Assembly (NCBI GenBank): GCA_027013095.1
Contig: JALUYI010000006.1
Coordinates: 1 to 64,000 of the forward strand
Direction of reading: 5' to 3'
DNA length: 64,000 nucleotides
DNA from: Paracoccaceae bacterium
GTDB lineage: Bacteria; Pseudomonadota; Alphaproteobacteria; Rhodobacterales; Rhodobacteraceae
The notes below the pieces were generated by a model. It made no database searches and had not been told where the DNA came from. It saw only the letters and a program-made list of their open reading frames with translations. The translations under genes were made by a program, and so were the position numbers. Position 1 is the first letter of the stretch; every line of letters starts with the position of its first letter. This document shows, one piece after another, positions 1 through 64,000 of this stretch.

Positions 1-59
1 CTCCCCTAACAAATGTTGCTCCATTTGGTGCTACCCTCCAAATTACCGATCTCGGCAAA

Positions 60-308
60 TCAGATCAGAATCTTGCGAGGGGCAAAAGGCTGGAAATGGA
101 TGGGGTGCTCGCACCGTTTACCCTGCACTGGGTCATGGATGTGGTCTTTCACGACGGCCTGATGCGCCTGCGAACCGGCAACGGGCTGGCAAATAGCCGT
201 GATCCGGCAAGCTGCCCTCAACATCTTCAAACAGATCAACGACAGGGCAAGTTTGAAAGTCCAAAGAAAAACAGCCGCTTGGGATGACGAATATCTCTTC
301 TCGGCCAT
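60..308 (-). CDS. possible small hypothetical protein downstream of gltB
   Basis: An open frame of about 82 codons lies downstream of gltB on the same strand. It has a hydrophobic stretch near the N-terminus (VFLWTFKLALSLICL) and several His and Cys residues in the C-terminal half. ATG at 308 is used; a TTG at 332 would add eight residues. Neither start has a clear ribosome binding site. I do not recognise the product, and it may be spurious. The rest of the first 451 bases shows no convincing gene or terminator. Confidence 0.22.
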   Translation of the reverse strand: MAEKRYSSSQAAVFLWTFKLALSLICLKMLRAACRITAICQPVAGSQAHQAVVKDHIHDPVQGKRCEHPIHFQPFAPRKILI

Positions 309-451
309 CTCGAAAACCGAATAAGATCTCAAGCGATTCCCATGCGTGCGCGCCGCTTACGGTGAAACAGCCCAGCCGATGTGCCGGTGCGCGGATTGCG
401 CAGGATTCTCCCCGACCGGACGAGGTAAAGATCCGGCCGGGAATTCGCCCA

Positions 452-3400
452 TCAGGCCGTCAGGCTTGCCGTGTCATCCGTCAGCGGATGCGGCAGATGG
501 GCCAACATTTCCTTGGGGCAAACCTGCAGAAAGCGGCTGCGCTCACGATCCCAGTTCAGCAGGATATCCCGGGCGCGAGGGCTGCCGGTCTCGGCCAGAT
601 GCTGCTCGATCAGGGGTTTTAACTGATCCTCCCAATGGGCCGAGGCCAGCGGGGTGAGCACCAGAGATTCGGTATTTACCTGCTCGGCCGACAGGCCATA
701 GGGGTCGTAGAGATAGGCCATCCCGCCGGTCATGCCAGCGCCAAAGTTCATTCCGATTTCGCCAAGAATGACGGCAACGCCGCCGGTCATGTATTCGCAT
801 CCATTGCTTCCACAGCCTTCGACGACGACCTGAGCGCCGGAATTGCGCACAGCAAAACGTTCACCCGCGCGGCCGTTTGCAAACAGCTTGCCATCGGTTG
901 CGCCATAAAGAACGGTGTTGCCGATGATGGTATTCTCGGCTGCTGTCAGCGGCGAAATCAGGGGCGGGCGCACAACGATGATTCCGCCGGACAGCCCCTT
1001 GCCGACATAATCGTTGGCATCCCCTGAGACCTCGATCTTTAGCCCGGGCGCTGCAAATGCCCCTAACGATTGGCCGGCGGAACCGGACAACTTGACCGTC
1101 AGGTGGTCCGGCTGCAGGGTGTTGCGCATGCCAAATCGGCGCACGATCATGCTGGAGGCCCGCGCTCCGATGGTGCGGTGGGTGTTCTGGACCGTGTAAG
1201 ACAGCTGCATCTTTTCGCCGTCCTCGAAAAACCGTGCGCCATCCTTGATGATTTCCGCGTCCAGCGTGTCGGGAACGTCCTGACGTGCCTTTTTGCGATC
1301 ATATCGGATCTGGTGCCCTTCATCGACCGACAGCAACATCGGGTTCAGGTCCAGATCGTCCAGATGCGCCGAGCCACGGCTGACCTGAGTCAAGAGGTCG
1401 GCACGCCCGATTACCTCATCGAGGCTGCGGACGCCGATACTGGCCAGAATCTCGCGCACTTCCTGTGCATAAAAGGTGATCAGATTGACGACTTTCTCGG
1501 CCGTCCCGGTAAATTTCTTGCGCAGTCGCTCGTCCTGCACACAAACGCCAACTGGGCAGGTGTTGCTTTGGCATTGGCGCACCATGATGCACCCCATGGC
1601 GATCAGGGCTGCAGTGCCGATGCCGAATTCCTCGGCCCCCATCATGGCGGCGATGACAATATCACGTCCGGTGCGCAGGCCACCGTCGGTGCGCAGCGTG
1701 ACGCGGTCGCGCAGCTTGTTCATGGCCAGCACCTGATGCGCCTCGGTCAGCCCCATTTCCCAAGGCAGGCCGGCATATTTGATGCTGGTGGCCGGGCTGG
1801 CCCCGGTACCGCCATTGTGCCCCGAGATCAGGATCACATCGGCCTTGGCTTTTGCAACGCCGGCGGCAATCGTGCCGACGCCGCTGGCCGCCACCAGTTT
1901 GACCGTGACCTTGGCGCGAGGGTTTATCTGCTTGAGATCATAAATCAGCTGCGCCAGATCTTCGATCGAATAGATGTCGTGATGCGGCGGTGGGCTGATC
2001 AATGTCACGCCGGGGGTCGAGTGGCGCAGACGCGCGATCAGCTCGGTCACCTTGATGCCGGGCAGCTGGCCGCCCTCGCCGGGCTTGGCCCCCTGGGCAA
2101 CCTTGATTTCAAGTTCTTCGCAGTGGTTCAGATACTCGGCCGTCACGCCAAAGCGGCCCGAGGCAACCTGCTTGATCTTGGCGCTGGGGTTGTCGCCGTT
2201 GGGTTCGGGCGTGAAATGGGCCGGATCCTCGCCGCCTTCACCGCTGTCGGATTTCGCGCCGATGCGGTTCATCGCGATGTTCAGCGTTTTGTGCGCTTCG
2301 GGACTGAGGGCGCCAAGGCTCATCCCTGGGGTGACGAAACGCTTGCGGATAGCGGTGATCGACTCGACCTCTTCCAGCGGGACCGGACGAGACTGTGGCT
2401 TGAAATCCAGAAGATCGCGCAAATGGATCGGCGGGTTGGCGCGCATTTTTGCCGCGTATTGTTTCCAGAGGTCAAACGAGGCCCGCTCACAGGCGGTTTG
2501 CAACAGGTGGATATTCTGGGCTTGCCACGCGTGTTTCTCGCCGTCGGCACGGGATTTGTAAAAGCCGCCAATGGGCAGAACCGTTGCCCCGCTGCGCCAG
2601 CCCCGAGCATGAACCTTGCTGATCTTATGCTGGATTCCGGTGACCCCGATGCCGGAAATGCGGCTGTGCATGCCCGGGAAATACTCGGCCACCATCGAGC
2701 GGCTAAGGCCCACCGCCTCAAAATTCAATCCCCCCCGATAAGAGGAGATGACCGAGATTCCCATCTTTGACATGATCTTTAACAGTCCCTGATTGACCGC
2801 CTCGCCATATCGGGCCACCGCCACGTCAAGCGGCCCTTCCAGCAGACCCCGCTCGACCCGCTCGGCAATCGAATCCTGGGCAAGATAGGCGTTGACTGTG
2901 GTTGCACCACAGCCGATCAGAACCGCAAAATAATGCGGGTCCATACATTCGGCAGCCCGCACATTGAGCGAGCAGAAGGTGCGCAGGCCCTTGCGTGTCA
3001 GATGCGAATGCACTGCCGAGGTGGCCAGAATCATCGGCATTGCGACCTTGTCGGTGTCTTGGTGATGGTCGGTCAGGATCAGATGCATGGCACCGGCGCG
3101 CACCGCATCCTCGGCCTCAGCCCGCAGTTTTTCCAGCCCCGCGCGCAACGTGCCGTCGCCCCCGTCGCGGGCAAAGCTGCAGTCCAGCTCGGCTGCGGCG
3201 GGTCCAAAATGTGCCACCATCTCGACAAACTTTGCGTTTGACACAAGCGGGCTTTCCAGTGTCAGGATTTCGGTTTGCGAGTTGTCCTCATCCAGCACGT
3301 TCTTGAGATTCCCGAACCGGGTTTTCAGGCTCATCACCCGATATTCGCGCAGGCTATCAATGGGCGGATTGGTGACCTGACTGAAGTTCTGGCGAAAGAA

Positions 3401-4987
3401 ATGGCTGAGCGGACGGTATTGGTCGGACAGGACCGCCTGCGGGGTATCGTCACCCATCGAGGCAAGGGACTCTTTTCCGTCCTCGGCCATGGGGTGCAGG
3501 ATCTGCTCCAACCCCTCGATGGTAAAGCCGGCGGCGATCTGGCGCCGGTGCAGGTCTGCGCCAGTGAATAATGTCGCCTCGCGGGCGTGTCCGGTTTCCT
3601 TTTCCAGATCAACGATCGAGCCGACCCAATCGCCAAACGGACGGGCCGCAGCCAGTTCGTCCTTCAGTGCGCGGTCGTGCAAAAGACGCCCCTCGGCCAT
3701 GTCAACGGCCAACATCTGACCGGGACCCAGCGCCCCTTTTTCGATGACGCCGGTTTCATCCACCGGCACCATGCCGCTTTCCGAGCCGGCCATCACCAGC
3801 CCGTCATTGGTCACCACATAGCGCATCGGGCGCAAACCATTGCGATCCAGTCCGGCGCAGACCCAGCGCCCGTCGGTCATTGCCAGCGCCGCCGGTCCGT
3901 CCCACGGCTCCATCACCGAGTTGCAATAGGAATACATGTCCTGCCATGCCTTGGGCATTTCAATGGTCGAGTTCGACCAGCTTTCGGGCACCATCATGGT
4001 CTTGGCCATTGGCGCGTTGCGGCCCGCCCGAACCATGACCTCGAATACCGCATCCAGTGCGGCGCTGTCGCTGGAGCCATCGGCAACGATCGGTTTGATG
4101 TCTTCGGCGTGATCTCCGAATGCGGCCGAGGCCATGCGGATTTCATGGCTCTTCATCCAGTTGAGGTTGCCCTTCAGCGTGTTGATCTCGCCATTATGGG
4201 CCAGCATGCGAAACGGCTGCGCCAACCACCATTGCGGAAAGGTATTGGTGGAATACCGCTGATGATAGATGGCGAATGCGCTGACAAAGCGCTCGTCCTG
4301 CAAATCCGGGTAAAAGACCGAGACCTGTTCGGCCAGCATCATGCCCTTGTAGATGATCGAACGGCACGAAAGTGAGCAAATATAAAGATCCTTGACCCGC
4401 GCCGCGGCCGCCTGTTTCTCAATGCGGCGGCGGATGATGTAAAGCTCGCGTTCGAATGCTTCTTCATCCACGCCTTTTGCGTTCGAGATCAGGATCTGCT
4501 CAATCTCGGGGCGGGTGGCATTGGCCTTTTCGCCGAGGCAACTGACATCGACCGGGACGTGCCGCCATCCGTATATGGCATAGCCCATCGCCAGAACCTC
4601 GGCTTCGATGATCGTACGACAGGCCTCTTGCGCAGCAAAATCGGTCCGCGGCAAAAAAATCTGGCCAACCGCAATCAGGGTGTTTTCATCGGGCTCGTGG
4701 CCAGTGCGCCGGATCTGGTCGTAAAAGAAGCGAACTGGAATTTGCACGTGTATCCCGGCGCCATCCCCGGTTTTTCCGTCCGCATCCACGGCGCCGCGAT
4801 GCCAGACCGCCTTTAGCGCCTTGATGCCATTTTCCACCACCTGACGGCTGGGTGTGCCGTCAACAGATACGACAAGGCCAACCCCGCACGAGGAATGTTC
4901 GTCCTCGGGGCAATACATGCCTTTTGCAGCGATCCGCTGGCGTTTTTTCTGTTCGGTTGCGGCCCAGTTCTGGTCAAATCGTGTCAT
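452..4987 (-). CDS. gltB: glutamate synthase (NADPH) large subunit
   Basis: Alpha subunit of GOGAT, which makes two glutamates from glutamine and 2-oxoglutarate with electrons from GltD. The protein has 1511 residues, as usual for bacterial GltB. A short propeptide precedes the catalytic Cys at about residue 34 (HSSCGVGLVV), the N-terminal nucleophile of the class II glutaminase domain after processing. The central and FMN-binding synthase domains follow, with the 3Fe-4S cysteines in CIMVRQCQSNTCPVGV. The C-terminal GXGXG-rich beta-helix domain is present (GSNGCEYMTGG). ATG at 4987 was chosen because AAGGAG lies just upstream and the conserved N-terminus fits; the longer frame to 5029 lacks support. 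The start overlaps the end of the upstream GFA gene by 14 bases, so translation is probably coupled. Confidence 0.98.
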   Translation of the reverse strand: MTRFDQNWAATEQKKRQRIAAKGMYCPEDEHSSCGVGLVVSVDGTPSRQVVENGIKALKAVWHRGAVDADGKTGDGAGIHVQIPVRFFYDQIRRTGHEPDENTLIAVGQIFLPRTDFAAQEACRTIIEAEVLAMGYAIYGWRHVPVDVSCLGEKANATRPEIEQILISNAKGVDEEAFERELYIIRRRIEKQAAAARVKDLYICSLSCRSIIYKGMMLAEQVSVFYPDLQDERFVSAFAIYHQRYSTNTFPQWWLAQPFRMLAHNGEINTLKGNLNWMKSHEIRMASAAFGDHAEDIKPIVADGSSDSAALDAVFEVMVRAGRNAPMAKTMMVPESWSNSTIEMPKAWQDMYSYCNSVMEPWDGPAALAMTDGRWVCAGLDRNGLRPMRYVVTNDGLVMAGSESGMVPVDETGVIEKGALGPGQMLAVDMAEGRLLHDRALKDELAAARPFGDWVGSIVDLEKETGHAREATLFTGADLHRRQIAAGFTIEGLEQILHPMAEDGKESLASMGDDTPQAVLSDQYRPLSHFFRQNFSQVTNPPIDSLREYRVMSLKTRFGNLKNVLDEDNSQTEILTLESPLVSNAKFVEMVAHFGPAAAELDCSFARDGGDGTLRAGLEKLRAEAEDAVRAGAMHLILTDHHQDTDKVAMPMILATSAVHSHLTRKGLRTFCSLNVRAAECMDPHYFAVLIGCGATTVNAYLAQDSIAERVERGLLEGPLDVAVARYGEAVNQGLLKIMSKMGISVISSYRGGLNFEAVGLSRSMVAEYFPGMHSRISGIGVTGIQHKISKVHARGWRSGATVLPIGGFYKSRADGEKHAWQAQNIHLLQTACERASFDLWKQYAAKMRANPPIHLRDLLDFKPQSRPVPLEEVESITAIRKRFVTPGMSLGALSPEAHKTLNIAMNRIGAKSDSGEGGEDPAHFTPEPNGDNPSAKIKQVASGRFGVTAEYLNHCEELEIKVAQGAKPGEGGQLPGIKVTELIARLRHSTPGVTLISPPPHHDIYSIEDLAQLIYDLKQINPRAKVTVKLVAASGVGTIAAGVAKAKADVILISGHNGGTGASPATSIKYAGLPWEMGLTEAHQVLAMNKLRDRVTLRTDGGLRTGRDIVIAAMMGAEEFGIGTAALIAMGCIMVRQCQSNTCPVGVCVQDERLRKKFTGTAEKVVNLITFYAQEVREILASIGVRSLDEVIGRADLLTQVSRGSAHLDDLDLNPMLLSVDEGHQIRYDRKKARQDVPDTLDAEIIKDGARFFEDGEKMQLSYTVQNTHRTIGARASSMIVRRFGMRNTLQPDHLTVKLSGSAGQSLGAFAAPGLKIEVSGDANDYVGKGLSGGIIVVRPPLISPLTAAENTIIGNTVLYGATDGKLFANGRAGERFAVRNSGAQVVVEGCGSNGCEYMTGGVAVILGEIGMNFGAGMTGGMAYLYDPYGLSAEQVNTESLVLTPLASAHWEDQLKPLIEQHLAETGSPRARDILLNWDRERSRFLQVCPKEMLAHLPHPLTDDTASLTA

Positions 4988-5444
4988 TGGATTGCTCCTT
5001 GGAAACATGGCCCGGGCGGAATTTTGCAAACACTTCGGCGCGGGTCATTTTCTTGGTGTCGCCGGCAAACGCAAAAGCGTCGGGCTTGACGTCGTGGTAA
5101 ATCTCGCTCACCAGCCGCATCCCGGCGGTATCGTCAAAGAGGCCGATGGGCAGCTCGAAATTACCGCTCCAGACGCCTCCGTCAGTCACCCTGTACCAGA
5201 GGTGGGTGCCGCAAAGGTCGCACCAGGCGCGCTCGGCCCAGGCCGAGGATTGCACGCGCTTGATATGTTCAGTGCCAAAAAAGCGGACATTTCCTTCGGG
5301 CACGGCAGTTGCAAGAAACGCGGCACCCGTCCAGCGACGGCACATGTCGCAGTGGCAGGCGCCGAATTCGTCGGGAACACCGCGGGCGGTCAGCGTGACC
5401 GCGCCACACATGCAGCGTCCGGTCCGGTCGTGGGTTGCGCTCAT
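4974..5444 (-). CDS. GFA-family (CENP-V/GFA domain) zinc protein
   Basis: A 156-residue single-domain protein of the glutathione-dependent formaldehyde-activating enzyme (GFA) fold. The zinc-binding cysteines are visible in family order: CMCG near residue 11, CHCDMC near residue 30, and CDLC in the middle (WCDLCGTHLWYR). Some family members bind glutathione and formaldehyde, but most are uncharacterised and this one cannot be assigned a reaction. It sits inside the glutamate synthase operon: its ATG overlaps the gltD stop by four bases and its end overlaps the gltB start by 14. It must be co-transcribed with both, which suggests a role tied to glutamate or glutathione metabolism, but this is inference. 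Confidence 0.85.
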   Translation of the reverse strand: MSATHDRTGRCMCGAVTLTARGVPDEFGACHCDMCRRWTGAAFLATAVPEGNVRFFGTEHIKRVQSSAWAERAWCDLCGTHLWYRVTDGGVWSGNFELPIGLFDDTAGMRLVSEIYHDVKPDAFAFAGDTKKMTRAEVFAKFRPGHVSKEQSNDTI

Positions 5445-6883
5445 GGCGCCACCCGCGCTGCGGCCTGGGCCTTGTCCAGATCGGCAAGGATCGAGGCAGC
5501 CGCCGCACGGCCATCGGCAATCGCCCAGACCACCAGAGAGGCCCCGCGCACGATATCCCCGACCGCATAGACCCCCTTGGTCGGGGTGCGGTGGGTCAGG
5601 AAATCTGTCTTTAACGTGCCCCAGTCGGTGACCGAAAGATCTGGCGCATTCCAGTCCTCGGGCAGGTTTTCCGGCAAGAAGCCCAGCGCCTTGATGACCA
5701 GATCCGCAGGCTCGGTATAATCTGCCCCCTCGATCTCTTGGGGGGATTGGCGGCCACTGGCGTCGGGCGCGCCCAGACGCATGCGGGCCACACGCACACC
5801 CGTGACACGGCCTTCGCCGACAAAAGCGCGGGGCGTCGTCAGCCAGACGAACTCGACCCCTTCCTCCTCGGCGTTGCGCGTTTCACGCTGGCTGCCGGGC
5901 ATGTTTGCACGGTCACGCCGGTACAGACATTTGACCGAGGTCGCCCCCTGCCTGATTGCCGTGCGGACGCAATCCATCGCCGTATCGCCGCCACCAATTA
6001 CAACGACGCGCTTGCCTGCGGCCGAGATTTGGCCGGTGTCGATCTCGGGAACCGTATCACCAAAATTCACCCGATTGGAGGCCGTCAGATAGTCGATCGC
6101 GCGCACAATTCCACCCAGCCCGGCCCCCGGCACGCTGAGATCGCGGGACTTGTAAACGCCGGTAGCAATCAACACTGCATCATGACGCACGCAAAGGTCG
6201 GCAAAGGCAATATCGGTTCCGACGGCGCAATTCAAAACAAAGTTCACGCCGCTGTCCTCAAGCTGTTTTACCCGCCGCATGACGATCTCTTTTTCCAGCT
6301 TGAATGCGGGAATTCCGTAGGTCATCAACCCTCCTGCCCGGTCCGCGCGTTCATAAACCGTGACCTGAAGGCCAGCACGGCGCAGATGATCGGCCGCGGC
6401 CAGCCCACCGGGCCCCGAGCCGATGATTCCGACACTTTCCGTGCGCGCAACTGTTGGCGCAATCGGCCTGACCCAGCCGTTCTGCCACGCGGTATCAGTG
6501 ATATATTTTTCCACGGCGCCGATTGTCACCGTCTCAAAGCCAGCCTGTTCGATAACGCAGTTCCCCTCGCACAGGCGGTCCTGTGGGCAAATGCGCCCAC
6601 AGATTTCGGGAAAGCTGTTGGTTGCCTGAGACAAGGCGTAGGCCTCTTCCAGACGCCCCTCGGCGGTCATGCGCAGCCAGTCGGGGATATTATTGTGCAG
6701 CGGGCAATGCGACTGACAGAACGGCACCCCGCATTGCGAACAACGACTGGCCTGCTCTTCAGCCTTGGCGCGGGCAAAATCGGCATAAATCTCGTGGTAG
6801 TCCTGATTGCGCAGCGTTGCCTCGCGCTTTTCCGGCATGTCCCGGCTGACCGAAACAAATTTCAACATTTTCTGCAAGGCCAT
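5441..6883 (-). CDS. gltD: glutamate synthase (NADPH) small subunit
   Basis: Beta subunit of GOGAT, which oxidises NADPH through FAD and passes electrons to GltB. The N-terminal domain carries the 4Fe-4S cysteine motifs (CSQCGVPFCQSHCP and CGRICPQDRLCEGNC). An FAD-binding GxGxxG (GIIGSGPGGLAAADHL) follows, then an NADPH-binding motif (VVVIGGGDTAMDC) and a C-terminal FAD motif (YAVGDIVRGASLVVWAI). With about 480 residues it matches the family. ATG at 6883 is preferred, with AGGA ten bases upstream; an in-frame GTG at 6889 sits too close to that site. It is the first gene of the gltD-GFA-gltB operon. The AT-rich stretch 6890-7098 upstream should contain the operon promoter. Confidence 0.97.
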   Translation of the reverse strand: MALQKMLKFVSVSRDMPEKREATLRNQDYHEIYADFARAKAEEQASRCSQCGVPFCQSHCPLHNNIPDWLRMTAEGRLEEAYALSQATNSFPEICGRICPQDRLCEGNCVIEQAGFETVTIGAVEKYITDTAWQNGWVRPIAPTVARTESVGIIGSGPGGLAAADHLRRAGLQVTVYERADRAGGLMTYGIPAFKLEKEIVMRRVKQLEDSGVNFVLNCAVGTDIAFADLCVRHDAVLIATGVYKSRDLSVPGAGLGGIVRAIDYLTASNRVNFGDTVPEIDTGQISAAGKRVVVIGGGDTAMDCVRTAIRQGATSVKCLYRRDRANMPGSQRETRNAEEEGVEFVWLTTPRAFVGEGRVTGVRVARMRLGAPDASGRQSPQEIEGADYTEPADLVIKALGFLPENLPEDWNAPDLSVTDWGTLKTDFLTHRTPTKGVYAVGDIVRGASLVVWAIADGRAAAASILADLDKAQAAARVAP

Positions 6884-7098
6884 GGTCACAACGTCCTGAA
6901 TTCAGCGTGGACCTTGCTTTTAAATGGGGGAATCCGGAAATAAAAGACAGTATTGCTGACCTTTATAGTGGCTTATTTTATAATTTTTCCCGACTGCGTC
7001 AATTACGCCGGGTTTATAGGTCAATATTAATTACCTATTATCCGACCCATACCCTTACCAGTGCCGGCCTCTCGCCAAAATGCCTGCAAAAGCGGCGG

Positions 7099-8094
7099 TC
7101 AAATTTCCCTTAACTTTTGGGCTGATTCCTTGATCGCCTGATACTGTCCGGCCGGACGATAGCAATAAAGATAGGCCTCCAGCTCGGCCTCCATCGGCGT
7201 TGGTTGCAGGCCAAGATCGGCAAACCCTTTTGCGCCCGGAGCCACGATATTGTCATGGCGCAGCTGGCGAACCTGATCGCGCGTCAGAATTTTGTTGGTG
7301 AAAAGGCCCATAGACATGCTCTGGAACAGATCAAAGAACCAAGCGTTGATTCGGGCGATCCAGAACGGCCACGAGATCACCAGAGCCGGACGACGAATGA
7401 TTTTCAGCATCCGTGTGATCAGACCGCGAAAAGTCACGACCTCAGGTCCGCCCAACTCATAAACGCCGGGTTGTGCCAGTCCGTCAACCGCGCGCACGGC
7501 CGCGGCAGCAACATCATCGACAAATACCGGCTGAAAGCGGCACGAGGCTCCGACAACAGGCAAGACAAGGGTATATTTTGCCAGCGCCGCAAAGCGATTG
7601 AAAAACTTGTCCTCCGGCCCAAAGATCAATGACGGGCGCAGGATCACCGCATCGGGAAAGGCGGCCCTGATCTCGGCCTCGCCGGCGGCCTTGGTTCGGG
7701 CATATGTGCTGTCCGAGCCGGCGTCCGCACCAATGGACGATAGCGAAACAAGAGTGGTCGTGCCCGCATCGGCCGCCGCCCGCGCGATTGTTCCCGCCGC
7801 CCGAGTATGAATGTCCTCAAACGTCTGCCGGCCAGTCTCATTCAGTATGCCGACGCAATTCACGACCGCGTCAGCCCCTGCGACTGCAGTCCGCACCATG
7901 TCCTCGTCGCGCACATTGGCAAAAATCGGCTCGACCTGCCCCGGAGCGCCATAAGTCCGCACAAACAAAGCTTCGTTGGGCCGCCGCACAGCCACCCGAA
8001 TACGCCAGCCGTCTCGGGCCAGCCTGCGGGTGATATACCTTCCGACAAATCCTGATCCGCCGAAAATAGTCACAAGTTTTGGGCTGTCGGACAT
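7099..8094 (-). CDS. NDUFA9-like complex I accessory subunit / NAD(P)-binding SDR
   Basis: An atypical short-chain dehydrogenase of about 331 residues related to the 39-kDa NDUFA9 subunit of respiratory complex I. The N-terminus holds the dinucleotide motif VTIFGGSGFVGRYI. The later sequence VVNCVGILNETGRQTFEDIH and the RFQPVFVDDVA motif are typical of this subgroup. In alphaproteobacteria these proteins associate with complex I and probably bind NADPH structurally. ATG at 8094 is placed seven bases after AAAGGAG; the open frame extends further upstream without support. It is monocistronic here and far from any nuo operon. The next upstream features are tRNA genes on the other strand. Confidence 0.9.
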   Translation of the reverse strand: MSDSPKLVTIFGGSGFVGRYITRRLARDGWRIRVAVRRPNEALFVRTYGAPGQVEPIFANVRDEDMVRTAVAGADAVVNCVGILNETGRQTFEDIHTRAAGTIARAAADAGTTTLVSLSSIGADAGSDSTYARTKAAGEAEIRAAFPDAVILRPSLIFGPEDKFFNRFAALAKYTLVLPVVGASCRFQPVFVDDVAAAAVRAVDGLAQPGVYELGGPEVVTFRGLITRMLKIIRRPALVISWPFWIARINAWFFDLFQSMSMGLFTNKILTRDQVRQLRHDNIVAPGAKGFADLGLQPTPMEAELEAYLYCYRPAGQYQAIKESAQKLREI

Positions 8095-8235
8095 CGCGCG
8101 CTCCTTTGATTTTACTGGACTATGCAATAATCCTCTGTGGCGTCGGGAACAAGTTGCAATTATTCTCATTTTGGGCCCCTCTTGGCGTTGACACCGCCCC
8201 CGGCCAAGGATAAATCGCCTTGCACAACGACACCT

Positions 8236-8322
8236 GCCCAGGTGGCGGAATTGGTAGACGCGCTAGCTTCAGGTGCTAGTGTCTGTATGGACGTGGAGGT
8301 TCGAGTCCTCTCCTGGGCACCA
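8236..8322 (+). tRNA. tRNA-Leu (CAG)
   Basis: The 87-base sequence folds as a class II tRNA. Acceptor arms GCCCAGG and CCTGGGC pair, the T arm is GAGGTTCGAGTCCTC, and the anticodon loop TTCAGGT carries CAG. A long variable arm is present and the CCA end is encoded (8320-8322). Confidence 0.97.
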
Positions 8323-8364
8323 GTCGCCTGCAATGCGGTTACGGAATACACCGACCGTCGGCTA

Positions 8365-8441
8365 CGGAGTGTAGCTCAGCCTGGTAGAGCACTGTCTTCG
8401 GGAGGCAGGGGCCGGAGGTTCGAATCCTCTCACTCCGACCA
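8365..8441 (+). tRNA. tRNA-Pro (CGG)
   Basis: The 77-base sequence folds as a tRNA. Acceptor strands CGGAGTG and CACTCCG pair, the D arm is GCTCAGCCTGGTAGAGC, the anticodon loop TTCGGGA carries CGG, the T loop is GTTCGAATC, and CCA is encoded. An integrase remnant lies about 75 bases beyond its 3' end, so the gene may once have been an integration site. A small perfect palindrome (TAAGTC AAA GACTTA, 8443-8457) directly follows it. Confidence 0.97.
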
Positions 8442-8514
8442 ATAAGTCAAAGACTTACCACCTTTGCTTGTTGCCTTTTTGGCCGAGTTTCTTGGCGGCC
8501 GCCAAGAAACCCCC

Positions 8515-8697
8515 TCATTTTCGCCCTTTCGCGTGGTCAAGAACCGCCGCCGTGGCGGCCTGAAAATCCGGGTGGTGGTGAAGATGCACGGCTTCCAGCG
8601 TCTGGATCGACGTGCCGAAGAACCCGGCGGCATCGGCCAGAGGCACGCCCGCCTGCATCGCCCCGGTGATGACGGTGTGTTTCAGGGTGTGCGACAT
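8515..8697 (-). pseudogene. C-terminal remnant of a tyrosine recombinase (phage-type integrase)
   Basis: The 60-residue frame begins SHTLKHTVITGAMQ and continues ADAAGFFGTSIQTLEAVHLHHHPDFQ. This matches the end of phage and island integrases, where box II has the H-x-L-(R/K)-H pattern and the catalytic Tyr lies in a short helix. The Tyr position appears to be replaced (EAVHLHH), and a stop codon lies four codons before the ATG, so the catalytic core and N-terminus are gone. The remnant points toward the tRNA-Pro gene, which is the usual arrangement at an attachment site. The neighbourhood 8698-8866 has no recognisable gene and may be further debris. Confidence 0.6.
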
Positions 8698-8866
8698 GCC
8701 GTGTACTTATTGATTCGACATCTCCATGAGGTGTGGGATGTCCGTGTCAAAGGGTGACCGACATCACCGATATCGGGGTGCATTCCCTCGTCCCAAGGCC
8801 GATCGGTTGCGCATACCTCGAGCGGGGCCGATCGTGCAACGGTCCCGCCCGGGGTTGATCAGGGCA

Positions 8867-9130
8867 TCAATTCTGCCGCAGTTTCTGGCTGCGTTCGTCA
8901 TATTCAGCCGAGTCGATCTCGCCCTTGGCAAAGCGCTCCTGCAGCAGCGCCAGCGCCGATGCGGCGGGGTCTTTCCTGCCGATCAGCGGCGTTTGCGCGC
9001 CTGACAGCCAGCGCACGATAAAGACCACGACCGCAACCATGATTGCAAACCAAAACACCATCATCAATCCTCCAAAAGCCATGCCCCAGCCACTTGCAAC
9101 ACCGGCGCCATTCATCATTTCGTAACCCAT
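8867..9130 (-). CDS. small SHOCT-domain membrane protein
   Basis: An 87-residue protein with one transmembrane segment (GGLMMVFWFAIMVAVVVFIVRWL) followed by a C-terminal SHOCT domain. The SHOCT signature is clear: ALALLQERFAKGEIDSAEYDERSQKL. Such proteins are common beside envelope or metal-stress genes, but their activity is not established. ATG at 9130 follows AAAGGA at a normal distance; an upstream frame start at 9151 has no such site. It is 21 bases downstream of the Met-rich secreted protein gene and is probably co-transcribed with it. Confidence 0.8.
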   Translation of the reverse strand: MGYEMMNGAGVASGWGMAFGGLMMVFWFAIMVAVVVFIVRWLSGAQTPLIGRKDPAASALALLQERFAKGEIDSAEYDERSQKLRQN

Positions 9131-9151
9131 TTTCAGTCCTTTCCCGTTCAA

Positions 9152-9493
9152 TTACTTGGTGGTCGGCGCGGGTGCGCTGTCGGGCAGGGTGATGCCGTGT
9201 TCCTGCATCCGTTTCAGGACAAAGGCCCGCTGTTCAGGATTGAGTGTCGCCAGCCGTTGTTGCATGAAGGCGATCTGTTCTTTGGTCATTTTTGGCATCT
9301 GTCCATCCATGGCGTCGCCACCCATCATGAAGCCAGGCATACCCATTTGGCCCATCATGGGCCCGTGAAAACCCCGTTCTTGCATGAAGGCGCCCGGCAT
9401 GTCGTGGCTGCCGGCGGCATAAACGATGGGTGCTGCAGCAAGGGTGCCGATAACAGCAGTCGCGATCAGCGCCTTTTTGGTAAATCTGGTCAT
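9152..9493 (-). CDS. Met-rich secreted protein (Spy/CpxP-like size)
   Basis: A 113-residue protein with a typical Sec signal peptide (KKALIATAVIGTLAAAPIVYAA). The mature part starts with a Met- and Gly-rich segment (MMGQMGMPGFMMGGDAMDGQM), followed by a helical part (EQIAFMQQRLATLNPEQRAFVLKRM). Methionine-rich periplasmic segments often bind copper or silver, and the helical part recalls small Spy/CpxP-type proteins, but neither link is proven here. It is divergent from a two-component system and shares an intergenic region containing four GTAAC-type half-sites, so it is a probable target of that regulator. Confidence 0.75.
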   Translation of the reverse strand: MTRFTKKALIATAVIGTLAAAPIVYAAGSHDMPGAFMQERGFHGPMMGQMGMPGFMMGGDAMDGQMPKMTKEQIAFMQQRLATLNPEQRAFVLKRMQEHGITLPDSAPAPTTK

Positions 9494-9596
9494 TTTCTTG
9501 ATCCTTTCCTAAATCCGCGACGACGATCCGTCGCTCGTTTCATGACGTCAATAAAGGCGGTCCATATTGCTGCTTGATGTCGAAAATCCGCGATTG

Positions 9597-9641
9597 TGTA
9601 ACAGAGTGTTACAAAGGGGCCGCCGGTTACATTCTGTTACC
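9597..9641. promoter_or_regulatory. candidate response-regulator operator between divergent genes
   Basis: Four half-sites are visible. TGTAAC (9597-9602) and GTTACA (9608-9613) form an inverted pair spaced by five bases. GTTAC (9626-9630) and GTTAC (9636-9640) form a direct repeat spaced by five bases. Read on the minus strand the second pair is GTAAC-N5-GTAAC, close in layout to CpxR-type boxes. The cluster lies between the Met-rich secreted protein gene and the response regulator gene and could control both. Confidence 0.6.
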
Positions 9642-9684
9642 AAGTTGCTGGCCTGCCGGGCCATTTCAGGGATATAACCCCCCC

Positions 9685-10410
9685 ATGACAGACGGGCCCC
9701 ATATCCTTGTCGTCGATGACGACCGAGAAATTCGCGATCTGGTCGCACGCTATCTGCGCCAGCATGGCTATCGCGTGCAGAGTGCGGCCGATGGCGTGCA
9801 GATGCGGCGCGAATTGGCCGACTGGTCGTTCGATCTGGTGATCCTCGATCTGATGCTGCCAGGCGAAGACGGCCTGACGCTCTGCCGCCGGTTGCGGGCT
9901 GATTCGAACCTTCCGGTCATCATGCTGACGGCAATGGGCGAGGAAACTGACCGGATCATCGGGCTGGAAATGGGGGCCGATGATTATATTGCCAAGCCGT
10001 TCAACCCGCGCGAACTTCTGGCGCGGATCAAGGCCGTCCTGCGTCGGACATCCGGAGTGAGTGGGGCGGAAAAGGCCGACGCCGACGCCCCGATACACCA
10101 GTTTTCTGGCTGGACCTTCAACATGGCCAGCCGCGAGTTGACCTCACCCCAAGGCGTTCTGACACCGTTGAGTGCCGGTGAATTCGACCTCTTGTCAACC
10201 TTTGTGACCCACCCGCGGCGTGTTCTCAGCCGCGAGCAGCTACTTGACATGTCTCGGGGGCGCGAGGCGCTGCCGTTTGACCGCTCGATCGATGTTCAGG
10301 TCAGCCGCCTGCGTCGCAAGATCGAGGCCGATCCCGCCAGCCCAGTGTTGATCACCACCGTTCGCGGTGGGGGCTACATGTTCACGCCCGAAGTGAAGAC
10401 CCCGAAATGA
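9685..10410 (+). CDS. OmpR-family response regulator
   Basis: A 241-residue two-domain regulator. The receiver domain has the acidic cluster VVDDD near residue 11, the phosphoacceptor Asp55 (LVILDLMLPGEDG) and the conserved Lys in IAKPFNPREL. The C-terminal winged helix is of OmpR type (LTPLSAGEFDLL, SRLRRKIEADP, TTVRGGGYMF). ATG at 9685 is used because the receiver domain begins at once; upstream in-frame starts lie across the operator region. Its stop overlaps the histidine kinase start in ATGA, so the two form one translationally coupled two-component system. The GTAAC half-sites upstream suggest autoregulation. Confidence 0.95.
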   Translation: MTDGPHILVVDDDREIRDLVARYLRQHGYRVQSAADGVQMRRELADWSFDLVILDLMLPGEDGLTLCRRLRADSNLPVIMLTAMGEETDRIIGLEMGADDYIAKPFNPRELLARIKAVLRRTSGVSGAEKADADAPIHQFSGWTFNMASRELTSPQGVLTPLSAGEFDLLSTFVTHPRRVLSREQLLDMSRGREALPFDRSIDVQVSRLRRKIEADPASPVLITTVRGGGYMFTPEVKTPK

Positions 10411-11879
10411 GGGCGTTGTGGGGATCGCTGCGCTCGCGCACGACGCTGGTTCTGCTTGCCGGCATGCTGGTTTCCAACCTGATCGGGGTTTTCATCTTTT
10501 CCGGCGAGCGGCTGAGCGCACTCAGCGATGTGGCGGGGGTGACCAATGCTGCTCGCATCGTCGGCGTTATCCGCACACTGGACGCGCTGCCCCGGGCCGA
10601 ACGCGCCGCAGCGCTGTGTTCGCAATCCGGGCCGGGTCTGACGCTGGCACTGGGACCGCGACCGCTGGCGCGGGGCAAGGCCCGGTCCCGCCGCGCACGC
10701 GCGCTGGCCGATGCCCTGCACGCCGCTGGAGCAGAGGCGCCCGGCAAACACGCTCTGATCTCGGACTATGACCCAAGGCAACGGACCTTTGATGCTGCCT
10801 TGGCTCGCTGCGGGACTGATCCGACACAGCCAATGTTTCAAATGATGGGAACCACGTCACGCAATGATGAAATGAGCGCGCGCATGGCCAGTTATATGCG
10901 GCGTTGGAGGTTTGGAGACAGTCTGGTGGTGTCGCGACAACTGCATGATGGCACATGGCTGAACATCCTGACCCCGGCGCCGCGCTTTGATCCGATCTGG
11001 AAATCGCGGTTTCTGCTGGCTTTTGCGGTCACGGTTCTGGTTGTTGCGGCGTTGTCGGTGTGGGCCGCGCGGCGCATGACGCGGCCGCTTGCCTTGTTTG
11101 CCTGGGCGGCGACGCGTCTTGGCCGGGATGTCAATGCCCCCGACCTGCCGGAAAAAGGCCCGCGCGAAGTTGTCCATGCGGCCCGCGCCTTTAACGAGAT
11201 GCAACACCGCCTGCGCCATCTGATCCGCGCCCGCACGCAGATGCTGGCGGCAATATCGCACGATCTGCGTACCCCCATTACGCGGCTGCGCTTGCGGGCG
11301 GAATTTGTCGAGGATGCCGAGCAGCGCGACAAGATGCTGGCCGACCTGGCCCAGATGGAAGAGATGATCTCGGCGACCCTTGCCTTTGCGCGCATGGACA
11401 GCATCGAAGAAAAGCTGAAATTACTGGATCTCAGCGCGCTGATCGAGGTCGCCTGCAATGATGCCGCCGAGCTGGGCCGCGAGGTGACCTTTGAAAGCAC
11501 CGGCAAGGCCGAGATTGAGGGACGGCCGGTGGCGCTCCGGCGCGCGCTCGACAACCTGATCGACAACGCGGTGAAATACGGCACCCGCGCCCGCGTGCGG
11601 CTGGAAACGACCGCGGATTCGCATGTCATTACCATCGACGATGACGGCCCCGGCATCCCCGAGACCGAGATGGGCCGGGTGTTCGAGCCCTTTCGCCGGC
11701 TTGAACCATCGCGCAACCCCGAGACCGGCGGCGTCGGGCTGGGCCTGTCAGTGGTGCGCGCCATCATCGAGGGCCACGGCGGGCGTATCACCCTAAAAAA
11801 CCGTAAATCGGGTGGCTTGCAGGCAATGATCTCGCTACCACGGGGCAGGCGAAAACAACCGAAAAGCACCGTAATCTGA
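10407..11879 (+). CDS. HAMP-domain sensor histidine kinase
   Basis: A 490-residue membrane kinase. It has an N-terminal transmembrane segment (LVLLAGMLVSNLIGVFIF), a periplasmic region of about 160 residues and a second segment near residues 202-220, followed by HAMP. The phosphoacceptor His285 lies in AAISHDLRTPITRLRLRAEF. The HATPase domain has the N box (LDNLIDNAVKYG), G1 (DDDGPGIP) and G2 (GGVGLGLSVVRAII). The layout is that of EnvZ/CpxA-type sensors. The stimulus is unknown; the divergent Met-rich secreted protein suggests an envelope or copper signal. Confidence 0.94.
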   Translation: MRALWGSLRSRTTLVLLAGMLVSNLIGVFIFSGERLSALSDVAGVTNAARIVGVIRTLDALPRAERAAALCSQSGPGLTLALGPRPLARGKARSRRARALADALHAAGAEAPGKHALISDYDPRQRTFDAALARCGTDPTQPMFQMMGTTSRNDEMSARMASYMRRWRFGDSLVVSRQLHDGTWLNILTPAPRFDPIWKSRFLLAFAVTVLVVAALSVWAARRMTRPLALFAWAATRLGRDVNAPDLPEKGPREVVHAARAFNEMQHRLRHLIRARTQMLAAISHDLRTPITRLRLRAEFVEDAEQRDKMLADLAQMEEMISATLAFARMDSIEEKLKLLDLSALIEVACNDAAELGREVTFESTGKAEIEGRPVALRRALDNLIDNAVKYGTRARVRLETTADSHVITIDDDGPGIPETEMGRVFEPFRRLEPSRNPETGGVGLGLSVVRAIIEGHGGRITLKNRKSGGLQAMISLPRGRRKQPKSTVI

Positions 11880-11929
11880 AGCGGTGCGGATGCGGCAAAA
11901 GCCGTCGCCCAACAAGGACAGGAGGAGAC

Positions 11930-12493
11930 ATGCAGCGACGTTTTCTTGATTGCCTATCGCAGATCCCGCATGATGATCGGCAGATTCGCAAGGGTGCGCT
12001 GCTGTTTGAACGGTCTGATCCGGTTCAGCAGGTCTTTGTTGTGCGGACCGGCAAAATCCACCTCATTCGGCGCAAGCTGGACGGCGATGCGTTCATCTTG
12101 CAGCGCGCGACACCGGGCTCGCTGGTGGCCGAAGCGTCACTGATGACGGATGATTACCATTGTGCCGCACAAGCCACCGAAGAGTCGGTCGTCTCGGTCT
12201 GGCCGATTGATCCAGTTCGCAGCCTTATCCACGCCGACAGAGAAGCCTCCCGGGCTTTTGTCCTGATGTTGGCCGCAGAAGTTCGCCGCGCGCGTCTGCA
12301 CGCCGAAATCCTGTCTCTGCGCAAGGTCTCCGAACGGCTTGATGCCTGGCTGGTGTGGAACGGAGACGAAATGCCCGACAAGGGAAGCTGGCGCCATATC
12401 GCCGATGAGATAAATGTCTCGCAAGAGGCGCTCTATCGTGAATTGGCGCGCCGCCGGATGCAGGACGGAGCTCACTCCCATTCCAGAACCTGA
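11930..12493 (+). CDS. Crp/Fnr-family transcriptional regulator
   Basis: A 187-residue protein. The N-terminal cyclic-nucleotide-binding-like beta barrel is recognisable (RKGALLFERSDPVQQVFVVRTGKIHLIRR), followed by the dimer helix and a reduced C-terminal helix-turn-helix (WRHIADEINVSQEALYRELARRR). No Cys cluster of the Fnr type is seen, so an iron-sulfur oxygen sensor is unlikely. The start follows GGAGGAGAC. It is shorter than Crp (about 210 residues), so the effector pocket may be degenerate. The 3' end overlaps the convergent metallo-hydrolase gene by 22 bases. Confidence 0.87.
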   Translation: MQRRFLDCLSQIPHDDRQIRKGALLFERSDPVQQVFVVRTGKIHLIRRKLDGDAFILQRATPGSLVAEASLMTDDYHCAAQATEESVVSVWPIDPVRSLIHADREASRAFVLMLAAEVRRARLHAEILSLRKVSERLDAWLVWNGDEMPDKGSWRHIADEINVSQEALYRELARRRMQDGAHSHSRT

Positions 12494-13389
12494 AAGGCCT
12501 TTTGCGCGTTCTTTCCCGCGAAATCCTTGAAATGAACGAGATTTCTGAATGCGGACTGATCCACCTTGAATGACCCGAATTCATCACCGCCACCCGCGAT
12601 ATAGGCGCGCATCTTGTCGCGCAGATTGACCAGATAATCATAGGTGTCATGGGTCGCTCCCGCCAGATCGGTTGCATGGCCGTGGCCGGGCACCACGTGT
12701 TCGGGGGAATAGGCGGCCATGGTCTCGAACCCCTTGATCCAAGCCAGAAAACGGTCCTCGCCAAAGCCCAGTATGCGTTCGTGAAAGACGATATCGCCGG
12801 TGAACATCACGCTCTTGTCCGCCATCCAGACAAAACTGTCGCCCGGCGTATGCGCGCCGTTTTCAGGGTGGATGATCCTGAAGGTTTCGCCCCCGAACCT
12901 GAGGGTATAGCTGCCGTCAAAGGTGACGTCTGCTTTTGTGGGTTTGGTGCCTGCAAGCGCCGACTTGCCGACGAAACGCTCCAGCAAAGCAAGTTCCTGA
13001 TCGAGACGCGCATAGCGGTCGGCCTCGGCGGCAGCCGAGGAAATCACCGTTGCCCCCTGCGCCTGCCAATAGCCATTCCCAAGCCAGCGGTGATCCTGCC
13101 CGCCGGTGTCGATTACGAATTTCACCGGCTTGTCGGTAATCCGGTCGATAGTGGAATCAATCAGCGCAGCACCTTTCCAACTGCCGCCCGGATCGACCAG
13201 CACAACGCCCTCAGGCGTCACAATCACGCCGAACGTCGCGTTGTCGCCAAAGTTTTCCGGGCTGCGCTGGTTGATAGTCCCGACCAGTGCATAGACGTCC
13301 TTCACAACCGGCTGGATTTCCAGTTCTGTGGCCAACGCGGGGTCAGCGAAGACGAGAACAGCAAGCGCGACGGCAAAAAGGGATTTCAT
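12472..13389 (-). CDS. secreted metallo-beta-lactamase-fold protein
   Basis: A 305-residue protein with a signal peptide (MKSLFAVALAVLVFADPALA). The fold is visible from GVIVTPEGVVLVDPGG, AHTPGDSFVWMADKSVMFTGDIVFHER and VVPGHGH. At the usual HxHxDH metal motif it has TGGQDHRW, so two His ligands are replaced while Asp-His remain. Related proteins occur near sulfur-oxidation and quinoprotein genes, but the reaction is unknown. The altered motif implies one metal or none at the first site. AAAGGA lies eight bases before the ATG. The gene is single and convergent with the Crp/Fnr gene. Confidence 0.85.
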   Translation of the reverse strand: MKSLFAVALAVLVFADPALATELEIQPVVKDVYALVGTINQRSPENFGDNATFGVIVTPEGVVLVDPGGSWKGAALIDSTIDRITDKPVKFVIDTGGQDHRWLGNGYWQAQGATVISSAAAEADRYARLDQELALLERFVGKSALAGTKPTKADVTFDGSYTLRFGGETFRIIHPENGAHTPGDSFVWMADKSVMFTGDIVFHERILGFGEDRFLAWIKGFETMAAYSPEHVVPGHGHATDLAGATHDTYDYLVNLRDKMRAYIAGGGDEFGSFKVDQSAFRNLVHFKDFAGKNAQKAFQVLEWE

Positions 13390-13445
13390 CGGTTTTCCTT
13401 TAACAGTTTGGTAAAATATGATGACCCGTAAAAGCCCCGGGCCGT

Positions 13446-13763
13446 TCAGCTTTTTCGGGCCGCCTTTTCAGCAATGCCCGAGCGACCTTCCCGGCGTTCA
13501 AGCTCGGCCAGCACCATCGCGAGCGTCACATCGCGCGACGCCAGCATGACCAGCAGGTGATAAAGCGCATCTGCGGATTCACTGACCAGACGCTCGCGGT
13601 CGCCCTTGACCGCCTCGATAATGGCCTCGACCGCCTCTTCGCCAAATTTTTCGGCCGCTTTCTCGGGGCCTCTAGCCAGCAAACGTGCCGTCCATGAGGT
13701 CTGGGGATCCACCGATTTTCGGGACTCGATCGTGGCAAAAAGACGGGAGAGAACGTCACTCAT
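13446..13763 (-). CDS. hisE: phosphoribosyl-ATP diphosphatase
   Basis: A 105-residue HisE that removes pyrophosphate from PR-ATP in step two of histidine synthesis. The MazG-like motif is clear ([36 protein letters not shown]), with the Glu and Asp residues that bind Mg2+. The ATG overlaps the hisF stop by four bases. It is the last gene of the his cluster in this window. Confidence 0.96.
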
Positions 13764-14518
13764 AGGCGCACACTTATACCTTTGCTGGCCATGTAATCCT
13801 TGGCATCATGGATGGTAAACTCGCCAAAATGAAAGATCGACGCAGCCAGAACTGCGCTGGCGTGTCCCTCGATCACCCCATCGACTAGATGCTGCAATGT
13901 ACCGACCCCGCCCGAGGCAATGACCGGGATATCGACCGCATCTGCGATGGCCCGGGTTAGTGGCAGGTTGTAACCATTGCGCGTCCCGTCGCGGTCCATC
14001 GAGGTCAGCAGGATTTCCCCCGCGCCGCGCCGCGCCATCTCGCGGGCGAAATCGAGGGCATCGATGCCCGTTGCGCGCCGCCCCCCGTGGGTGAATATCT
14101 CCCATTTTCCGGGACTGACGGTTTTGGCGTCTATCGCCGCGACGATACATTGATTGCCGAACTTGCTGGCAGCCTCGCCCACGACATCCGGGTTGGCCAC
14201 GGCTGCCGAATTAAAACTGACCTTGTCGGCCCCGGCCAACAAAAGGGCACGCACATCCTCGGCGGAGCGCACCCCGCCGCCGATGGTCAGTGGCATGAAA
14301 CATTGTTCGGCGGTGCGACGGACCACGTCATACATGGTGCCACGGTTTTCGTGGGTGGCGTTGATGTCCAGAAAGCACAGCTCATCTGCGCCCGCTGCGT
14401 CATAAGCGCGAGCGGCTTCAACGGGATCTCCGGCATCGATCAGATCGACGAAATTCACCCCTTTGACGACACGGCCGTCCTTGACGTCAAGGCATGGAAT
14501 GATTCGTGTTTTCAGCAT
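13760..14518 (-). CDS. hisF: imidazole glycerol phosphate synthase cyclase subunit
   Basis: A 252-residue beta-alpha barrel that joins PRFAR to ammonia supplied by HisH, giving IGP and AICAR. The catalytic aspartates are in [15 protein letters not shown] and [13 protein letters not shown], and phosphate sites are in [11 protein letters not shown] and [17 protein letters not shown] at 14518 gives the conserved [12 protein letters not shown] start; a longer frame to 14566 would add unlikely residues. It is coupled to hisE by ATGA. Confidence 0.97.
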
Positions 14519-14525
14519 GTTGGCA

Positions 14526-14645
14526 TCATCCGTCCTGTTTTCCACTTTGCCTTTTGCGGTGAACATACCACCGAATTAGCACAATCACACCGCCCAAAAA
14601 AGTCCACGGCAAGGCATAAAGAATCAAGCTCCGGAATCCTATCAA
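14526..14645 (-). CDS. possible small membrane peptide between hisA and hisF
   Basis: After the hisA stop, the same frame reads on without a stop to 14526 and encodes a hydrophobic stretch followed by a basic tail: [16 protein letters not shown], then [16 protein letters not shown]. This looks like one transmembrane helix with a positively charged cytoplasmic end. There is no ATG; the best start is TTG at 14645, giving about 39 residues, so expression would rely on coupling to hisA. It could be a real small protein or a decayed gene. Confidence 0.35.
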
Positions 14646-14687
14646 ACCCAGTTGATACCCCAGCGGACCGGCCTCGAATCCGCCGCG

Positions 14688-15422
14688 TCATGCCCGTTTC
14701 TCAGCGCCAAGCTCCGCCACCGCCGCGCCCAGATCGATCCGCCCATCATAAAGCGCGCGCCCCGAAATGACCCCGTTCAGCGGCGCCCCGCAATTTTTCA
14801 GACGGCGCAAATCCCCGATCGAAGACACACCACCGCTGGCGATAACCGGAATCCTGACCGCGTTTGCCAGCGCTGCGGTGGCATCGACATTTGGCCCCTG
14901 CATGGCCCCGTCACGGTTGATATCGGTGTAGATGATCGCGGCAACGCCGGCGTCTTCGAACTGGCGCGCAAGGTCTGTGACCTCGGTTTCCGTTTCTGTT
15001 GCCCAACCGCGGGTCGCCACCTTGCCGTCGCGAGCATCCAGTCCGATGGCGATCTGCTCGGGAAAATGGCGCGCAGCGTCGCGGACAAGGTCGGGGTTTT
15101 CGACAGCGACAGTCCCGAGAATCACCCGAGACAAGCCCTTGTCCAGCCATTGTTCAATGGTTTTCATGTCGCGAATTCCGCCGCCCAACTGCACTGGAAC
15201 CGAGCAGGCGGCAAGAATGTTCTCAACCGGCGCGGCATTCACCGGGGCCCCCTCGAACGCGCCGTTCAGGTCCACCAGATGCAGCCATTCACAACCGGCA
15301 TGCTCGAACGCCAGTGCCTGTGCCGCGGGGTTGTCGTGAAAGACAGTCGCCTTGTCCATATCCCCTTTGAGCAGCCGCACGCATTGTCCGTCTTTCAAGT
15401 CGATCGCAGGATAGAGGATCAT
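14688..15422 (-). CDS. hisA: ProFAR isomerase
   Basis: A 244-residue beta-alpha barrel that isomerises ProFAR to PRFAR. The catalytic Asp pair is seen in [18 protein letters not shown] and [14 protein letters not shown], and the phosphate sites in [14 protein letters not shown] and [11 protein letters not shown]. The two halves show the expected internal repeat. Its ATG at 15422 opens the hisA-hisF-hisE set. A 416-base gap and the oppositely oriented DUF2147 gene separate it from hisB-hisH. Confidence 0.97.
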
Positions 15423-15838
15423 GTCCGGGCTCCGTCAATTGTCTCGTCGGGTGTTCGGGTCTGACCCCATCAATCCCGCACCGCTGGTTTGCCGGATTTT
15501 TGCCTGACAATGCGCAATGATGCAGGAATAGTGGTTCTATTTCAAGGCATTGTAAAGCCGCCAGACGGAAAATATAACGAATCCAAAGGATGTTAAATCC
15601 TCTTCATCACAGCAGCTTGGCCCGCTCGGACAGAGGGCCGCCAGACCCGTGCCTGCCAACCCCCTGATATTTCGAGGATTTGTCTCCGGCGGCGCGCAGT
15701 TGATGGGTCCAGACCCGAACCACGCGCACCGACGGCTGCCAAGACCGGCTGTCCGAGGACGCTAATTCCATGCCAAATGAAACACTTGCGCAAATGTCGG
15801 CTTTGGTGAAAGCTGTCCAGACAGTTTGGGAGGAAGAA
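15423..15838. other. intergenic stretch between hisA and the DUF2147 gene
   Basis: About 416 bases without a convincing gene. It must carry the promoter for the minus-strand hisA-hisF-hisE set and one for the plus-strand DUF2147 gene. No known riboswitch, histidine leader peptide or strong terminator was recognised. Confidence 0.6.
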
Positions 15839-16255
15839 ATGAAAAAACTACTTATCACGGCCTGTCTTGTTCTGCTGGCCGGCTCGGCCTATGCCGCCGA
15901 TCCTGCGGATGGGGTCTGGAAAACGCAAAAAGGCGAGGTGAAATCGGATGGCAGCGGCGGCGGCTTTCTTTATGTGAAGATTGGCGAGTGCGGGGCCAAG
16001 CTCTGCGGGACTATCGTCAAGGCCTTTGACAAGAACGGCAAGGACGACCCGAAATATGTAAACCTGAACAAACCGATCATCTGGGACATGGGCATTAACG
16101 GCGGAGGCTCTTACAGCGGGGGCACCATCTGGGCCCCGGATACCGACAAGAAATACACCTCGAAAATGAGCCTGAACGGAAACACCCTGACCGTCAGCGG
16201 CTGCGTTCTTGCCGGTCTGATTTGTCGCGGTCAGGCCTGGACCCGGGTGAAATAA
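15839..16255 (+). CDS. secreted DUF2147 protein
   Basis: A 138-residue exported protein. The signal peptide is MKKLLITACLVLLAGSAYA, and the mature part has the DUF2147 features GVWKTQKGEVK, GFLYVKIGECGAKLCGTIVKAF and WTRVK at the end. DUF2147 proteins form a small beta-barrel of unknown function in the envelope; four Cys in the mature part could form disulfides. ATG at 15839 follows GGGAGGAAGAA; the upstream frame start at 15770 has no such site. It lies between the two his gene sets in opposite orientation, so it splits an ancestrally continuous his cluster. Confidence 0.88.
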   Translation: MKKLLITACLVLLAGSAYAADPADGVWKTQKGEVKSDGSGGGFLYVKIGECGAKLCGTIVKAFDKNGKDDPKYVNLNKPIIWDMGINGGGSYSGGTIWAPDTDKKYTSKMSLNGNTLTVSGCVLAGLICRGQAWTRVK

Positions 16256-16311
16256 CGCCACTCCCGGATGTGCGCCCCTCTACGCCGGGGTCTCATCGGG
16301 ATGGCCGGGAT

Positions 16312-16953
16312 CTACGGCTTCCAGTTCAGGAAATTGCCAATCAGCCGCAGCCCGGTTGATTGGCTTTTTTCCGGGTGAAACTGGGTGCCCACCATGTTGT
16401 CGCGGGCAATCATTGCGGTGACCGCACCACCATAATCGCAATAGGCGAGACGGTCATGCGGGTCACTGGCCAGCAGATGGTAGGAGTGGACAAAATAGCC
16501 GTGCTCACCAGTCTTGATGCCGCGCAGCACCGGGTGGGGGCGTTCAATGACCAGTTCGTTCCAACCCATGTGGGGGATTTTTAAACCGGGATCGTCAGGG
16601 GTCAGGGCAACGACCTCGCCATTGATCCAGTCAAATCCCTTGGTGTCAATGCCATGCTCAAGCCCGCGACTGGCCATCATCTGCATACCAACGCATATCC
16701 CCAGAAACGGCACACCACGGGTCAGGACGGCCTCTTCCAGCGCCTCGAACAAACCATCCCGGGCAAACAGGCCGGCGCGACATTCCGCAAAGGCGCCAAC
16801 CCCGGGCAGCACGATGCGCGTCGCCCGAGCAATCTCTTCGGGTGCGTCGCTGACCCGGATATCGCCGCCACCCTGCGCATCTGCCATGCGCTGAAAGCTC
16901 TTTCGTGCGGAATGCAGATTGCCTGAGTTGTAATCAACAATAACCGTTGCCAC
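16312..16953 (-). CDS. hisH: imidazole glycerol phosphate synthase glutaminase subunit
   Basis: A 213-residue class I glutamine amidotransferase that feeds ammonia to HisF. The nucleophile elbow is GICVGMQMM, the oxyanion region lies near VLPGVGAFAEC, and the His-Glu pair is in TQFHPEKSQSTG. The conserved N-terminus VDYNSGN lies just after GTG at 16953, which is therefore the likely start. That GTG comes one base after the hisB stop, so hisH is probably translated by coupling. No ATG gives the correct N-terminus. Confidence 0.95.
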   Translation of the reverse strand: MATVIVDYNSGNLHSARKSFQRMADAQGGGDIRVSDAPEEIARATRIVLPGVGAFAECRAGLFARDGLFEALEEAVLTRGVPFLGICVGMQMMASRGLEHGIDTKGFDWINGEVVALTPDDPGLKIPHMGWNELVIERPHPVLRGIKTGEHGYFVHSYHLLASDPHDRLAYCDYGGAVTAMIARDNMVGTQFHPEKSQSTGLRLIGNFLNWKP

Positions 16954-16954
16954 G

Positions 16955-17542
16955 TCAGAGGGTCCCCTTGGTTGACGGAATGGCGTCGGCCTTTCTCGGG
17001 TCGGTCTCGACCGCATCCCGCAGCGCACGGGCAACCGCCTTGAACGCGCTTTCCGCGATGTGATGGCTGTTCAGCCCGGCCAGCTTGTCCACATGCAGGG
17101 TGAGACCGGCGTTCATCGCAAAGGCGGTGAAAAACTCGCGGACCAGTTCGGTATCGAAAGTGCCGATCTTGGATGCGGGCAGATCAAGGTTCCACACCAG
17201 AAACGGCCGCCCGGAGAGGTCCAGCGCCGCACGCACCAAGGCTTCGTCCATTGGCAGCAGGCAGGATCCGTAACGTCGGATCCCGCGCTTGTCGCCCAGC
17301 GCCTCGGCCAGCGCCTTGCCAAGGGCGATGCCCGTGTCCTCGACCGTATGGTGGTCGTCGATGTGCAGATCACCCTTGGCCCTGACGGTCAGATCGAACA
17401 GGGCATGGCGCGCCAACTGGTCCAGCATGTGATCGAAAAATCCTATGCCGGTCTGGTTGTCGTACCTGCCGCTGCCATCAAGGTCCAGCTGAACGTCGAT
17501 CTCGGTTTCCGCAGTCTTGCGGGTCATTCGGGCGCTGCGCAT
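16955..17542 (-). CDS. hisB: imidazoleglycerol-phosphate dehydratase
   Basis: A 195-residue HisB that dehydrates IGP to imidazoleacetol phosphate. The metal-binding motifs are present: [29 protein letters not shown], and [13 protein letters not shown] near the C-terminus. ATG at 17542 gives the standard length and follows AAGG; a TTG at 17563 is less likely. It heads the hisB-hisH pair. Confidence 0.97.
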
Positions 17543-17743
17543 TAAGGATGCCTTTCCTGTCAATTCTGCGCCTGCTTATACGCAGGTTCAGCGGCTTTTG
17601 AAAAGAGGTGTGCGCGGGCAACCCGCCTGCGCTGTGCGACGGCATGAATCCGCCACTTAAGGATAATTTCCTTGCCATTCGCAGGCATATGATGGAATTG
17701 AGGCCCAGCTTTTCCAACGCCCCAGAGATGGTTCCGCGCCGCC

Positions 17744-18856
17744 GTGCCAAATGTCACACCAAAAAATCCGATCCCCGAGCTGACGATCGTCGTTCCAACC
17801 TTTAACGAGCGGGACAATATCCGCCCGCTGGTGGACCTTTTGGAACGGGCCCTGCCCAAAATCACATGGGAAGTGGTTTTTGTCGATGACGACAGCCCGG
17901 ATGGCACCGCCCGCGAGGTGCGTGCGCTGGCACGTGAAAAGATGAACGTGCGCCTGATCCAGCGGATCGGGCGGCGCGGTCTGGCCGGGGCCTGCATCGA
18001 GGGTATCCTGTCCAGCGTTGCACCCCTCGTTGCGGTGATGGACGCCGATCTGCAGCATGATGAAACGAAACTGGCCGAGATGTTTGCGCTGATGCAGGAC
18101 GACCCAGAGCTGGATCTTGTTATCGGCAGTCGCAACGTGGCCGGAGGCTCGGCCGGAACCGGGCTGTCAGCACTGCGCAAGACCGGCAGTGATCTGGCAA
18201 CGGCTTTGGCGCGGCGGGTTCTGAAGATCACCGCTTCGGACCCGATGAGCGGTTTTTTCATGGTTCGTCGCGGCAGTTTCAACGCCGTGGTTCTGGGCCT
18301 TCAGCAGCAGGGCTTCAAGATCCTCGCCGACATGCTGTCCGCCAGCAAGGGACAATGGAAGGTTGCCGAGGTGCCCTATACGTTTCGCAAGCGTCAGCAT
18401 GGTCAGAGCAAGATGGACAGCGCCGTCACGCTGGAATTTCTCAGCCTGCTGGCGGTGCGGATGACCGGAGGGCTGGTCTCGATCCGTTTTATCCTGTTCA
18501 TGCTGGTCGGTCTGTCGGGACTTGTGGTGCATCTGGCCTTTTTGCGTCTGTTCCTGACCTTTGTTCCCACCGAGTTCATTGTGGCTCAGACCGGCGCGGT
18601 GGTGATCGCCATGACCTCGAACTTTTTTCTGAACAACATGCTGACCTACAAGGACCGCGCCCTCAGCGGCTGGCGATTTTTTCGCGGACTTTTTTCATTT
18701 TACGGGGTATGCTCGGTCGGAGCCGTGGCCAATATCGGGGTTGCCAGCGCAATATATGCGGTGCTGCCCTACTGGGCTTTTGCCGGATTTTGCGGCGCGC
18801 TGGTCGGGGCATTGTGGAACTTTGTCGCCAGCGCACTGGTGACCTGGAAAGCGTGA
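17744..18856 (+). CDS. GT2 glycosyltransferase fused to a GtrA domain
   Basis: A 370-residue protein. Residues 10-240 are a family 2 glycosyltransferase of the dolichol-phosphate-mannose-synthase type (TIVVPTFNERDNI, VFVDDDSPDGT, VAVMDADLQHDETKL). The last 130 residues form four predicted transmembrane helices of the GtrA type (RFILFMLVGLSGLVVHLAFL onward). Proteins of this layout load a sugar on undecaprenyl phosphate and help move it across the membrane. The start is GTG at 17744, just before the conserved domain. The GT39 gene starts nine bases later, so the pair probably adds a sugar to an envelope component. Confidence 0.9.
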   Translation: MPNVTPKNPIPELTIVVPTFNERDNIRPLVDLLERALPKITWEVVFVDDDSPDGTAREVRALAREKMNVRLIQRIGRRGLAGACIEGILSSVAPLVAVMDADLQHDETKLAEMFALMQDDPELDLVIGSRNVAGGSAGTGLSALRKTGSDLATALARRVLKITASDPMSGFFMVRRGSFNAVVLGLQQQGFKILADMLSASKGQWKVAEVPYTFRKRQHGQSKMDSAVTLEFLSLLAVRMTGGLVSIRFILFMLVGLSGLVVHLAFLRLFLTFVPTEFIVAQTGAVVIAMTSNFFLNNMLTYKDRALSGWRFFRGLFSFYGVCSVGAVANIGVASAIYAVLPYWAFAGFCGALVGALWNFVASALVTWKA

Positions 18857-18865
18857 AGATCGTCA

Positions 18866-20392
18866 ATGTCGCTGACTCTTTCGGATATGACCCGACCCGA
18901 GACCAGCGGCAGCGGCACCGACCGACGCCTGTTTCTACGCGTCTTGCTTTATGCGCTGCTGTTCAAACTGCTGATCGTGGCAATCCTGCCTCTGGGGGTG
19001 GACGAAGCCTATGCAACCGCGGTCGCTCAGGAATTCAGCCTCAGTTTCTTTGATCATCCGCCGCTCAGTTTCTGGATGCCGGTCGCCTTTGCCCGGATCC
19101 TTGGGGTCGAAAATGCCTTTGTCTATCGCCTGCCGTTCCTGATTTCCGGGGTTTTGACCACGGCAACGATGTTTTCGCTGGGGCGAGAACTGGCCGGTAC
19201 GCGCGCCGGGTTATGGAGTGCGGTTCTGTTTGCGATGGCGCCGTTTTTTCTGGTCTCAGCCGGATTTCTGGTGGTTCCGGACGGGCCGCTCAGTCTGGGG
19301 CTGGCCCTGAGCGCGCTGTTTCTGGTGCAGATCGTGAAATCCGGCACGCGCGCGCCGCTGCGGCTGTGGATCTATACGGGTCTTGCACTGGCCTTTGCGC
19401 TGGCCTCGAAGTATCAGGCGGCATGGCTGCCGGTCGCGGTCCTGATCTTCATGGTGACAACCCGGCAGGGACGTCGCTGGTTCCTGCAATCCGGCCCTTG
19501 GCTGGCGGCGGCGATCGGCCTCACGGGGTTGGCGCCGGTCATCTTGTGGAATGCCCAGCACGACTGGGTCAGTTTTGCCTTTCACACCAGCCGCGCTGGC
19601 GATGGGTTCAACCTGAAAAACCTGTCTTTCATGCTGCTTGGGCAACTGATTTATTTATTGCCTCCGACGATGCTGGTCTCGGTAACGGCCCTGTGGGATG
19701 CGTTTCGTCATCCGATCAAACCCGAGCGGCTGTTGCTGGCGCTGATTGCGCTCGGGCCGATCCTGATCTTTAATTATGTTTATCTGACCAGCCACAGCTC
19801 GCATGCGCACTGGTCGATGCCCGGCTGGCAACTGGCCCTGCCGCTTGCAGGCGTCTGGCTGGCCGAGCGGCCACGACGCGCCCTGCGCCGTTTCTGGCGC
19901 TGGAGTATCGCTTTTATGGTCATGATCTGGGTGCCATTGCTGATCCTTGCCATTCAGGCCGACACCGGCATCTTTACCCGGGCGTTTTATGCGCGCCCGC
20001 CCAAATGGGACAACACAATCAGCATCAATGGCCTGACCGGCCTGCGCCCGGCCCTGAAGGCGCGGGGATTATGGGCCACCAGCGACGTCGTGATGGCGGA
20101 AACCTGGGCCTGGGCCGGGCGGATCGATGCCGCGCTGGGTTTTGAAAAGCCGATGCGGATCATCGATCCGGTCGGGGCGCATCACTATGTTTACCTTAGC
20201 GACGCCAAGGCGCACGGGCGAGCGCTTTTGATTTTGCCGGTGGTGCTGATCGATCAGAAGGCCGCGGCAGCACAGGCTTTGGCGCAGGCCCGAACCCTGG
20301 ACAAGGAGGCGCAGCTGCTGCCCCCCATAATCCTTGACCGCGGCGCGCAACCCTATATTGCGGTGGTATTGGTGCGCCTGCGCCTGCATTGA
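18866..20392 (+). CDS. GT39/ArnT-like membrane glycosyltransferase
   Basis: A 508-residue multi-span membrane protein of the PMT/ArnT family, which uses polyprenyl-phosphate sugars as donors on the periplasmic side. The N-terminal acidic loop is visible (LPLGVDEAYATAVAQEF, FFDHPPLSFWMPVAF), followed by about ten hydrophobic segments and a soluble C-terminal part. The donor is plausibly made by the GT2-GtrA protein encoded just upstream. The acceptor (lipid A, O-antigen or protein) cannot be read from the sequence. Confidence 0.88.
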   Translation: MSLTLSDMTRPETSGSGTDRRLFLRVLLYALLFKLLIVAILPLGVDEAYATAVAQEFSLSFFDHPPLSFWMPVAFARILGVENAFVYRLPFLISGVLTTATMFSLGRELAGTRAGLWSAVLFAMAPFFLVSAGFLVVPDGPLSLGLALSALFLVQIVKSGTRAPLRLWIYTGLALAFALASKYQAAWLPVAVLIFMVTTRQGRRWFLQSGPWLAAAIGLTGLAPVILWNAQHDWVSFAFHTSRAGDGFNLKNLSFMLLGQLIYLLPPTMLVSVTALWDAFRHPIKPERLLLALIALGPILIFNYVYLTSHSSHAHWSMPGWQLALPLAGVWLAERPRRALRRFWRWSIAFMVMIWVPLLILAIQADTGIFTRAFYARPPKWDNTISINGLTGLRPALKARGLWATSDVVMAETWAWAGRIDAALGFEKPMRIIDPVGAHHYVYLSDAKAHGRALLILPVVLIDQKAAAAQALAQARTLDKEAQLLPPIILDRGAQPYIAVVLVRLRLH

Positions 20393-20422
20393 ACCCTCAA
20401 CTTTGAAGAGGAGGCCAAGGAT

Positions 20423-21199
20423 ATGAGCCGACATTTTGTCGATCTTTCGGTGCCGCTGGAAACCGGAATTGTCAGCGATCCGCCGATCATGCTGCCCGAG
20501 ATTACCTACATGACCCACGACCAGACTGCCGAACAGGTGATGTCATTCTTTCCCGGTCTGACCCGCGAGGATCTGCCCGGCGGCGAGGGCTGGGCGATTG
20601 AGACCATGAAAATCGCCACCCATAACGGCACGCATCTGGACGCGCCTTATCATCACCACTCGACCATGAACCGTGGCGAGCGCGCCATGACCATCGACCA
20701 AGTGCCACTGGACTGGTGCCTGAACCCAGGCGTCAAGCTGGATTTCCGCCATTTTGACGATGGCTATATCGTCACGGCCGGGGATGTCGAGGCCGAACTG
20801 GCGCGGATCGGCCATGAGCTGCGCCCACTGGATATCGTAGTGGTGAACACCTCGGCCGGGGCACATTACGGGCAGCCTGATTATCTGGTGAAAGGCTGCG
20901 GCATGGGGCGCGAAGCCACCCTTTACCTGACGGAACGCGGCGTGCGCGTGACCGGCACCGATGCATGGAGCTGGGACGCCCCCTTTCCGTTGACGGCACA
21001 GGAATATGCCAAGACCCACGACGCCTCAATCATCTGGGAAGGGCACCGTGCCAGCATGGAAATTGGCTATTGCCACATGGAGAAACTGGCCAATCTGGAT
21101 AGTCTGCCCGCGGACGGATTCGAGATTTCCTGTTTTCCCTACAAGATCAAGGGCGCCAGCGCAGGCTTTATCCGCGCGGTCGCCATATTCGAGGAGTAG
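20423..21199 (+). CDS. cyclase-family metal-dependent hydrolase
   Basis: A 258-residue protein of the cyclase/kynurenine-formamidase-like family. The metal-binding signature THNGTHLDAPYHHHS lies near residue 72, and the catalytic His region is close to the end of the protein. Members hydrolyse cyclic amides, formamides or activated esters; the substrate here is unknown. A good AGGAGG-type site precedes the ATG. The FAH-family gene follows after five bases, so the two probably act in one degradative route. Confidence 0.88.
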   Translation: MSRHFVDLSVPLETGIVSDPPIMLPEITYMTHDQTAEQVMSFFPGLTREDLPGGEGWAIETMKIATHNGTHLDAPYHHHSTMNRGERAMTIDQVPLDWCLNPGVKLDFRHFDDGYIVTAGDVEAELARIGHELRPLDIVVVNTSAGAHYGQPDYLVKGCGMGREATLYLTERGVRVTGTDAWSWDAPFPLTAQEYAKTHDASIIWEGHRASMEIGYCHMEKLANLDSLPADGFEISCFPYKIKGASAGFIRAVAIFEE

Positions 21200-21204
21200 C
21201 GCCA

Positions 21205-22140
21205 ATGCGCCTTGCCACCGTTCTAAAGGATGGCGCGCAGCGCGTCGTTGCCGCGATAGACGATGAAACGCTGCTGGATCTGGACCGCGCCGCCGAACTG
21301 GCCCGCTATGAAACCCGGGTTTTTACGGATATGCTGAGCGTGATCGAAGACGGCGATTACGGGTTGGAGCAGGCCCACGGCCTGTTGCGCCGCTCTGACC
21401 GGCGCGCCTTGCTCAAGGTTGCTGACGTGACCTTTCTGCCGCCCCTGATGCCGGTTCAGTATCGTGATTGTCTGGTGTTTGAAAAACACCTTCGAAACAG
21501 CTTTGCGGCGGCGGAAAAAATCACCGGCCAGAGCCTCGACATCCCTCCGGTCTGGTATCAGCAACCGGTTTATTACAAGGGCAACCGAATGTCCTTTGTC
21601 GGTCATGGCGCAGATGTGATCTGGCCGCATTATGCGAGCTTTCTGGATATCGAGCTGGAGTTGGCAATCATTGTTGGCAAAAAGGGCAAGGACATCACCC
21701 CCGAACAGGCTCCGGATTATATCTACGGCTACACGATCCTGAACGACATATCAGCGCGGGATGCACAGATGGTGGAGATGCCGGGTCAACTGGGGCCGGC
21801 CAAGGGCAAGGATTTTGACACCGGAAATATCCTTGGCCCCTATATCCTGACCGCGGATGAGGTTGAACATCCGGTCGCATTGCAGATGCAGGCGCGGGTC
21901 AACGGCGAGCTCTGGGGTGGCGGCAACAGTCGGGACATGCACCACGATTTTGCCGATATTCTGGTCCATGTCTCGGCCAGCGAAACGGTTTATCCCGGCG
22001 AGGTGATCGGCTCGGGCACGGTGGGAACGGGCTGCGGCCTTGAAAGCGGGCGCCGCCTGTCACCGGGCGACTCGTTTGAACTCAGCATCGAAGGGATCGG
22101 CACATTAGCCAACCGCATCATTCGTCCGGACGGACCATAA
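21205..22140 (+). CDS. fumarylacetoacetate hydrolase family protein
   Basis: A 311-residue FAH-fold hydrolase or decarboxylase. The metal ligands are found in FLDIELELAIIVGKKGKDI and YGYTILNDISARDAQ, and the C-terminal active-site lid reads GTVGTGCGLESGRRLSPGD. Typical reactions are C-C bond cleavage of acylpyruvates or oxaloacetate decarboxylation. It forms an operon with the cyclase-family gene five bases upstream. The exact pathway is not evident. Confidence 0.9.
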   Translation: MRLATVLKDGAQRVVAAIDDETLLDLDRAAELARYETRVFTDMLSVIEDGDYGLEQAHGLLRRSDRRALLKVADVTFLPPLMPVQYRDCLVFEKHLRNSFAAAEKITGQSLDIPPVWYQQPVYYKGNRMSFVGHGADVIWPHYASFLDIELELAIIVGKKGKDITPEQAPDYIYGYTILNDISARDAQMVEMPGQLGPAKGKDFDTGNILGPYILTADEVEHPVALQMQARVNGELWGGGNSRDMHHDFADILVHVSASETVYPGEVIGSGTVGTGCGLESGRRLSPGDSFELSIEGIGTLANRIIRPDGP

Positions 22141-22391
22141 CGGGTGCAGCTTGGCCAGAAACACAACTTTAGCGGGTATAAGCGCTGAAATTTGGTTGTA
22201 TTTTGGTAACGACGACGATCGAAGCATGGGAAAAATAGCTGGGTTCTTCCTTTCAATTCCGGCTGGCGTATAGTTTGCGCGGATTGATGAAATTGATACA
22301 TTCCGGGGCCAGCCTTGGGGCACGCGGCCTGCGGGTTTTCGGAATCGGCCGGAGTATGTCCGTGCGCGGCCAGCATTGGATGGATGAACAT

Positions 22392-24203
22392 ATGATTTTT
22401 CAGGTCAGAAAATCGCGCGCCGCCGGAGTATGCCGGCCGGCGTCACGGGGGGTATGGTTCGCGGCCGCATTCATGATGGGGGTGCTCTATCTTGAGGGCG
22501 GGCCCGTCGCCGGCGCGCTTGAGGCCCAGACCAGCATGCAGGATCGCTTGCGCCTGCAGGCCCAAAAGGCACAGTACGACGCCAATGTGCCCAAAACTAT
22601 CGTCGAGCTGCAGCAGTTCCGAACCGAACGCACCGTCAACCAGCCTGCCGGGGGGACGATCAGCCTGATCTCGTTGAACCCTGATATTAACAGCTGGTTC
22701 CTCTTGAAGGTCCGCGGTGCCAAAGATCGCGCGGCCCGGCAATACCACCTTGAGAACGTCAATCCCGCAACCCAGAAAATAACCTTGGAGAGCACCCCGC
22801 GAACGCACATCATGGTCACCGGCCCCAGCGGGGTCTATCGCTGTATTCCCTGGCAGGGCACCCATGATCAACTGGCCCGGGCACGCGGCAGCGGGCTGCC
22901 GTTTGCGCCGATTTGCGGCGGGCGGATTTATCTGCGCAACGTGGTGCATGGTTCGCGCACAACGCTTGAGGCGACGACCGAGTTCCTGCGCGACAATGTC
23001 TGGATGGGAGAATCGATCGTCGGCTTTGTCAAAAGCGCCTTTTTCAAGGATTCGCAGATGGAAACCGCGAAACAGGTCAAGGCCCGCACCGAAGGTGTTT
23101 TGCCCGAGGGGCTGGTTCCAACCCGGATGCAGCAGGCGCCGGTCATTCAGGCGCGTATGAGGCTAAAGTTGGAGGGCGCCCCCAAAGACCGGATTCGCAT
23201 GGGGGCATGGTATCCGGTCCAGAACCTGCCGGGCGTTTATGCCACTGCTATACAACCGGCCTTGATCAGCCGCGATATCCTCCGCGACGGAGGGGCGGCA
23301 AACCCGCTGGACGCCAAGGAATCCCGCGCCCTCAGCTACCTCGTTGCCTTTGACATGACACGGTTCAAGCTGGGCTATGAAGTGGGAACCACGCATCCTC
23401 GCGTCAATTGGTCGTCGCGCCCGTCGGGGGCAGGACGGGATGACCGTTTGCCGGGGCCCGACGGCATTGGCACCGTGCGCCCGCTGGTCAACACTGGCAT
23501 GATCAGCCCGCGGGATGCCAAACTGGCCATCGCCACCTTTACCGCTGGCTTCAAACGTGACCACGGTGCGTTCCGCTGGGGACCGAATGCCACCCGCGAC
23601 CACGGCAAGCATTACGGTTTTCTTGTGCATGGGGTCGTTGAAAGCAAGCTCAAGAACGATCTTGCCACGCTTTTCGTGCTGGATGATGGCTCGATTCACA
23701 TGAAAACATGGCAGGAGAGCGACAACAAGCTGTTGGCCCATATCCGCTTTGCCCGGCAGAACGGCGTGCCGCTGGTGGTCCGCGACGCCAAAACGGGACA
23801 ACCGACACCGGGCGCGCTGGTGCGCTACTGGGGGCCCGGAAACTGGTCCGGCTCGGCCAAGGCCGACCTGCGCACGCTGCGTGCCGGAGTCTGCATGCGC
23901 ACAACCAAGACCAAGCAATACCTGATTTACGGGTATTTTTCCACTGCGACCCCGTCGGCAATGGCACGCACCTTTCAGGCGATCTCGTGCGATTATGCGA
24001 TGCTTTTGGACATGAACGCACTGGAACACACGTATCTGTCGCTTTTCGTGCGCAATAACGGAGGCATCCAGACCGAGCATCTGGTCGCGGGGATGGCCCT
24101 TGTGGACCGGCGAAAACGCAATGGCAAACGGGTGCCACGGTTCTTGGCCTATCCGGACAATCGGGACTTTTTCTACCTGATGCGAAAGGACAATCCAAAT
24201 TGA
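22392..24203 (+). CDS. secreted protein of unknown function, possibly phosphodiester-glycosidase-like
   Basis: About 603 residues with a long N-terminal signal (RKSRAAGVCRPASR then GVWFAAAFMMGVLYL). The mature part begins with a Gln-rich helix. The C-terminal third has segments that recall the phosphodiester glycosidase (NAGPA) fold: GKHYGFLVHGVVES, RAGVCMRTTKTKQYLIYGYF and CDYAMLLDMNALEHTYLSLF, the last standing where that family has LDGGGS. I do not see the key Gly-rich motif, so this is tentative. ATG at 22392 is chosen for the signal peptide; ATG at 22287 and TTG at 22275 are alternatives. Its stop overlaps the TTG start of the next gene, so the two are coupled. Confidence 0.6.
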   Translation: MIFQVRKSRAAGVCRPASRGVWFAAAFMMGVLYLEGGPVAGALEAQTSMQDRLRLQAQKAQYDANVPKTIVELQQFRTERTVNQPAGGTISLISLNPDINSWFLLKVRGAKDRAARQYHLENVNPATQKITLESTPRTHIMVTGPSGVYRCIPWQGTHDQLARARGSGLPFAPICGGRIYLRNVVHGSRTTLEATTEFLRDNVWMGESIVGFVKSAFFKDSQMETAKQVKARTEGVLPEGLVPTRMQQAPVIQARMRLKLEGAPKDRIRMGAWYPVQNLPGVYATAIQPALISRDILRDGGAANPLDAKESRALSYLVAFDMTRFKLGYEVGTTHPRVNWSSRPSGAGRDDRLPGPDGIGTVRPLVNTGMISPRDAKLAIATFTAGFKRDHGAFRWGPNATRDHGKHYGFLVHGVVESKLKNDLATLFVLDDGSIHMKTWQESDNKLLAHIRFARQNGVPLVVRDAKTGQPTPGALVRYWGPGNWSGSAKADLRTLRAGVCMRTTKTKQYLIYGYFSTATPSAMARTFQAISCDYAMLLDMNALEHTYLSLFVRNNGGIQTEHLVAGMALVDRRKRNGKRVPRFLAYPDNRDFFYLMRKDNPN

Positions 24204-25207
24204 ACCCTGCAGGTTTTGCGCTGATTGCCTTGCTCCCGGTCCTGACTGCCGGTGCCGGCAACGCGCAAAGCCTGCGAGAAACCAACACCGCCCTGTTGAA
24301 GAAACTGCAGGTCGAGCGCGCCTTGAGCGCCGACAGCATCAACAGGATTGCCAGAATTCTGGCGCGCTCGGGGATCGCCGGGCAGGGCAACCCCCTGATC
24401 TCCAGCCACCCCCTCAGCGAGGCGGAATGTCGCCGCCGGGCCGGAACCGGGCCAGATAGCGTTCTGGTGCAGAACCCGCGATTTCAGGCAATCTGCGGTG
24501 GGCCGAACCTTGTCCCCCTCTACGATCCCAAGACCCAGCAGCCCGAAGACGCCAAGGTCTGCATCGACAAGTTTGAGTTTCCAAACCTCGCCTGCACCTA
24601 TCCCGTAGTCTGGGTCAAAGCCTCAGAAGCTGCCCAGATCTGCGCCGCCGAAGGAGAGCGCCTGTGTGATGCCCATGAATGGGAGGGCGCCTGTCAGGGA
24701 AACCTACAGCCGCCGGATTACCGCTTTGATCTGGCCCGCGGAAAGGATTCCGAAAGCGCGGTTGAGCTGATGCGCGCGGTCCACAACAACAAATACGCCA
24801 AAAGCAAACGCTGGAGCTATGGCAAGGCGTATCAGCCAGGGGTCTGTGCCGCAAACAGTTCCAAGACGCCAGGGTGTGACGGGGGCAGCTATGGCAAGTG
24901 CGGCTCGAACACATATCCCACGGGATCGTTCAAGACCTGCAAAAGCCCGCTTGGCGTTTTTGATCTCAATGGCAACGCAGCCGAGCACATGAACCTGCCG
25001 CTGGCGCCAGATCAAATGGCCAGCGCCGGCAGCCGCAAACTGGGCGTCACCGAGATGAAAGGCAGCTGGTTCATTTTTGACAAATTTCGCGCCCATCCCG
25101 ACTGGTGCCGCTGGCGCGCCCCATTCTGGCACGGGACCCGGGTGCTTAGCCCGCAAAGCCATGCCAATTACCATCTGGGGTTCCGCTGTTGCAAGACGTT
25201 GGAGTGA
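24200..25207 (+). CDS. secreted SUMF1/formylglycine-generating-enzyme-like protein
   Basis: A 335-residue exported protein with signal peptide ALIALLPVLTAGAGNAQ. The SUMF1 fold is visible: CIDKFEFPN, PVVWVKASEAAQICAAEGERLCDAHEWEGAC, GVFDLNGNAAEHM, and the terminal YHLGFRCC. The Cys-rich content (at least a dozen Cys) fits an exported, disulfide-bonded form. Family members include formylglycine-generating and EgtB/PvdO-like oxidases; the active Cys pair cannot be assigned by eye. The start is TTG at 24200, overlapping the upstream stop, so it is coupled to the unknown secreted protein and may act on or with it. Confidence 0.82.
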   Translation: MNPAGFALIALLPVLTAGAGNAQSLRETNTALLKKLQVERALSADSINRIARILARSGIAGQGNPLISSHPLSEAECRRRAGTGPDSVLVQNPRFQAICGGPNLVPLYDPKTQQPEDAKVCIDKFEFPNLACTYPVVWVKASEAAQICAAEGERLCDAHEWEGACQGNLQPPDYRFDLARGKDSESAVELMRAVHNNKYAKSKRWSYGKAYQPGVCAANSSKTPGCDGGSYGKCGSNTYPTGSFKTCKSPLGVFDLNGNAAEHMNLPLAPDQMASAGSRKLGVTEMKGSWFIFDKFRAHPDWCRWRAPFWHGTRVLSPQSHANYHLGFRCCKTLE

Positions 25208-25214
25208 CCGGTGC

Positions 25215-26840
25215 TTATGGCTTAGACTCCGATGCTGCGCGCAGGTTTTCGATCAGGCCGCGGGTTGACGCGTCCTTGTCCCGGATCTCGCCGCCCGAGA
25301 TCATCGGCAGCAGGTCTTTTGCCAAGGATTTGCCCAGTTCCACCCCCCACTGGTCAAACGGGTTCGTGCCCCAGATCATGGCTTCGGTAAAGACCCGGTG
25401 CTCGTATAGCGCAATGATCTGACCCAGTGCAAATGGCGTCAGCTTTGGGTAGGTCAAGGTCAGAGACGGGCGGTTGCCGGGAAACTGGCGCTGGGCGGCC
25501 TGCCGTTCCAGTTCATCGCCGGAATAGCCCAGCTGGGCCGCGATCTGTCGCGCCGTCTGGATATTGCGACCCCGCATCAGGGCCTCGGACTGGGCCAGAC
25601 AATTGGCCTGCAGCAGGCGGTGTTGTTCGGCCAGATCGGGTTCGTGGCCACGCCGGGCCAGCAAGAACTCGGCAGGAACCACACGCGTGCCCTGATGCAA
25701 TAGCTGATAGAACGCATGCTGGCCATTGGTGCCCGGCTGTCCCCAGACGATGGGGCCGGTGGGTTCGCTGGCCGGGGTGCCGGCCTCGGTCACGCTCTTG
25801 CCGTTGCTCTCCATGTCGAGCTGTTGGAAATAGGCCGGAAGATGCGTCAGGCGCTGGTCATATGGCAGAATGGCGCGGGTCGGATAGCCACAGATATCGT
25901 TGTGCCACACCCCGATCAGCCCCAGCAGAACCGGCATGTTCTGCATAAGCGGCGCGGTCTGGAAATGCCGGTCCATCGCCTGCCCACCGGCAAGGAACGC
26001 GGAAAAATTCTCGGGCCCGATTGCCAGCATCAGCGACAGCCCCACCGGCCCCCACAGCGAATACCGCCCCCCGACCCAGTCGGCAAAACCAAAGACCCGC
26101 TCGGCCGGAATCCCCAGCGCCGCCGCCTTGTCGATTGCACTGGAAACCGCGACCAGATGTGCGGACGCGCGAGATCCGATCGCAGAGCCCAACCAATCGA
26201 TCGCCACCTTTGCGTTGGTCATCGTCTCGACCGTGGTAAAGGTTTTGCTGACGATGACGATCAGGGTTTGCGCAGGGTCAAGCCCCTTTAACGTGTCGGA
26301 AATATCCGCCGGATCGACGTTGGCAACAAAATGCACCCTTGGGCCATTGTGATAGGGCTGAAGGGCGGCAACCGCCATGCGCGGACCTAGGTCCGAGCCG
26401 CCAATGCCGATATTGACCACATCGGTGATCCTCTGCCCGGTGGCGCCTCGAATTTCGCCGTGTCGCAGGCCGTGGGCAAAGCGTGCCATCCGATCCCGGG
26501 TTGCCCGCACGGTTGGCATGACGTCCTGACCATCGACAAGAATCCGGGCCCTCTTGTCAGCCCGCAGGGCGGTGTGAAGGGCAGCGCGATCCTCGGCCCT
26601 GTTGACCTTGGCCCCGGCAAACATGGCGTCTCGGCGTGGCTCCAGCCGGGCAGCGCGGGCCAGAGACAAAAGCAGCGCGCGACCTTTTGAATCGAGGTTG
26701 GTCTTGGAATAGTCCAGCAACAGATCGTCGCTTTGGACGGAAAAGGACTGAAACCGCCCGGGCCTGTCGAACAAGGCCATAATCGAGCGCTTTCCGACCG
26801 TGGCCCAATGCGCGTGAAGGGCGTCCCATTCTGCGTTCAT
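25215..26840 (-). CDS. pgi: glucose-6-phosphate isomerase
   Basis: A 541-residue PGI that interconverts glucose-6-phosphate and fructose-6-phosphate. Signature motifs are present: VNIGIGGSDLGPRM, SKTFTTVETMTNA, GGRYSLWGPVGLSLML with the sugar-binding loop, ESNGKSV, and the active-site GQPGTNGQHAFYQLLHQG. Length is standard. It is monocistronic and convergent with the SUMF1-like gene, with only seven bases between stops. Confidence 0.97.
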   Translation of the reverse strand: MNAEWDALHAHWATVGKRSIMALFDRPGRFQSFSVQSDDLLLDYSKTNLDSKGRALLLSLARAARLEPRRDAMFAGAKVNRAEDRAALHTALRADKRARILVDGQDVMPTVRATRDRMARFAHGLRHGEIRGATGQRITDVVNIGIGGSDLGPRMAVAALQPYHNGPRVHFVANVDPADISDTLKGLDPAQTLIVIVSKTFTTVETMTNAKVAIDWLGSAIGSRASAHLVAVSSAIDKAAALGIPAERVFGFADWVGGRYSLWGPVGLSLMLAIGPENFSAFLAGGQAMDRHFQTAPLMQNMPVLLGLIGVWHNDICGYPTRAILPYDQRLTHLPAYFQQLDMESNGKSVTEAGTPASEPTGPIVWGQPGTNGQHAFYQLLHQGTRVVPAEFLLARRGHEPDLAEQHRLLQANCLAQSEALMRGRNIQTARQIAAQLGYSGDELERQAAQRQFPGNRPSLTLTYPKLTPFALGQIIALYEHRVFTEAMIWGTNPFDQWGVELGKSLAKDLLPMISGGEIRDKDASTRGLIENLRAASESKP

Positions 26841-27015
26841 GTCCTGTCCTTCTCCGGGTCTCTGCTGCTGGTCTTGGCCGTTTGGCGTGGTCCCACCTTA
26901 TCCCGCTCTAACACCAAGGGAAACGCCTGCAACCTTGACCTCGGCGGAAATTTGACGGCATCTGCGCGCCTGACCACCGGCTCGCAAGACGGGCGTTAAT
27001 GATGGAGCTCTGCCG

Positions 27016-27759
27016 ATGAAACCATTTCTGATCCTGCAGTTGCGCCCCGAAACCGAGGCCTCTGACAGCGAATACCGCGCATTTCTTGAGAAGGGCGGTC
27101 TTGATCCCGGGCAAGCGCGACGTCTTCGGCTGGATCAGGAGGCCCTGCCCGAGGGGCTGTCGTTGCAGGATTACGCGGGCGTGATCGTCGGCGGCGGGTC
27201 CGGCTGTATCAGTGACCCGCCCGAGCAGAAATCAGCAGTTGAAACGCGCATCGAACGGGCGGTCCTAGGCCTGATGCCCGAGATCACCAACCGGGACGTG
27301 CCTTTTCTGGGATGCTGCTATGGTATCGGGATTCTTGCCCATCACCTCGGGGCACAGGTCAGCAAGGCGCGCTATGGCGAACGCGTCGGGACGGCGGATT
27401 GCACCCAAACAGCGGCGGGGCGCGGCGATCCCCTCATGGCGGGCCTTCCGACACGGTTTAGCGCCTTTGTCGGGCACAAAGAGGCCGTGCAGGATTTGCC
27501 GGCAGGCTGCGCCCATCTGGTGTCCTCTGACAGCTGTCCCTACCAGATGATCCGTTACGCCCGGAACGTCTATGCGACTCAATTCCACCCCGAAGCGGAC
27601 AGCGACGAGTTCGCCCTGCGGATCAACATATACCGCCACCGGGGTTATTTCCCGGCAGACGAGGCGGAGGACATGATCAAAATGTGTCACGCGGCGATGG
27701 TGGACACGCCAAAACGGATCCTGCAGAATTTCGTCTCACGCTATCGGCAGACAGATTGA
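27016..27759 (+). CDS. class I glutamine amidotransferase-like protein
   Basis: A 247-residue stand-alone GATase1 domain. The nucleophile elbow is FLGCCYGIGILAHH, and the His-Glu pair is in ATQFHPEADSDEF. It resembles the GMP-synthase-like amidotransferases that hydrolyse gamma-glutamyl compounds or peptides, with no synthetase domain attached. The substrate is unknown and no partner gene is adjacent. Confidence 0.85.
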   Translation: MKPFLILQLRPETEASDSEYRAFLEKGGLDPGQARRLRLDQEALPEGLSLQDYAGVIVGGGSGCISDPPEQKSAVETRIERAVLGLMPEITNRDVPFLGCCYGIGILAHHLGAQVSKARYGERVGTADCTQTAAGRGDPLMAGLPTRFSAFVGHKEAVQDLPAGCAHLVSSDSCPYQMIRYARNVYATQFHPEADSDEFALRINIYRHRGYFPADEAEDMIKMCHAAMVDTPKRILQNFVSRYRQTD

Positions 27760-28126
27760 GCGACCGCTTGGGAAGAACCCAAAACTTGCAATAAACCAAT
27801 GATTTCACGGGGTTTCCAGTGTGCTTTGTTGCGCTGGTTATCAAAAAGAAAAAATATTCTTTCCCGTGCCCCAGATGGCCGGATTGTCCAACGCAGATCA
27901 AGCGGGCGACATTTTGCGCGAAACCGCCACCACTGGCGCTGCCGATAGTTGATCCTCGGGCGCACGGTCATCAGGAAACGGGATGCGCGCCGTGAATCCC
28001 TGTTGCTTTTTTGGTGGTTACTATTGCAAGATGCGGCGGCGATCCTGCCGCGTGTTGGAAGAGACCCTCTGCAGGAGGTCGCCAAGGGATACAATTAATA
28101 TGAGAAACACGGAGGACTCATAATCA
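27760..28126. other. intergenic stretch upstream of the TRAP operon
   Basis: About 367 bases without a convincing gene. It should contain the TRAP operon promoter. A seven-codon leader frame (ATG at 28100, MRNTEDS then stop) ends a few bases before the TRAP binding-protein start and overlaps its ribosome binding region (GGAGG). No riboswitch was recognised. Confidence 0.55.
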
Positions 28127-29218
28127 ATGGAACGTCGTAAGTTTTTGAAAGGTGCCGCACTTGCGGGCGCCGGAAGTGTGGCCCTTGCTGCCCCGGCTCT
28201 TGCCAGTGGCGCCAAGGAAATGAACATCGTCTCGACGTGGCCGCGGGATTTCCCGGGTCTGGGGACATCGGCCCAGCGTTTGGCGGCCAATATTGAGAAA
28301 CTGTCGCAAGGCGCCATCAAGGTGAACTATTTCGCCGCGGGCGAGCGCGTCAAGGCGTTCGACTCATTTGACGAGGTCGCCTCGGGCAACTCTCAGGCCT
28401 ATATCGCGGCCGAATATTACTGGCTCGGGAAAGACCCGGCATTTGCATATTTCACCGCTGTGCCGTTCGGCATGACCGTGGATGAGTGGAACGCCTGGGT
28501 GTTCTACGGTGGCGGCCAAAAGTTGTGGGACAAGGTTTCTGACGGCTTTGGCCTGAAGGCATTCGCCGCCGGCGCAACCGGGACACAGGCCGGTGGTTGG
28601 TTCAACAAGGAAATCAACAGCCCCGAAGATTTCAAAGGTCTGAAAATGCGTATCCCGGGCCTTGGCGGCACCGTGATGTCGAAACTGGGCGTTTCCACCG
28701 TGTCTCTGCCCGGCGGCCAGATCTATCAGAACCTCGTGTCCGGCGCCATTGACGCAACCGAGTGGGTTGGGCCGTTCAATGACTACTTCATGAAATTCTA
28801 CGAGGTGACCAAATATTTCTACACCTCTGGGATGCATGAGCCGAACGCGAACCTTGCCCTCAGCCTGAACAAGAGCTGGTACAGCAAGTTGAACGACTGG
28901 GAAAAAGCCGTCATCGAAGCCGCCGCACTGATGGAAAATCAGGCGATGTTCGCTGAGATGCAGGCCAAGAACGGTCTTTACCTGAAAAAACTGGTCGAAG
29001 AGCATGGCGTTGTCGTGAAATCGTATAACGACGACATCTGGGATGCCTTTGGCGAGGCCGCTTCACAGGTGTTCGCCGATACCCGGGCCAAGTCGAAACT
29101 GGCCGCCGAGGTGGACGATGCGTTCCAGGCCAAGCTGCGCGAAATCGGTAAATCGATGGCGCTGTCACAGGGCCAGTTCACCGCACAGCGGAACCGCGTG
29201 CTTGGGCTTGACGCCTAA
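28127..29218 (+). CDS. TRAP transporter substrate-binding protein, TakP-like
   Basis: A 363-residue periplasmic binding protein of the DctP superfamily. The N-terminus has a twin-arginine signal (ERRKFLKGAALAGAGSVALAAPALA). The ligand-contact region GGWFNKEINSPEDFKGLKMRIPGLGG and the motif GAIDATEWVGPFND are those of the TakP/2-oxoacid group, so a carboxylate such as a keto acid is the likely ligand. It is the first gene of a three-gene TRAP operon. A hairpin in the 119-base gap before the small permease probably lets it be made in excess over the membrane subunits. Confidence 0.93.
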   Translation: MERRKFLKGAALAGAGSVALAAPALASGAKEMNIVSTWPRDFPGLGTSAQRLAANIEKLSQGAIKVNYFAAGERVKAFDSFDEVASGNSQAYIAAEYYWLGKDPAFAYFTAVPFGMTVDEWNAWVFYGGGQKLWDKVSDGFGLKAFAAGATGTQAGGWFNKEINSPEDFKGLKMRIPGLGGTVMSKLGVSTVSLPGGQIYQNLVSGAIDATEWVGPFNDYFMKFYEVTKYFYTSGMHEPNANLALSLNKSWYSKLNDWEKAVIEAAALMENQAMFAEMQAKNGLYLKKLVEEHGVVVKSYNDDIWDAFGEAASQVFADTRAKSKLAAEVDDAFQAKLREIGKSMALSQGQFTAQRNRVLGLDA

Positions 29219-29242
29219 ACATGCCGCTTTTCTAGATATCGG

Positions 29243-29263
29243 GCGGGGCTTTTACGGCCCCGC
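29243..29263 (+). terminator. stem-loop between TRAP binding protein and permease genes
   Basis: A seven-base stem (GCGGGGC, 29243-29249, with GCCCCGC, 29257-29263) closes a seven-base loop and is followed by TCTTTTCC. It can act as a weak terminator or as a 3' stabiliser of the binding-protein mRNA. Confidence 0.6.
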
Positions 29264-29337
29264 TCTTTTCCGTCCAAAAGATTACATCGCCAGGCCGTCA
29301 CTCAGCCAAGGTCGATGAAGGAACAGCTGGGGGTTTC

Positions 29338-30345
29338 ATGTCTGATAAGGATAACTCTGATAAGGATAACGCCGTCGCCGTTGCGCGGTTCGGCAAGCCA
29401 GCACCAGTGACGCGAATGGTCGGCTGGGCAGTTCTGGGGGCTCTTACCGCCTTTCTGATCAACAATATCCTGCAGGTCGGGTTTGGGTTTGGCAGCGTAT
29501 TCAGCATTCTGTCAGGCGATCTGTCCGGGGTATTGCCGACGCTTATCTATGTCGTGTTCATACTGGTCGGGATCAGCTATGTGCTGCGCTCGCCCGATAC
29601 GGCGCTGCGCTGGGATGCGGATCTGGTGCATCGGGCCAATATCTATATTCTGCGCGGGTTTTATTTTACCGTCCTATTTGTGGGTCTGGCGGATGTGGCG
29701 ATTGCCTTCATGCGAGTCGAGAAGGTTTTCGATCTTTTCCTCAGCGCCGATATGGTGCGCAATTTCGAGCGCCCTGACTTTACCGGGCTCTATATCTATT
29801 TCCCGCTAATGATCCTGTCCTTTATCCTTGCCGCATTCACCAAGACCCTCGGGTTTCACTGGCTGGCCCTTCTGATCATTCTGGCCGAGCTATCCATTGT
29901 TATCACCCGGTTTGTTTTTTCATACGAGCAGGCCTTTATGGGTGATCTGGTGCGCTATTGGTATTCGGCGCTGTTTCTGCTGTCCGCCGCCTATACTCTG
30001 CACGAAGAGGGCCACGTGCGAGTCGATATCCTTTATTCGGGGTTCTCGGCCCGCAAGAAGGGGCTGTTCAACATCATCGGGGTTCTGCTTTTGGGGTTGC
30101 CAACCACCGGGGTCATTCTGGGTGTGGGATTTAACGGCCCTCAGTCCATCATAAACAGCCCGGTTATGAATTTTGAAGTCACCCAGACCGGCGGGATCGG
30201 CATGTATGTAAAATACCAGATGGCCGCATTTCTTGGGATTTTCGGAGCCACAATGATGGTTCAGTTTGTCAGCATGCTGTTTGACTCAATGGCCGATTTC
30301 CGGGATGAGCCGGGGCATCGCGACACCGAAGCCGTCGCGCAGTAA
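29338..30345 (+). CDS. TRAP transporter small permease, long form
   Basis: The small membrane subunit (DctQ type) that docks to the large permease. At 335 residues it is much longer than the usual 160-200. Several hydrophobic segments precede and follow the canonical four-helix part, with WYSALFLLSAAYTLHEEGHVRVDILYSG carrying the family's typical D-x-hydrophobic motif. Long forms of this kind accompany TakP-like binding proteins. The large permease begins 12 bases downstream. Confidence 0.9.
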   Translation: MSDKDNSDKDNAVAVARFGKPAPVTRMVGWAVLGALTAFLINNILQVGFGFGSVFSILSGDLSGVLPTLIYVVFILVGISYVLRSPDTALRWDADLVHRANIYILRGFYFTVLFVGLADVAIAFMRVEKVFDLFLSADMVRNFERPDFTGLYIYFPLMILSFILAAFTKTLGFHWLALLIILAELSIVITRFVFSYEQAFMGDLVRYWYSALFLLSAAYTLHEEGHVRVDILYSGFSARKKGLFNIIGVLLLGLPTTGVILGVGFNGPQSIINSPVMNFEVTQTGGIGMYVKYQMAAFLGIFGATMMVQFVSMLFDSMADFRDEPGHRDTEAVAQ

Positions 30346-30357
30346 GGGACCAATAGG

Positions 30358-33015
30358 ATGGAACTGTTTTTTCTGGTCGTTCTGATCATTCTCATGGCCT
30401 CGGCGCTGGGCTCGGGCTTTCCTGTGGCGTTTGCCTTGCCGGGGTCTGCCATTCTGGCGATCGCGCTGGCCGGGGCCTCGGGGTATGTGTTTGCCGGTGA
30501 TCCGGGAGCTTATTTCCACTCGGGCACCCCGTGGCAATGGATGTCAGCAGGGGTCACGAACCTGCGCAGCGTTTACTGGGTGGCACAGCGGGATACGCTG
30601 ATTGCGGTGCCACTGTTCATTTTTATGGGGATCATGCTGCAGCGCTCGAAAATTGCCGAAGACCTGCTGGTGACAATGGCGCAGCTGTTCGGGCCGGTGC
30701 CCGGCGGTCTGGGAATTTCGGTCGTTTTCGTGGGCGCGCTGCTGGCCGCCACAACGGGGATCGTCGGGGCTACGGTTGTCGCGATGGGATTGATTTCGCT
30801 GCCGGCAATGATGCAGAACAAGTATTCGACGCCATTGGCGACCGGAACCATCGCCGCGTCGGGGACGCTCGGGCAGATCATCCCGCCCTCGATTGTTCTG
30901 ATCATTCTGGCGGACCAGCTGGCCTCGGCCACCGATCAGGCCGGGGTCTTGCGAAAGACGCTTTACAAGAATGCTACGGGCGAGTTTTCGATGCCCTCGG
31001 TTTTTGATGTCGGTTCGACCTCGGCGGGCGAGATGTTTCTGGGGGCGCTGGTTCCCGGGCTGGTGCTGGTCGGGCTTTATATGCTCTACATCCTGATCTT
31101 TGCCACCCTGCGCCCGAGTGCGGCACCTGCAGTCAAATACGACGGCAAGTTTGATTCCACGTTCTGGAAAAAGGTCGGTCTGACGCTGGTGCCCCCGCTG
31201 ACCCTGATTTTTCTGGTTCTGGGATCAATCATCACCGGGGTTGCCACGGTGAATCAGGCCGGAGCCATCGGCGCCGTCGGGGCCACAGTGATGGCCGGCT
31301 ATCGTCTGGCCGAGGACAAGCGGGGCCGGTATTTTCCTGCCATTCTGGGAATCCTGTCAGCGGTCGTGCTGGCCTATGCGGTCAGCAATTTCGAAATGAA
31401 CATCAAGCTGGTTCGCAACGCCCATGACCAACTGGGGATATGGATCGGGATTGCCGGCTCGCTGGGGCTGCTGACCTCGTTGATCTGGAGCGGGTTTCGC
31501 GTTTACCGGATCAACCACACCATGGACGGGGTGATGATCGAAACCGCGAAAACAACCTCGCTGGTTTTCGTTATTCTGATGGGGGCTGCCATTCTGACCG
31601 CCGCATTTAGGGCCTTTGGTGGCGAGGAGCTGGTGCGCGCCTTCCTGAACGGCCTACCCGGCGGCTTCTGGTCGAAATTCATCGTGGTGATGGGGGTGAT
31701 TTTCATCCTCGGATTTTTTCTTGATTTTATCGAAATCTCGGTGGTTGTGGTGCCCATTGTTGCACCGATCCTGTTGGCGGATCCGTCGGCGAATATCACC
31801 GCCGTCTGGCTGGGGGTCATGATCGGCCTTAACATCCAGACCTCGTTTCTGACCCCTCCGTTCGGCTTTGCGCTGTTCTATCTGCGCGGGGTGGCCCCGG
31901 CGGCTGTCAAGACCATTCAGATTTACAAGGGCGTGGTGCCCTTCATCCTGTTGCAGCTGGTGGCCCTGACCATCGTGGGGCTGACACCTTCGCTGGTCAA
32001 CTATCTGCCCAACCGCGTCAGCTTCCTGTCCGAGACTTCGCCACCTCCGCGCAACCCGCGTCTGCAAGAATGCTTGGGGAATTTCATCCGGGACAAGCTG
32101 GCGCAGGATAACGGCCAGACGCTGGCGGCGATCAAGACCGCGGAAAAACTGGACCTCAGCTATCTGCCCCGGAAATTTTCCCGTCAGATCTCGGGCGCAT
32201 TCAGCGATGCAGAAAAATCCATCAATGCGCTGGGCAAGATCTATGTCGCAAGCGATGCGGTGACTGCCGCTGCTGTGGATTATCGCCCGCAGTTAATCAA
32301 GGTGCGTCAGTTGCAAAAACAGATCCGCGTCGCAACCGCTAAGGCCAAGGAGCTGAAAACCTCTTTGGGTCAGGCCTTCAATGGCGCCAGCAGTTCAACG
32401 AAGGCCATTGACAAGGTCAAAATCGTTGCGTTGGACAAGAAGATTGCGGCGCTGAAGGCCAAAATTCCTCCAAACTGGCCCAAGGTCTACAAATCGTTCC
32501 GCTCACTTGTTCAGACAGAAAACAAGGACCGGCGGACATTTCAGAGCGCTGCCGACAATTCCTATGACGGCGTGGTAAAGGCGATTGCAGTGATCGACTC
32601 GACCAAACAGTTCGGCGCTCTTGAGGCCGAATTGACAGATCTTCGCAACGTGATCGAAACCGAGCAGCCAAAAGTGGCCGTGGACAAGATCAAAAGCCTG
32701 ACCCGAAAGTTCCGCAAGGTCGCCGGGGCAAACAAGATCGCATCCCTCCTGTCCAAAGTGCGGCGCGTCCTGAAAAAGAAAAAGGTCAAGATGGACAAGG
32801 CGCTGAAGCTTTATGACAAGGCTAAGGCCGAGTATGATGCACAAAAAATATGGCGCGCCCGTGCCCAAACCGATCTGCGCGCCGGGTTGGTCACCTATCT
32901 GGCCGCAATCAAGCCCACTCTGGGGATCCGCTCACAGCCCAAACTCAGCCGTGAACAGGCCCTCTATCTGGCGTGGTGCAGCTCGGGCCATGAGGATATC
33001 TCGCTGAATTTCTGA
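30358..33015 (+). CDS. TRAP transporter large permease with long C-terminal extension
   Basis: The 885-residue product begins with a complete DctM-type permease (about residues 1-555). Typical segments are VFVGALLAATTGIVGATVVAMGLI, GTLGQIIPPSIVLIIL and LNIQTSFLTPPFGFALFYLRGV. The last 330 residues are not part of known DctM cores: they are soluble, rich in Lys and Ala, and predicted to form helices and coiled coils (IRVATAKAKELKTSL, VRRVLKKKKVKMDKALKLYDKAKAEYDAQ). There is no stop, frameshift or internal ribosome site at the junction near 32020, so it looks like a real fusion. The extension's role is unknown; binding the small permease, membrane or a regulator is possible. A strong terminator follows. 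Confidence 0.93.
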   Translation: MELFFLVVLIILMASALGSGFPVAFALPGSAILAIALAGASGYVFAGDPGAYFHSGTPWQWMSAGVTNLRSVYWVAQRDTLIAVPLFIFMGIMLQRSKIAEDLLVTMAQLFGPVPGGLGISVVFVGALLAATTGIVGATVVAMGLISLPAMMQNKYSTPLATGTIAASGTLGQIIPPSIVLIILADQLASATDQAGVLRKTLYKNATGEFSMPSVFDVGSTSAGEMFLGALVPGLVLVGLYMLYILIFATLRPSAAPAVKYDGKFDSTFWKKVGLTLVPPLTLIFLVLGSIITGVATVNQAGAIGAVGATVMAGYRLAEDKRGRYFPAILGILSAVVLAYAVSNFEMNIKLVRNAHDQLGIWIGIAGSLGLLTSLIWSGFRVYRINHTMDGVMIETAKTTSLVFVILMGAAILTAAFRAFGGEELVRAFLNGLPGGFWSKFIVVMGVIFILGFFLDFIEISVVVVPIVAPILLADPSANITAVWLGVMIGLNIQTSFLTPPFGFALFYLRGVAPAAVKTIQIYKGVVPFILLQLVALTIVGLTPSLVNYLPNRVSFLSETSPPPRNPRLQECLGNFIRDKLAQDNGQTLAAIKTAEKLDLSYLPRKFSRQISGAFSDAEKSINALGKIYVASDAVTAAAVDYRPQLIKVRQLQKQIRVATAKAKELKTSLGQAFNGASSSTKAIDKVKIVALDKKIAALKAKIPPNWPKVYKSFRSLVQTENKDRRTFQSAADNSYDGVVKAIAVIDSTKQFGALEAELTDLRNVIETEQPKVAVDKIKSLTRKFRKVAGANKIASLLSKVRRVLKKKKVKMDKALKLYDKAKAEYDAQKIWRARAQTDLRAGLVTYLAAIKPTLGIRSQPKLSREQALYLAWCSSGHEDISLNF

Positions 33016-33033
33016 AGAAGTTCCAAAGAAACG

Positions 33034-33073
33034 GGCCGGCCGTGTGTTCGAATGAACATGCGGCCGGTTTTTT
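33034..33073 (+). terminator. rho-independent terminator after the TRAP operon
   Basis: The arms CCGGCCG (33036-33042) and CGGCCGG (33061-33067) enclose an inner TGTTC-GAAT-GAACA hairpin. The stem is followed by six T residues (33068-33073). Confidence 0.9.
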
Positions 33074-33403
33074 CCAAAGGCGTGACCAGTCTGTCCCCAA
33101 CTTGAAAACACTCCTTTTTCGATTATATATATAATTTTAATCAACTTTACCGAATGTTCTTCTTGCAGCTATGACGCGAGTATGACAGGTTTCAGAGGCA
33201 AGCAGCAGATCGGGCCGCCGGCCGGAAACAACACTACCCACCCCACCCCTCGCTCCCCGTTTCCGGCCGGGGCCCACTCTGGGTAACGCTCTGCCGCTCA
33301 GTCACCGAATGTCAAAGTCTACACTCAGGCTGCGCAAATCGCCTCTTGCGAAATGGTCCCGCTTTTCAGATAAACAGGCGAATGGAAAATAAGGAGTCCG
33401 CCC
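33074..33403. other. intergenic stretch with a long hairpin and AT-rich tract
   Basis: About 330 bases without a gene. It starts with an AT-rich tract (33117-33140). A large inverted repeat follows: left arm 33212-33229 (GGGCCGCCGGCCGGAAAC) and right arm 33259-33275 (GTTTCCGGCCGGGGCCC), which match except for one inserted base. The loop of about 29 bases is almost free of G and rich in C. No T tract follows it, so it is not a typical terminator. Confidence 0.65.
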
Positions 33404-33715
33404 ATGCGTGCCCGAATTTATCAGCCCGCCAGAAATGCCATGCAATCAGGTCAGGCCAAGACTAGAAACTGGGTTTTGGAATTTGCTCCGGGCGCCGCGC
33501 GCAGGATCGATCCCCTGATGGGCTGGACCAGTTCGGACGACACCCAAAGCCAAGTTCGCATGAACTTTGAAACGCGCGAGGCGGCGGAAAAATATGCCCG
33601 CGACAACGGGCTGGATTTCCAGATCATTGACGCACACAAGCGCAAGGCGCAGATTCGCAAAGGCGGCTATGGCGAGAATTTTTCCACCAACAGGCGCGCC
33701 GTCTGGACGCATTAG
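33404..33715 (+). CDS. NDUFS4-like complex I accessory subunit
   Basis: A 103-residue protein of the ETC complex I subunit family, related to mitochondrial NDUFS4 (18 kDa). Typical features are the start [44 protein letters not shown] and the C-terminal basic part. In alphaproteobacteria it stabilises the peripheral arm of NADH dehydrogenase. AAGGAG lies eight bases before the ATG. It stands alone, away from nuo, next to a tRNA-Arg gene. Confidence 0.93.
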
Positions 33716-33790
33716 GACGCAAGAGGCCCGCGTTTGACCTGCCCGCAGCAGGTGAAATGCCCGCAGCAGCCGACATTTGCCCAATTTTCC

Positions 33791-33867
33791 GGCCCCGTAG
33801 CTCAACTGGATAGAGCAAGGACCTTCTAAGTCCGAGGTTGGGGGTTCAAGTCCTCCCGGGGTCGCCA
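33791..33867 (+). tRNA. tRNA-Arg (TCT)
   Basis: The 77-base sequence folds as a tRNA. Acceptor strands GGCCCCG and CGGGGTC pair (one G-U), the D arm is GCTCAACTGGATAGAGC, the anticodon loop CTTCTAA carries TCT, the T loop is GTTCAAGTC, and CCA is encoded. Confidence 0.96.
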
Positions 33868-33931
33868 GTTTTCTTGCCTAATACCGCGCGGCCCGGTAGA
33901 TCGGACAGGCAAATGCCGGAGCGCGATAGAG

Positions 33932-34774
33932 ATGCAATATCAAGACGGAGCCGCCAAACCAGATGGAGGTACGGAGGGCCCTGTGTCGTTCTGGCCGGTT
34001 TATGTTATCAACATGGCGACAAACACCGTGCGCATGGCAGCAGCGGGTCAGACCTTGTCAACCCTCGGCATCCCGTTTCAGCGTTTTGAGGCCGTGGACG
34101 GTCGCGCCCTGTCCACGACCGAGCGCCAGCGCATCTATGACCCGATTGAAAACGCACGCAAGTTTCGCCACCCCCTGATCCCGGGTGAGCTGGGGTGTTA
34201 TCTCAGCCATATCAACCTCTGGCGTAAAATTGCAGCAGACCCGGCTCCCGGTGCGGTGATTCTGGAGGACGATTTTTCGACCGACAAACACCTGCGCCGT
34301 GTGCTCGGCGCGCTTTTTCAGGACAACGCCTCATGGGATATGGTCAAGCTCTATTCCCGGCGGGCCAATTCGCGGATGATCAAAACGCGCAGCCTCGGCC
34401 CCGGAATAACCCTTGGGCAGCCTTATCAAATTCCCAACACCACCCTTGGGTATGTGATCCGGCGCGAGGCAGCAGCGCAGCTTTTGGCACATCCCTTTCC
34501 ACTGGCCCGCCCGATAGACGAGGATCACAAACGGTTTTGGGAACACGGCCTGTCGATCTGGCTGGCGCTGCCCCCACCCCTGTCCCAAGGGGCCGAGGCC
34601 CAGTCCGGTGACAGTATTGCCGCAGCCCGCAAAACAGGCAAACGCCCTCCCTTTGGTCAAATGCTGGCCCAAGGGGGGAAAAACCTCCGCTATCGTTTGG
34701 GATATCTTGCAAAACTGCATTTCAACCGGCTGTTTCCCGCGGGAAACGTAAAAAACAGGGCCGCAAAGAAATGA
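33932..34774 (+). CDS. GT25-family glycosyltransferase
   Basis: A 280-residue transferase of the LPS-modification GT25 family. The family motifs are visible: VYVINMATNTVRM at the N-terminus, FQRFEAVDGR, GELGCYLSHINLWRKI, and the acidic motif AVILEDDF. These enzymes add galactose or related sugars to lipooligosaccharide in the cytoplasm. Its stop overlaps the start of the phosphatase gene in ATGA, so the two are coupled. Confidence 0.9.
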   Translation: MQYQDGAAKPDGGTEGPVSFWPVYVINMATNTVRMAAAGQTLSTLGIPFQRFEAVDGRALSTTERQRIYDPIENARKFRHPLIPGELGCYLSHINLWRKIAADPAPGAVILEDDFSTDKHLRRVLGALFQDNASWDMVKLYSRRANSRMIKTRSLGPGITLGQPYQIPNTTLGYVIRREAAAQLLAHPFPLARPIDEDHKRFWEHGLSIWLALPPPLSQGAEAQSGDSIAAARKTGKRPPFGQMLAQGGKNLRYRLGYLAKLHFNRLFPAGNVKNRAAKK

Positions 34775-35460
34775 AACGCAGTCTGTTTTCCCGAATCAAG
34801 GATGCCGAGCATACATGGCGGGACCGCATGGGCACCGACATTTCAACGCCCGAGGCCCGGCGCCGCGCCCGGTTTCATTTCAACTGGATCGACCACGCGA
34901 TTCTGCGGGTCTGGTGGAAAAATTTTCATCGGGTTGCCGACGGCGTTTACCGCGCAAACCAGCCCTCACCGGCGCGTTTGGCCGAATTTCGAGACATGGG
35001 GATCAAGACCATCCTCAACCTCCGGGGGGCCGCCGAGCACAGTCATTATCTGTTTGAACGCGAGGCCTGCGATACCCTTGGCCTGACTTTGATTGACCAT
35101 CGCCTCTATGCCTCTGATCTGGCCAGTCGGCAGGAGCTTTTGGAACTGATCGAGATCATGGCGCGGATGGAAAAGCCCGCCGTCATGCATTGCAAGTCGG
35201 GGTCGGATCGCACCGGCTTTGCAGCGGTCATATACCTGCATGAGTTTTGTGCGGTCCCGCTTGGGACGGCACTGGCCCAGCTGAACTGGCGCTATTTGCA
35301 TTTTAAAAAGTCAAAAAATGGCATCCTCGATCTGTTTTTTCAGGCATATCTGCGCGAGTCTCAAAAGGACCCGCAAAGCCTGCGCCACTGGATTGCCAAT
35401 CGTTACGACCCGGATCAGCTACGACGGGAATTTGCGCAATCAAAGGGCTGGAAAAAATAG
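34771..35460 (+). CDS. tyrosine/dual-specificity phosphatase family protein
   Basis: A 229-residue protein with the CX5R catalytic signature HCKSGSDRTG (Cys141, Arg147) and an upstream general-acid region (IDHRLYASDLAS). The motif FHRVADGVYRANQPSPARL is typical of DSP-like bacterial phosphatases related to the lipid or LPS-linked group. It is coupled to the GT25 gene, so the substrate could be a glycolipid or a sugar phosphate rather than a protein; this is inference. Confidence 0.87.
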   Translation: MKRSLFSRIKDAEHTWRDRMGTDISTPEARRRARFHFNWIDHAILRVWWKNFHRVADGVYRANQPSPARLAEFRDMGIKTILNLRGAAEHSHYLFEREACDTLGLTLIDHRLYASDLASRQELLELIEIMARMEKPAVMHCKSGSDRTGFAAVIYLHEFCAVPLGTALAQLNWRYLHFKKSKNGILDLFFQAYLRESQKDPQSLRHWIANRYDPDQLRREFAQSKGWKK

Positions 35461-35705
35461 CAGACTGCCTTGGGTTGAGCGCCCTCTTTTGGGGGCGGAA
35501 ACGTCGCGTTCAATCGCTTCAGGTTTGTTTTCGGGCGGTTCGCCCCGCCCTTGCCGCGGTCGGATCACACCAGAGCCGTCACGCTGCCGGGCCTGCGGTT
35601 AATTTTCCGTTCATCGGTTGCAAAATGACGGTGAGTGTGCTTGTTTCAACGCCGAAACCGCATCCTAAAAGCGGGAAAAACGAAGTCGTCCTGGGGAGGA
35701 AAACC

Positions 35706-36800
35706 TTGAACGCCGTATCTAAGGAAGACGGATTCGTGGTCTTTGACCATGTTCAAAAAAGCTATGACGGCGAGGTTTTGGTCGTCAAGGATCTGAACCT
35801 TTATATTGGCAAAGGCGAGTTTTTGACCATGCTCGGCCCGTCCGGCTCGGGCAAGACCACCTGTCTGATGATGCTGGCAGGATTTGAGACAGCCACCCAC
35901 GGAGACATCCTGTTGGGCGGCAAGCCGATCAACAACATTCCCCCGCACAAACGCGGCATCGGTATGGTATTTCAGAACTATGCGCTGTTTCCCCACATGA
36001 CCGTTGGTGAAAACCTGTCCTTCCCGCTGGAAGTGCGCAAGATGGATAAGTCTGAGCGCGAGGAAAAGGTGCGCCGGGCGCTGGATATGGTGGAGATGGG
36101 CGATTTCATCAATCGACGTCCCGCACAACTGTCCGGGGGCCAGCAACAGCGTATCGCCTTGGCCCGCAGCCTTGTCTTTGAACCGGATCTCGTCCTGATG
36201 GACGAACCACTGGGGGCCCTTGACAAACAACTGCGCGAACACATGCAGTTCGAGATCAAGCATCTGCATGAACGTCTTGGCGTGACGGTGGTCTATGTGA
36301 CGCACGACCAATCCGAGGCTCTGACGATGTCTGACCGGGTCGCGGTGTTCGATGACGGGGTTATTCAGCAACTGGCCTCGCCCGAAGACCTCTATGAACG
36401 CCCTGAAAATGCCTTCGTGGCGCAGTTCATCGGCGAAAACAACAGGCTGGTCGGCACCGTCAAGGAAGTCAGGGATGATACGGCGGTGGTGGTGTTGCCC
36501 AGCGGGGCGGAAACCACGGCAAAGGCAGTGAATTGCGGTAAGGCGGGTGATGCCACCACGCTTTCGATCCGCCCCGAGCGGGTAACGCTGGGCAAGAGCG
36601 CAGGCGAGAATGCCACCGACGCCGAGGTGCTGGAGCTGATTTACCTTGGCGATCATATCCGCTGCCGGATGAGGGTCCACGGCGACGAGGAATTTATCGT
36701 CAAGGTGCCGAATTCTGCCGGGATACATGAATTGCAGGTAGGCTCGAAAACGAAAGTGGGATGGGCCACCGAGGATTGCCGCGCGCTTGACAGAGCGTGA
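35706..36800 (+). CDS. ABC transporter ATP-binding protein, PotA-like
   Basis: A 364-residue ATPase. The Walker A is GPSGSGKTT, the Q-loop lies in [10 protein letters not shown], the signature motif is [17 protein letters not shown], Walker B is [12 protein letters not shown], and the H-loop is [11 protein letters not shown]-terminal TOBE regulatory part ends the protein. The frame stays open upstream to 35475, but TTG at 35706 follows GGGAGGAAAACC and gives the normal PotA length, so I chose it. The gene starts a four-gene operon with binding protein and two permeases, probably for a polyamine or related cation. Confidence 0.93.
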
Positions 36801-36876
36801 GCGAACAGCCTGCGTGCGTTGCCCGGTACGCCGCAGGATTACGGAACAAACGGGCGTTGAAACAAGGAGAAACTGT

Positions 36877-37962
36877 ATGAAACTTAAAACCTTACTGACC
36901 GGCTCGGCGGTCGCGGCCCTGATTGCAGGCGCAGCGTCAGCGGGGACGCTCACCGTGGTTTCGTGGGGCGGTGCCTACACGAAATCGCAGGTTGAGGCCT
37001 ATCAAAAGCCGTGGATGGCCAAGACCGGGAACAAGATCGTTTCCGATGATTACAACGGCGGTCTGGCCGAGGTGAAATCGCAGGTCGAGGCCGGCAACGT
37101 CACCTGGGACATCGTTGACGTGGAAATGTCTGACGCGGTTCGTGGCTGCGACGAAGGTCTGCTGGAGCCGATCGATCCCTCGATCCTGCCCCCCGCCCCG
37201 GATGGCACCCCCGCAACCAAGGACTTTGTCCCCGGAGCGATCACCGATTGTGGCGTGGCCAATATCGTCTGGTCGACGATCTATGCCTATGACACCACCA
37301 AGTTCAAAGGCGACAATGCGCCCAAGACGATGGCGGACTTTTTCAATGTTAAAAAGTTCCCCGGTAAGCGTGGCCTGCGCAAAACCCCCAAGGCGAATCT
37401 TGAAATGGCTCTGGCTGCCGATGGCGTCCCGGCCGACAAGATCTATGACGTTCTGGGAACCCCGGAAGGCGTAGACCGTGCCTTCAAGGTGCTTGATCGG
37501 ATCAAGAACGACGCCGTCTGGTGGGAAGCTGGCGCCCAACCGCCGCAACTGCTGGCCGATGGTGAAGTTGCCATGACCACCGCCTATAACGGCCGGATAT
37601 TTAATGCCGTTGCCGCCGAGCACAAACCGTTCAAGATCGTCTGGGATGCGCAAATCTTTGACTTTGACGTCTGGGTCATCCCCAAAGGCGCTCCGCACAA
37701 GGATCTGGCCATGGACTTTCTGGCGTTTTCGACCGACACCAAGCGTCTGGCGGATCAGGCGTCATGGATCTCCTATGGTCCGGCGCGTAAATCCTCGTCA
37801 GCTCTTGTGGGCTCGTTCCACAATGATCCGAACCTGAAGATGGGCCCGCAAATGCCCACGGCTCCGGCCAACTTCAAGACGGCGATTCAGAACAGCTTTA
37901 CCTTCTGGGCCGACCATCAGGATGAGTTGAACGCTCGCTTCAACGCTTGGCTGGCCAGCTGA
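36877..37962 (+). CDS. extracellular solute-binding protein, PotD/family 1 type
   Basis: A 361-residue periplasmic binding protein. The signal peptide is MKLKTLLTGSAVAALIAGAASA; the mature start TLTVVSWGGAYTKSQ is characteristic of polyamine-type proteins. ATG at 36877 follows AAGGAG; a frame start at 36787 overlaps the ATPase gene and lacks a signal. The ligand is probably a polyamine or amine, judged only from the family. A hairpin separates it from the first permease gene. Confidence 0.92.
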   Translation: MKLKTLLTGSAVAALIAGAASAGTLTVVSWGGAYTKSQVEAYQKPWMAKTGNKIVSDDYNGGLAEVKSQVEAGNVTWDIVDVEMSDAVRGCDEGLLEPIDPSILPPAPDGTPATKDFVPGAITDCGVANIVWSTIYAYDTTKFKGDNAPKTMADFFNVKKFPGKRGLRKTPKANLEMALAADGVPADKIYDVLGTPEGVDRAFKVLDRIKNDAVWWEAGAQPPQLLADGEVAMTTAYNGRIFNAVAAEHKPFKIVWDAQIFDFDVWVIPKGAPHKDLAMDFLAFSTDTKRLADQASWISYGPARKSSSALVGSFHNDPNLKMGPQMPTAPANFKTAIQNSFTFWADHQDELNARFNAWLAS

Positions 37963-37992
37963 TCGGGGTCAAACCTGTGATCCAGAAAACCG

Positions 37993-38015
37993 GAGGGGCG
38001 GCATGATCGCCCCTC
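37993..38015 (+). terminator. stem-loop between ABC binding protein and permease genes
   Basis: A perfect eight-base stem (GAGGGGCG, 37993-38000, with CGCCCCTC, 38008-38015) and a seven-base loop. No T tract follows, so it more likely protects the upstream mRNA or attenuates than terminates fully. Confidence 0.6.
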
Positions 38016-38047
38016 TGCGCAAGTCCTTCTAATTCCGACGGGGTCCC

Positions 38048-39298
38048 ATGACTGACGCATCAGGTCCGATTGTCACGGCTGACGGTATTCCGCTAAAACG
38101 CAAACTGGCGCGGGCGCTGTTCCGCAGCCGCGCGCGGGCCTTTGGATTGGCCTTTCCCCTGATTGCCTTTATCATTGCGGCGTTTATTATCCCGTTGATT
38201 TCGCTCCTCTGGCAGGGGGTGCATGATCCGCGCTATGCGACGTATATGCCGCGCTCAGCGGCGGCGGTTGCAAATTGGGACACCGTGTCCCCGATTACCG
38301 AAAAGATGGCGGCCGCAATGGTGGCCGATCTGGTTGAGGCCCGAAAGTCGCGGATGATCGGTCGGGTCGCCACCCGCGTTAACCGAGAGCTGCCGGGCTC
38401 GCGCTCGCTTTTTACCTCATCCGCACGCGTAGCCAAGAAAATGAAGCCCCCCTATCTTGAGGCGCTGGTCAAGAAAAGCAAAAAATGGGGCCAGTTGGCA
38501 ACTTGGCGTGCGGTCAAGATCAGCGCAAAGGTATATACCCCTGCCTATCTGGCCAATGCTGTCGATCTGAAATACAATGCCGACGGCTCATTCTCGCTGC
38601 AGGACACCAAGCACCGCATCAATCTGAAGCTGCTGGGCCGAACCTTGCAAATTTCCCTGATCGTGACGCTGGCGTGCCTGCTCCTCGGCTATCCTGTGGC
38701 CTATATGCTGTCCACATTGCCGACGCGCACATCGAACCTGTTGCTGATCCTCGTGCTGCTGCCGTTCTGGACGTCGCTTCTGGTTCGCACGACCGCATGG
38801 ATCGCGATGCTGCAAAGTCAGGGCGTGATCAACGATCTGTTTGTGCTGTTTGGGGTCACCACCGACGCCGAGCGGTTTTCCATGATCTACAACAAGACCG
38901 GCGTGTTGATCGCAATGACACATATCCTGCTGCCGTTCATGATCCTGCCGCTCTATTCGGTGATGAAAACGATTCCGCCCTCCTATGTGCGGGCGGCAAA
39001 ATCGATGGGGGCCCACCCCTCGACCGCATTCTGGCGGGTTTATTTTCCCCAAAGCGTCCCCGGGATCGGCGCCGGCGCGTTGTTGGTGTTCATTCTGGCG
39101 ATCGGCTATTATATCACCCCTGCCCTCGTTGGTGGACAAGACGGGCAGATGATCTCGAATATCATCGACTTTCACATGCGTAAATCTCTGAACTGGAACC
39201 TCGCAGCCGCCCTTGGGCTGGTGCTGCTGGTCGTCGTGATGTTCTTTTTCTGGATCTACGACCGTGTCGTGGGCATCGACAACATGAAGCTGGGGTAA
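38048..39298 (+). CDS. ABC transporter permease, PotB-like with large periplasmic insertion
   Basis: A 416-residue permease. After the first transmembrane helix (FGLAFPLIAFIIAAFIIPLISLLW) comes an inserted hydrophilic, Lys/Arg-rich domain of about 130 residues (roughly 60-190). The canonical five-helix core and EAA loop follow (YVRAAKSMGAHPSTAFWRVYFPQS). PotB proteins are usually about 285 residues, so the insertion explains the extra length. It could contact the binding protein. The second permease starts seven bases downstream. Confidence 0.92.
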   Translation: MTDASGPIVTADGIPLKRKLARALFRSRARAFGLAFPLIAFIIAAFIIPLISLLWQGVHDPRYATYMPRSAAAVANWDTVSPITEKMAAAMVADLVEARKSRMIGRVATRVNRELPGSRSLFTSSARVAKKMKPPYLEALVKKSKKWGQLATWRAVKISAKVYTPAYLANAVDLKYNADGSFSLQDTKHRINLKLLGRTLQISLIVTLACLLLGYPVAYMLSTLPTRTSNLLLILVLLPFWTSLLVRTTAWIAMLQSQGVINDLFVLFGVTTDAERFSMIYNKTGVLIAMTHILLPFMILPLYSVMKTIPPSYVRAAKSMGAHPSTAFWRVYFPQSVPGIGAGALLVFILAIGYYITPALVGGQDGQMISNIIDFHMRKSLNWNLAAALGLVLLVVVMFFFWIYDRVVGIDNMKLG

Positions 39299-39304
39299 AA
39301 GAGC

Positions 39305-40552
39305 ATGAGCGGCACATACAAATACATTCCCCCACGGCCCGCCATCTGGCTGCCGCTGTTGATCCCCGCGGTTCTGGGAGCCCTGATTGGACTGTTGACC
39401 GCCGAAGGGCGAACAATCCTGCTATTGCCTTACGCGCTGAGCGGGGCGGTTCTGTTCGCTCTGGCAGCGTGGCTCAGTATCCGCTTGTTTGAAAAAAATA
39501 GACTGGCGGCCGGTCTAGTGACGGGCGGTGCCTTTCTGCTGATCGGCGGATTTCTGTTCTCGCTGGCGTTCGGGGTTCTGATGGCCATTGTCGGCTATTT
39601 CATCGGGCGCATGGCCATCTGGCTGGCCACAGGTGAGTATCGCCTGAACCTGCCCCCCTATGCCACCAGTAGCGAGGTCGCGTGGTTCTACGGGTTTCGG
39701 GTCATCTGCGGCGCGATCTTTCTTTATCTGATCGTCCCGATTATCATCATCATACCGCTGTCTTTCAATGCCACGCCCTATTTCAGCTTTACTCCGGACA
39801 TGCTGTCGCTCAGCCCCAAGGGGTACTCGCTGCGCTGGTACTGGGATATTTTGCAAAACGGGATGGAGAACCCGAACACCTCCGGTTGGGCGTTCTTTTC
39901 CGATATGTGGGAAAACGCGCAGTGGATCCGGGCGATCAAGAACTCATTCTGGATTGGAACCTGGGCCACGCTGCTGGCAACGGCTCTCGGCACGCTGGCG
40001 GCCATTGGCCTGTCTCGCTCTGAGATGCCGTGGCGCCGCCCGATTACGGCGCTGTTGATCTCGCCGATGATTGTGCCTCTGGTGATCACCGCTTCCGGCC
40101 TGTTCTATTTCTTTTCGGGAATCGGGTTGGCCAAGACCTATACCGGGGTGATTCTGGCCCATGCTGTGCTGGGAACACCCTTTGTCATCATCACCGTCAC
40201 GGCGACTCTGGTCAGCTTTGATCAGAGTCTGACGCGCGCGGCGGCAAATATGGGGGCCGGTCCGGTCACGACGTTTTTCAAGGTGCAGATGCCCCTGATC
40301 CTGCCCGGCGTGATTTCAGGCGGCCTGTTTGCCTTCATCACCTCGTTTGACGAGGTGGTCGTGGTCCTGCAGTTGGCCGGCGTTCAGCAGCGCACCATCC
40401 CGCGCCAGATGTTTAGCGGTATCCGTGAACAGATCAGTCCAACAATTCTGGCGGTCGCGACGATCCTTGTCATCATCTCCATTATGCTGTTAACGATGGT
40501 CGAAATTCTGCGGCGCCGCTCAGAGCGGATGCGCGGACTGAGCCCCGCCTGA
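39305..40552 (+). CDS. ABC transporter permease, PotC-like with N-terminal membrane extension
   Basis: A 415-residue permease. The C-terminal 280 residues match PotC, with the EAA loop LTRAAANMGAGPVTTFFKVQMPLILPG. The first 110 residues add three or four hydrophobic segments (AIWLPLLIPAVLGALIGLLT, ILLLPYALSGAVLFALAAWL, LLIGGFLFSLAFGVLMAIVG) not found in the usual PotC. It is the last gene of the transporter operon and is convergent with the AEC transporter gene. Confidence 0.92.
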   Translation: MSGTYKYIPPRPAIWLPLLIPAVLGALIGLLTAEGRTILLLPYALSGAVLFALAAWLSIRLFEKNRLAAGLVTGGAFLLIGGFLFSLAFGVLMAIVGYFIGRMAIWLATGEYRLNLPPYATSSEVAWFYGFRVICGAIFLYLIVPIIIIIPLSFNATPYFSFTPDMLSLSPKGYSLRWYWDILQNGMENPNTSGWAFFSDMWENAQWIRAIKNSFWIGTWATLLATALGTLAAIGLSRSEMPWRRPITALLISPMIVPLVITASGLFYFFSGIGLAKTYTGVILAHAVLGTPFVIITVTATLVSFDQSLTRAAANMGAGPVTTFFKVQMPLILPGVISGGLFAFITSFDEVVVVLQLAGVQQRTIPRQMFSGIREQISPTILAVATILVIISIMLLTMVEILRRRSERMRGLSPA

Positions 40553-40569
40553 TCTCTGAACCACAGACC

Positions 40570-41505
40570 CTATACGCCAAGAACGGCCAACCAGAAGGTG
40601 ACTGAGAAAACCGACAGCAGCGTTCCGCTGAGAACGGCGCTTGCTGCAATGCGCCGGCCTGTTCCGTAGATATTGGAAAAAATGAAGGCATTCACACCCG
40701 GCGCCATTGCTGCAGTCAGAACCGCGCTGTGAACCATCCCTTTTGGCAGCGCAAAAACCGCCGTGGACAAGACATATGCGACCGCCGGGTGCAGGAACAG
40801 CGACAGACCGCAAACCCAGGCCACAAGGCGCAGGTCGCCATCAGGGCGATAACGATAGAGTATCCCGCCAAGCGCAAACAGCGCCGTCGGTAGCGCAGCC
40901 CGCACCACCAGATCCAGCGCTTCGGCGATGGGTCCGGCCAGCGTGATGCCGGACAAGTTGACGATAAACCCGGCTATGATGGCCAGCATCAGCGCATTTT
41001 TGAACATGGCCTTCAGCGTCTCGGCCAACATGCGCAAGGGCGAGGCCTGGCGGTTGCGCACGATCTCCATCGAGCTGATACCAAGGAAATAGCAAAACGG
41101 CGCGTGGATCGAAATGATTGCAAAATTCGGGCCCAGAGAGCCGGGGCCATAAGCACGCTCCATGATCGGCAAGCCCAACAAAACCGAATTCGTGAACAGC
41201 GCTGAAAACCCGATGGCAACGCTTTCGTCCCACGCCCGGTGAAACAGCAGACGCGCACCCAACATGCCGATGGCAAAGGCGGCAACCGACCCCGAATAAT
41301 AGCTGATCATCAGACCCGCATTATAGCCATGCGACAAATCCAGCCTTGAGATCGCCCGGAACAAAAGCAGCGGAATAGCAAATTTCTGGCTGAACTGCAT
41401 CAGGCTGTCTGCGGCGCTATCACTAAAAAACCCGCGCCAGACCGTAAAATAGCCAAAGCCGAGAACCAGAAAAACCGGCAGGATGATGGTGATCAGCGCG
41501 GACAC
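40570..41505 (-). CDS. AEC-family membrane transporter
   Basis: A 311-residue protein with about ten hydrophobic segments, of the auxin efflux carrier (AEC) family. Members in bacteria move malonate, malate or other small acids, sometimes as exporters. Family features are the N-terminal ILPVFLVLGFGYF and the Asn/Pro-containing helices MAPGVNAFIFSN. It is the last gene of the minus-strand operon that begins near 46961; the PhnP-like stop lies two bases before its ATG. Confidence 0.9.
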   Translation of the reverse strand: MSALITIILPVFLVLGFGYFTVWRGFFSDSAADSLMQFSQKFAIPLLLFRAISRLDLSHGYNAGLMISYYSGSVAAFAIGMLGARLLFHRAWDESVAIGFSALFTNSVLLGLPIMERAYGPGSLGPNFAIISIHAPFCYFLGISSMEIVRNRQASPLRMLAETLKAMFKNALMLAIIAGFIVNLSGITLAGPIAEALDLVVRAALPTALFALGGILYRYRPDGDLRLVAWVCGLSLFLHPAVAYVLSTAVFALPKGMVHSAVLTAAMAPGVNAFIFSNIYGTGRRIAASAVLSGTLLSVFSVTFWLAVLGV

Positions 41506-41507
41506 GC

Positions 41508-42305
41508 TCAGACCCGTGTTTCGATCACCATGCCGTCAAAGGCAGGCGTGACATTGTCCGGCGTCTCGGCGCAAAGAGTCTGGTAATCCATGTCGATATG
41601 CATGTTTGTCAGAACCGCCCGTCTTGGGGCCGCCCGCTTGATCCAGTCCAGGCTCTGCGCCAGATGGGCATGGGTTGGATGCGGTTTTCGCCTCAGCGCA
41701 TCCAGAACCCAGACATCCAGATCCGCAAGTGCGGGCCATGACTCAGGGTATATTTCGGCAACATCGGGCAGATACGCCAGTCGGTTTATCCGAAACCCCA
41801 AGGCATCAATGCTGCCATGCCCGACCCGAAACGAGGTAAGGGTGATGTCGCCCCCGGCCCCCGAAACGGTCAGGCGATCGGGCAATGTATGAAGGTCCAG
41901 AATGGGGGGATAGGGGCTGCCCTCGGGCTGCACGAACACATATCCAAAGCGCGAGATCAACGATTGCCCGGTCACACCGTCCGCCCAGACCGGCAACCGC
42001 CGTTTCATGTTGAAAACAACCATCCTGAGGTCATCAATCCCATGCACGTGATCGGCATGCTGGTGGGTGTAGACAACGCCGTCAAGCTGACCAACCCCAG
42101 CGTCCAAAAGCTGTGCGCGCAGATCTGGCGAGGTATCAATCAAAACGCGCGTGGTTCCGCCCTTGCCGACCCGCTCGATCAGCATCGAGCAGCGCCTGCG
42201 TCGGTTTTTCGGCTCATTCGGATCGCATTTTCCCCAGTTTTCACCAAGACGCGGCACCCCCCCTGATGACCCGCACCCAAGAATCGTGAAACGCAAAACG
42301 CCCAT
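41508..42305 (-). CDS. PhnP-like metallo-beta-lactamase-fold hydrolase
   Basis: A 265-residue metallo-hydrolase. The metal motif is THQHADH (His81, His83, Asp85, His86), with further ligands in VGHGS and the C-terminal TNMHIDMDY. The N-terminus FTILGCGSSGGVPRLG with Cys-rich following residues is typical of PhnP-like phosphodiesterases that act on cyclic nucleotides or phosphoribosyl phosphates. The start is ATG at 42305, overlapping the TatD stop by one base. It lies in the tmk-holB-TatD operon, a frequent arrangement. Confidence 0.93.
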   Translation of the reverse strand: MGVLRFTILGCGSSGGVPRLGENWGKCDPNEPKNRRRRCSMLIERVGKGGTTRVLIDTSPDLRAQLLDAGVGQLDGVVYTHQHADHVHGIDDLRMVVFNMKRRLPVWADGVTGQSLISRFGYVFVQPEGSPYPPILDLHTLPDRLTVSGAGGDITLTSFRVGHGSIDALGFRINRLAYLPDVAEIYPESWPALADLDVWVLDALRRKPHPTHAHLAQSLDWIKRAAPRRAVLTNMHIDMDYQTLCAETPDNVTPAFDGMVIETRV

Positions 42306-43114
42306 CACGCAGCCTCGGCGGTCCATGCGGCGGCCTTGGCAAACAGACGGTCGAAATTTTCTGATGTGGCCTTGGCGAACTCAGCGTAGTCAAGGTCAAA
42401 CAGCCGCGCCCCAACCTCGGCTGTCAAGGCCGTGTGGGCGGGTTCGTTTCGCTTGCCCCGATGTGGTGGTGGGGCCAGATAAGGTGAATCCGTCTCGACC
42501 AGAATACGATCGATTGGCGCGGCCGAAAAGATATCGCGCACCTCCCGGGATTTCGGAAAGGTCGCAATCCCCGACATCGACAGGTAAAACCCCAGATCCA
42601 GTGCTGTTTTCGCCAACTCTGGCCCCGAGGAAAAGCAGTGCATGACACAAGTAAACGCGCCTGCCGCATATTCGCGTGTCAGAATATCGGCCATGTCATG
42701 ATCGGCGTTGCGCGCGTGGATGATCAACGGCAGGCCGGATTGCCGCGCCGCCTCTATATGGATGGAAAGGCTCTGTTTTTGTGCCGATTTTGTCTCGGCC
42801 GTGTAATGATAATCCAATCCGGTTTCGCCGATCCCAACCATTTTGGGATGGCGACTGATCTGCAGAAGCGTTTCAAGCTGGGCCATTGGCTCGCTTGCGG
42901 CATTCATCGGGTGGGTTGCCGCGGCAAAGAACACCGGTGCGTGCGTTTCGGAAATCTTGCGCACCCCCGGAACCTCGCGCAAACGGGTTGCGATAGAAAC
43001 CATGCGCGTGACGCCGGCCTCAAGGGCACGGTCAATAACCTCGGGAAGATCATCGGCGAAATCGGGAAAATCAAGATGGCAATGGCTGTCAACGATCTGG
43101 GGCCGGGCCGGCAT
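42305..43114 (-). CDS. tatD: TatD-family DNA/metal-dependent hydrolase
   Basis: A 269-residue TIM-barrel amidohydrolase. The metal ligands are seen in VDSHCHLDFPDF near the N-terminus, GETGLDYHY, IHARNADHD, CVMHCFSSGPE and VETDSPYLAP. Members are Mg2+-dependent 3'-5' exonucleases or deoxyribonucleases linked to DNA repair. It follows holB after 18 bases and overlaps the PhnP-like gene by one base. The name follows family practice; whether this is TatD or the YcfH/YjjV type is not decided. Confidence 0.93.
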   Translation of the reverse strand: MPARPQIVDSHCHLDFPDFADDLPEVIDRALEAGVTRMVSIATRLREVPGVRKISETHAPVFFAAATHPMNAASEPMAQLETLLQISRHPKMVGIGETGLDYHYTAETKSAQKQSLSIHIEAARQSGLPLIIHARNADHDMADILTREYAAGAFTCVMHCFSSGPELAKTALDLGFYLSMSGIATFPKSREVRDIFSAAPIDRILVETDSPYLAPPPHRGKRNEPAHTALTAEVGARLFDLDYAEFAKATSENFDRLFAKAAAWTAEAA

Positions 43115-43132
43115 GATGATGTGCTCCGTTTT

Positions 43133-44245
43133 TTACGCGGCGGCGAGTTCTGCTGCCGTCCGGTCGATTTTGATCAACATATCAAGGATCACACTGGCCG
43201 GGTCAAGATGAACCGCGCGGGCGTGCTCGGCCCGGGCAGTCAGCTCGGCAGCAAGCACAGCCCAGCGCCGTGATGTGGTTGCGGTCTGCGCAAAGCGCCC
43301 CAGGATTTCCGCGTCGATCCTTACACCGTCAGCGGGCGCGTTCCCTTGCAGCCCCGCGGTTGCCAGCCGATGCAGTAGCCGCCCAATCAAACGCAGGCAA
43401 AGATCATAGCGCACGGCCCCGGCAGCACCTGTGCAGCTTTCGGCCAGTTTGATCGCCTGCGCGCGGTCCATGCGAGAGAGGGGCGACAGCAGCTGCACGA
43501 GGGTCTGGTAAATCTCGATCCCACCGTCTGACAACAGACGGATCGCGTCCCCGACCGAACCTTGGGCCAGCATTTCGATTAGCGCCGGATCCACGGGTGA
43601 TTCAATCCCCGCGGCGGCCAGCGCCTGTTCAAGGTCGCGAGGGCTTAGAGGCGCGCAGGTCAGGGTGCGACAGCGGCTGCGGATTGTCGGCAACAACCCC
43701 ATCGGATTGTGACTGATCAATAGCAGGGTTGAACGGGCCGGGGGCTCCTCCAGCACTTTCAAAAGAGCATTGGCCGCAGAGGTGTTCATCTCATCAACCG
43801 AGTCGACAATGGCGACGCGATGCCCGCCATCGGTCGAGGACAGATGAAAAAATCCGATCAGCTTGCGCACCTCATCCACGGTCAGGACCGTTTTCAGGCG
43901 CTTTTTGCGGTCATCCCAACCGCGACGGCAGAGGATCAGACGAGGCTCGGCCAAGGCATCGATCCGATGCGAAATAGCGCTGTCACCCGGCATATCAAGC
44001 GATGCAGGCGGTGCGGTCCCCTCCTCGTCAGCCCTGCCAAGAAGGAACCGCGCGATCCGCCACGCCAGTGTCGCCTTTCCCACCCCGCGGGGGCCGCTGA
44101 TCAGCCAACCGTGATGCATCCGCGTGCTGTTGAAGGCCGCCAGAAATGTCTGCTCGGCTGCTTCTTGCCCAAACAGCAGGGGGGTCAGGCGGGGGTGGCG
44201 CACCCCCTCCATCGCGTCCGGTTCGGGAATTTCGATCTCGCTCAT
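43133..44245 (-). CDS. holB: DNA polymerase III subunit delta'
   Basis: A 370-residue clamp-loader subunit. The P-loop-like motif is SGPRGVGKATLAWRIARF, the sensor region is LLISHNPMGLLPTIRSRC, and the SRC motif is intact. As in most delta' subunits the Walker motif deviates from the ATP-binding consensus. It overlaps tmk by four bases (ATGA), as in many genomes where tmk and holB are paired. Confidence 0.95.
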   Translation of the reverse strand: MSEIEIPEPDAMEGVRHPRLTPLLFGQEAAEQTFLAAFNSTRMHHGWLISGPRGVGKATLAWRIARFLLGRADEEGTAPPASLDMPGDSAISHRIDALAEPRLILCRRGWDDRKKRLKTVLTVDEVRKLIGFFHLSSTDGGHRVAIVDSVDEMNTSAANALLKVLEEPPARSTLLLISHNPMGLLPTIRSRCRTLTCAPLSPRDLEQALAAAGIESPVDPALIEMLAQGSVGDAIRLLSDGGIEIYQTLVQLLSPLSRMDRAQAIKLAESCTGAAGAVRYDLCLRLIGRLLHRLATAGLQGNAPADGVRIDAEILGRFAQTATTSRRWAVLAAELTARAEHARAVHLDPASVILDMLIKIDRTAAELAAA

Positions 44246-44874
44246 CGGGTCATTCGCGCCAGTAAACGGGTTTCAATATCATCCGCAATCGCGGCGCTGC
44301 TGCGAGCACCATCAATCAGAACGCAACGCCCGGGAAAATCGCCGGCCAGCGCGTGAAAGCCTCGGGCCAAGGCGTTTTGGAACTCCAGCCCAAAGGATTC
44401 AAAACGATCCTCGCCGGAATTGCGCGCCAGCCCCCTTGCCAATGCGACCTCGGGGTCCATTTCGATAATAAAGGTCAGGTCCGGTTCGCGGCCAATTGTC
44501 AATTCATGCAGCCGGTCAGCCAAAAGGCGCAGATCCCCGCGCGTTGCCCCCTGATAGACCCGGGTTGAATCCGCAAAGCGATCGCAGATGACGGTTTGAC
44601 CCCGGGCCAGGGCCGGTTCGATGGTTTTTTCCAGATGATCCCGGCGTGCCGCGTTAAACAGCAGGATTTCGGTTACGGCCGACCACCGGTGCGCCTCGCC
44701 TTCGACAAGCAGGCGGCGGATATCCTCGGCGCCATCAGAGCCACCCGGCTCTCGGGTCAGCAAGGTATCAATCCCGCGCGCGCGCAACCGGTCGGCCAAT
44801 AGGCGGGCCTGGGTCGATTTTCCAGACCCGTCGATTCCCTCAAAGGTAATGAACTGCGCCGCCGGGTCGGTCAA
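44242..44874 (-). CDS. tmk: thymidylate kinase
   Basis: A 210-residue dTMP kinase. The P-loop is FEGIDGSGKSTQARLL, the DR(Y/F) motif is VICDRFADSTRVYQG, and the LID region is GLARNSGEDRFESFG. It supplies dTDP for DNA replication. It overlaps both the carboxypeptidase gene and holB by four bases, so the set is translationally coupled. Confidence 0.97.
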   Translation of the reverse strand: MTDPAAQFITFEGIDGSGKSTQARLLADRLRARGIDTLLTREPGGSDGAEDIRRLLVEGEAHRWSAVTEILLFNAARRDHLEKTIEPALARGQTVICDRFADSTRVYQGATRGDLRLLADRLHELTIGREPDLTFIIEMDPEVALARGLARNSGEDRFESFGLEFQNALARGFHALAGDFPGRCVLIDGARSSAAIADDIETRLLARMTR

Positions 44875-46019
44875 TTGGCCAGATCCAGAATTTTCCGGCC
44901 CAAAACCCGCGCCGACAGCTTCAGCTGCCCGACAAAGCCCGCCTTCTTAACGTCAGATGCGGCAAAAACAGGCACATCAACCGGGCGCATATCGGGAATG
45001 GAAATCTTCAGGACGCCCAGTTTCTGCCCCTTGGAAATCGGCGCGGCGATGGGCTGTACCATTTGCAGCGACGCCTGCAGTTTTGAGCCAACGCTGACCG
45101 GCAGCAGCAGCTTTACATCGGATTTCACCATGACATCGACGGTCTTGGCAGTGCCCAGCCAAACCTTGGCTCGGCCAACCACCTGCCCTGCCTTCAGCGC
45201 TTTTTTCTGTGAAAACTGGCGAAACGCCCAATTGATGATTTTGCCCGCCTCGGTCGCGCGGTCCTGCGAGGTTTTCAGGCCAGAGATCATCATAACCACG
45301 CGCCGCCCATTGCGGACCGCCGAACCGACAACGCCATACCCGGCCTCCTTGGTGTGGCCGGTTTTCAAACCGTCTGCGCCGACGCCCAGCTTTAACAAGG
45401 GGTTGCGATTGAACCGATTGGCCGGAGAACGCCCGTCAAACGCAAATTCCGTTTCCGAGAAGTATTTGTAATATTGTGGAAATTTTCGGATGATCCGGCT
45501 GGCCAAGAAGACCAGATCGCGGGCGCTCATACGTTGACCGGGATCGGGCCAGCCGTTGGCGTTGGCAAAATGCGACTGTGTCATGCCCAACTCTTTGGCG
45601 CGTTTGGTCATGGCGCGGGCGAACTCGGGCTCGCTGCCGGCCAGTGCCTCGGCCAGAACGACACAGGCATCGTTCCCCGACAGTATGATCACCCCGCGGA
45701 TTAGGTCTTCGACGCGCACCCGATCCCGTGTGTTCAAAAACATGGTCGAGCCGCCATAGGACATCGCGTGTTTGGAGACCGGCAGTTTTTCGTCCAGCGT
45801 CAAACGCCCATCATCGAGCGACTCAAATACCATGTTCAGGGTCATCAGCTTTGACATCGAGGCGGGGGGCATCGACACATCAGCGTTCTTTTCCAAAAGG
45901 ACGGTCCCGGTCGCATAGTCAATCACCAGCGCCGCGCGCGCCTTGGTTTCAAAGGCATGAACCTGCACTCCGCTAAGGAACAGGACCAGAAAAACGCCAA
46001 GGATGGACTGCAAGCGCAC
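44871..46019 (-). CDS. D-alanyl-D-alanine carboxypeptidase (PBP5/6 type)
   Basis: A 382-residue exported serine peptidase S11. A signal peptide (ILGVFLVLFLSGVQVHA) precedes the catalytic motifs SMSK (Ser54, Lys57), SGN (Ser114-Asn116) and KTG (219-221). The C-terminal PBP5 domain follows, ending in a short amphipathic helix (QLKLSARVLGRKILDLA) that should anchor it to the inner membrane. It trims pentapeptides in peptidoglycan. It follows the SPOR lipoprotein gene after 12 bases. Confidence 0.95.
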   Translation of the reverse strand: MRLQSILGVFLVLFLSGVQVHAFETKARAALVIDYATGTVLLEKNADVSMPPASMSKLMTLNMVFESLDDGRLTLDEKLPVSKHAMSYGGSTMFLNTRDRVRVEDLIRGVIILSGNDACVVLAEALAGSEPEFARAMTKRAKELGMTQSHFANANGWPDPGQRMSARDLVFLASRIIRKFPQYYKYFSETEFAFDGRSPANRFNRNPLLKLGVGADGLKTGHTKEAGYGVVGSAVRNGRRVVMMISGLKTSQDRATEAGKIINWAFRQFSQKKALKAGQVVGRAKVWLGTAKTVDVMVKSDVKLLLPVSVGSKLQASLQMVQPIAAPISKGQKLGVLKISIPDMRPVDVPVFAASDVKKAGFVGQLKLSARVLGRKILDLAN

Positions 46020-46031
46020 CGAATTTCCCCT

Positions 46032-46961
46032 CTATTTGGTTACGAAATACGCATCACTGAACCCGAGAGCCCGCGCTTTTTTGAGCAACGCAGCCCGCTC
46101 TGATTTGGTCGCCGCGGGGCCAACCAGAACGCGCCAGAATTTTTTGCCGCGGGATTTCTGTGCTTTGATGATCGGCAAAACGCCCTCGGTCCGCAGGCTG
46201 GTGGCGGTGTTCGTTGCATTTGTCTCGATACTGAAAATGCCGATCTGAATATAGGGCTTGGCCAGCGTCGAAACAGGCGGGCGCACAGGGGCCGCCGCTG
46301 CAGGTTTCGTTGCCGCAATCTTGCCCGCACTGCGCCGTGCCTTGGGAGGCTTGGACCCGGCGGCCTTTTTGATCGCAAGGGCTGCAATTTTTGCGACATC
46401 AGCCTTGGCATGCTGCTTTGCAGAGGTCTTGGCCGCACCACCTTTTGCCACGGTCAAGGGCGGTTTTTCCGTGGGTGTTATGGCCGTGCTTGTCGGCGTT
46501 TCGGGCACGGACTCACGCCGCAGCGCGGTCACGTTCAATACCGTCGGCTTTCCGGCGAGAATACCAAGGGCCGCCGCCGCCTCAGAGGAAAGCTGAATTT
46601 TTGGCCCCGGGTTCATGCGCTCTCGCTTGAACAGGGCGCCAATGACGAATTTCTTGTTCTCCTGATTCCGGATGATCACCCGCATAGGCTGAATTTGACC
46701 GGGATAAGCGACCCAGACCCCACCCAGCGAGGGCCGCCCGTCCCAAAGAGCAGGCTCGGTCACCTGAAAGACATTGGGGTCCTCGACGTCCCGCTCGACC
46801 AACTTGACCGAAGACGTTGCGGGTGCAGGCGTAACCACCTTGTTGCCGGTTTTCTTGCTGAACATCGACAAATCGACCCCCGAGCACCCAACAAGAACAA
46901 GCGTCACACACACCAGCATCGTGCTGGTTCTGACCCGCAATGCACCCGCTCTATTCATCAT
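46032..46961 (-). CDS. SPOR-domain lipoprotein
   Basis: A 309-residue exported protein with a lipobox (MLVCVTLVLVGCSG). A globular part (GRPSLGGVWVAYPGQIQPMRVI) and an Ala/Lys/Pro-rich linker precede a C-terminal SPOR domain (YIQIGIFSIETNATNTATSL to GFSDAYFVTK). SPOR domains bind denuded glycan strands at the septum. The protein resembles the RlpA group in layout, but a lytic domain is not evident. ATG at 46961 follows ACGGGGG; GTG at 46991 would add ten residues. The carboxypeptidase gene downstream supports a role in cell-wall remodelling. Confidence 0.85.
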   Translation of the reverse strand: MMNRAGALRVRTSTMLVCVTLVLVGCSGVDLSMFSKKTGNKVVTPAPATSSVKLVERDVEDPNVFQVTEPALWDGRPSLGGVWVAYPGQIQPMRVIIRNQENKKFVIGALFKRERMNPGPKIQLSSEAAAALGILAGKPTVLNVTALRRESVPETPTSTAITPTEKPPLTVAKGGAAKTSAKQHAKADVAKIAALAIKKAAGSKPPKARRSAGKIAATKPAAAAPVRPPVSTLAKPYIQIGIFSIETNATNTATSLRTEGVLPIIKAQKSRGKKFWRVLVGPAATKSERAALLKKARALGFSDAYFVTK

Positions 46962-47044
46962 GAAAGCCCCCGTATTCTTGCTTGTTTTCACCGGATTTAC
47001 CTACCAGCGCAAAACCCGTTCAACAGGTTTGTTTTGGCCCGACT

Positions 47045-47143
47045 TTAACGAGCCCAGAATGGTTTTGAAAGTGCATAGACACCAAAAACAAATCCGGCGG
47101 CAATAATCAGCCAGATAAAGCGTTGCGGGACCTTGTCGCGCAC
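47045..47143 (-). CDS. possible 32-residue membrane peptide
   Basis: A short frame opened by GTG at 47143, directly after an in-frame TGA, reads VRDKVPQRFIWLIIAAG then FVFGVYALSKPFWAR. It has one transmembrane helix flanked by basic residues, the pattern of genuine small membrane proteins. It lies upstream of the SPOR lipoprotein gene on the same strand. No clear ribosome binding site is visible, so expression is uncertain. Confidence 0.42.
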   Translation of the reverse strand: MRDKVPQRFIWLIIAAGFVFGVYALSKPFWAR

Positions 47144-47195
47144 TCACCCGGGGGTGAACAAGGCGGGACGGCGAAGGGCCTTCTGTTGGCAGAAA

Positions 47196-47465
47196 TCACT
47201 TCAGCTGACTGTCCTTGCTGCCGCGCCGGTTGATGCCCCCGCGCGGCCTGAAGGCCTGATCGCGCTCCTGTTGGCAATCAATGCAGAGCTTGACCCCGGG
47301 GATGGCCTGTCGTCGCGCTTCTGGGATCGGTTCGTCGCATTCAGCGCAGTGTGTCAGGCTTTCTCCCACAACCCTCTTTTGCGCATTCAACCGCGCCAGC
47401 TCATCCGCAATCGACGCCTCGATCTGTTCACTAACCGCACCGTCCCGGGCCCATCCACCAGCCAT
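47196..47465 (-). CDS. DksA/TraR-family C4 zinc-finger protein
   Basis: An 89-residue protein. The zinc-finger signature CAECDEPIPEARRQAIPGVKLCIDCQ carries the four Cys ligands, with a short N-terminal helix before it. Such small TraR-like proteins are frequent in prophages and plasmids and bind the RNA polymerase secondary channel. It lies at the left edge of a phage/IS scar, so it is probably prophage-derived rather than the housekeeping DksA. The C-terminus is basic. Confidence 0.85.
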   Translation of the reverse strand: MAGGWARDGAVSEQIEASIADELARLNAQKRVVGESLTHCAECDEPIPEARRQAIPGVKLCIDCQQERDQAFRPRGGINRRGSKDSQLK

Positions 47466-47592
47466 AGAACACCTCCTGATCCGTCAAATATAGCCGGTTT
47501 GGCTGCTGGATTTCAAGGTTTGTACCCTTTGGAACCGACCCGGCCCCCGGCATTCCACGCCGACTCAGGCAAAGCCGCCCATGTCATGTTGC

Positions 47593-47660
47593 ATGATCAT
47601 ATCCTCTGAAGAACAAGCCGTTGCTCCGGCTGAAGATCATTTTTCAGAGGACAGGATCAT
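47593..47660. repeat. 18-bp imperfect inverted repeat
   Basis: Left arm 47593-47610 (ATGATCATATCCTCTGAA) pairs with right arm 47643-47660 (TTCAGAGGACAGGATCAT) with two mismatches. The 32-base loop contains a smaller hairpin (AGCC...GGCT). It lies just outside the IS21 end. It could be a terminator-like structure, a recombination scar or an end of another element. Confidence 0.6.
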
Positions 47661-47688
47661 AAGATCGACCCGCCCTATCCTGAAAACG

Positions 47689-47901
47689 TGTAAACGGCGG
47701 AGTAATACTCGGCCATGGTAGTGGCGGCATTTTGCGGTCGCGGGCGGCGTAGTCCACTTTTGTCCTTTCGTTTTACGGGAGGGCTTGGGGATTTACTCCG
47801 TGGATTTGTATTTGAAGGTGCGCCAGGCTCGTTTTCAGGATGGATTGAGTGGGCGGCAGATTGCCTGGGATTTTGGCGTTGTTCGTCGTCAAATAAAATG
47901 A
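47689..47901 (+). mobile_element. truncated IS21-family left end with the start of istA
   Basis: The stretch begins TGTAAACGGCGGAGTAATAC and contains a second related copy (GGCGGCGTAGTCCACTTTTG), as in the multiple-repeat termini of IS21 elements. A frame from 47791 to 47901 reads YSVDLYLKVRQARFQDGLSG then RQIAWDFGVVRRQIK before a stop. This matches the N-terminal helix-turn-helix of IstA transposases. The rest of istA and all of istB are missing. The homology ends at about 47895, and phage sequence begins at once, so a deletion joined them. Confidence 0.68.
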
Positions 47902-48246
47902 GACATCAAGGTGCCGATTGACGCTGAGGCGCTCGGGTTCTGGCTGAAGGCGGCCTTTGGCGCACCGACCACCACTGGAACCACCAACAAAACCCATACA
48001 TTCAAGTCGGGCAACTGGACCCTCCCCAGCATGGCCCTTGAAGTTGCCATACCGGAGATCCCGCGCTTTGCCATGTATACGGGTTGCGCGCTGGATCAGC
48101 TCAGCCTGCAAATGCAGCGCTCCGGCCTGTTGACCGCCGACGTGAAACTGGTCGCGCAGGGCGAAAACGTTGCTACCACGACAGCGGCCGGGACGCCCAC
48201 GGGTTATGGGACCTTGTCGGCCGTCTCGGCGGGCAGGGGCGGGTGA
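47902..48246 (+). pseudogene. truncated phage tail tube protein gene
   Basis: From 47902 the frame reads DIKVPIDAEALGFWLKAAFG and continues with SGNWTLPSMALEVAIPEIPRFAMYTGCALDQLSLQMQRSG. This matches the middle of tail-tube proteins of siphophages of Rhodobacterales. The N-terminus is missing (removed by the IS21 deletion) and the frame ends early after the GYGTLSAVSAG segment. It has a GTG at 47911, but no ribosome binding site, so it is very likely non-functional. Confidence 0.6.
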
Positions 48247-48419
48247 CGCTCACGGGCGGCATCATCGGCTGGGATATGGGCGCGGTGCTGGCATTGGCGC
48301 GGGCGCTGGGCGTGCCGTGTGTTGTGGTGGCCGAACTATTGCCGGCCATCGAGGCGGTAATGGTCGTGAAGCTGAACGAACAGATCGTTTCAGGCGACCT
48401 TGAGAGGGGTGATGTCTGA
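48243..48419 (+). CDS. small phage-type protein of unknown function
   Basis: A 58-residue frame with GTG start at 48243 overlaps the end of the tail-tube remnant by four bases. It reads TGGIIGWDMGAVLALARALG, then VVVAELLPAIEAVMVVKLN. A small acidic protein between tail tube and tape measure is normal in siphophages, often a tail assembly chaperone or its neighbour. The 3' end overlaps the convergent higA by 30 bases. It may no longer be expressed. Confidence 0.45.
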   Translation: MTLTGGIIGWDMGAVLALARALGVPCVVVAELLPAIEAVMVVKLNEQIVSGDLERGDV

Positions 48420-48680
48420 GACATCTACCTGTTCGCGCGCCCGCGCGAGATCCCAGGCGCGCTGCAGGTTCAGCCAGTATTCCGGCGTGGTGCCGAAGAA
48501 CTTCGCCAGCCGCATGGCGGTGTCGGCGGACATTCCGGTGTCGCCCTTGACCAGCCGCTCGATCCGGGTGCGCGGGACGTGCAATTCCCGGGCCAGCGCA
48601 ATCGCGCTCATGCCGAGCGGCTCGAGATAAAGCTCCTTCAGAACCTCACCCGGGTACGACGGGGCTTGCAACATGCTCAT
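48390..48680 (-). CDS. higA: HigA-family antitoxin
   Basis: A 96-residue antitoxin of the HigA/VapI group. The helix-turn-helix is clear (PGEVLKELYLEPLGMSAIAL then ARELHVPRTRIERLVKGDTG), followed by MSADTAMRLAKFFGTTPEYWLNLQ. It neutralises HigB and represses the operon. ATG at 48680 follows AAAGGAAACGAG; longer frames lack support. It lies 23 bases after higB, in the higB-higA order usual for this type II module. Confidence 0.93.
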   Translation of the reverse strand: MSMLQAPSYPGEVLKELYLEPLGMSAIALARELHVPRTRIERLVKGDTGMSADTAMRLAKFFGTTPEYWLNLQRAWDLARAREQVDVSDITPLKVA

Positions 48681-48703
48681 CTCGTTTCCTTTCCCGTGGG
48701 CCC

Positions 48704-48985
48704 TCAATGGTAGTCCACGATTTCGACATCGGCCGGGCCTTCGTCGGTCCAGCGAAAGCAGATGCGCCACTGGTCGTTGATCCTGACCGAGTGCTGCCCG
48801 GCGCGATCGCCCGTCAGTTCCTCGAGGTGGTTGCCCGGCGGAAACCGCAGATCCTCGAGAACGACGGCTGCATCCAGCGCCGACAGCATGGCGCGCGTCC
48901 GTTTCACCAGCGTGGCGGGAAAGCCCTTGCCGTATTTGCCGCGCATGGCGTTCGCGGCCAGCTTTCCCTTCACGCTGATGATCAT
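48704..48985 (-). CDS. higB: HigB-family RelE/ParE toxin
   Basis: A 93-residue ribosome-dependent mRNA interferase of the HigB/RelE type. The family features are the central [20 protein letters not shown], then [13 protein letters not shown] and the C-terminal VEIVDYH. ATG at 48985 gives the usual length; the frame extends to 49021 over the operator. The module sits inside the phage remnant, which suggests that it came with the phage or invaded it and has helped to keep the scar in place. Confidence 0.93.
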
Positions 48986-48994
48986 GGATGAGTA

Positions 48995-49013
48995 TGTATC
49001 ATATCGTGATACA
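48995..49013. promoter_or_regulatory. higBA operator palindrome
   Basis: The 19-base sequence TGTATCATATCGTGATACA has perfect seven-base arms (TGTATCA/TGATACA) around five bases. It lies ten bases upstream of the higB ATG, where HigA or the HigBA complex should bind for autorepression. Confidence 0.8.
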
Positions 49014-49067
49014 TCACGCAAGAGAACACTGGCACCGTGCGGTGCTGCAACATCGGATTAACACGGC

Positions 49068-49859
49068 ATGGCAGAAAAACACGTCTCCGTCCGCCTCGCG
49101 GCAGTGGGCGGCAAACAGGTGTGCGCGGAGCTGACGGGCATTGGCGACGCCGACAAAAAGGGTTTTGGCAAAGCCTCGCGCGAGATGGAGATTGCCAATG
49201 CGAAGCTAGCCAAGTTCGCACGCCGGGCCAAGATTGCGGTTGGTGTCATGGTTGCCGCGGCCGCGGCGGCGGGCATCACCGTGGTACGCTCGAGCCTTCA
49301 GACGATCGACGAACAGGCAAAACTGGCCGCCAGTTTGCGCACCACGACCGAAAGCCTGCAGGAGCTTGCGCGGGCGGCCAACCATAACACGTCGCTCTAT
49401 GTGACGTATTACGCTGATGCGGACATCGTGCCGCAATTCGCGGGCTTTGTGGGAGCAGGTTGCGCTGCCCCAGTGCTGGCCGACATGACGCTGGCCCAGG
49501 CGCCGATCGAGGCCGCCATAGGTGTGCATGTGGTCGAGGAATGGCTGAGCGGGCTCACGGGTGCCAGCGTGACTTCCACCATCACCATTCCCGACCGCGC
49601 CATCGCGTTGGCGGTCTCGACCCGCACCGTCACGGCAATCACTGGGGCCACCTCGTACGACTGCGGCATTGCCGGTACGCCTGCCAAGTTTGGTGACACG
49701 CTCCGCGTCGCAGCCGGCAGCACCAATATCGGGGTCATCGGCCGGCAGGCCTTTTATGCGCCGACGCCGATGTTGCTGACGGCCAATGGGGGCAGTTTCA
49801 CCGGCGGAGATGTCCGCATTGCCATCCAGTACCTGCTGCTGACGTCGCCTGCAGCCTAA
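49068..49859 (+). pseudogene. chimeric phage gene: tape-measure N-terminus fused to a DUF2793-type C-terminus
   Basis: The 263-residue frame starts like a phage tape-measure protein (KHVSVRLAAVGGKQVCAELT, REMEIANAKLAKFARRAKIA, KLAASLRTTTESLQELARAA). After about residue 107 it changes character. The last 130 residues (ASVTSTITIPDRAIALAVST, TGATSYDCGIAGTPAKFGDT, TANGGSFTGGDVRIAIQYLL) match the C-terminus of DUF2793-type tail proteins. In an intact phage these genes lie several kilobases apart, so an in-frame deletion has removed the tail module. The frame is open and could still be translated. Confidence 0.65.
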
Positions 49860-49886
49860 CCCCCAACCACCACAAGGAACGACCCC

Positions 49887-50168
49887 ATGACACCACCGCA
49901 CAAGGATGCGGGTTTCGTCCGCATGCCCGAGGAAGACTTCGAGGCCATCCTCGCCCGCGCCGCCGAGAAGGGTGCGCGCAAGGCACTCGCCGATGTCGGC
50001 CTCGAAGGCCCGGAAGCCGCCATCGATATCCGTGACCTGCGCACCCTGCTGGCCTCCTTGCGCATGGCAAGGCGCACCGCCTGGCAGACCATCGTGCGGC
50101 TCATCACCACCGGGCTGCTGCTGGCGTTGATCGCAGGCGTTGCGGTGAAGTTGAGGGTGTTTGGGTGA
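49887..50168 (+). CDS. phage-type DUF6127-like small membrane protein
   Basis: A 93-residue protein. An acidic N-terminal part (GFVRMPEEDFEAILARAAEK) and a linker (DIRDLRTLLASLRMARRTAW) precede one C-terminal transmembrane helix (IVRLITTGLLLALIAGVAVKL). Such proteins follow the DUF2793 gene in Rhodobacterales prophages, often near lysis genes; a holin-like or lysis-accessory role is possible. It lies 27 bases after the chimeric gene and appears intact. Confidence 0.7.
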   Translation: MTPPHKDAGFVRMPEEDFEAILARAAEKGARKALADVGLEGPEAAIDIRDLRTLLASLRMARRTAWQTIVRLITTGLLLALIAGVAVKLRVFG

Positions 50169-50671
50169 ATTCGAGAACAGGGATTGAGCCCACCCGTCCC
50201 TTCCCGCCATCCAGCGCTATGATCGCGGGATGAACGACGCTGACGAAAAACGCATTGCAGACAAGCCTCGTCTACAAGGTCAATGCAGGCACCTCGGCCC
50301 AGATGCGCGGGCGTCCGGTACTGGACGGTACGATCGAAAGCAGGGGTTCGTTTGGTGAGGTATCCAGTTCGTAAACGTCGCTCGCCGCTGAGCGATAACT
50401 GCCGCGCCTTGGGAACGCTCAGTGTCGGCGACGCCACCGAACCGCATGGGTAGTTTTGCGGTGCGGACGGGTATTTCGCGGCTGACAAGACGACCTTTTG
50501 CGGGGCGAAGCTCGGCAATGGATCATTGAGGATTTGGGGCCATTCCTCTGGTGTAGGCTCTTGACTCTTTAGTCGCTACGGACTCTAGCGTCCCTTCAGC
50601 CGTAGCAAAGAGGGAAGACGAAGGCCGTGCAAAGTTGCTCGGTTTGCGCGCCAGGGATATTGGGAACGACC
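50169..50671. other. junction between phage scar and accessory block
   Basis: About 500 bases with no convincing gene. A 41-codon frame at 50230 and an antisense frame are present but show no recognised family. The right part carries a MerR-type promoter (50561-50591) for the glutamate dehydrogenase gene. The change in base composition near 50.5 kb suggests the boundary between prophage debris and the GC-rich block. Confidence 0.5.
50561..50591 (+). promoter_or_regulatory. MerR-type promoter upstream of glutamate dehydrogenase
   Basis: TTGACT (50561-50566) is followed by a dyad CTTTAG-TCG-CTACGG (50567-50581) and, after a 19-base spacer, TAGCGT as -10. The overlong spacer with a dyad between the boxes is the hallmark of MerR-family activation. 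The right arm is the weakest of the five sites in the window. Confidence 0.5.
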
Positions 50672-51964
50672 ATGAAAAAAACATTCGACGCTGCGATATC
50701 CCGTCTCGGACCGGTCCTGGATCTGATTGATGTCTCTCCAGAAGTCGTGGCCCGCCTTTCATCCCCAAGCCTGAGCGTGACCGTCAACATTCCGGTCCGC
50801 ATGGATGATGGCTCATTGCGTATATTCGAGGGCCACCGCGTGCAGTATGACATGACGCGCGGGCCGGCAAAGGGCGGTATCCGGTTTCACCCGGATGTTT
50901 CGCTGGATGAAGTCACCTCGCTGGCCTTCTGGATGACGGTGAAATGCGCGGTGGTCGATCTGCCGTTTGGCGGCGGCAAGGGCGGCATCGCGGTTGATCC
51001 GCGCGGGCTGTCGCGGCTGGAAATCGAGCGCCTGTCGCGCGGCTACATCCGCGCCATCGCCGACCTGATCGGCCCGGAAAACGATGTGCCGGCGCCGGAC
51101 GTGAACACCAATGAAACCATCATGGGCTGGATGGCCGACGAATACGCGCAGATCGTGCGCCGCAAGGTGCCCGGCGTGATCACCGGCAAGCCGGTGGCGC
51201 TGGGCGGTCTGCCGGGGCGCGAGGCGGCGACCGGGCGCGGCGCGCTGCATGTGTTCGGCGAATGGCTGAGCCGTCAGGCGATCGACCCCGGCAGCCTTCG
51301 CATCGCGGTTCAGGGCTTTGGCAATGCCGGCTATCACTTTGCCCGGATCGCCGTGGAAAACGGCTTTCGCGTGGTTGGCCTTTCGGATTCACGGGGCGGG
51401 ATCTATTCGTCCGACGGGTTGGACCCGGTCAAGGTGATGCACCACAAGCAGACGCGCCGCGAGTTGAAGGCCATGCTCTATTGCGACAGCTCGGTGTGCG
51501 AAGAGGCCGAGCATGAAAAACTCAGCCCCGAACAGGTGCTGGAACAGGACGTGGATGTGCTGGTGCTGGCGGCGCTGGAAAACCAGATCACAGCCGAGAA
51601 TGCCGAGCGCGTCAGGGCGCGCATGGTCGTGGAAATCGCCAACGGGCCGGTGACCCCCGAAGCCGACCGGATACTGGCCGACAAGGGGGTGACGGTTCTT
51701 CCCGACGTGCTGTGCAATGCCGGCGGGGTCACCGCCAGCTATTTCGAATGGGCGCAGAACCGGGCCGGGATCTATGGCGACGAGGCGCGGCTGGCCGAGC
51801 GCCTTGGCAAGGTGATGGAAGGGCAGGCGCGCCGGGTGTTCGACCTTGCCGAAGACAAGCAGATCGACCTGCGCACGGCGGCCTATGTTCTGGGCGTCGG
51901 GAGAATCGCCGATGCCATGCACGCCACCGGAACCGCGGAGTTTTTTGCCAATGGGACGCCCTGA
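50672..51964 (+). CDS. Glu/Leu/Phe/Val dehydrogenase
   Basis: A 430-residue NAD(P)-dependent amino-acid dehydrogenase, most like glutamate dehydrogenases. The substrate motif is VDLPFGGGKGGIAVDPRGLS with the catalytic Lys region, and APDVNTNETIMGWMADEY follows. The nucleotide fold begins at IAVQGFGNAGYHFARI. It should interconvert glutamate with 2-oxoglutarate and ammonia. ATG at 50672 follows GGGA; a frame start at 50627 lies in the leader. It is the first gene after a MerR-type promoter and overlaps the patatin gene by 14 bases. Confidence 0.92.
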   Translation: MKKTFDAAISRLGPVLDLIDVSPEVVARLSSPSLSVTVNIPVRMDDGSLRIFEGHRVQYDMTRGPAKGGIRFHPDVSLDEVTSLAFWMTVKCAVVDLPFGGGKGGIAVDPRGLSRLEIERLSRGYIRAIADLIGPENDVPAPDVNTNETIMGWMADEYAQIVRRKVPGVITGKPVALGGLPGREAATGRGALHVFGEWLSRQAIDPGSLRIAVQGFGNAGYHFARIAVENGFRVVGLSDSRGGIYSSDGLDPVKVMHHKQTRRELKAMLYCDSSVCEEAEHEKLSPEQVLEQDVDVLVLAALENQITAENAERVRARMVVEIANGPVTPEADRILADKGVTVLPDVLCNAGGVTASYFEWAQNRAGIYGDEARLAERLGKVMEGQARRVFDLAEDKQIDLRTAAYVLGVGRIADAMHATGTAEFFANGTP

Positions 51965-52820
51965 ACGACACGCGGCGCTGGTCTTGTGCGGTGGCGCCAG
52001 CCGGGGCGCGCTGGAGGTCGGGTTTTACAAGGCGTTGGAGGAGCTGGGCCTCGGCTTTGACCGCATCGTCGGCACCTCGATCGGCGCCTTCAACGGGGCG
52101 ATGATCGCAGGCGGGCTGCGCGCGGCCGAGATCGAGGCGCTCTGGCTCGATTTCAACCTGCGCAAGGCGGTGTCGTGGAACTGGGGCTGGCTGGCGCATC
52201 CACGGCTGCAACCGGGCCTGTTTTCGCTGGACCGCTTTCGCGCCCTGCTGCACGAGGTGCTGCCGGCCACCCGGTTCGAACATCTGAAACTGCCGCTGAC
52301 CATCACCACCACCGACCTTGACAGCGGCAAGCCCGTCTACTGGCACGGCCAGGGTGATCTGATCGAACCGCTGATCGCCTCGATGAGCCTGCCGGGCATA
52401 TTCCCCCCGGTCATGCTGGAGGGCAGGCTGCATGTGGATGGCGGCATTGCCAACAACGTGCCGCTGGACCGCGCCCGGGACGAAGGTGCCGCCCATGCGC
52501 TAGTCATCGATTGTTATTGCGACCGGCCCTGCCTGCGCCCGCCGCGCGGGATGATCGCGATCCTGACGCGCAGCTTTGCGGTTGCCGTCGACGGTAAATT
52601 TCATGCCGACCTCGCACGTCTGAAACGCCGGATGACCATCGAGCGGGTCACGCCGCATTTCGACAACAACGTCGAGATGATGGACTTCAGCAAGACCGCC
52701 GAGTTGATCGAAACCGGCTATCGGGCGACGATGCGCCACTTTTGCAGCGCCGATTATCAGGTCGTTTCGAACAGCGCGTCGATCACCGGGCAGTCGGGCA
52801 CATCGCCCTGCGTGCATTGA
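51951..52820 (+). CDS. patatin-like phospholipase
   Basis: A 289-residue cytoplasmic lipase of the patatin family. The oxyanion hole is LVLCGGASRGALEVGFYKAL, the nucleophile Ser lies in GTSIGAFNG, and the dyad Asp in VDGGIANNVPL. Such enzymes deacylate phospholipids. ATG at 51951 lies inside the end of the dehydrogenase gene, so it is coupled. With cfa nearby, membrane-lipid turnover under stress is a plausible theme. It is convergent with merR; the two genes overlap by about 64 bases at their ends. Confidence 0.9.
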   Translation: MGRPERHAALVLCGGASRGALEVGFYKALEELGLGFDRIVGTSIGAFNGAMIAGGLRAAEIEALWLDFNLRKAVSWNWGWLAHPRLQPGLFSLDRFRALLHEVLPATRFEHLKLPLTITTTDLDSGKPVYWHGQGDLIEPLIASMSLPGIFPPVMLEGRLHVDGGIANNVPLDRARDEGAAHALVIDCYCDRPCLRPPRGMIAILTRSFAVAVDGKFHADLARLKRRMTIERVTPHFDNNVEMMDFSKTAELIETGYRATMRHFCSADYQVVSNSASITGQSGTSPCVH

Positions 52821-53176
52821 TCGGCCATTTTCTTCAACACGCCCTTCAGCTTGCGCAGCCGGCGGATGCGTTGCTCGACGGCGGCGAGGTGGCCCGTGGT
52901 CATGTCGTGGATTTCGCCGCAGGACAGGTTCTCGCTGTCCACCATCACCAGCATCGTGCGGATTTCTTCCAGGCTGAACCCCAGTTCGCGGCACTTCTTG
53001 ACGAAGGAAAGCCGTTTCAGATCGTTGTGGGTGAATTGCCGGTATCCGTTAGCGGTGCGGTCCGGCGCCTGCATGACCCCGATGCGTTCGTAATAGCGGA
53101 TGGTTTCAATGTTCACCCCGGTCATTTTCGACAATCGTCCAATGGTGAAGCCGCGCGCATCCTTGATTCTATTCAT
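52757..53176 (-). CDS. MerR-family metal-responsive regulator
   Basis: A 139-residue regulator. The winged helix begins FTIGRLSKMTGVNIETIRYYE, and the long dimer helix runs over residues 85-120. Cys86 (LSCGEIHD), Cys121 and Cys129 (DQCTQGDVPDCPVID) stand at spacings 35 and 8. Metal-site cysteines are Cys82/117/126 in Tn501 MerR and Cys77/112/119 in CadR, that is 35/9 and 35/7. A thiolate metal site for Hg, Cd, Pb or Zn is therefore likely, but the exact ion is open. ATG at 53176 follows AAGGGAAAAG. The divergent dyad at 53194-53208 is its probable operator, and similar dyads occur at three more promoters. Confidence 0.9.
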   Translation of the reverse strand: MNRIKDARGFTIGRLSKMTGVNIETIRYYERIGVMQAPDRTANGYRQFTHNDLKRLSFVKKCRELGFSLEEIRTMLVMVDSENLSCGEIHDMTTGHLAAVEQRIRRLRKLKGVLKKMADQCTQGDVPDCPVIDALFETT

Positions 53177-53187
53177 GAACTTTTCCC

Positions 53188-53218
53188 TTGAGCCCGTAGT
53201 CACTACAGCCCGCAACTA
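53188..53218 (+). promoter_or_regulatory. MerR-type operator/promoter between merR-like gene and cfa
   Basis: TTGAGC (53188-53193) is followed by the dyad CCGTAG-TCA-CTACAG (53194-53208) and a 19-base spacer to CAACTA. The -10 match is poor; TAATAC lies four bases further on. The placement just upstream of the regulator's ATG and reading toward cfa is the classical divergent mer layout. Confidence 0.6.
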
Positions 53219-53319
53219 ATACAGTGTCGGGCGGATTGCCAGAGAGAATGTTCCCCAACCAGCGGTATTTCCGGTCGTTCGTCCGACACCAGAACATGGC
53301 GGTGCAGGAAGGAAAGACG

Positions 53320-54561
53320 ATGCTTTTGGCAAAACTCTTGAACAGGGCGATCCGCAAAGGCACGCTGAACGTGATCGACGCAGGGGGGAAAACCCACTGT
53401 TTCGTCGGCACGCCATCGCCCGAGGTTACCGTGCGCCTGTACAACCGCGCGCTGGAATACCGGCTTTACATCAACCCCGATCTGGCGATGGGCGAGGCCT
53501 ATATGGACGGCACACTGACCATCGAACAGGGCAGCCTGCGCGCGTTTTTCCAGATTGTGGCCGACGCCGAGACCAGTGCCGGCGCCGATCCGCTCTACCG
53601 GTTGCGTGATCGGCTATGGCGGGCGACGCGCGGCTGGCAGCAGCGCAACGCACAGGCGAGATCGCGGCGCAACGTGGCACATCACTACGATCTGCCGGAT
53701 GCGCTCTATGACATGTTTCTCGATCGAGACAAGCAATATTCATGCGGCTATTTCGAACACCCCGACGACGATCTCGAAACCGCGCAGGCCGCCAAGAAAC
53801 GCCACCTTGCGACCAAGCTGCTGCTGACGCCGGGGCAGCGGGTGCTCGACATCGGCTCGGGCTGGGGTGGGCTGGCGCAGTACCTTGCCGATGCCGCCGG
53901 GGTCAAGGTGACGGGCCTTACCCTGTCGCAGGCCCAGTGGGCGCAGTCGGTCGAGCGCGCCGGAACCAACCCCGACCTGCAGTTTCACATGCGCGATTAC
54001 CGAGAGGAAACCGGAACCTATGACCGGATCGTTTCGGTCGGGATGTTCGAACATGTGGGCATCGGCAACTACGAGCGGTTTTTCGAAACCGTCCGTGATC
54101 TGCTGAGCGACGACGGCATCGCCGTGATCCACACCATTGGTCGCCAGTCGGGGCCGGGCAGCACCTCGCCCTGGATCCGCAAATACATCTTTCCCGGCGG
54201 CTATTCGCCGGCGCTTTCCGAGATCATGGCGGCGTTAGAGAAAGCCGGCCTGTGGCTGGCGGATGTCGAGGCATTGCGGTTGCACTATGCCTACACCTTG
54301 CGGGCCTGGCAAAAGCGGTTCGCCAGGCGGCGCGGCCAGATCGCCGCGATGATGGACGAGCGATTCTGCCGGATGTGGGAATACTACCTTGCCGCCAGCG
54401 AAGCCGCGTTTCTTTACGGCGATCACCTGGTGTTCCAGCTGCAACTGTCGAAAACCCGTGATGCCGTGCCGATGACCCGCGGCTATCGCGGCTATATGGA
54501 GCCTCATGAACAACTGATCAGGCTGTCGGAGGCATCCGTTGATGCGCGCCGGATCGTCTGA
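53320..54561 (+). CDS. cfa: cyclopropane-fatty-acyl-phospholipid synthase family methyltransferase
   Basis: A 413-residue SAM-dependent methyltransferase that modifies unsaturated acyl chains of phospholipids. Family features are AHHYDLPDALYDMFLDRDKQ, then YSCGYFEHPDDDLETAQ, the SAM motif LLTPGQRVLDIGSGWGGLAQ and VSVGMFEHVG. ATG at 53320 follows GGAAGGAAAGACG, the best site in the leader; ATG at 53296 and a frame start at 53224 are weaker. It reads from the MerR-type promoter shared with the regulator gene. Cyclopropanation is a known membrane response to stress. Confidence 0.93.
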   Translation: MLLAKLLNRAIRKGTLNVIDAGGKTHCFVGTPSPEVTVRLYNRALEYRLYINPDLAMGEAYMDGTLTIEQGSLRAFFQIVADAETSAGADPLYRLRDRLWRATRGWQQRNAQARSRRNVAHHYDLPDALYDMFLDRDKQYSCGYFEHPDDDLETAQAAKKRHLATKLLLTPGQRVLDIGSGWGGLAQYLADAAGVKVTGLTLSQAQWAQSVERAGTNPDLQFHMRDYREETGTYDRIVSVGMFEHVGIGNYERFFETVRDLLSDDGIAVIHTIGRQSGPGSTSPWIRKYIFPGGYSPALSEIMAALEKAGLWLADVEALRLHYAYTLRAWQKRFARRRGQIAAMMDERFCRMWEYYLAASEAAFLYGDHLVFQLQLSKTRDAVPMTRGYRGYMEPHEQLIRLSEASVDARRIV

Positions 54562-54580
54562 CACCGCGCTTCGTCCGCGT

Positions 54581-55930
54581 TCAGACCATCGAGCCGATGT
54601 CTGACGCATAGCTGGGATAGGCAAAGATCCGGGCCTTGATCTGATCGGCGGTCAGGCCGCTGGCCATGGCCATGGCGAAGAGGTTGATCTGTTCCTCGGC
54701 GCCCGGGCCGATCAGATGCACGCCCAGCACCTTGCCTGTGCCCTTTTCCACCAGTGTCTTGAAGCCCGAATGTTTCGCACCGACCCGCATCGAGGAATAC
54801 CAGCCCTCGGTCGTCTGGGAATGCACGTCGAAGTCCAGCCCCTGTTCGCGCGCCTGTGCCTCGGACAGGCCGACGGTTGCCACCGGGGGCAGGGTAAACA
54901 CCGCGCTGGGGATCGGCGGGTAGTCGACAGCGTGTTCGTCCTTGCCTGCCAGCAGGTTCTTGGCGGCGATTCGGGCTTCGTAGGCGGAAACCGGCGTCAG
55001 GTTCAGCCCGCTGTCGGCACAGTCGCCGGCGGCGAATACCTGCGGGTTGGTGGTGCGCATGTAGGGGCTGACGGTGATGCCGCGCCGGGTGCGTTCGATG
55101 CCAGCGGCCTCGAGGTTCAGATCGTCGATATTGGGCACCCGCCCGGTGGCGTGTACCACCAGATCGCAGGTGATGGTCTGCGCGCCATCCGGGGTTTCCA
55201 CCGAAACCACGTATTCGTCGCCGGACTTGCTGACTTCAAGCACCTTGGTGCTGGTGCGCAGGTCGATGCCAAGCTCATCGGTCGCCTCGACCAGCATAGC
55301 CACCATGTCGGGGTCGAAATTGCCAAGCGGGCGGTCCATCATTTCCAGCACCGTCACCTCGGCGGCCCCGGCGCGGCGCGCGATATGGGAAAACTCCATG
55401 GCGATGAAGCCGCCACCGACGAAAGCGACGCGTGCCGGCAGGTCGGGCAGGTCGAGGAAATCGGTCGAGGTGATCAGGTGGTCTTCGCCGGGAATGTTCA
55501 GCGTCATCGGGCGCGCCCCGGTCGCGATGTGGAAATGGCGCGAGGCATAGGGTTTGCCGTCGACCTCGACCGTATCGGGGCCGGTGAAGCGGGCGCTGCC
55601 GTGCAGAACCGTGATCCCGGCCTTTTCCAGCCCGCTTTCGATGCGCGGGGGCATGTTGTCGGTGAAGGTGCGCTTGAAGGCAATCATGTCGGCCCAGTTG
55701 ACGCCGACTTTCGCGTTCAACCCCTTGCCGGCCATGGCATGGGCCATTTCCACGCCTTCGGTGACGGCGATCAGCATCTTTTTCGGATCGCACCCGCGCA
55801 GAGCGCAGGTGCCGCCGAACGGCAGGCAATCGACGCTCGCCACTTTCCAGCCGGCGGCGGCCGCCGCGCGGGCCACGCCATTGCCGCCGGTGCCGCCGCC
55901 GATCACTATCAGGTCGAAATCACTGGACAT
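54581..55930 (-). CDS. glutathione-reductase-like flavoprotein disulfide reductase
   Basis: A 449-residue class I pyridine nucleotide-disulfide oxidoreductase. The FAD motif is LIVIGGGTGGNGVARAAAAA, the redox-active pair is FGGTCALRGCDPKK, and the NAD(P) motif is RVAFVGGGFIAMEFSHIARR. The dimerisation domain lacks the His-Glu pair in the form typical of glutathione reductase and lacks the C-terminal CC of MerA. The natural substrate is therefore unclear; glutathione-, mycothiol- or metal-related use is possible. ATG at 55930 follows AGGAG. A separate MerR-type promoter with a perfect dyad lies upstream. Confidence 0.88.
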   Translation of the reverse strand: MSSDFDLIVIGGGTGGNGVARAAAAAGWKVASVDCLPFGGTCALRGCDPKKMLIAVTEGVEMAHAMAGKGLNAKVGVNWADMIAFKRTFTDNMPPRIESGLEKAGITVLHGSARFTGPDTVEVDGKPYASRHFHIATGARPMTLNIPGEDHLITSTDFLDLPDLPARVAFVGGGFIAMEFSHIARRAGAAEVTVLEMMDRPLGNFDPDMVAMLVEATDELGIDLRTSTKVLEVSKSGDEYVVSVETPDGAQTITCDLVVHATGRVPNIDDLNLEAAGIERTRRGITVSPYMRTTNPQVFAAGDCADSGLNLTPVSAYEARIAAKNLLAGKDEHAVDYPPIPSAVFTLPPVATVGLSEAQAREQGLDFDVHSQTTEGWYSSMRVGAKHSGFKTLVEKGTGKVLGVHLIGPGAEEQINLFAMAMASGLTADQIKARIFAYPSYASDIGSMV

Positions 55931-55979
55931 TTTTGTATTCTCCTGGGGTTGGTGCGCGACGGGATGCCACGACCCATTC

Positions 55980-56010
55980 CACATAGGCTCTGTATGAGAT
56001 ACAGGGTCAA
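55980..56010 (-). promoter_or_regulatory. MerR-type promoter with perfect dyad upstream of the flavoprotein gene
   Basis: Read on the minus strand: TTGACC (56010-56005), dyad CTGTAT-CTC-ATACAG (56004-55990), spacer of 19 bases, then TATGTG (55985-55980). The arms are perfect, but differ from the GTAG/CTAC arms of the other four sites, so another MerR-family protein could be the activator. Confidence 0.65.
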
Positions 56011-56212
56011 GGTGCGGGCAAAATTTTTTCGGCCGCGCGCCCCGAGGCGCCCCCGGTAACGCATTTCCCTAACTGAATGGCTTTCAAATGTCGCCCGGCT
56101 GTGCCTATTCTTTTCCATGGCGGCGGGTTCATCCGGCCACTTGTTCGGAACCGGCACGCGTGGCCGGCCACCGGCAGGCAGAAACAGAGCGAATTCGGGA
56201 AAGTTGGCAGGC

Positions 56213-57865
56213 ATGACGAAAACCAAGGCATCGGATCTTTTTGTGCGGGCACTGGAAAACGAAGGCGTCGAATATGTGTTCGGGTTGCCGGGCGAGGAGA
56301 ACCTCGATTTCGTGGAATCGCTGCAAGGCTCGAAGATCAAGCTGATCGTCACCCGGCACGAACAGGGCGCGGGCTTCATGGCGGCGACCTACGGGCGGCT
56401 CACGGGCAAGCCCGGCGTCTGCCTCGCGACGCTGGGGCCGGGGGCGACCAACCTTGTGACGCCGGCGGCCTATGCCCAGCTTGGCGCGATGCCGATGGTG
56501 ATGATCACCGGGCAAAAGCCGATCCGCAAGTCCAAGCAGGGGCGGTTTCAGATCGTCGACGTGGTGTCGATGATGCGCCCGCTGACCAAGTCGGCGCGCC
56601 AGATCGTCGAGGCAGGGACCATCCCGGCGCTGGTGCGCGAGGCCTTCCGGCTGGCAACCGAGGAACGCCCCGGCGCCGTGCATCTGGAGCTGCCCGAGGA
56701 CATCGCCGCCGAAACCACCGGCAACGATTTCCTGTTTGAACCGACCTGCCCCAAGCGGCCCGACTGCGACGCTACAGCGCTGGCCGAGGCGATGGCGATG
56801 ATCCGCGCCGCGCGCCACCCCTTGCTGTTGATCGGGGCCGGGGCCAATCGCAAGGAGGTGATCGCGCCGCTCAACGCCTTCCTCGACGCCTCTGGCATTC
56901 CGTTCTTCAACACGCAGATGGGCAAGGGCGCGATCGGCGGCTATCACGCGCAATATATCGGCACGGCGGCGCTGTCGGGTGGCGATTACCTGCATTGCGC
57001 CATCGAGCGCGCCGACCTGATCATCAACGCCGGTCACGACGTGGTGGAAAAGCCGCCCTTCCTGATGGAGCCGGGCGGCGTCAAGGTGATCCACGTGAAC
57101 TTCAACCCGGCTGAGGTCGACCAGGTCTATTTCCCGCAGCTTGAGCTGATCGGCGATGTGGGCAGCACGTTTTCGCGGCTGGCCGAGGCGTGGGAGCCAG
57201 TGCCGGGCCACGATTTTTCCTATTTCTACAAGGTGCGCGACCTGATCCGCGACCATATCGCGGAAGGCACCGACGACGACCGCTTTCCGGTGATCCCGCA
57301 GCGCATCGTGGCCGATGTGCGCCGGGCCATGCCCGAGGACGGGATCATCGCACTCGATAACGGCATGTACAAGATCTGGTTTGCCCGCAACTATCGCAGT
57401 TCGCACCCCAACACGGTGCTTCTCGACAACGCGCTGGCGACCATGGGGGCGGGGCTGCCCTCGGCGACGATGGCGGCGATGCTGAACCCGGACAAGCGTG
57501 TGATGGCGATCTGCGGCGATGGCGGCTTCATGATGAACAGCCAGGAAATGGAAACCGCGGTGCGGCTGGGGCTGAACCTGGTGGTGCTGGTGCTGCGCGA
57601 CGATGCCTATGGGATGATCCGCTGGAAACAGGCGGTCGGCGGGCATCCGGACTGGGGCCTCAGCTTTGGCAACCCGGATTTCGCGGCCTATGCGCAAAGC
57701 TATGGGGCCAAGGGGCACAGCGTCGGGGCGGCGGCAGAGCTGCTGCCGCTACTGAATGACTGTTTCGAGGCAGGCGGCGTGCACCTGGTCGAGGTGCCGG
57801 TGGATTATTCCGAAAACAAGCGCGTGCTGATCGACGAATTGTCCAAGCGGGTTTGCCTGATTTGA
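56213..57865 (+). CDS. acetolactate synthase-like ThDP-dependent enzyme
   Basis: A 550-residue ThDP enzyme. The catalytic Glu is in VTRHEQGAGFMA, the FAD/central domain is intermediate in length, and the ThDP motif runs from AICGDGGFMMNSQEMETAVR through NLVVLVLRDDAYGMI. It matches acetolactate synthase large subunits that lack a regulatory subunit. No ilvH-like gene is adjacent, so a catabolic role or another 2-oxoacid substrate is possible. ATG at 56213 starts at the conserved domain; the frame extends to 56117 across the intergenic region. No MerR-type site precedes it. Confidence 0.9.
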   Translation: MTKTKASDLFVRALENEGVEYVFGLPGEENLDFVESLQGSKIKLIVTRHEQGAGFMAATYGRLTGKPGVCLATLGPGATNLVTPAAYAQLGAMPMVMITGQKPIRKSKQGRFQIVDVVSMMRPLTKSARQIVEAGTIPALVREAFRLATEERPGAVHLELPEDIAAETTGNDFLFEPTCPKRPDCDATALAEAMAMIRAARHPLLLIGAGANRKEVIAPLNAFLDASGIPFFNTQMGKGAIGGYHAQYIGTAALSGGDYLHCAIERADLIINAGHDVVEKPPFLMEPGGVKVIHVNFNPAEVDQVYFPQLELIGDVGSTFSRLAEAWEPVPGHDFSYFYKVRDLIRDHIAEGTDDDRFPVIPQRIVADVRRAMPEDGIIALDNGMYKIWFARNYRSSHPNTVLLDNALATMGAGLPSATMAAMLNPDKRVMAICGDGGFMMNSQEMETAVRLGLNLVVLVLRDDAYGMIRWKQAVGGHPDWGLSFGNPDFAAYAQSYGAKGHSVGAAAELLPLLNDCFEAGGVHLVEVPVDYSENKRVLIDELSKRVCLI

Positions 57866-57939
57866 ACAGGCGAGGCACGCCGTTCAACCGATCGTGAATG
57901 GGACTTGCCAGAAATCGGCATTTTCGGTGCGGCTTTCGC

Positions 57940-57970
57940 TTGACCCTGTAGTTGCTACATGGGGCATTCG
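57940..57970 (+). promoter_or_regulatory. MerR-type promoter upstream of the membrane thioredoxin gene
   Basis: TTGACC (57940-57945) is followed by the dyad CTGTAG-TTG-CTACAT (57946-57960) and a 19-base spacer to CATTCG, a poor -10. The start codon lies 54 bases further on. Confidence 0.6.
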
Positions 57971-58023
57971 TTTTCCCGTGAACGGCGGGGCTATGCACCC
58001 CCATTTGGCGAACAAGGACAATC

Positions 58024-58599
58024 ATGCAGGAAACAGTCGGAACGAAACTGAACCGCAAGGGTCTGGCCATAGGGCTGACCCTGACGTTGCTGGTACTGAT
58101 CGGGGTGATCTATTACCTGCCAGCGGCGCTGAACCGCAGCACACCGGACACGGGGGCTGCTGGTCTGACAATCGGGCGCGCCTTTCCGGACTTTGCGCTG
58201 AGAACGATCGACGGCAAGACCGTGACGCCGGCCAGCCTGTCCGGCAAGCCCTATATCCTCTGGTTTACCACCAGTTTTTGCGTGCCCTGCCAGGTCGGGG
58301 CCGAGCGCGTGGCCGCGCTCGACAACCGGATGGGCGGCGACAAGTTCAACGTGGTGGTCGTGTTCGTCGATGCGAGGGAGCCGATACATGCCCTGCGCAG
58401 CTGGCGGCAGAAGCATGCTTCGGGCGACTGGATGCTGGCCTTCGACAACAGCAGGCAGCCGTTGCAGCAGATGGTCGGCCTGCAATATCTCGATTCCAAA
58501 TATCTGGTGGATGCGAGGGGAATTCTGCGTGACGCCGATTTCCAGATGGTCCGGAGCGAATATCTGAAACGCATCGCCGATGTCGTGGCAGGGGGCTGA
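58024..58599 (+). CDS. membrane-anchored thioredoxin-like protein
   Basis: A 191-residue protein. One N-terminal transmembrane helix (GLAIGLTLTLLVLIGVIYYL) anchors a periplasmic TlpA-like thioredoxin domain. The active site is SFCVPCQVGAERV, preceded by LSGKPYILWFTT. The CVPC site and the fold match the C-terminal domain of the DUF3105 fusion protein encoded at 61205. It probably reduces disulfides in the periplasm, fed by a CcdA-like carrier. The next gene begins one base after its stop. Confidence 0.87.
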   Translation: MQETVGTKLNRKGLAIGLTLTLLVLIGVIYYLPAALNRSTPDTGAAGLTIGRAFPDFALRTIDGKTVTPASLSGKPYILWFTTSFCVPCQVGAERVAALDNRMGGDKFNVVVVFVDAREPIHALRSWRQKHASGDWMLAFDNSRQPLQQMVGLQYLDSKYLVDARGILRDADFQMVRSEYLKRIADVVAGG

Positions 58600-58600
58600 C

Positions 58601-59041
58601 ATGGCAGATATCCTGATCCTCAAGCTGTGGCGCCACCCATGGCCGGCGCTTGCGGCCGCAGGCACGATGCTGGCCGTGTTCTTCTGGCCGGCGCTGCCGC
58701 TCAGGGGTGTCGGCGCGTGGCTGGAGTTCTTCTATTACTACACGCCCGAGAACTATCTTTACGCCCTGCTCACGCTTCTCTCGGGCCTCTATGTGGGCAT
58801 ATATGTGTATAACAAGACGGTTTGCGCGACCTGCCGAATCGATACTGGCAAGGCAGGGACTGCCGGTGTGTTCGGCGGTGTGCTGCTGGGCGCCTGTCCC
58901 GCCTGCATTCCGGCGCTCGGCATATTCCTGCCATTGGGGGTGAGCGTCTACCTCAGCCGGATAAGCTGGGTTTTCCTTGTTCTGGCGGTGCTGCTGCTGA
59001 CCTTCCTGATCTATCGCATGAACGGATTCCGGCGTGCCTGA
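58601..59041 (+). CDS. Cys-rich polytopic membrane protein of unknown function
   Basis: A 146-residue protein with about four hydrophobic segments. Two Cys pairs lie in or beside membrane segments: VCATCRID and LLGACPACIPALGIFLPLG. The second, CPxC inside a Gly/Pro-rich helix, recalls CcdA- and MerT/MerC-like carriers of electrons or metal, but I do not recognise a family. ATG at 58601 follows AGGGGG at the end of the thioredoxin gene. The two genes are co-transcribed from the MerR-type promoter. Confidence 0.78.
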   Translation: MADILILKLWRHPWPALAAAGTMLAVFFWPALPLRGVGAWLEFFYYYTPENYLYALLTLLSGLYVGIYVYNKTVCATCRIDTGKAGTAGVFGGVLLGACPACIPALGIFLPLGVSVYLSRISWVFLVLAVLLLTFLIYRMNGFRRA

Positions 59042-59139
59042 GAGACACGTCGAGCGGGCCGATAAGTCTCTGGCCCGCCCGGCAATTGCGATTTGATATC
59101 TGGTAAGAAATAGAGGCTAAATCTTTGAATTTACATCAT

Positions 59140-59170
59140 TTGACACTATAGTTGCTACAGGCATTACCCT
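59140..59170 (+). promoter_or_regulatory. MerR-type promoter upstream of the Cox11-like operon
   Basis: TTGACA (59140-59145) is followed by the dyad CTATAG-TTG-CTACAG (59146-59160), a 19-base spacer and TACCCT as -10. It has the best -35 box and one of the best dyads of the set. The start codon lies about 58 bases downstream. Confidence 0.68.
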
Positions 59171-59227
59171 TTGATTATCAGGAAACCGTTCGTTTGAAAC
59201 GGCACCTGAAGCAAAGGGAGAGTAGCC

Positions 59228-59866
59228 ATGAAACCAGGATTATCCGGCCTAGCCGTGGGCGCATTAGTGCTTGCCACCGCAATGACCGTTTCCGGAAACA
59301 TCGCGCTTGCCGGCAGCGAAAAACCGGGTTCGGAACCGGAATATGTTGCCGGCTTTACCTATCCGCTGCAACTGAAACTCGATCCCTCGCGAATCAGCTT
59401 CAGCCGTGCGAAATACCTGCCGATGCCGCCTGCCGGCAAGGTGACGGTGCAGCTTCGGGGCACGGCCGTGGACGCGGCCATTCCAGGGGCGTTCAGGTTC
59501 TACCTTGCCAACAAAAACTCCGGCGGCCTGTTCACCACGGTTTCACTGAAGGCGGGCGAGACGATCCCGAAAGGCCAGGAACTGACCAACGGCATCGCCT
59601 TTGTCGAGCCGGGCAAGTGGTACACGCTGGTCGTGGCCTATGAAAACCCCACCGACCACGACGTGAATTTCTACGTGACCGCCCCGACGGTGGACCCCGA
59701 GGCCGCCTTTCCGTTCGCGCGCGCCTTGTGCTGGTGCGCGGCGGTGCCGTTCTCGGCCCCGGCGCATGGCGCGTTCTACCGGGTCATCAAGGTTGGCGTC
59801 GGCGTAAACACCCCGCCCGGTGCGCGTGCCATCGTCGACTGGCCCGTTGTTGCAATCAACGAATGA
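59228..59866 (+). CDS. secreted Cox11-like CxC protein, paralogue 1
   Basis: A 212-residue exported protein with signal peptide (LAVGALVLATAMTVSGNIALA). The C-terminal half has a beta-rich fold with YTLVVAYENPTDHDVNFYVT, then RALCWCAAVPFSAPAHGAFY. The layout (NPT...V, then a CxC motif) parallels the copper site of Cox11/CtaG (CFCF), though overall similarity looks weak. Copper or other soft-metal binding is a reasonable inference. It is followed after 13 bases by a clear paralogue. Confidence 0.7.
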   Translation: MKPGLSGLAVGALVLATAMTVSGNIALAGSEKPGSEPEYVAGFTYPLQLKLDPSRISFSRAKYLPMPPAGKVTVQLRGTAVDAAIPGAFRFYLANKNSGGLFTTVSLKAGETIPKGQELTNGIAFVEPGKWYTLVVAYENPTDHDVNFYVTAPTVDPEAAFPFARALCWCAAVPFSAPAHGAFYRVIKVGVGVNTPPGARAIVDWPVVAINE

Positions 59867-59879
59867 AGGAGTGCCGAGC

Positions 59880-60530
59880 ATGTTTGTCACGAAAATCAGC
59901 CGCAAGGCCTTGTTGCCTGCCGCGCTCGCTGTTCTTGGCGGCCTTGCGATGCCCGCCATCGCCCATGAAGGCCACGAACACCTCAATTCCCCAAGCGTCA
60001 GCGTCGTCAATGACGTGCCGGTGGTGCTCAACGCCATCGCCGACCGGACAACCGACATACCCGAACCGCCCGCCGGCATGGTGGCGCTGCGCCTGAGCAC
60101 CGCCTATGCGCCCGACCTGCTGCCCGGTGGCGGGGTCGAGTTCCACCAGCCCGACCCGGAAGTGGACAGCCTCTGGGCGATGGAATCGCTGGAGGCGGGC
60201 GAGGATATTCCGGCCGGCGCCAAGATCGACAACGGCGTGCTGTTCCTCAAGCCCGGTGAGTTGAAGATGGTCACCGTGGTCTATCGCAACCCGACCGACC
60301 AACCGGTGCAATTCGTGACCTTGCCGCACCAGGACTCACCCAGCTACCTGGCGCAATTCGCCAAGCTGACCTGCTTTTGCCTGTCCTTCGTCTACAAGGC
60401 CCCCGCCCACGGTGCCTGGTATCGGGTGATCCGCGTCGGCATCAATCCGAAAACGCCACCGGGATCGAAGATCGACGCGGTGTTCACCATCCTGACCGAT
60501 CCCAACGATTTTCTGCCCGCAGGGAGCTGA
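59880..60530 (+). CDS. secreted Cox11-like CxC protein, paralogue 2
   Basis: A 216-residue exported protein with signal peptide (ALLPAALAVLGGLAMPAIA) and a His-rich mature start (HEGHEH). The second half matches the upstream paralogue: VTVVYRNPTDQPVQFVTLPH, then AKLTCFCLSFVYKAPAHGAWY. The CFC motif is nearer to the Cox11 consensus than CWC in paralogue 1. ATG at 59880 follows AAGGAG. The His-rich start could form an extra metal site. The tandem pair suggests a heteromeric metal-binding unit. Confidence 0.72.
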   Translation: MFVTKISRKALLPAALAVLGGLAMPAIAHEGHEHLNSPSVSVVNDVPVVLNAIADRTTDIPEPPAGMVALRLSTAYAPDLLPGGGVEFHQPDPEVDSLWAMESLEAGEDIPAGAKIDNGVLFLKPGELKMVTVVYRNPTDQPVQFVTLPHQDSPSYLAQFAKLTCFCLSFVYKAPAHGAWYRVIRVGINPKTPPGSKIDAVFTILTDPNDFLPAGS

Positions 60531-60537
60531 GAAAGAC

Positions 60538-60981
60538 ATGGGTAAATGTGAAGTCATCCCTTTGGCGGCGGTCGCAGTCCTGTCGGTTTTTGTGGCCAGC
60601 GGGTATGCACAACAAAGCCAGTCGTCCTTGTCGGCGGCCGCCCCCGAAGATTCCTATCAGCTTGCCCAGGCCACCCCGGATCCGGCGCTCGTCAAACGGG
60701 GCAGGAAGCTGGCCGCACGCAAGGGCTGTGCGGCCTGCCACTCTGCCGATGGCTCAAGCAAAGCCGGACCAACCTGGAAGGGCCTGTTTGGTCACTCGAT
60801 CGAATTGGCCGACGGCAGCACCGTTCTGGCGGACGAAGCCTATATCCGGCAATCGATTCTCGATCCGAATGCCAAGATCGCAAAGGGGTATTCCAAGGGG
60901 CTGATGCCCAGGAACTATACCTCCAAGCTCAAGGAACAAGGCATTCAGGCCCTGATCTCCTACATCGTGAGCCTGAAATAG
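60538..60981 (+). CDS. c-type cytochrome, single haem
   Basis: A 147-residue exported class I cytochrome c. A signal peptide (VIPLAAVAVLSVFVASGYA) is followed by one haem site, CAACH, and the Met ligand region GLMPRNY. The segment PTWKGLFGHSIELADGSTVL resembles the cytochrome domain at the end of subunit II of caa3-type oxidases. It starts seven bases after the Cox11-like paralogue 2. It may take electrons from, or give them to, the CxC proteins or a terminal oxidase. Confidence 0.88.
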   Translation: MGKCEVIPLAAVAVLSVFVASGYAQQSQSSLSAAAPEDSYQLAQATPDPALVKRGRKLAARKGCAACHSADGSSKAGPTWKGLFGHSIELADGSTVLADEAYIRQSILDPNAKIAKGYSKGLMPRNYTSKLKEQGIQALISYIVSLK

Positions 60982-61204
60982 ATGACCGCAGGATCGGCGG
61001 CGGGCCGCGTGAGGTCAACTGAACAGCGTGACGAGTGCAAAGGCGGCAATGCCGCCGACCGCCAGGGTGGGGGCCGGGTCTTCCGTGGATTCGGCTTGCC
61101 CCCTTCCTGCCTGGCGGCCGGCCACGGGTGCGCCCTTGGCAATTCAAGACCCCAGCAGGATTTTTCCTCAGCTTCACCCTCACCCGACAAAAGGAATCCG
61201 AGAC

Positions 61205-62206
61205 ATGCACAACTGGCGTGAACTGACAACTGCCCTGGCAACCTGCGCCCTTGTGGCGGCGCTCTCCGGTCCTGCTGAGGCCCATGATCCGAACATCTCC
61301 GCCCCCGTGTCGGTCGCTGCAATCGCGGCGCTGGGGGTGCAGACCTTCCCAGTGCTCGAATCTCCGCATGTCGACAGCGTCCCGGCCTCGGCCTACAACT
61401 CGAACCCGCCCACCTCGGGGCCGCATCTGGCAAAACCGCTCGACTGGGGCGTTTACGATGCGCCGGTGCCGGACGCGGCCGCGGTCCACAACCTTGAGCA
61501 TGGCGGCATCTGGATTACCTACCGCCCCGACCTTGCCAGCGGCGACGTGGCCAGGCTGCGCGATCTGGCGGCGCATTATCCGAACGCGGTGATCCTGTCG
61601 CCGCGCCCGGCCACTGACAGCCCGATCGCGGTGGTGTCGTGGGGCCGCATGATGCGGCTTGAGCGCGCCGATATTGGGCGGATCGACAGCTATATCCAGA
61701 CCTTCGTCAACCAGAGCCCGGAAGAGTATTCGTCACTCGCCCATGACAAGTTCAAGGCACCGGCCGCTCCCGTTGTCGGGGCGCCCTTTCCGGCCTTCGA
61801 ACTGGTCGACGTAGATGGCAGGACGATCAACAATGAGACCATTCTGGGCAAGCCCACTGTTCTGTGGTTCACGACCAGCTGGTGTGTCCCCTGCCAGATC
61901 GGTGCGCGCCACGTTGCGACCTTTGACAAAGAATTGGGGGATGCGGCATTCAACGTGGTGGTGGTGTTCGTCGATCCGCGGGAAAGCGACAGCGATCTCC
62001 GCGAGTGGAGGCGCAAGTTTGGCAACGACGACTGGGTGGTGGCTTTCGACAATGCCGTGGCACCGTTGGCGCAAATGGCGGCGGTGCAATATCTCGACAC
62101 GAAATTCCTGATCAATTCCAATGGCCAATTGGTCGATATAGATGTGCAACTCGCCAAGGATGCCTACTTGCGCAAGATCCGGTCAGTGGTTCAAGGAGGA
62201 GGATGA
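61205..62206 (+). CDS. DUF3105-thioredoxin (TlpA-like) fusion protein
   Basis: A 333-residue exported protein. A signal peptide (ELTTALATCALVAALSGPAEA) is followed by a DUF3105 domain (SYNSNPPTSGPHL-like YNSNPPTSGPHLAKPLDWGV, VHNLEHGGIWITY, VVSWGRMMRL; about residues 50-170). The C-terminal 140 residues form a thioredoxin domain with site SWCVPCQIGARHV, very similar to the membrane thioredoxin at 58024. DUF3105 has conserved His residues (HNLEHGG) and no settled function. ATG at 61205 follows AAAGGA; the frame extends upstream to 61028 without a signal. The 3' end overlaps the convergent CcdA-like gene by 24 bases. Confidence 0.86.
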   Translation: MHNWRELTTALATCALVAALSGPAEAHDPNISAPVSVAAIAALGVQTFPVLESPHVDSVPASAYNSNPPTSGPHLAKPLDWGVYDAPVPDAAAVHNLEHGGIWITYRPDLASGDVARLRDLAAHYPNAVILSPRPATDSPIAVVSWGRMMRLERADIGRIDSYIQTFVNQSPEEYSSLAHDKFKAPAAPVVGAPFPAFELVDVDGRTINNETILGKPTVLWFTTSWCVPCQIGARHVATFDKELGDAAFNVVVVFVDPRESDSDLREWRRKFGNDDWVVAFDNAVAPLAQMAAVQYLDTKFLINSNGQLVDIDVQLAKDAYLRKIRSVVQGGG

Positions 62207-63055
62207 TGCGCGGTTGTTGGCCTGGCTGCGTACGGCGCGCCGGTGCAGCAGAATGGCTGTCGAGATGGCGGCAATGCCCAACAATGCGCCCGCCGCTACC
62301 GTCCGGCCCGCACCTTCCGATAGAAACTGGCCGAACATCGCCGCCCAGTAGCCGCCGGTGTCGAGGATCGCCCGCATCCACGGAGTGTCGTTGAACAACA
62401 ACTGACCCCAGTAAAGAAAGACATAGCCCCCCGCCAGCGCCGTCAGGGCGCCCGAGAGGCGGCGCAGTGTGGCATGATGCCGCCCGACTACCTGGAACAC
62501 ACCGGCGCCGAGCACAGCCGCAACAACCGAAATGGCGGCCAGTATCGCGCCCGACCCCAGCAGGAAGAAAGCCACGTTTTGCAGCGCCAGGTCGCTGTCG
62601 CCAAGGAAGGACACGCCGGCAAGGCCCATGAAAACCGGCAAGGTGCAGGACAGCGAAACAAATCCGTAGGAAAGGCCAAAGCCGACGGCGCCATAACGCG
62701 CATTCGCCCGCCGGCAGGTGGATGTGATCCGACTGGCCGGAAGCCGCAATCCCGCCACCGCCAGCAGGCCCCAGACCACCAAGGCGCCACCGATCGTCGC
62801 GCCGACATAGGGCAGCATCGGCCCCAGCCAGTTGGCGCCCGAGCCAAGCACCAGCGTCGCCGCCAGGAAGGTGACGACATAGCCAAGCGTTGCCGCGGCG
62901 GCATTGGTCGATGCGCGCAGGAAGCGCATGGCATTTCCATCGCCTTCATGCCCGGCCAGCTGGCGGGCGAACCATGCGGGAAGCAGGGCAAAACCGCAGG
63001 GGTTGACGGTTGAAACCGCCCCTGCGGTAAAGGCGAAGATCAGGGCCGAACTCAT
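62183..63055 (-). CDS. CcdA/DsbD-like membrane thiol-redox transporter
   Basis: A 290-residue protein with about eight hydrophobic segments. The two redox cysteines lie in the family motifs STVNPCGFALLPAW and FVSLSCTLPVFMGL. CcdA proteins carry electrons from cytoplasmic thioredoxin to periplasmic thioredoxin-like partners. The two CVPC proteins encoded nearby are natural partners. It is downstream of merA and a small membrane protein gene, likely in one operon. Confidence 0.9.
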   Translation of the reverse strand: MSSALIFAFTAGAVSTVNPCGFALLPAWFARQLAGHEGDGNAMRFLRASTNAAAATLGYVVTFLAATLVLGSGANWLGPMLPYVGATIGGALVVWGLLAVAGLRLPASRITSTCRRANARYGAVGFGLSYGFVSLSCTLPVFMGLAGVSFLGDSDLALQNVAFFLLGSGAILAAISVVAAVLGAGVFQVVGRHHATLRRLSGALTALAGGYVFLYWGQLLFNDTPWMRAILDTGGYWAAMFGQFLSEGAGRTVAAGALLGIAAISTAILLHRRAVRSQANNRASSSSLNH

Positions 63056-63064
63056 GTTCGTACC

Positions 63065-63313
63065 TCATTCGGCCGGTGCATGAATCGCGCTTTCATCCCG
63101 GTTGATATTGCACTGCCGCGCCCACTTCCGGCCCCACAGATACCGGGCGATCCCGGCGGCAATCAGGGCGATGCCGCCGGCCTGAACCCAGCCGTTTCCC
63201 AGCAGCGCCGTGATGCTGCCAAGGCTGACCCCGCCAAGCGCCAGCAGCAGCCCGCCGCAGCACACGACCTTCAGCGCGATCAGCTTGCCAAGTCCGATGT
63301 CGTTGTTTTCCAT
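63065..63313 (-). CDS. small membrane protein with CC motif, MerF/MerT-like
   Basis: An 82-residue protein with two transmembrane helices. The first carries a vicinal Cys pair (LIALKVVCCGGLLLALGGVS), as in the first helix of MerT and MerF mercuric-ion transporters. The second helix (WVQAGGIALIAAGIARYLWG) and a basic tail with one Cys follow. It lies between merA and the CcdA-like gene, so a Hg(II)-uptake role is likely, but the assignment rests on context and the CC motif. ATG at 63313 follows GAGG; GTG at 63322 is an alternative. Confidence 0.7.
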   Translation of the reverse strand: MENNDIGLGKLIALKVVCCGGLLLALGGVSLGSITALLGNGWVQAGGIALIAAGIARYLWGRKWARQCNINRDESAIHAPAE

Positions 63314-63323
63314 GTCTCGCACC

Positions 63324-64000
63324 TCACCCCGCGCAACAGCTCAGCTTGGCCACATCCATGTCAAACGTCTGCGCCGCCAGTTTCAGCCCCTCGACGGTGG
63401 TCAGATAGGGGAAGATCGTCTCGCCCAGATCCTTGGTGGTCATGGCGAACTTCAGTGCCATCGCCAGCGTCTGGATGGTGTCTGAACCCTCGGGCGCAAT
63501 GATCGTGCCGCCGAGCAGCTTGTCGGTCGCCTTGTCGGCCACCAACTTGATCAGCCCGCGCGTGTCGCGCGCCGCCAGCGCCCGCGGCACCTGGTCGAGC
63601 GGCAGCACCGAGGTTTTCACGTCGAACCCGGCGGCCTCTGCCTGCGCGGCGCTCAGCCCGACGCCCGCAACCTGCGGGTCGGTGAACACCACCCAGGGCA
63701 TGGCGGCGTTGTCATAGCGCCCATCGCCGCCCAGCACCGCGTTCTGCGCCGCCAGCTTGGCCCCATAGGCGGCCATGTAAACGAACTGGTCGCGGTCGGT
63801 CACGTCTCCGGCGGCATAGATGCCCGGCGCGCTGGTCTGCATGTCGTCGCCAACCATGATCGCGCCGCGCCTGTCCAGCCTGACGCCGGCATCTTCCAGC
63901 CCCATGCCAGCGGTACTGGCCCGCCGGCCGGCCGTCGCCACCAGCTTTTCGGCCCTGATCGCAAGGGTTTCGCCGCCGCGTTCGATGGTCAGCGTCACTT
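63324..64000 (-). CDS. merA: mercuric reductase, C-terminal part (cut by window end)
   Basis: The last 225 residues of a pyridine nucleotide-disulfide oxidoreductase; the 5' part lies beyond the window. The FAD motif APGIYAAGDVTDRDQFVYMA, the dimerisation part and the end MDVAKLSCCAG are visible. The C-terminal vicinal Cys pair is diagnostic of MerA, which reduces Hg(II) to Hg(0). Immediately downstream lie the small CC-motif protein and the CcdA-like gene. Confidence 0.92.
   Translation of the reverse strand, partial: VTLTIERGGETLAIRAEKLVATAGRRASTAGMGLEDAGVRLDRRGAIMVGDDMQTSAPGIYAAGDVTDRDQFVYMAAYGAKLAAQNAVLGGDGRYDNAAMPWVVFTDPQVAGVGLSAAQAEAAGFDVKTSVLPLDQVPRALAARDTRGLIKLVADKATDKLLGGTIIAPEGSDTIQTLAMALKFAMTTKDLGETIFPYLTTVEGLKLAAQTFDMDVAKLSCCAG

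Follow-up and report, generated by a model that had tools for sequence, protein, structure and literature searches.

The window analysed here, a stretch of 64,000 nucleotides, ends in a group of thiol and metal genes lying around merA. On the plus strand, a membrane-anchored TlpA-type thioredoxin with a CVPC active site (58024..58599; AhpC-TSA 5.7e-12) is followed in order by a Cys-rich membrane protein of 146 amino acids with CATC and CPAC motifs, to which profile searches assigned no family (58601..59041), by two exported CxC paralogues with CWC (59228..59866) and CFC (59880..60530) motifs, by an exported c-type cytochrome of the CoxII-fused type (60538..60981), and by an exported DUF3105-TlpA fusion that again carries a CVPC active site (61205..62206). 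Convergent with this set, merA, a CC-motif membrane protein and a CcdA-like membrane carrier occupy the minus strand. A sequence-only reading of this DNA had proposed a thiol/metal gene set around merA, and all genes that it named are indeed present. Ribosome-binding sites and signal peptides placed the start of the Cys-rich membrane protein at 58601 and moved those of the second CxC protein from 59820 to about 59880 and of the DUF3105-TlpA fusion from 61028 to 61205.

Both TlpA proteins hold an AhpC-TSA/Redoxin domain well above the cut-off of 26 bits (46.1 bits for the thioredoxin, 42.5 bits for the fusion) with CVPC intact, and the thioredoxin shares 50% identity with the fusion's TlpA part. 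The remainder of the fusion matches PF11303 with 112.5 bits (cut-off 25) and is predicted to be thioredoxin-like. DUF3105 was named in no paper of the literature that we searched, and in a genome scan merA accompanied only 1 of 80 DUF3105 loci, so that the family as such has no mercury link. A flavoprotein near DUF3105 in one of these loci (L071) was considered as a candidate MerA and rejected on its active site.

The mer operon reaches into the window with the C-terminal part of merA, which ends in SCCAG (63324..64000, minus strand). The full gene spans positions 63324-64772 of the contig (C6) and encodes 482 amino acids with the active-site and C-terminal cysteines present (TIGR02053, 510 bits; cut-off 454). 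Downstream on the same strand, the 85-aa CC-motif membrane protein (63065..63322) has 47% identity across 53 aa to a Leisingera ORF flanked by merA and merB, and the CcdA-like carrier, the last gene of the operon (62183..63055), is 44% identical to the CcdA that adjoins merB in that genus. This carrier matched no Pfam family at E 0.1 and no DsbD_TM, lies outside the three PF02683 matches of the genome, and its profile found no match in the PDB. In an alignment to four annotated CcdA proteins, its membrane cysteines C20 and C137 are invariant (NPCGFALLP and SLSC).

About 12 kb from the mer operon lies a gene for a MerR regulator (52757..53215, minus strand, with a likely start near 53176). Its best profile is TIGR02051, whose score of 128.7 bits falls short of the curated cut-off of 150.85 but is still the top score among metal-MerR profiles. 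Alignment to 4ua1 showed that all three Hg-ligand cysteines (C79, C114 and C123 in B. megaterium MerR numbering) are conserved. Each of the five nearest homologues is a merR gene that diverges from merT-merP-merA and has the same operator, and in 10 of 10 examined loci of nearest homologues this operator lies between merR and a divergent merT.

An operator matrix was built from 19 distinct mer-type operators in other genomes of the family. On the 93.7-kb contig, it gave its five highest scores (20.8-27.3) to five sites in the window, all of them oriented toward their downstream gene. As controls, the best of 12 random sequences scored 14.5, and the merR-merT site already known in this genome reached 39.4. 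A simpler operator pattern matched five times in the window against 0.03 matches expected, and its exact form occurs at few sites in the genome, the merR-merT promoter among them. The first operator, TTGACTCTTTAGTCGCTACGG (50561..50581, plus strand, 24.3), precedes a glutamate dehydrogenase (50672..51964, plus strand; Pfam ELFV_dehydrog 2e-67) that is followed by a patatin-like gene ending at 52820 (Pfam Patatin 9e-36). The second, TTGAGCCCGTAGTCACTACAG (53188..53208, plus strand, 24.6), lies between merR and a divergent cyclopropane fatty acid synthase (53320..54561, plus strand; NF053839, E 1.6e-159). The third, TTGACCCTGTATCTCATACAG (55990..56010, minus strand), has the contig maximum of 27.3 and heads an FAD disulfide reductase of the GR/MerA superfamily with the active site GGTCALRGC (54581..55984, minus strand). 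One same-genus genome of another species keeps both this gene and its operator. A special closeness of the reductase to flavoproteins of actinobacterial mer loci was rejected, its identity to them (~31%) being the same as to MerA. The remaining operators, TTGACCCTGTAGTTGCTACAT (57940..57960, plus strand, 21.5) and TTGACACTATAGTTGCTACAG (59140..59160, plus strand, 20.8), precede the TlpA and the CxC operon, respectively. The MerR gene and its operators, which lie upstream at positions 50.5-59.2 kb, were absent from the sequence-only reading, and mer-type operators also head genes outside its range (57940-64000).

The matrix also gives 23.9 to a site upstream of the gene for a heavy-metal P-type ATPase on contig C20 and is therefore not fully specific for Hg-MerR. 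This site, together with TlpA-CcdA-DUF3105-DUF305 sets on actinobacterial copper plasmids, would fit a system for copper, or for soft metals in general, that has no more than the MerR-type operators in common with mer, which we regard as unlikely in view of the Hg ligand set of the regulator, the fact that its nearest homologues are all merR, and the presence of merA and CcdA as the closest metal genes. The mer operon itself has been damaged: its MerT carries an internal deletion and lacks the CC segment found in the C48 copy, its MerP is truncated, and its own operator is a weaker form with a matrix score of 12.7, no better than background, which suggests that the region may partly be in decay. 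The same genome has another mer operon, a complete one, on C33/C48. The decay of merT and merP and the rarity of the whole set could be taken to mean that unrelated island genes lie together by coincidence next to inactive operator-like sequences, but the independent result of the operator matrix and the fact that another species keeps one of the operators make this extremely improbable.

We therefore interpret the locus, at a probability of roughly one half, as an enlarged Hg(II)-MerR regulon with a periplasmic arm for thiol redox and metal handling. Its regulatory core is well supported as a prediction from sequence: the MerR has the Hg ligands, and the TlpA and CxC operons as well as the genes for disulfide reductase, cyclopropane synthase and glutamate dehydrogenase are headed by mer operators. 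Since mer-type operators stand at promoters of exported thiol and metal proteins, the mercury response would seem to cover also the space outside the inner membrane. The mercury link that had earlier been proposed for these genes is thus borne out at the level of predicted Hg-MerR operators at both plus-strand promoters and of CcdA, TlpA and DUF3105, each of which is found beside merA elsewhere. In such a regulon, Hg(II) would turn on all operator-headed transcripts, and the CcdA-like carrier of the mer operon would feed TlpA and DUF3105-TlpA in the periplasm with electrons drawn from thioredoxin in the cytoplasm. The periplasmic TlpA and DUF3105-TlpA, in turn, would hold the cysteines of the exported CxC and the CC/CPAC membrane proteins reduced, so that both groups could bind periplasmic soft metal and, as we propose, pass Hg(II) on to MerA inside the cell. 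Three further proteins, the disulfide reductase, the glutamate dehydrogenase and the cyclopropane synthase, may aid cytoplasmic thiol supply and membrane repair.

For the chemistry of the periplasmic arm, we infer either handling of Hg or repair of cytochrome oxidase, and the relationships of the CxC proteins and the cytochrome bear on this choice. The second CxC protein matches NF047614, the LIC11469/Lsa20 family, with E 4.8e-18 and the first one weakly, both below the curated cut-off of 150 bits (65.6 and 34.8 bits). These proteins had been called Cox11-like, which holds only as remote kinship: the Pfam CtaG_Cox11 match covers 48 of 148 positions and stays under its cut-off (E 0.005, 17.3 bits against 25), but hhalign aligned the second protein to a bona fide Cox11 with E 1.1e-5 over 50 columns that include the CFC motif. 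A structure model built on two sequences had a pLDDT of 51; in a comparison aimed at the Ig-like fold of Cox11, 1so9 was listed at Z 3.9 (rmsd 3.8, 93 aligned), and Foldseek found nothing significant. For the cytochrome (Cytochrom_C 2e-10), the best PDB match is 1w2l, a CoxII cytochrome domain (E 1.1e-21). The copper-binding cysteines of Cox subunit II are a known target of reduction by TlpA, and CuB is inserted by Cox11 (PMC7558416). The MerR-controlled genes might accordingly serve cytochrome c oxidase by protecting its copper sites, or by restoring them once Hg(II) has damaged them, with TlpA reducing CoxB/Sco cysteines, the Cox11-like proteins delivering Cu(I), and the CoxII-type cytochrome c replacing the electron donor. 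TlpA-CcdA-DUF3105 loci elsewhere that hold cox-assembly, CopC or DUF305 genes would agree with this. However, the set contains no oxidase subunit, Sco or PCuAC gene, the match to Cox11 is limited to the C-terminal part and under the curated cut-off, and CcdA is wired to the mer operon, so that we see oxidase repair as possible but doubtful.

The co-encoding of a cytochrome c and two exported CxC proteins behind a mer operator also invites the idea that the cytochrome passes electrons to CxC-bound periplasmic Hg(II), yielding Hg(0) outside the cytoplasm. Work cited in PMC8261052 offers a precedent in acidophilic thiobacilli, where Hg(II) reduction is placed at the end of the respiratory chain, but the locus encodes a single heme protein and neither a multi-heme nor a terminal reductase, and we judge this idea very unlikely. 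Quite unlikely, too, is a broader version in which one Hg(II)-MerR switch runs a periplasmic pathway where thioredoxin-fold proteins act together with the two Cox11-like CxC proteins and the CoxII-type cytochrome c to capture, and possibly reduce, Hg(II) outside the cytoplasm via the respiratory chain and the CcdA route, replacing the damaged MerT/MerP import.

Several observations count against the enlarged regulon itself: the set is unreplicated, DUF3105 has no family-wide mercury link, copper-type loci share parts of it, merT and merP are damaged, the mer operon's own operator scores at background level, and a second complete mer operon exists. Co-occurrence of the whole set in other genomes, by which the earlier reading was to be tested, does not extend to the 146-aa membrane protein or to the two CxC proteins: no other genome searched has them, and the set as a whole thus stands alone. 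For the membrane protein, no relative was found among 384 other alphaproteobacteria or in plasmids; a kinship with the 178-aa CC protein of Halorussus received no support from BLASTP, and their similar layout is an impression only. For the CxC proteins, one alphaproteobacterial and two Pseudomonadota samples as well as a pattern scan of ~85,000 genomes, viral contigs and plasmids yielded one ordinary Cox11 only, the scan resting on two short peptide patterns that distant relatives would escape.

To our knowledge, mercury MerR controls one divergent mer promoter in known cases. Here, the sequence predicts at least five additional MerR promoters. Through them, the response to mercury would take in not only a cytochrome and periplasmic proteins of thiol redox chemistry but also the disulfide reductase, the glutamate dehydrogenase and the cyclopropane synthase, which would give a testable view of the processes that are shielded from Hg(II) besides the action of MerA. 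The enlarged regulon would also provide a first functional lead for DUF3105 and a reason for the repeated presence of CcdA and TlpA beside merA across unrelated phyla.

Indeed, CcdA, TlpA-CcdA or TlpA-DUF3105 adjoin merA/merB in Leisingera, Rhodococcus, Pseudonocardia, Pseudarthrobacter, Nocardioides, Mycobacterium, Streptomyces and Halorussus, with CcdA on a Leisingera plasmid, TlpA-CcdA on actinobacterial plasmids and the TlpA-DUF3105 fusion in haloarchaea. The earlier statement that no described system has this composition stands for the whole set, which we saw nowhere else, but not for its parts: TlpA-CcdA-DUF3105 sets recur in copper-type plasmid loci, and TlpA-CcdA pairs of actinobacterial mer loci already go under the name "mercury transporter" in a table on actinomycetes (PMC12195606), the sole relevant item that our literature searches for mer or MerR together with TlpA, CcdA or CFA brought up. 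The actinobacterial mer loci share a TlpA-type thioredoxin and CcdA alongside merA/merB with our locus but lack CxC proteins, cytochrome and DUF3105, and several have ArsR-type regulators. TlpA and CcdA form one operon there, whereas here they are convergent, with CcdA in the mer operon and the TlpA genes on the other strand. We take the actinobacterial pair to be probably ORF III/IV of the Streptomyces lividans mer locus. The copper-type TlpA-CcdA-DUF3105-DUF305 loci of Rhodococcus opacus B4 and Pseudarthrobacter chlorophenolicus A6 have three module families in common with the set described here but differ in their copper-resistance and cox-assembly neighbours and have no merA. Cox11/CtaG copper chaperones share the CFC motif and ~50 residues around it with the second CxC protein; the CxC proteins differ from them in having no full-domain match, in scoring below the Pfam cut-off and in forming two tandem copies with signal peptides. 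Halorussus mer islands, too, encode TlpA and DUF3105 fused in one protein adjoining merA and then CC-motif membrane proteins, but in these archaeal islands the fusion has the reverse domain order and a zinc-finger N-terminus, the regulator is an ArsR, and CxC proteins and cytochrome are absent. Unlike the mer operon of the Leisingera aquaemixtae plasmid NZ_CP041157, which has the order merR-T-P-F-A-CC-merB-CcdA, the locus described here has no merB, an internally deleted merT, a truncated merP, a merR ~12 kb away and the operator at five more promoters; with this Leisingera/Rhodobacteraceae operon it shares merA (68% identity), small CC-motif membrane proteins, a CcdA-like last gene (44%) and the type of MerR operator.

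On the plus strand, positions 57.9 to 62.2 kb form two transcription units that hold all the genes that the sequence-only reading had named for this strand. In unit 1, a TlpA-type thioredoxin anchored in the membrane (58024-58599) is followed by a membrane protein of 146 aa that carries CATC and CPAC motifs (58601-59041). Unit 2 encodes two exported paralogues, CxC protein 1 with a CWC motif (59228-59866) and CxC protein 2 with a CFC motif (59880-60530), followed by a class I c-type cytochrome (60538-60981) and an exported DUF3105-TlpA fusion (61205-62206) that carries the second TlpA domain of the set. The two TlpA domains share 50% identity, and the CxC paralogues share 33% overall with a common C-terminal block around CWC/CFC. 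The proposed convergence was likewise borne out: On the minus strand, the end of a mer operon faces unit 2. It encodes a CcdA-like carrier, a CC-motif membrane protein of 85 aa, and MerA, whose gene extends beyond the window to contig position 64772.

Near-identical sequences precede unit 1 (CTTGACCCTGTAGTTGCTACATG at 57939) and unit 2 (TTTGACACTATAGTTGCTACAGG at 59139). A stricter form of this motif occurs 3 times in the 2.9-Mb genome, each time within the window. A looser form adds sites at 53188, between the MerR gene (52757-53215, minus) and a cyclopropane synthase gene, at 55990 (minus) ahead of a disulfide reductase gene, and at contig position 65888 (minus) ahead of the mer operon, and it also matches the merR-merT promoter in the genome's second mer operon (contigs C33/C48). 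Five window matches were never attained in shuffled windows (expected 0.03). As an independent test, a matrix built on 19 distinct operators that lie close to MerR genes in other genomes of the family was scanned over the whole 93.7-kb contig and ranked the 5 window sites first to fifth (27.3 to 20.8), with 14.5 for the best of 12 random sequences and 39.4 for the true merR-merT site on C33. At 12.7, the site ahead of the mer operon itself does not rise above background. The matrix also picked a site ahead of a heavy-metal P-type ATPase gene on contig C20 (23.9), so its mercury specificity is incomplete. That site (locus L141, 3283 plus) is a related MerR-type operator with a MerR gene downstream, probably part of a Zn/Cd system. 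The genes behind the mercury-type operators at 50561 and 53188, for glutamate dehydrogenase and cyclopropane fatty acid synthase respectively, are unusual as mercury genes. A same-genus genome (G897; L153, 4762 minus) has kept the disulfide reductase gene (89% DNA identity) with its operator on a 15-kb stretch free of any mer gene.

The window regulator matches profile TIGR02051 MerR best, at 128.7 bits and thus under the curated cut-off of 150.85. Its best solved relative is Bacillus megaterium MerR (entries 4ua1/4ua2), with which it aligns at all 3 Hg ligand cysteines. Among 148 other family genomes, the 5 nearest homologues share 54-61% identity; these and 5 more distant ones all (10/10) diverge from merT, the stretch between the two genes carries the same operator, and merP and merA usually lie within the region viewed. 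We regard this as strong evidence that the regulator is an Hg(II)-MerR. Its predicted control of units 1 and 2, the disulfide reductase, the cyclopropane synthase, and the glutamate dehydrogenase is strongly supported by sequence comparison, and we give this regulatory part of our reading a probability of roughly 85%. The second MerR on C33 and the Zn/Cd-type MerR on C20 could also act on the window sites.

The importer genes of the window mer operon are damaged: In the stretch that holds both (L004 8376-9025 minus; 65.4-66.0 kb of the contig), merT lacks the internal segment bearing its CC motif, and merP stops after CSSCP. The operon's genes for MerA, the CC proteins, and CcdA are intact. 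The second mer operon is complete (merR, operator, merT, merP, and merA) and spans contigs C33 (L139, 10893-11403) and C48 (L140, 1-2312), which overlap at their ends; the intact merT-merP-merA set stays on C48, and its MerA shares 70% identity with that of the window. By eye, we recognised a tyrosine recombinase C-terminal remnant (HDLRHTFAS...TTARYAHLA) just upstream of the window mer promoter (L004 about 9000-9200, minus), which suggests past mobility, and, beyond the window (L004 17365-19820, plus), two genes resembling dissimilatory sulfite reductase subunits that adjoin a siroheme synthase gene.

The DUF3105 model (pLDDT near 97 across the core) resembles thioredoxins, with Trx2 at Z 7.6 (rmsd 3.6, 96 residues aligned) and nearly all of matches 2 to 50 being thioredoxins or PDI domains at Z 6.4-7.1, although a Z under 8 taken alone may reflect merely a common arrangement. 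The domain is predicted to have a thioredoxin-like fold, and a conserved H-x-x-E-H-G motif in place of CxxC suggests metal binding. The earlier label "Cox11-like" for the CxC proteins holds only as a remote kinship with the Cox11 region around the CFC site (hhalign against real Cox11: E 1.1e-5, 36% identity, 50 columns), but they fall below both the Cox11 and the Lsa20-family cut-offs, and their model is of too poor quality for a fold call. The cytochrome belongs to the type that occurs fused to oxidase subunit II (best match 1w2l, E 1.1e-21). Since TlpA, Cox11, and a CoxII-type cytochrome all point to the oxidase (PMC7558416), the main rival explanation is that the units serve repair of cytochrome oxidase copper sites. 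In the metal-binding reading, the CcdA-like carrier would feed TlpA and DUF3105-TlpA; these would in turn maintain reduced cysteines in the CxC proteins and in the CC- and CPAC-motif membrane proteins, ready to bind periplasmic Hg(II) or copper. We give this function even odds and consider periplasmic Hg handling coupled to the cytochrome quite improbable.

The proposed co-occurrence was found in part. Neither the CxC proteins nor the 146-aa protein had a match among the other genomes and plasmids searched, where very near relatives of this genome may be hidden, and the complete set is therefore unreplicated, but CcdA, TlpA, and DUF3105 do recur near merA elsewhere. A relative of the CcdA-like protein is encoded on 15 plasmids, 11 of which were inspected; merA lies within 10 kb in 8 of these 11, and a TlpA or redoxin gene stands beside CcdA in 10. 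DUF3105 is generally not a mercury gene: Across 80 genome loci, merA is nearby only in Halorussus. On two Halorussus plasmids, a DUF3105 protein adjoins merA and merB. Patescibacteria and Anaerolineae have sets that combine DUF3105, TlpA, and CcdA; on actinobacterial plasmids, such sets include DUF305 and copper genes as well. At loci L116 (Anaerolineae), L075, L056, and L192, DUF3105 repeatedly neighbors CPxC- or CC-motif membrane proteins, TlpA, CcdA, DUF305, and copper or mercury genes.

Our literature search found no mention of DUF3105, nor any account of a mercury MerR regulon that has several promoters and includes CxC proteins and a cytochrome. The claim of an undescribed system is right only in part: the label "mercury transporter" is already given to TlpA (as TrxA) and CcdA proteins of actinomycetes (PMC12195606). 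Among known loci, the H. aquaticus DUF3105 protein is, from its sequence, a TlpA-DUF3105 fusion with the domain order reversed relative to the window fusion, and a Leisingera mer operon ends in a CcdA gene (44% identity to that of the window) and also holds relatives of the window CC proteins. We regard the gene set as a mer system to which a periplasmic arm has been added.
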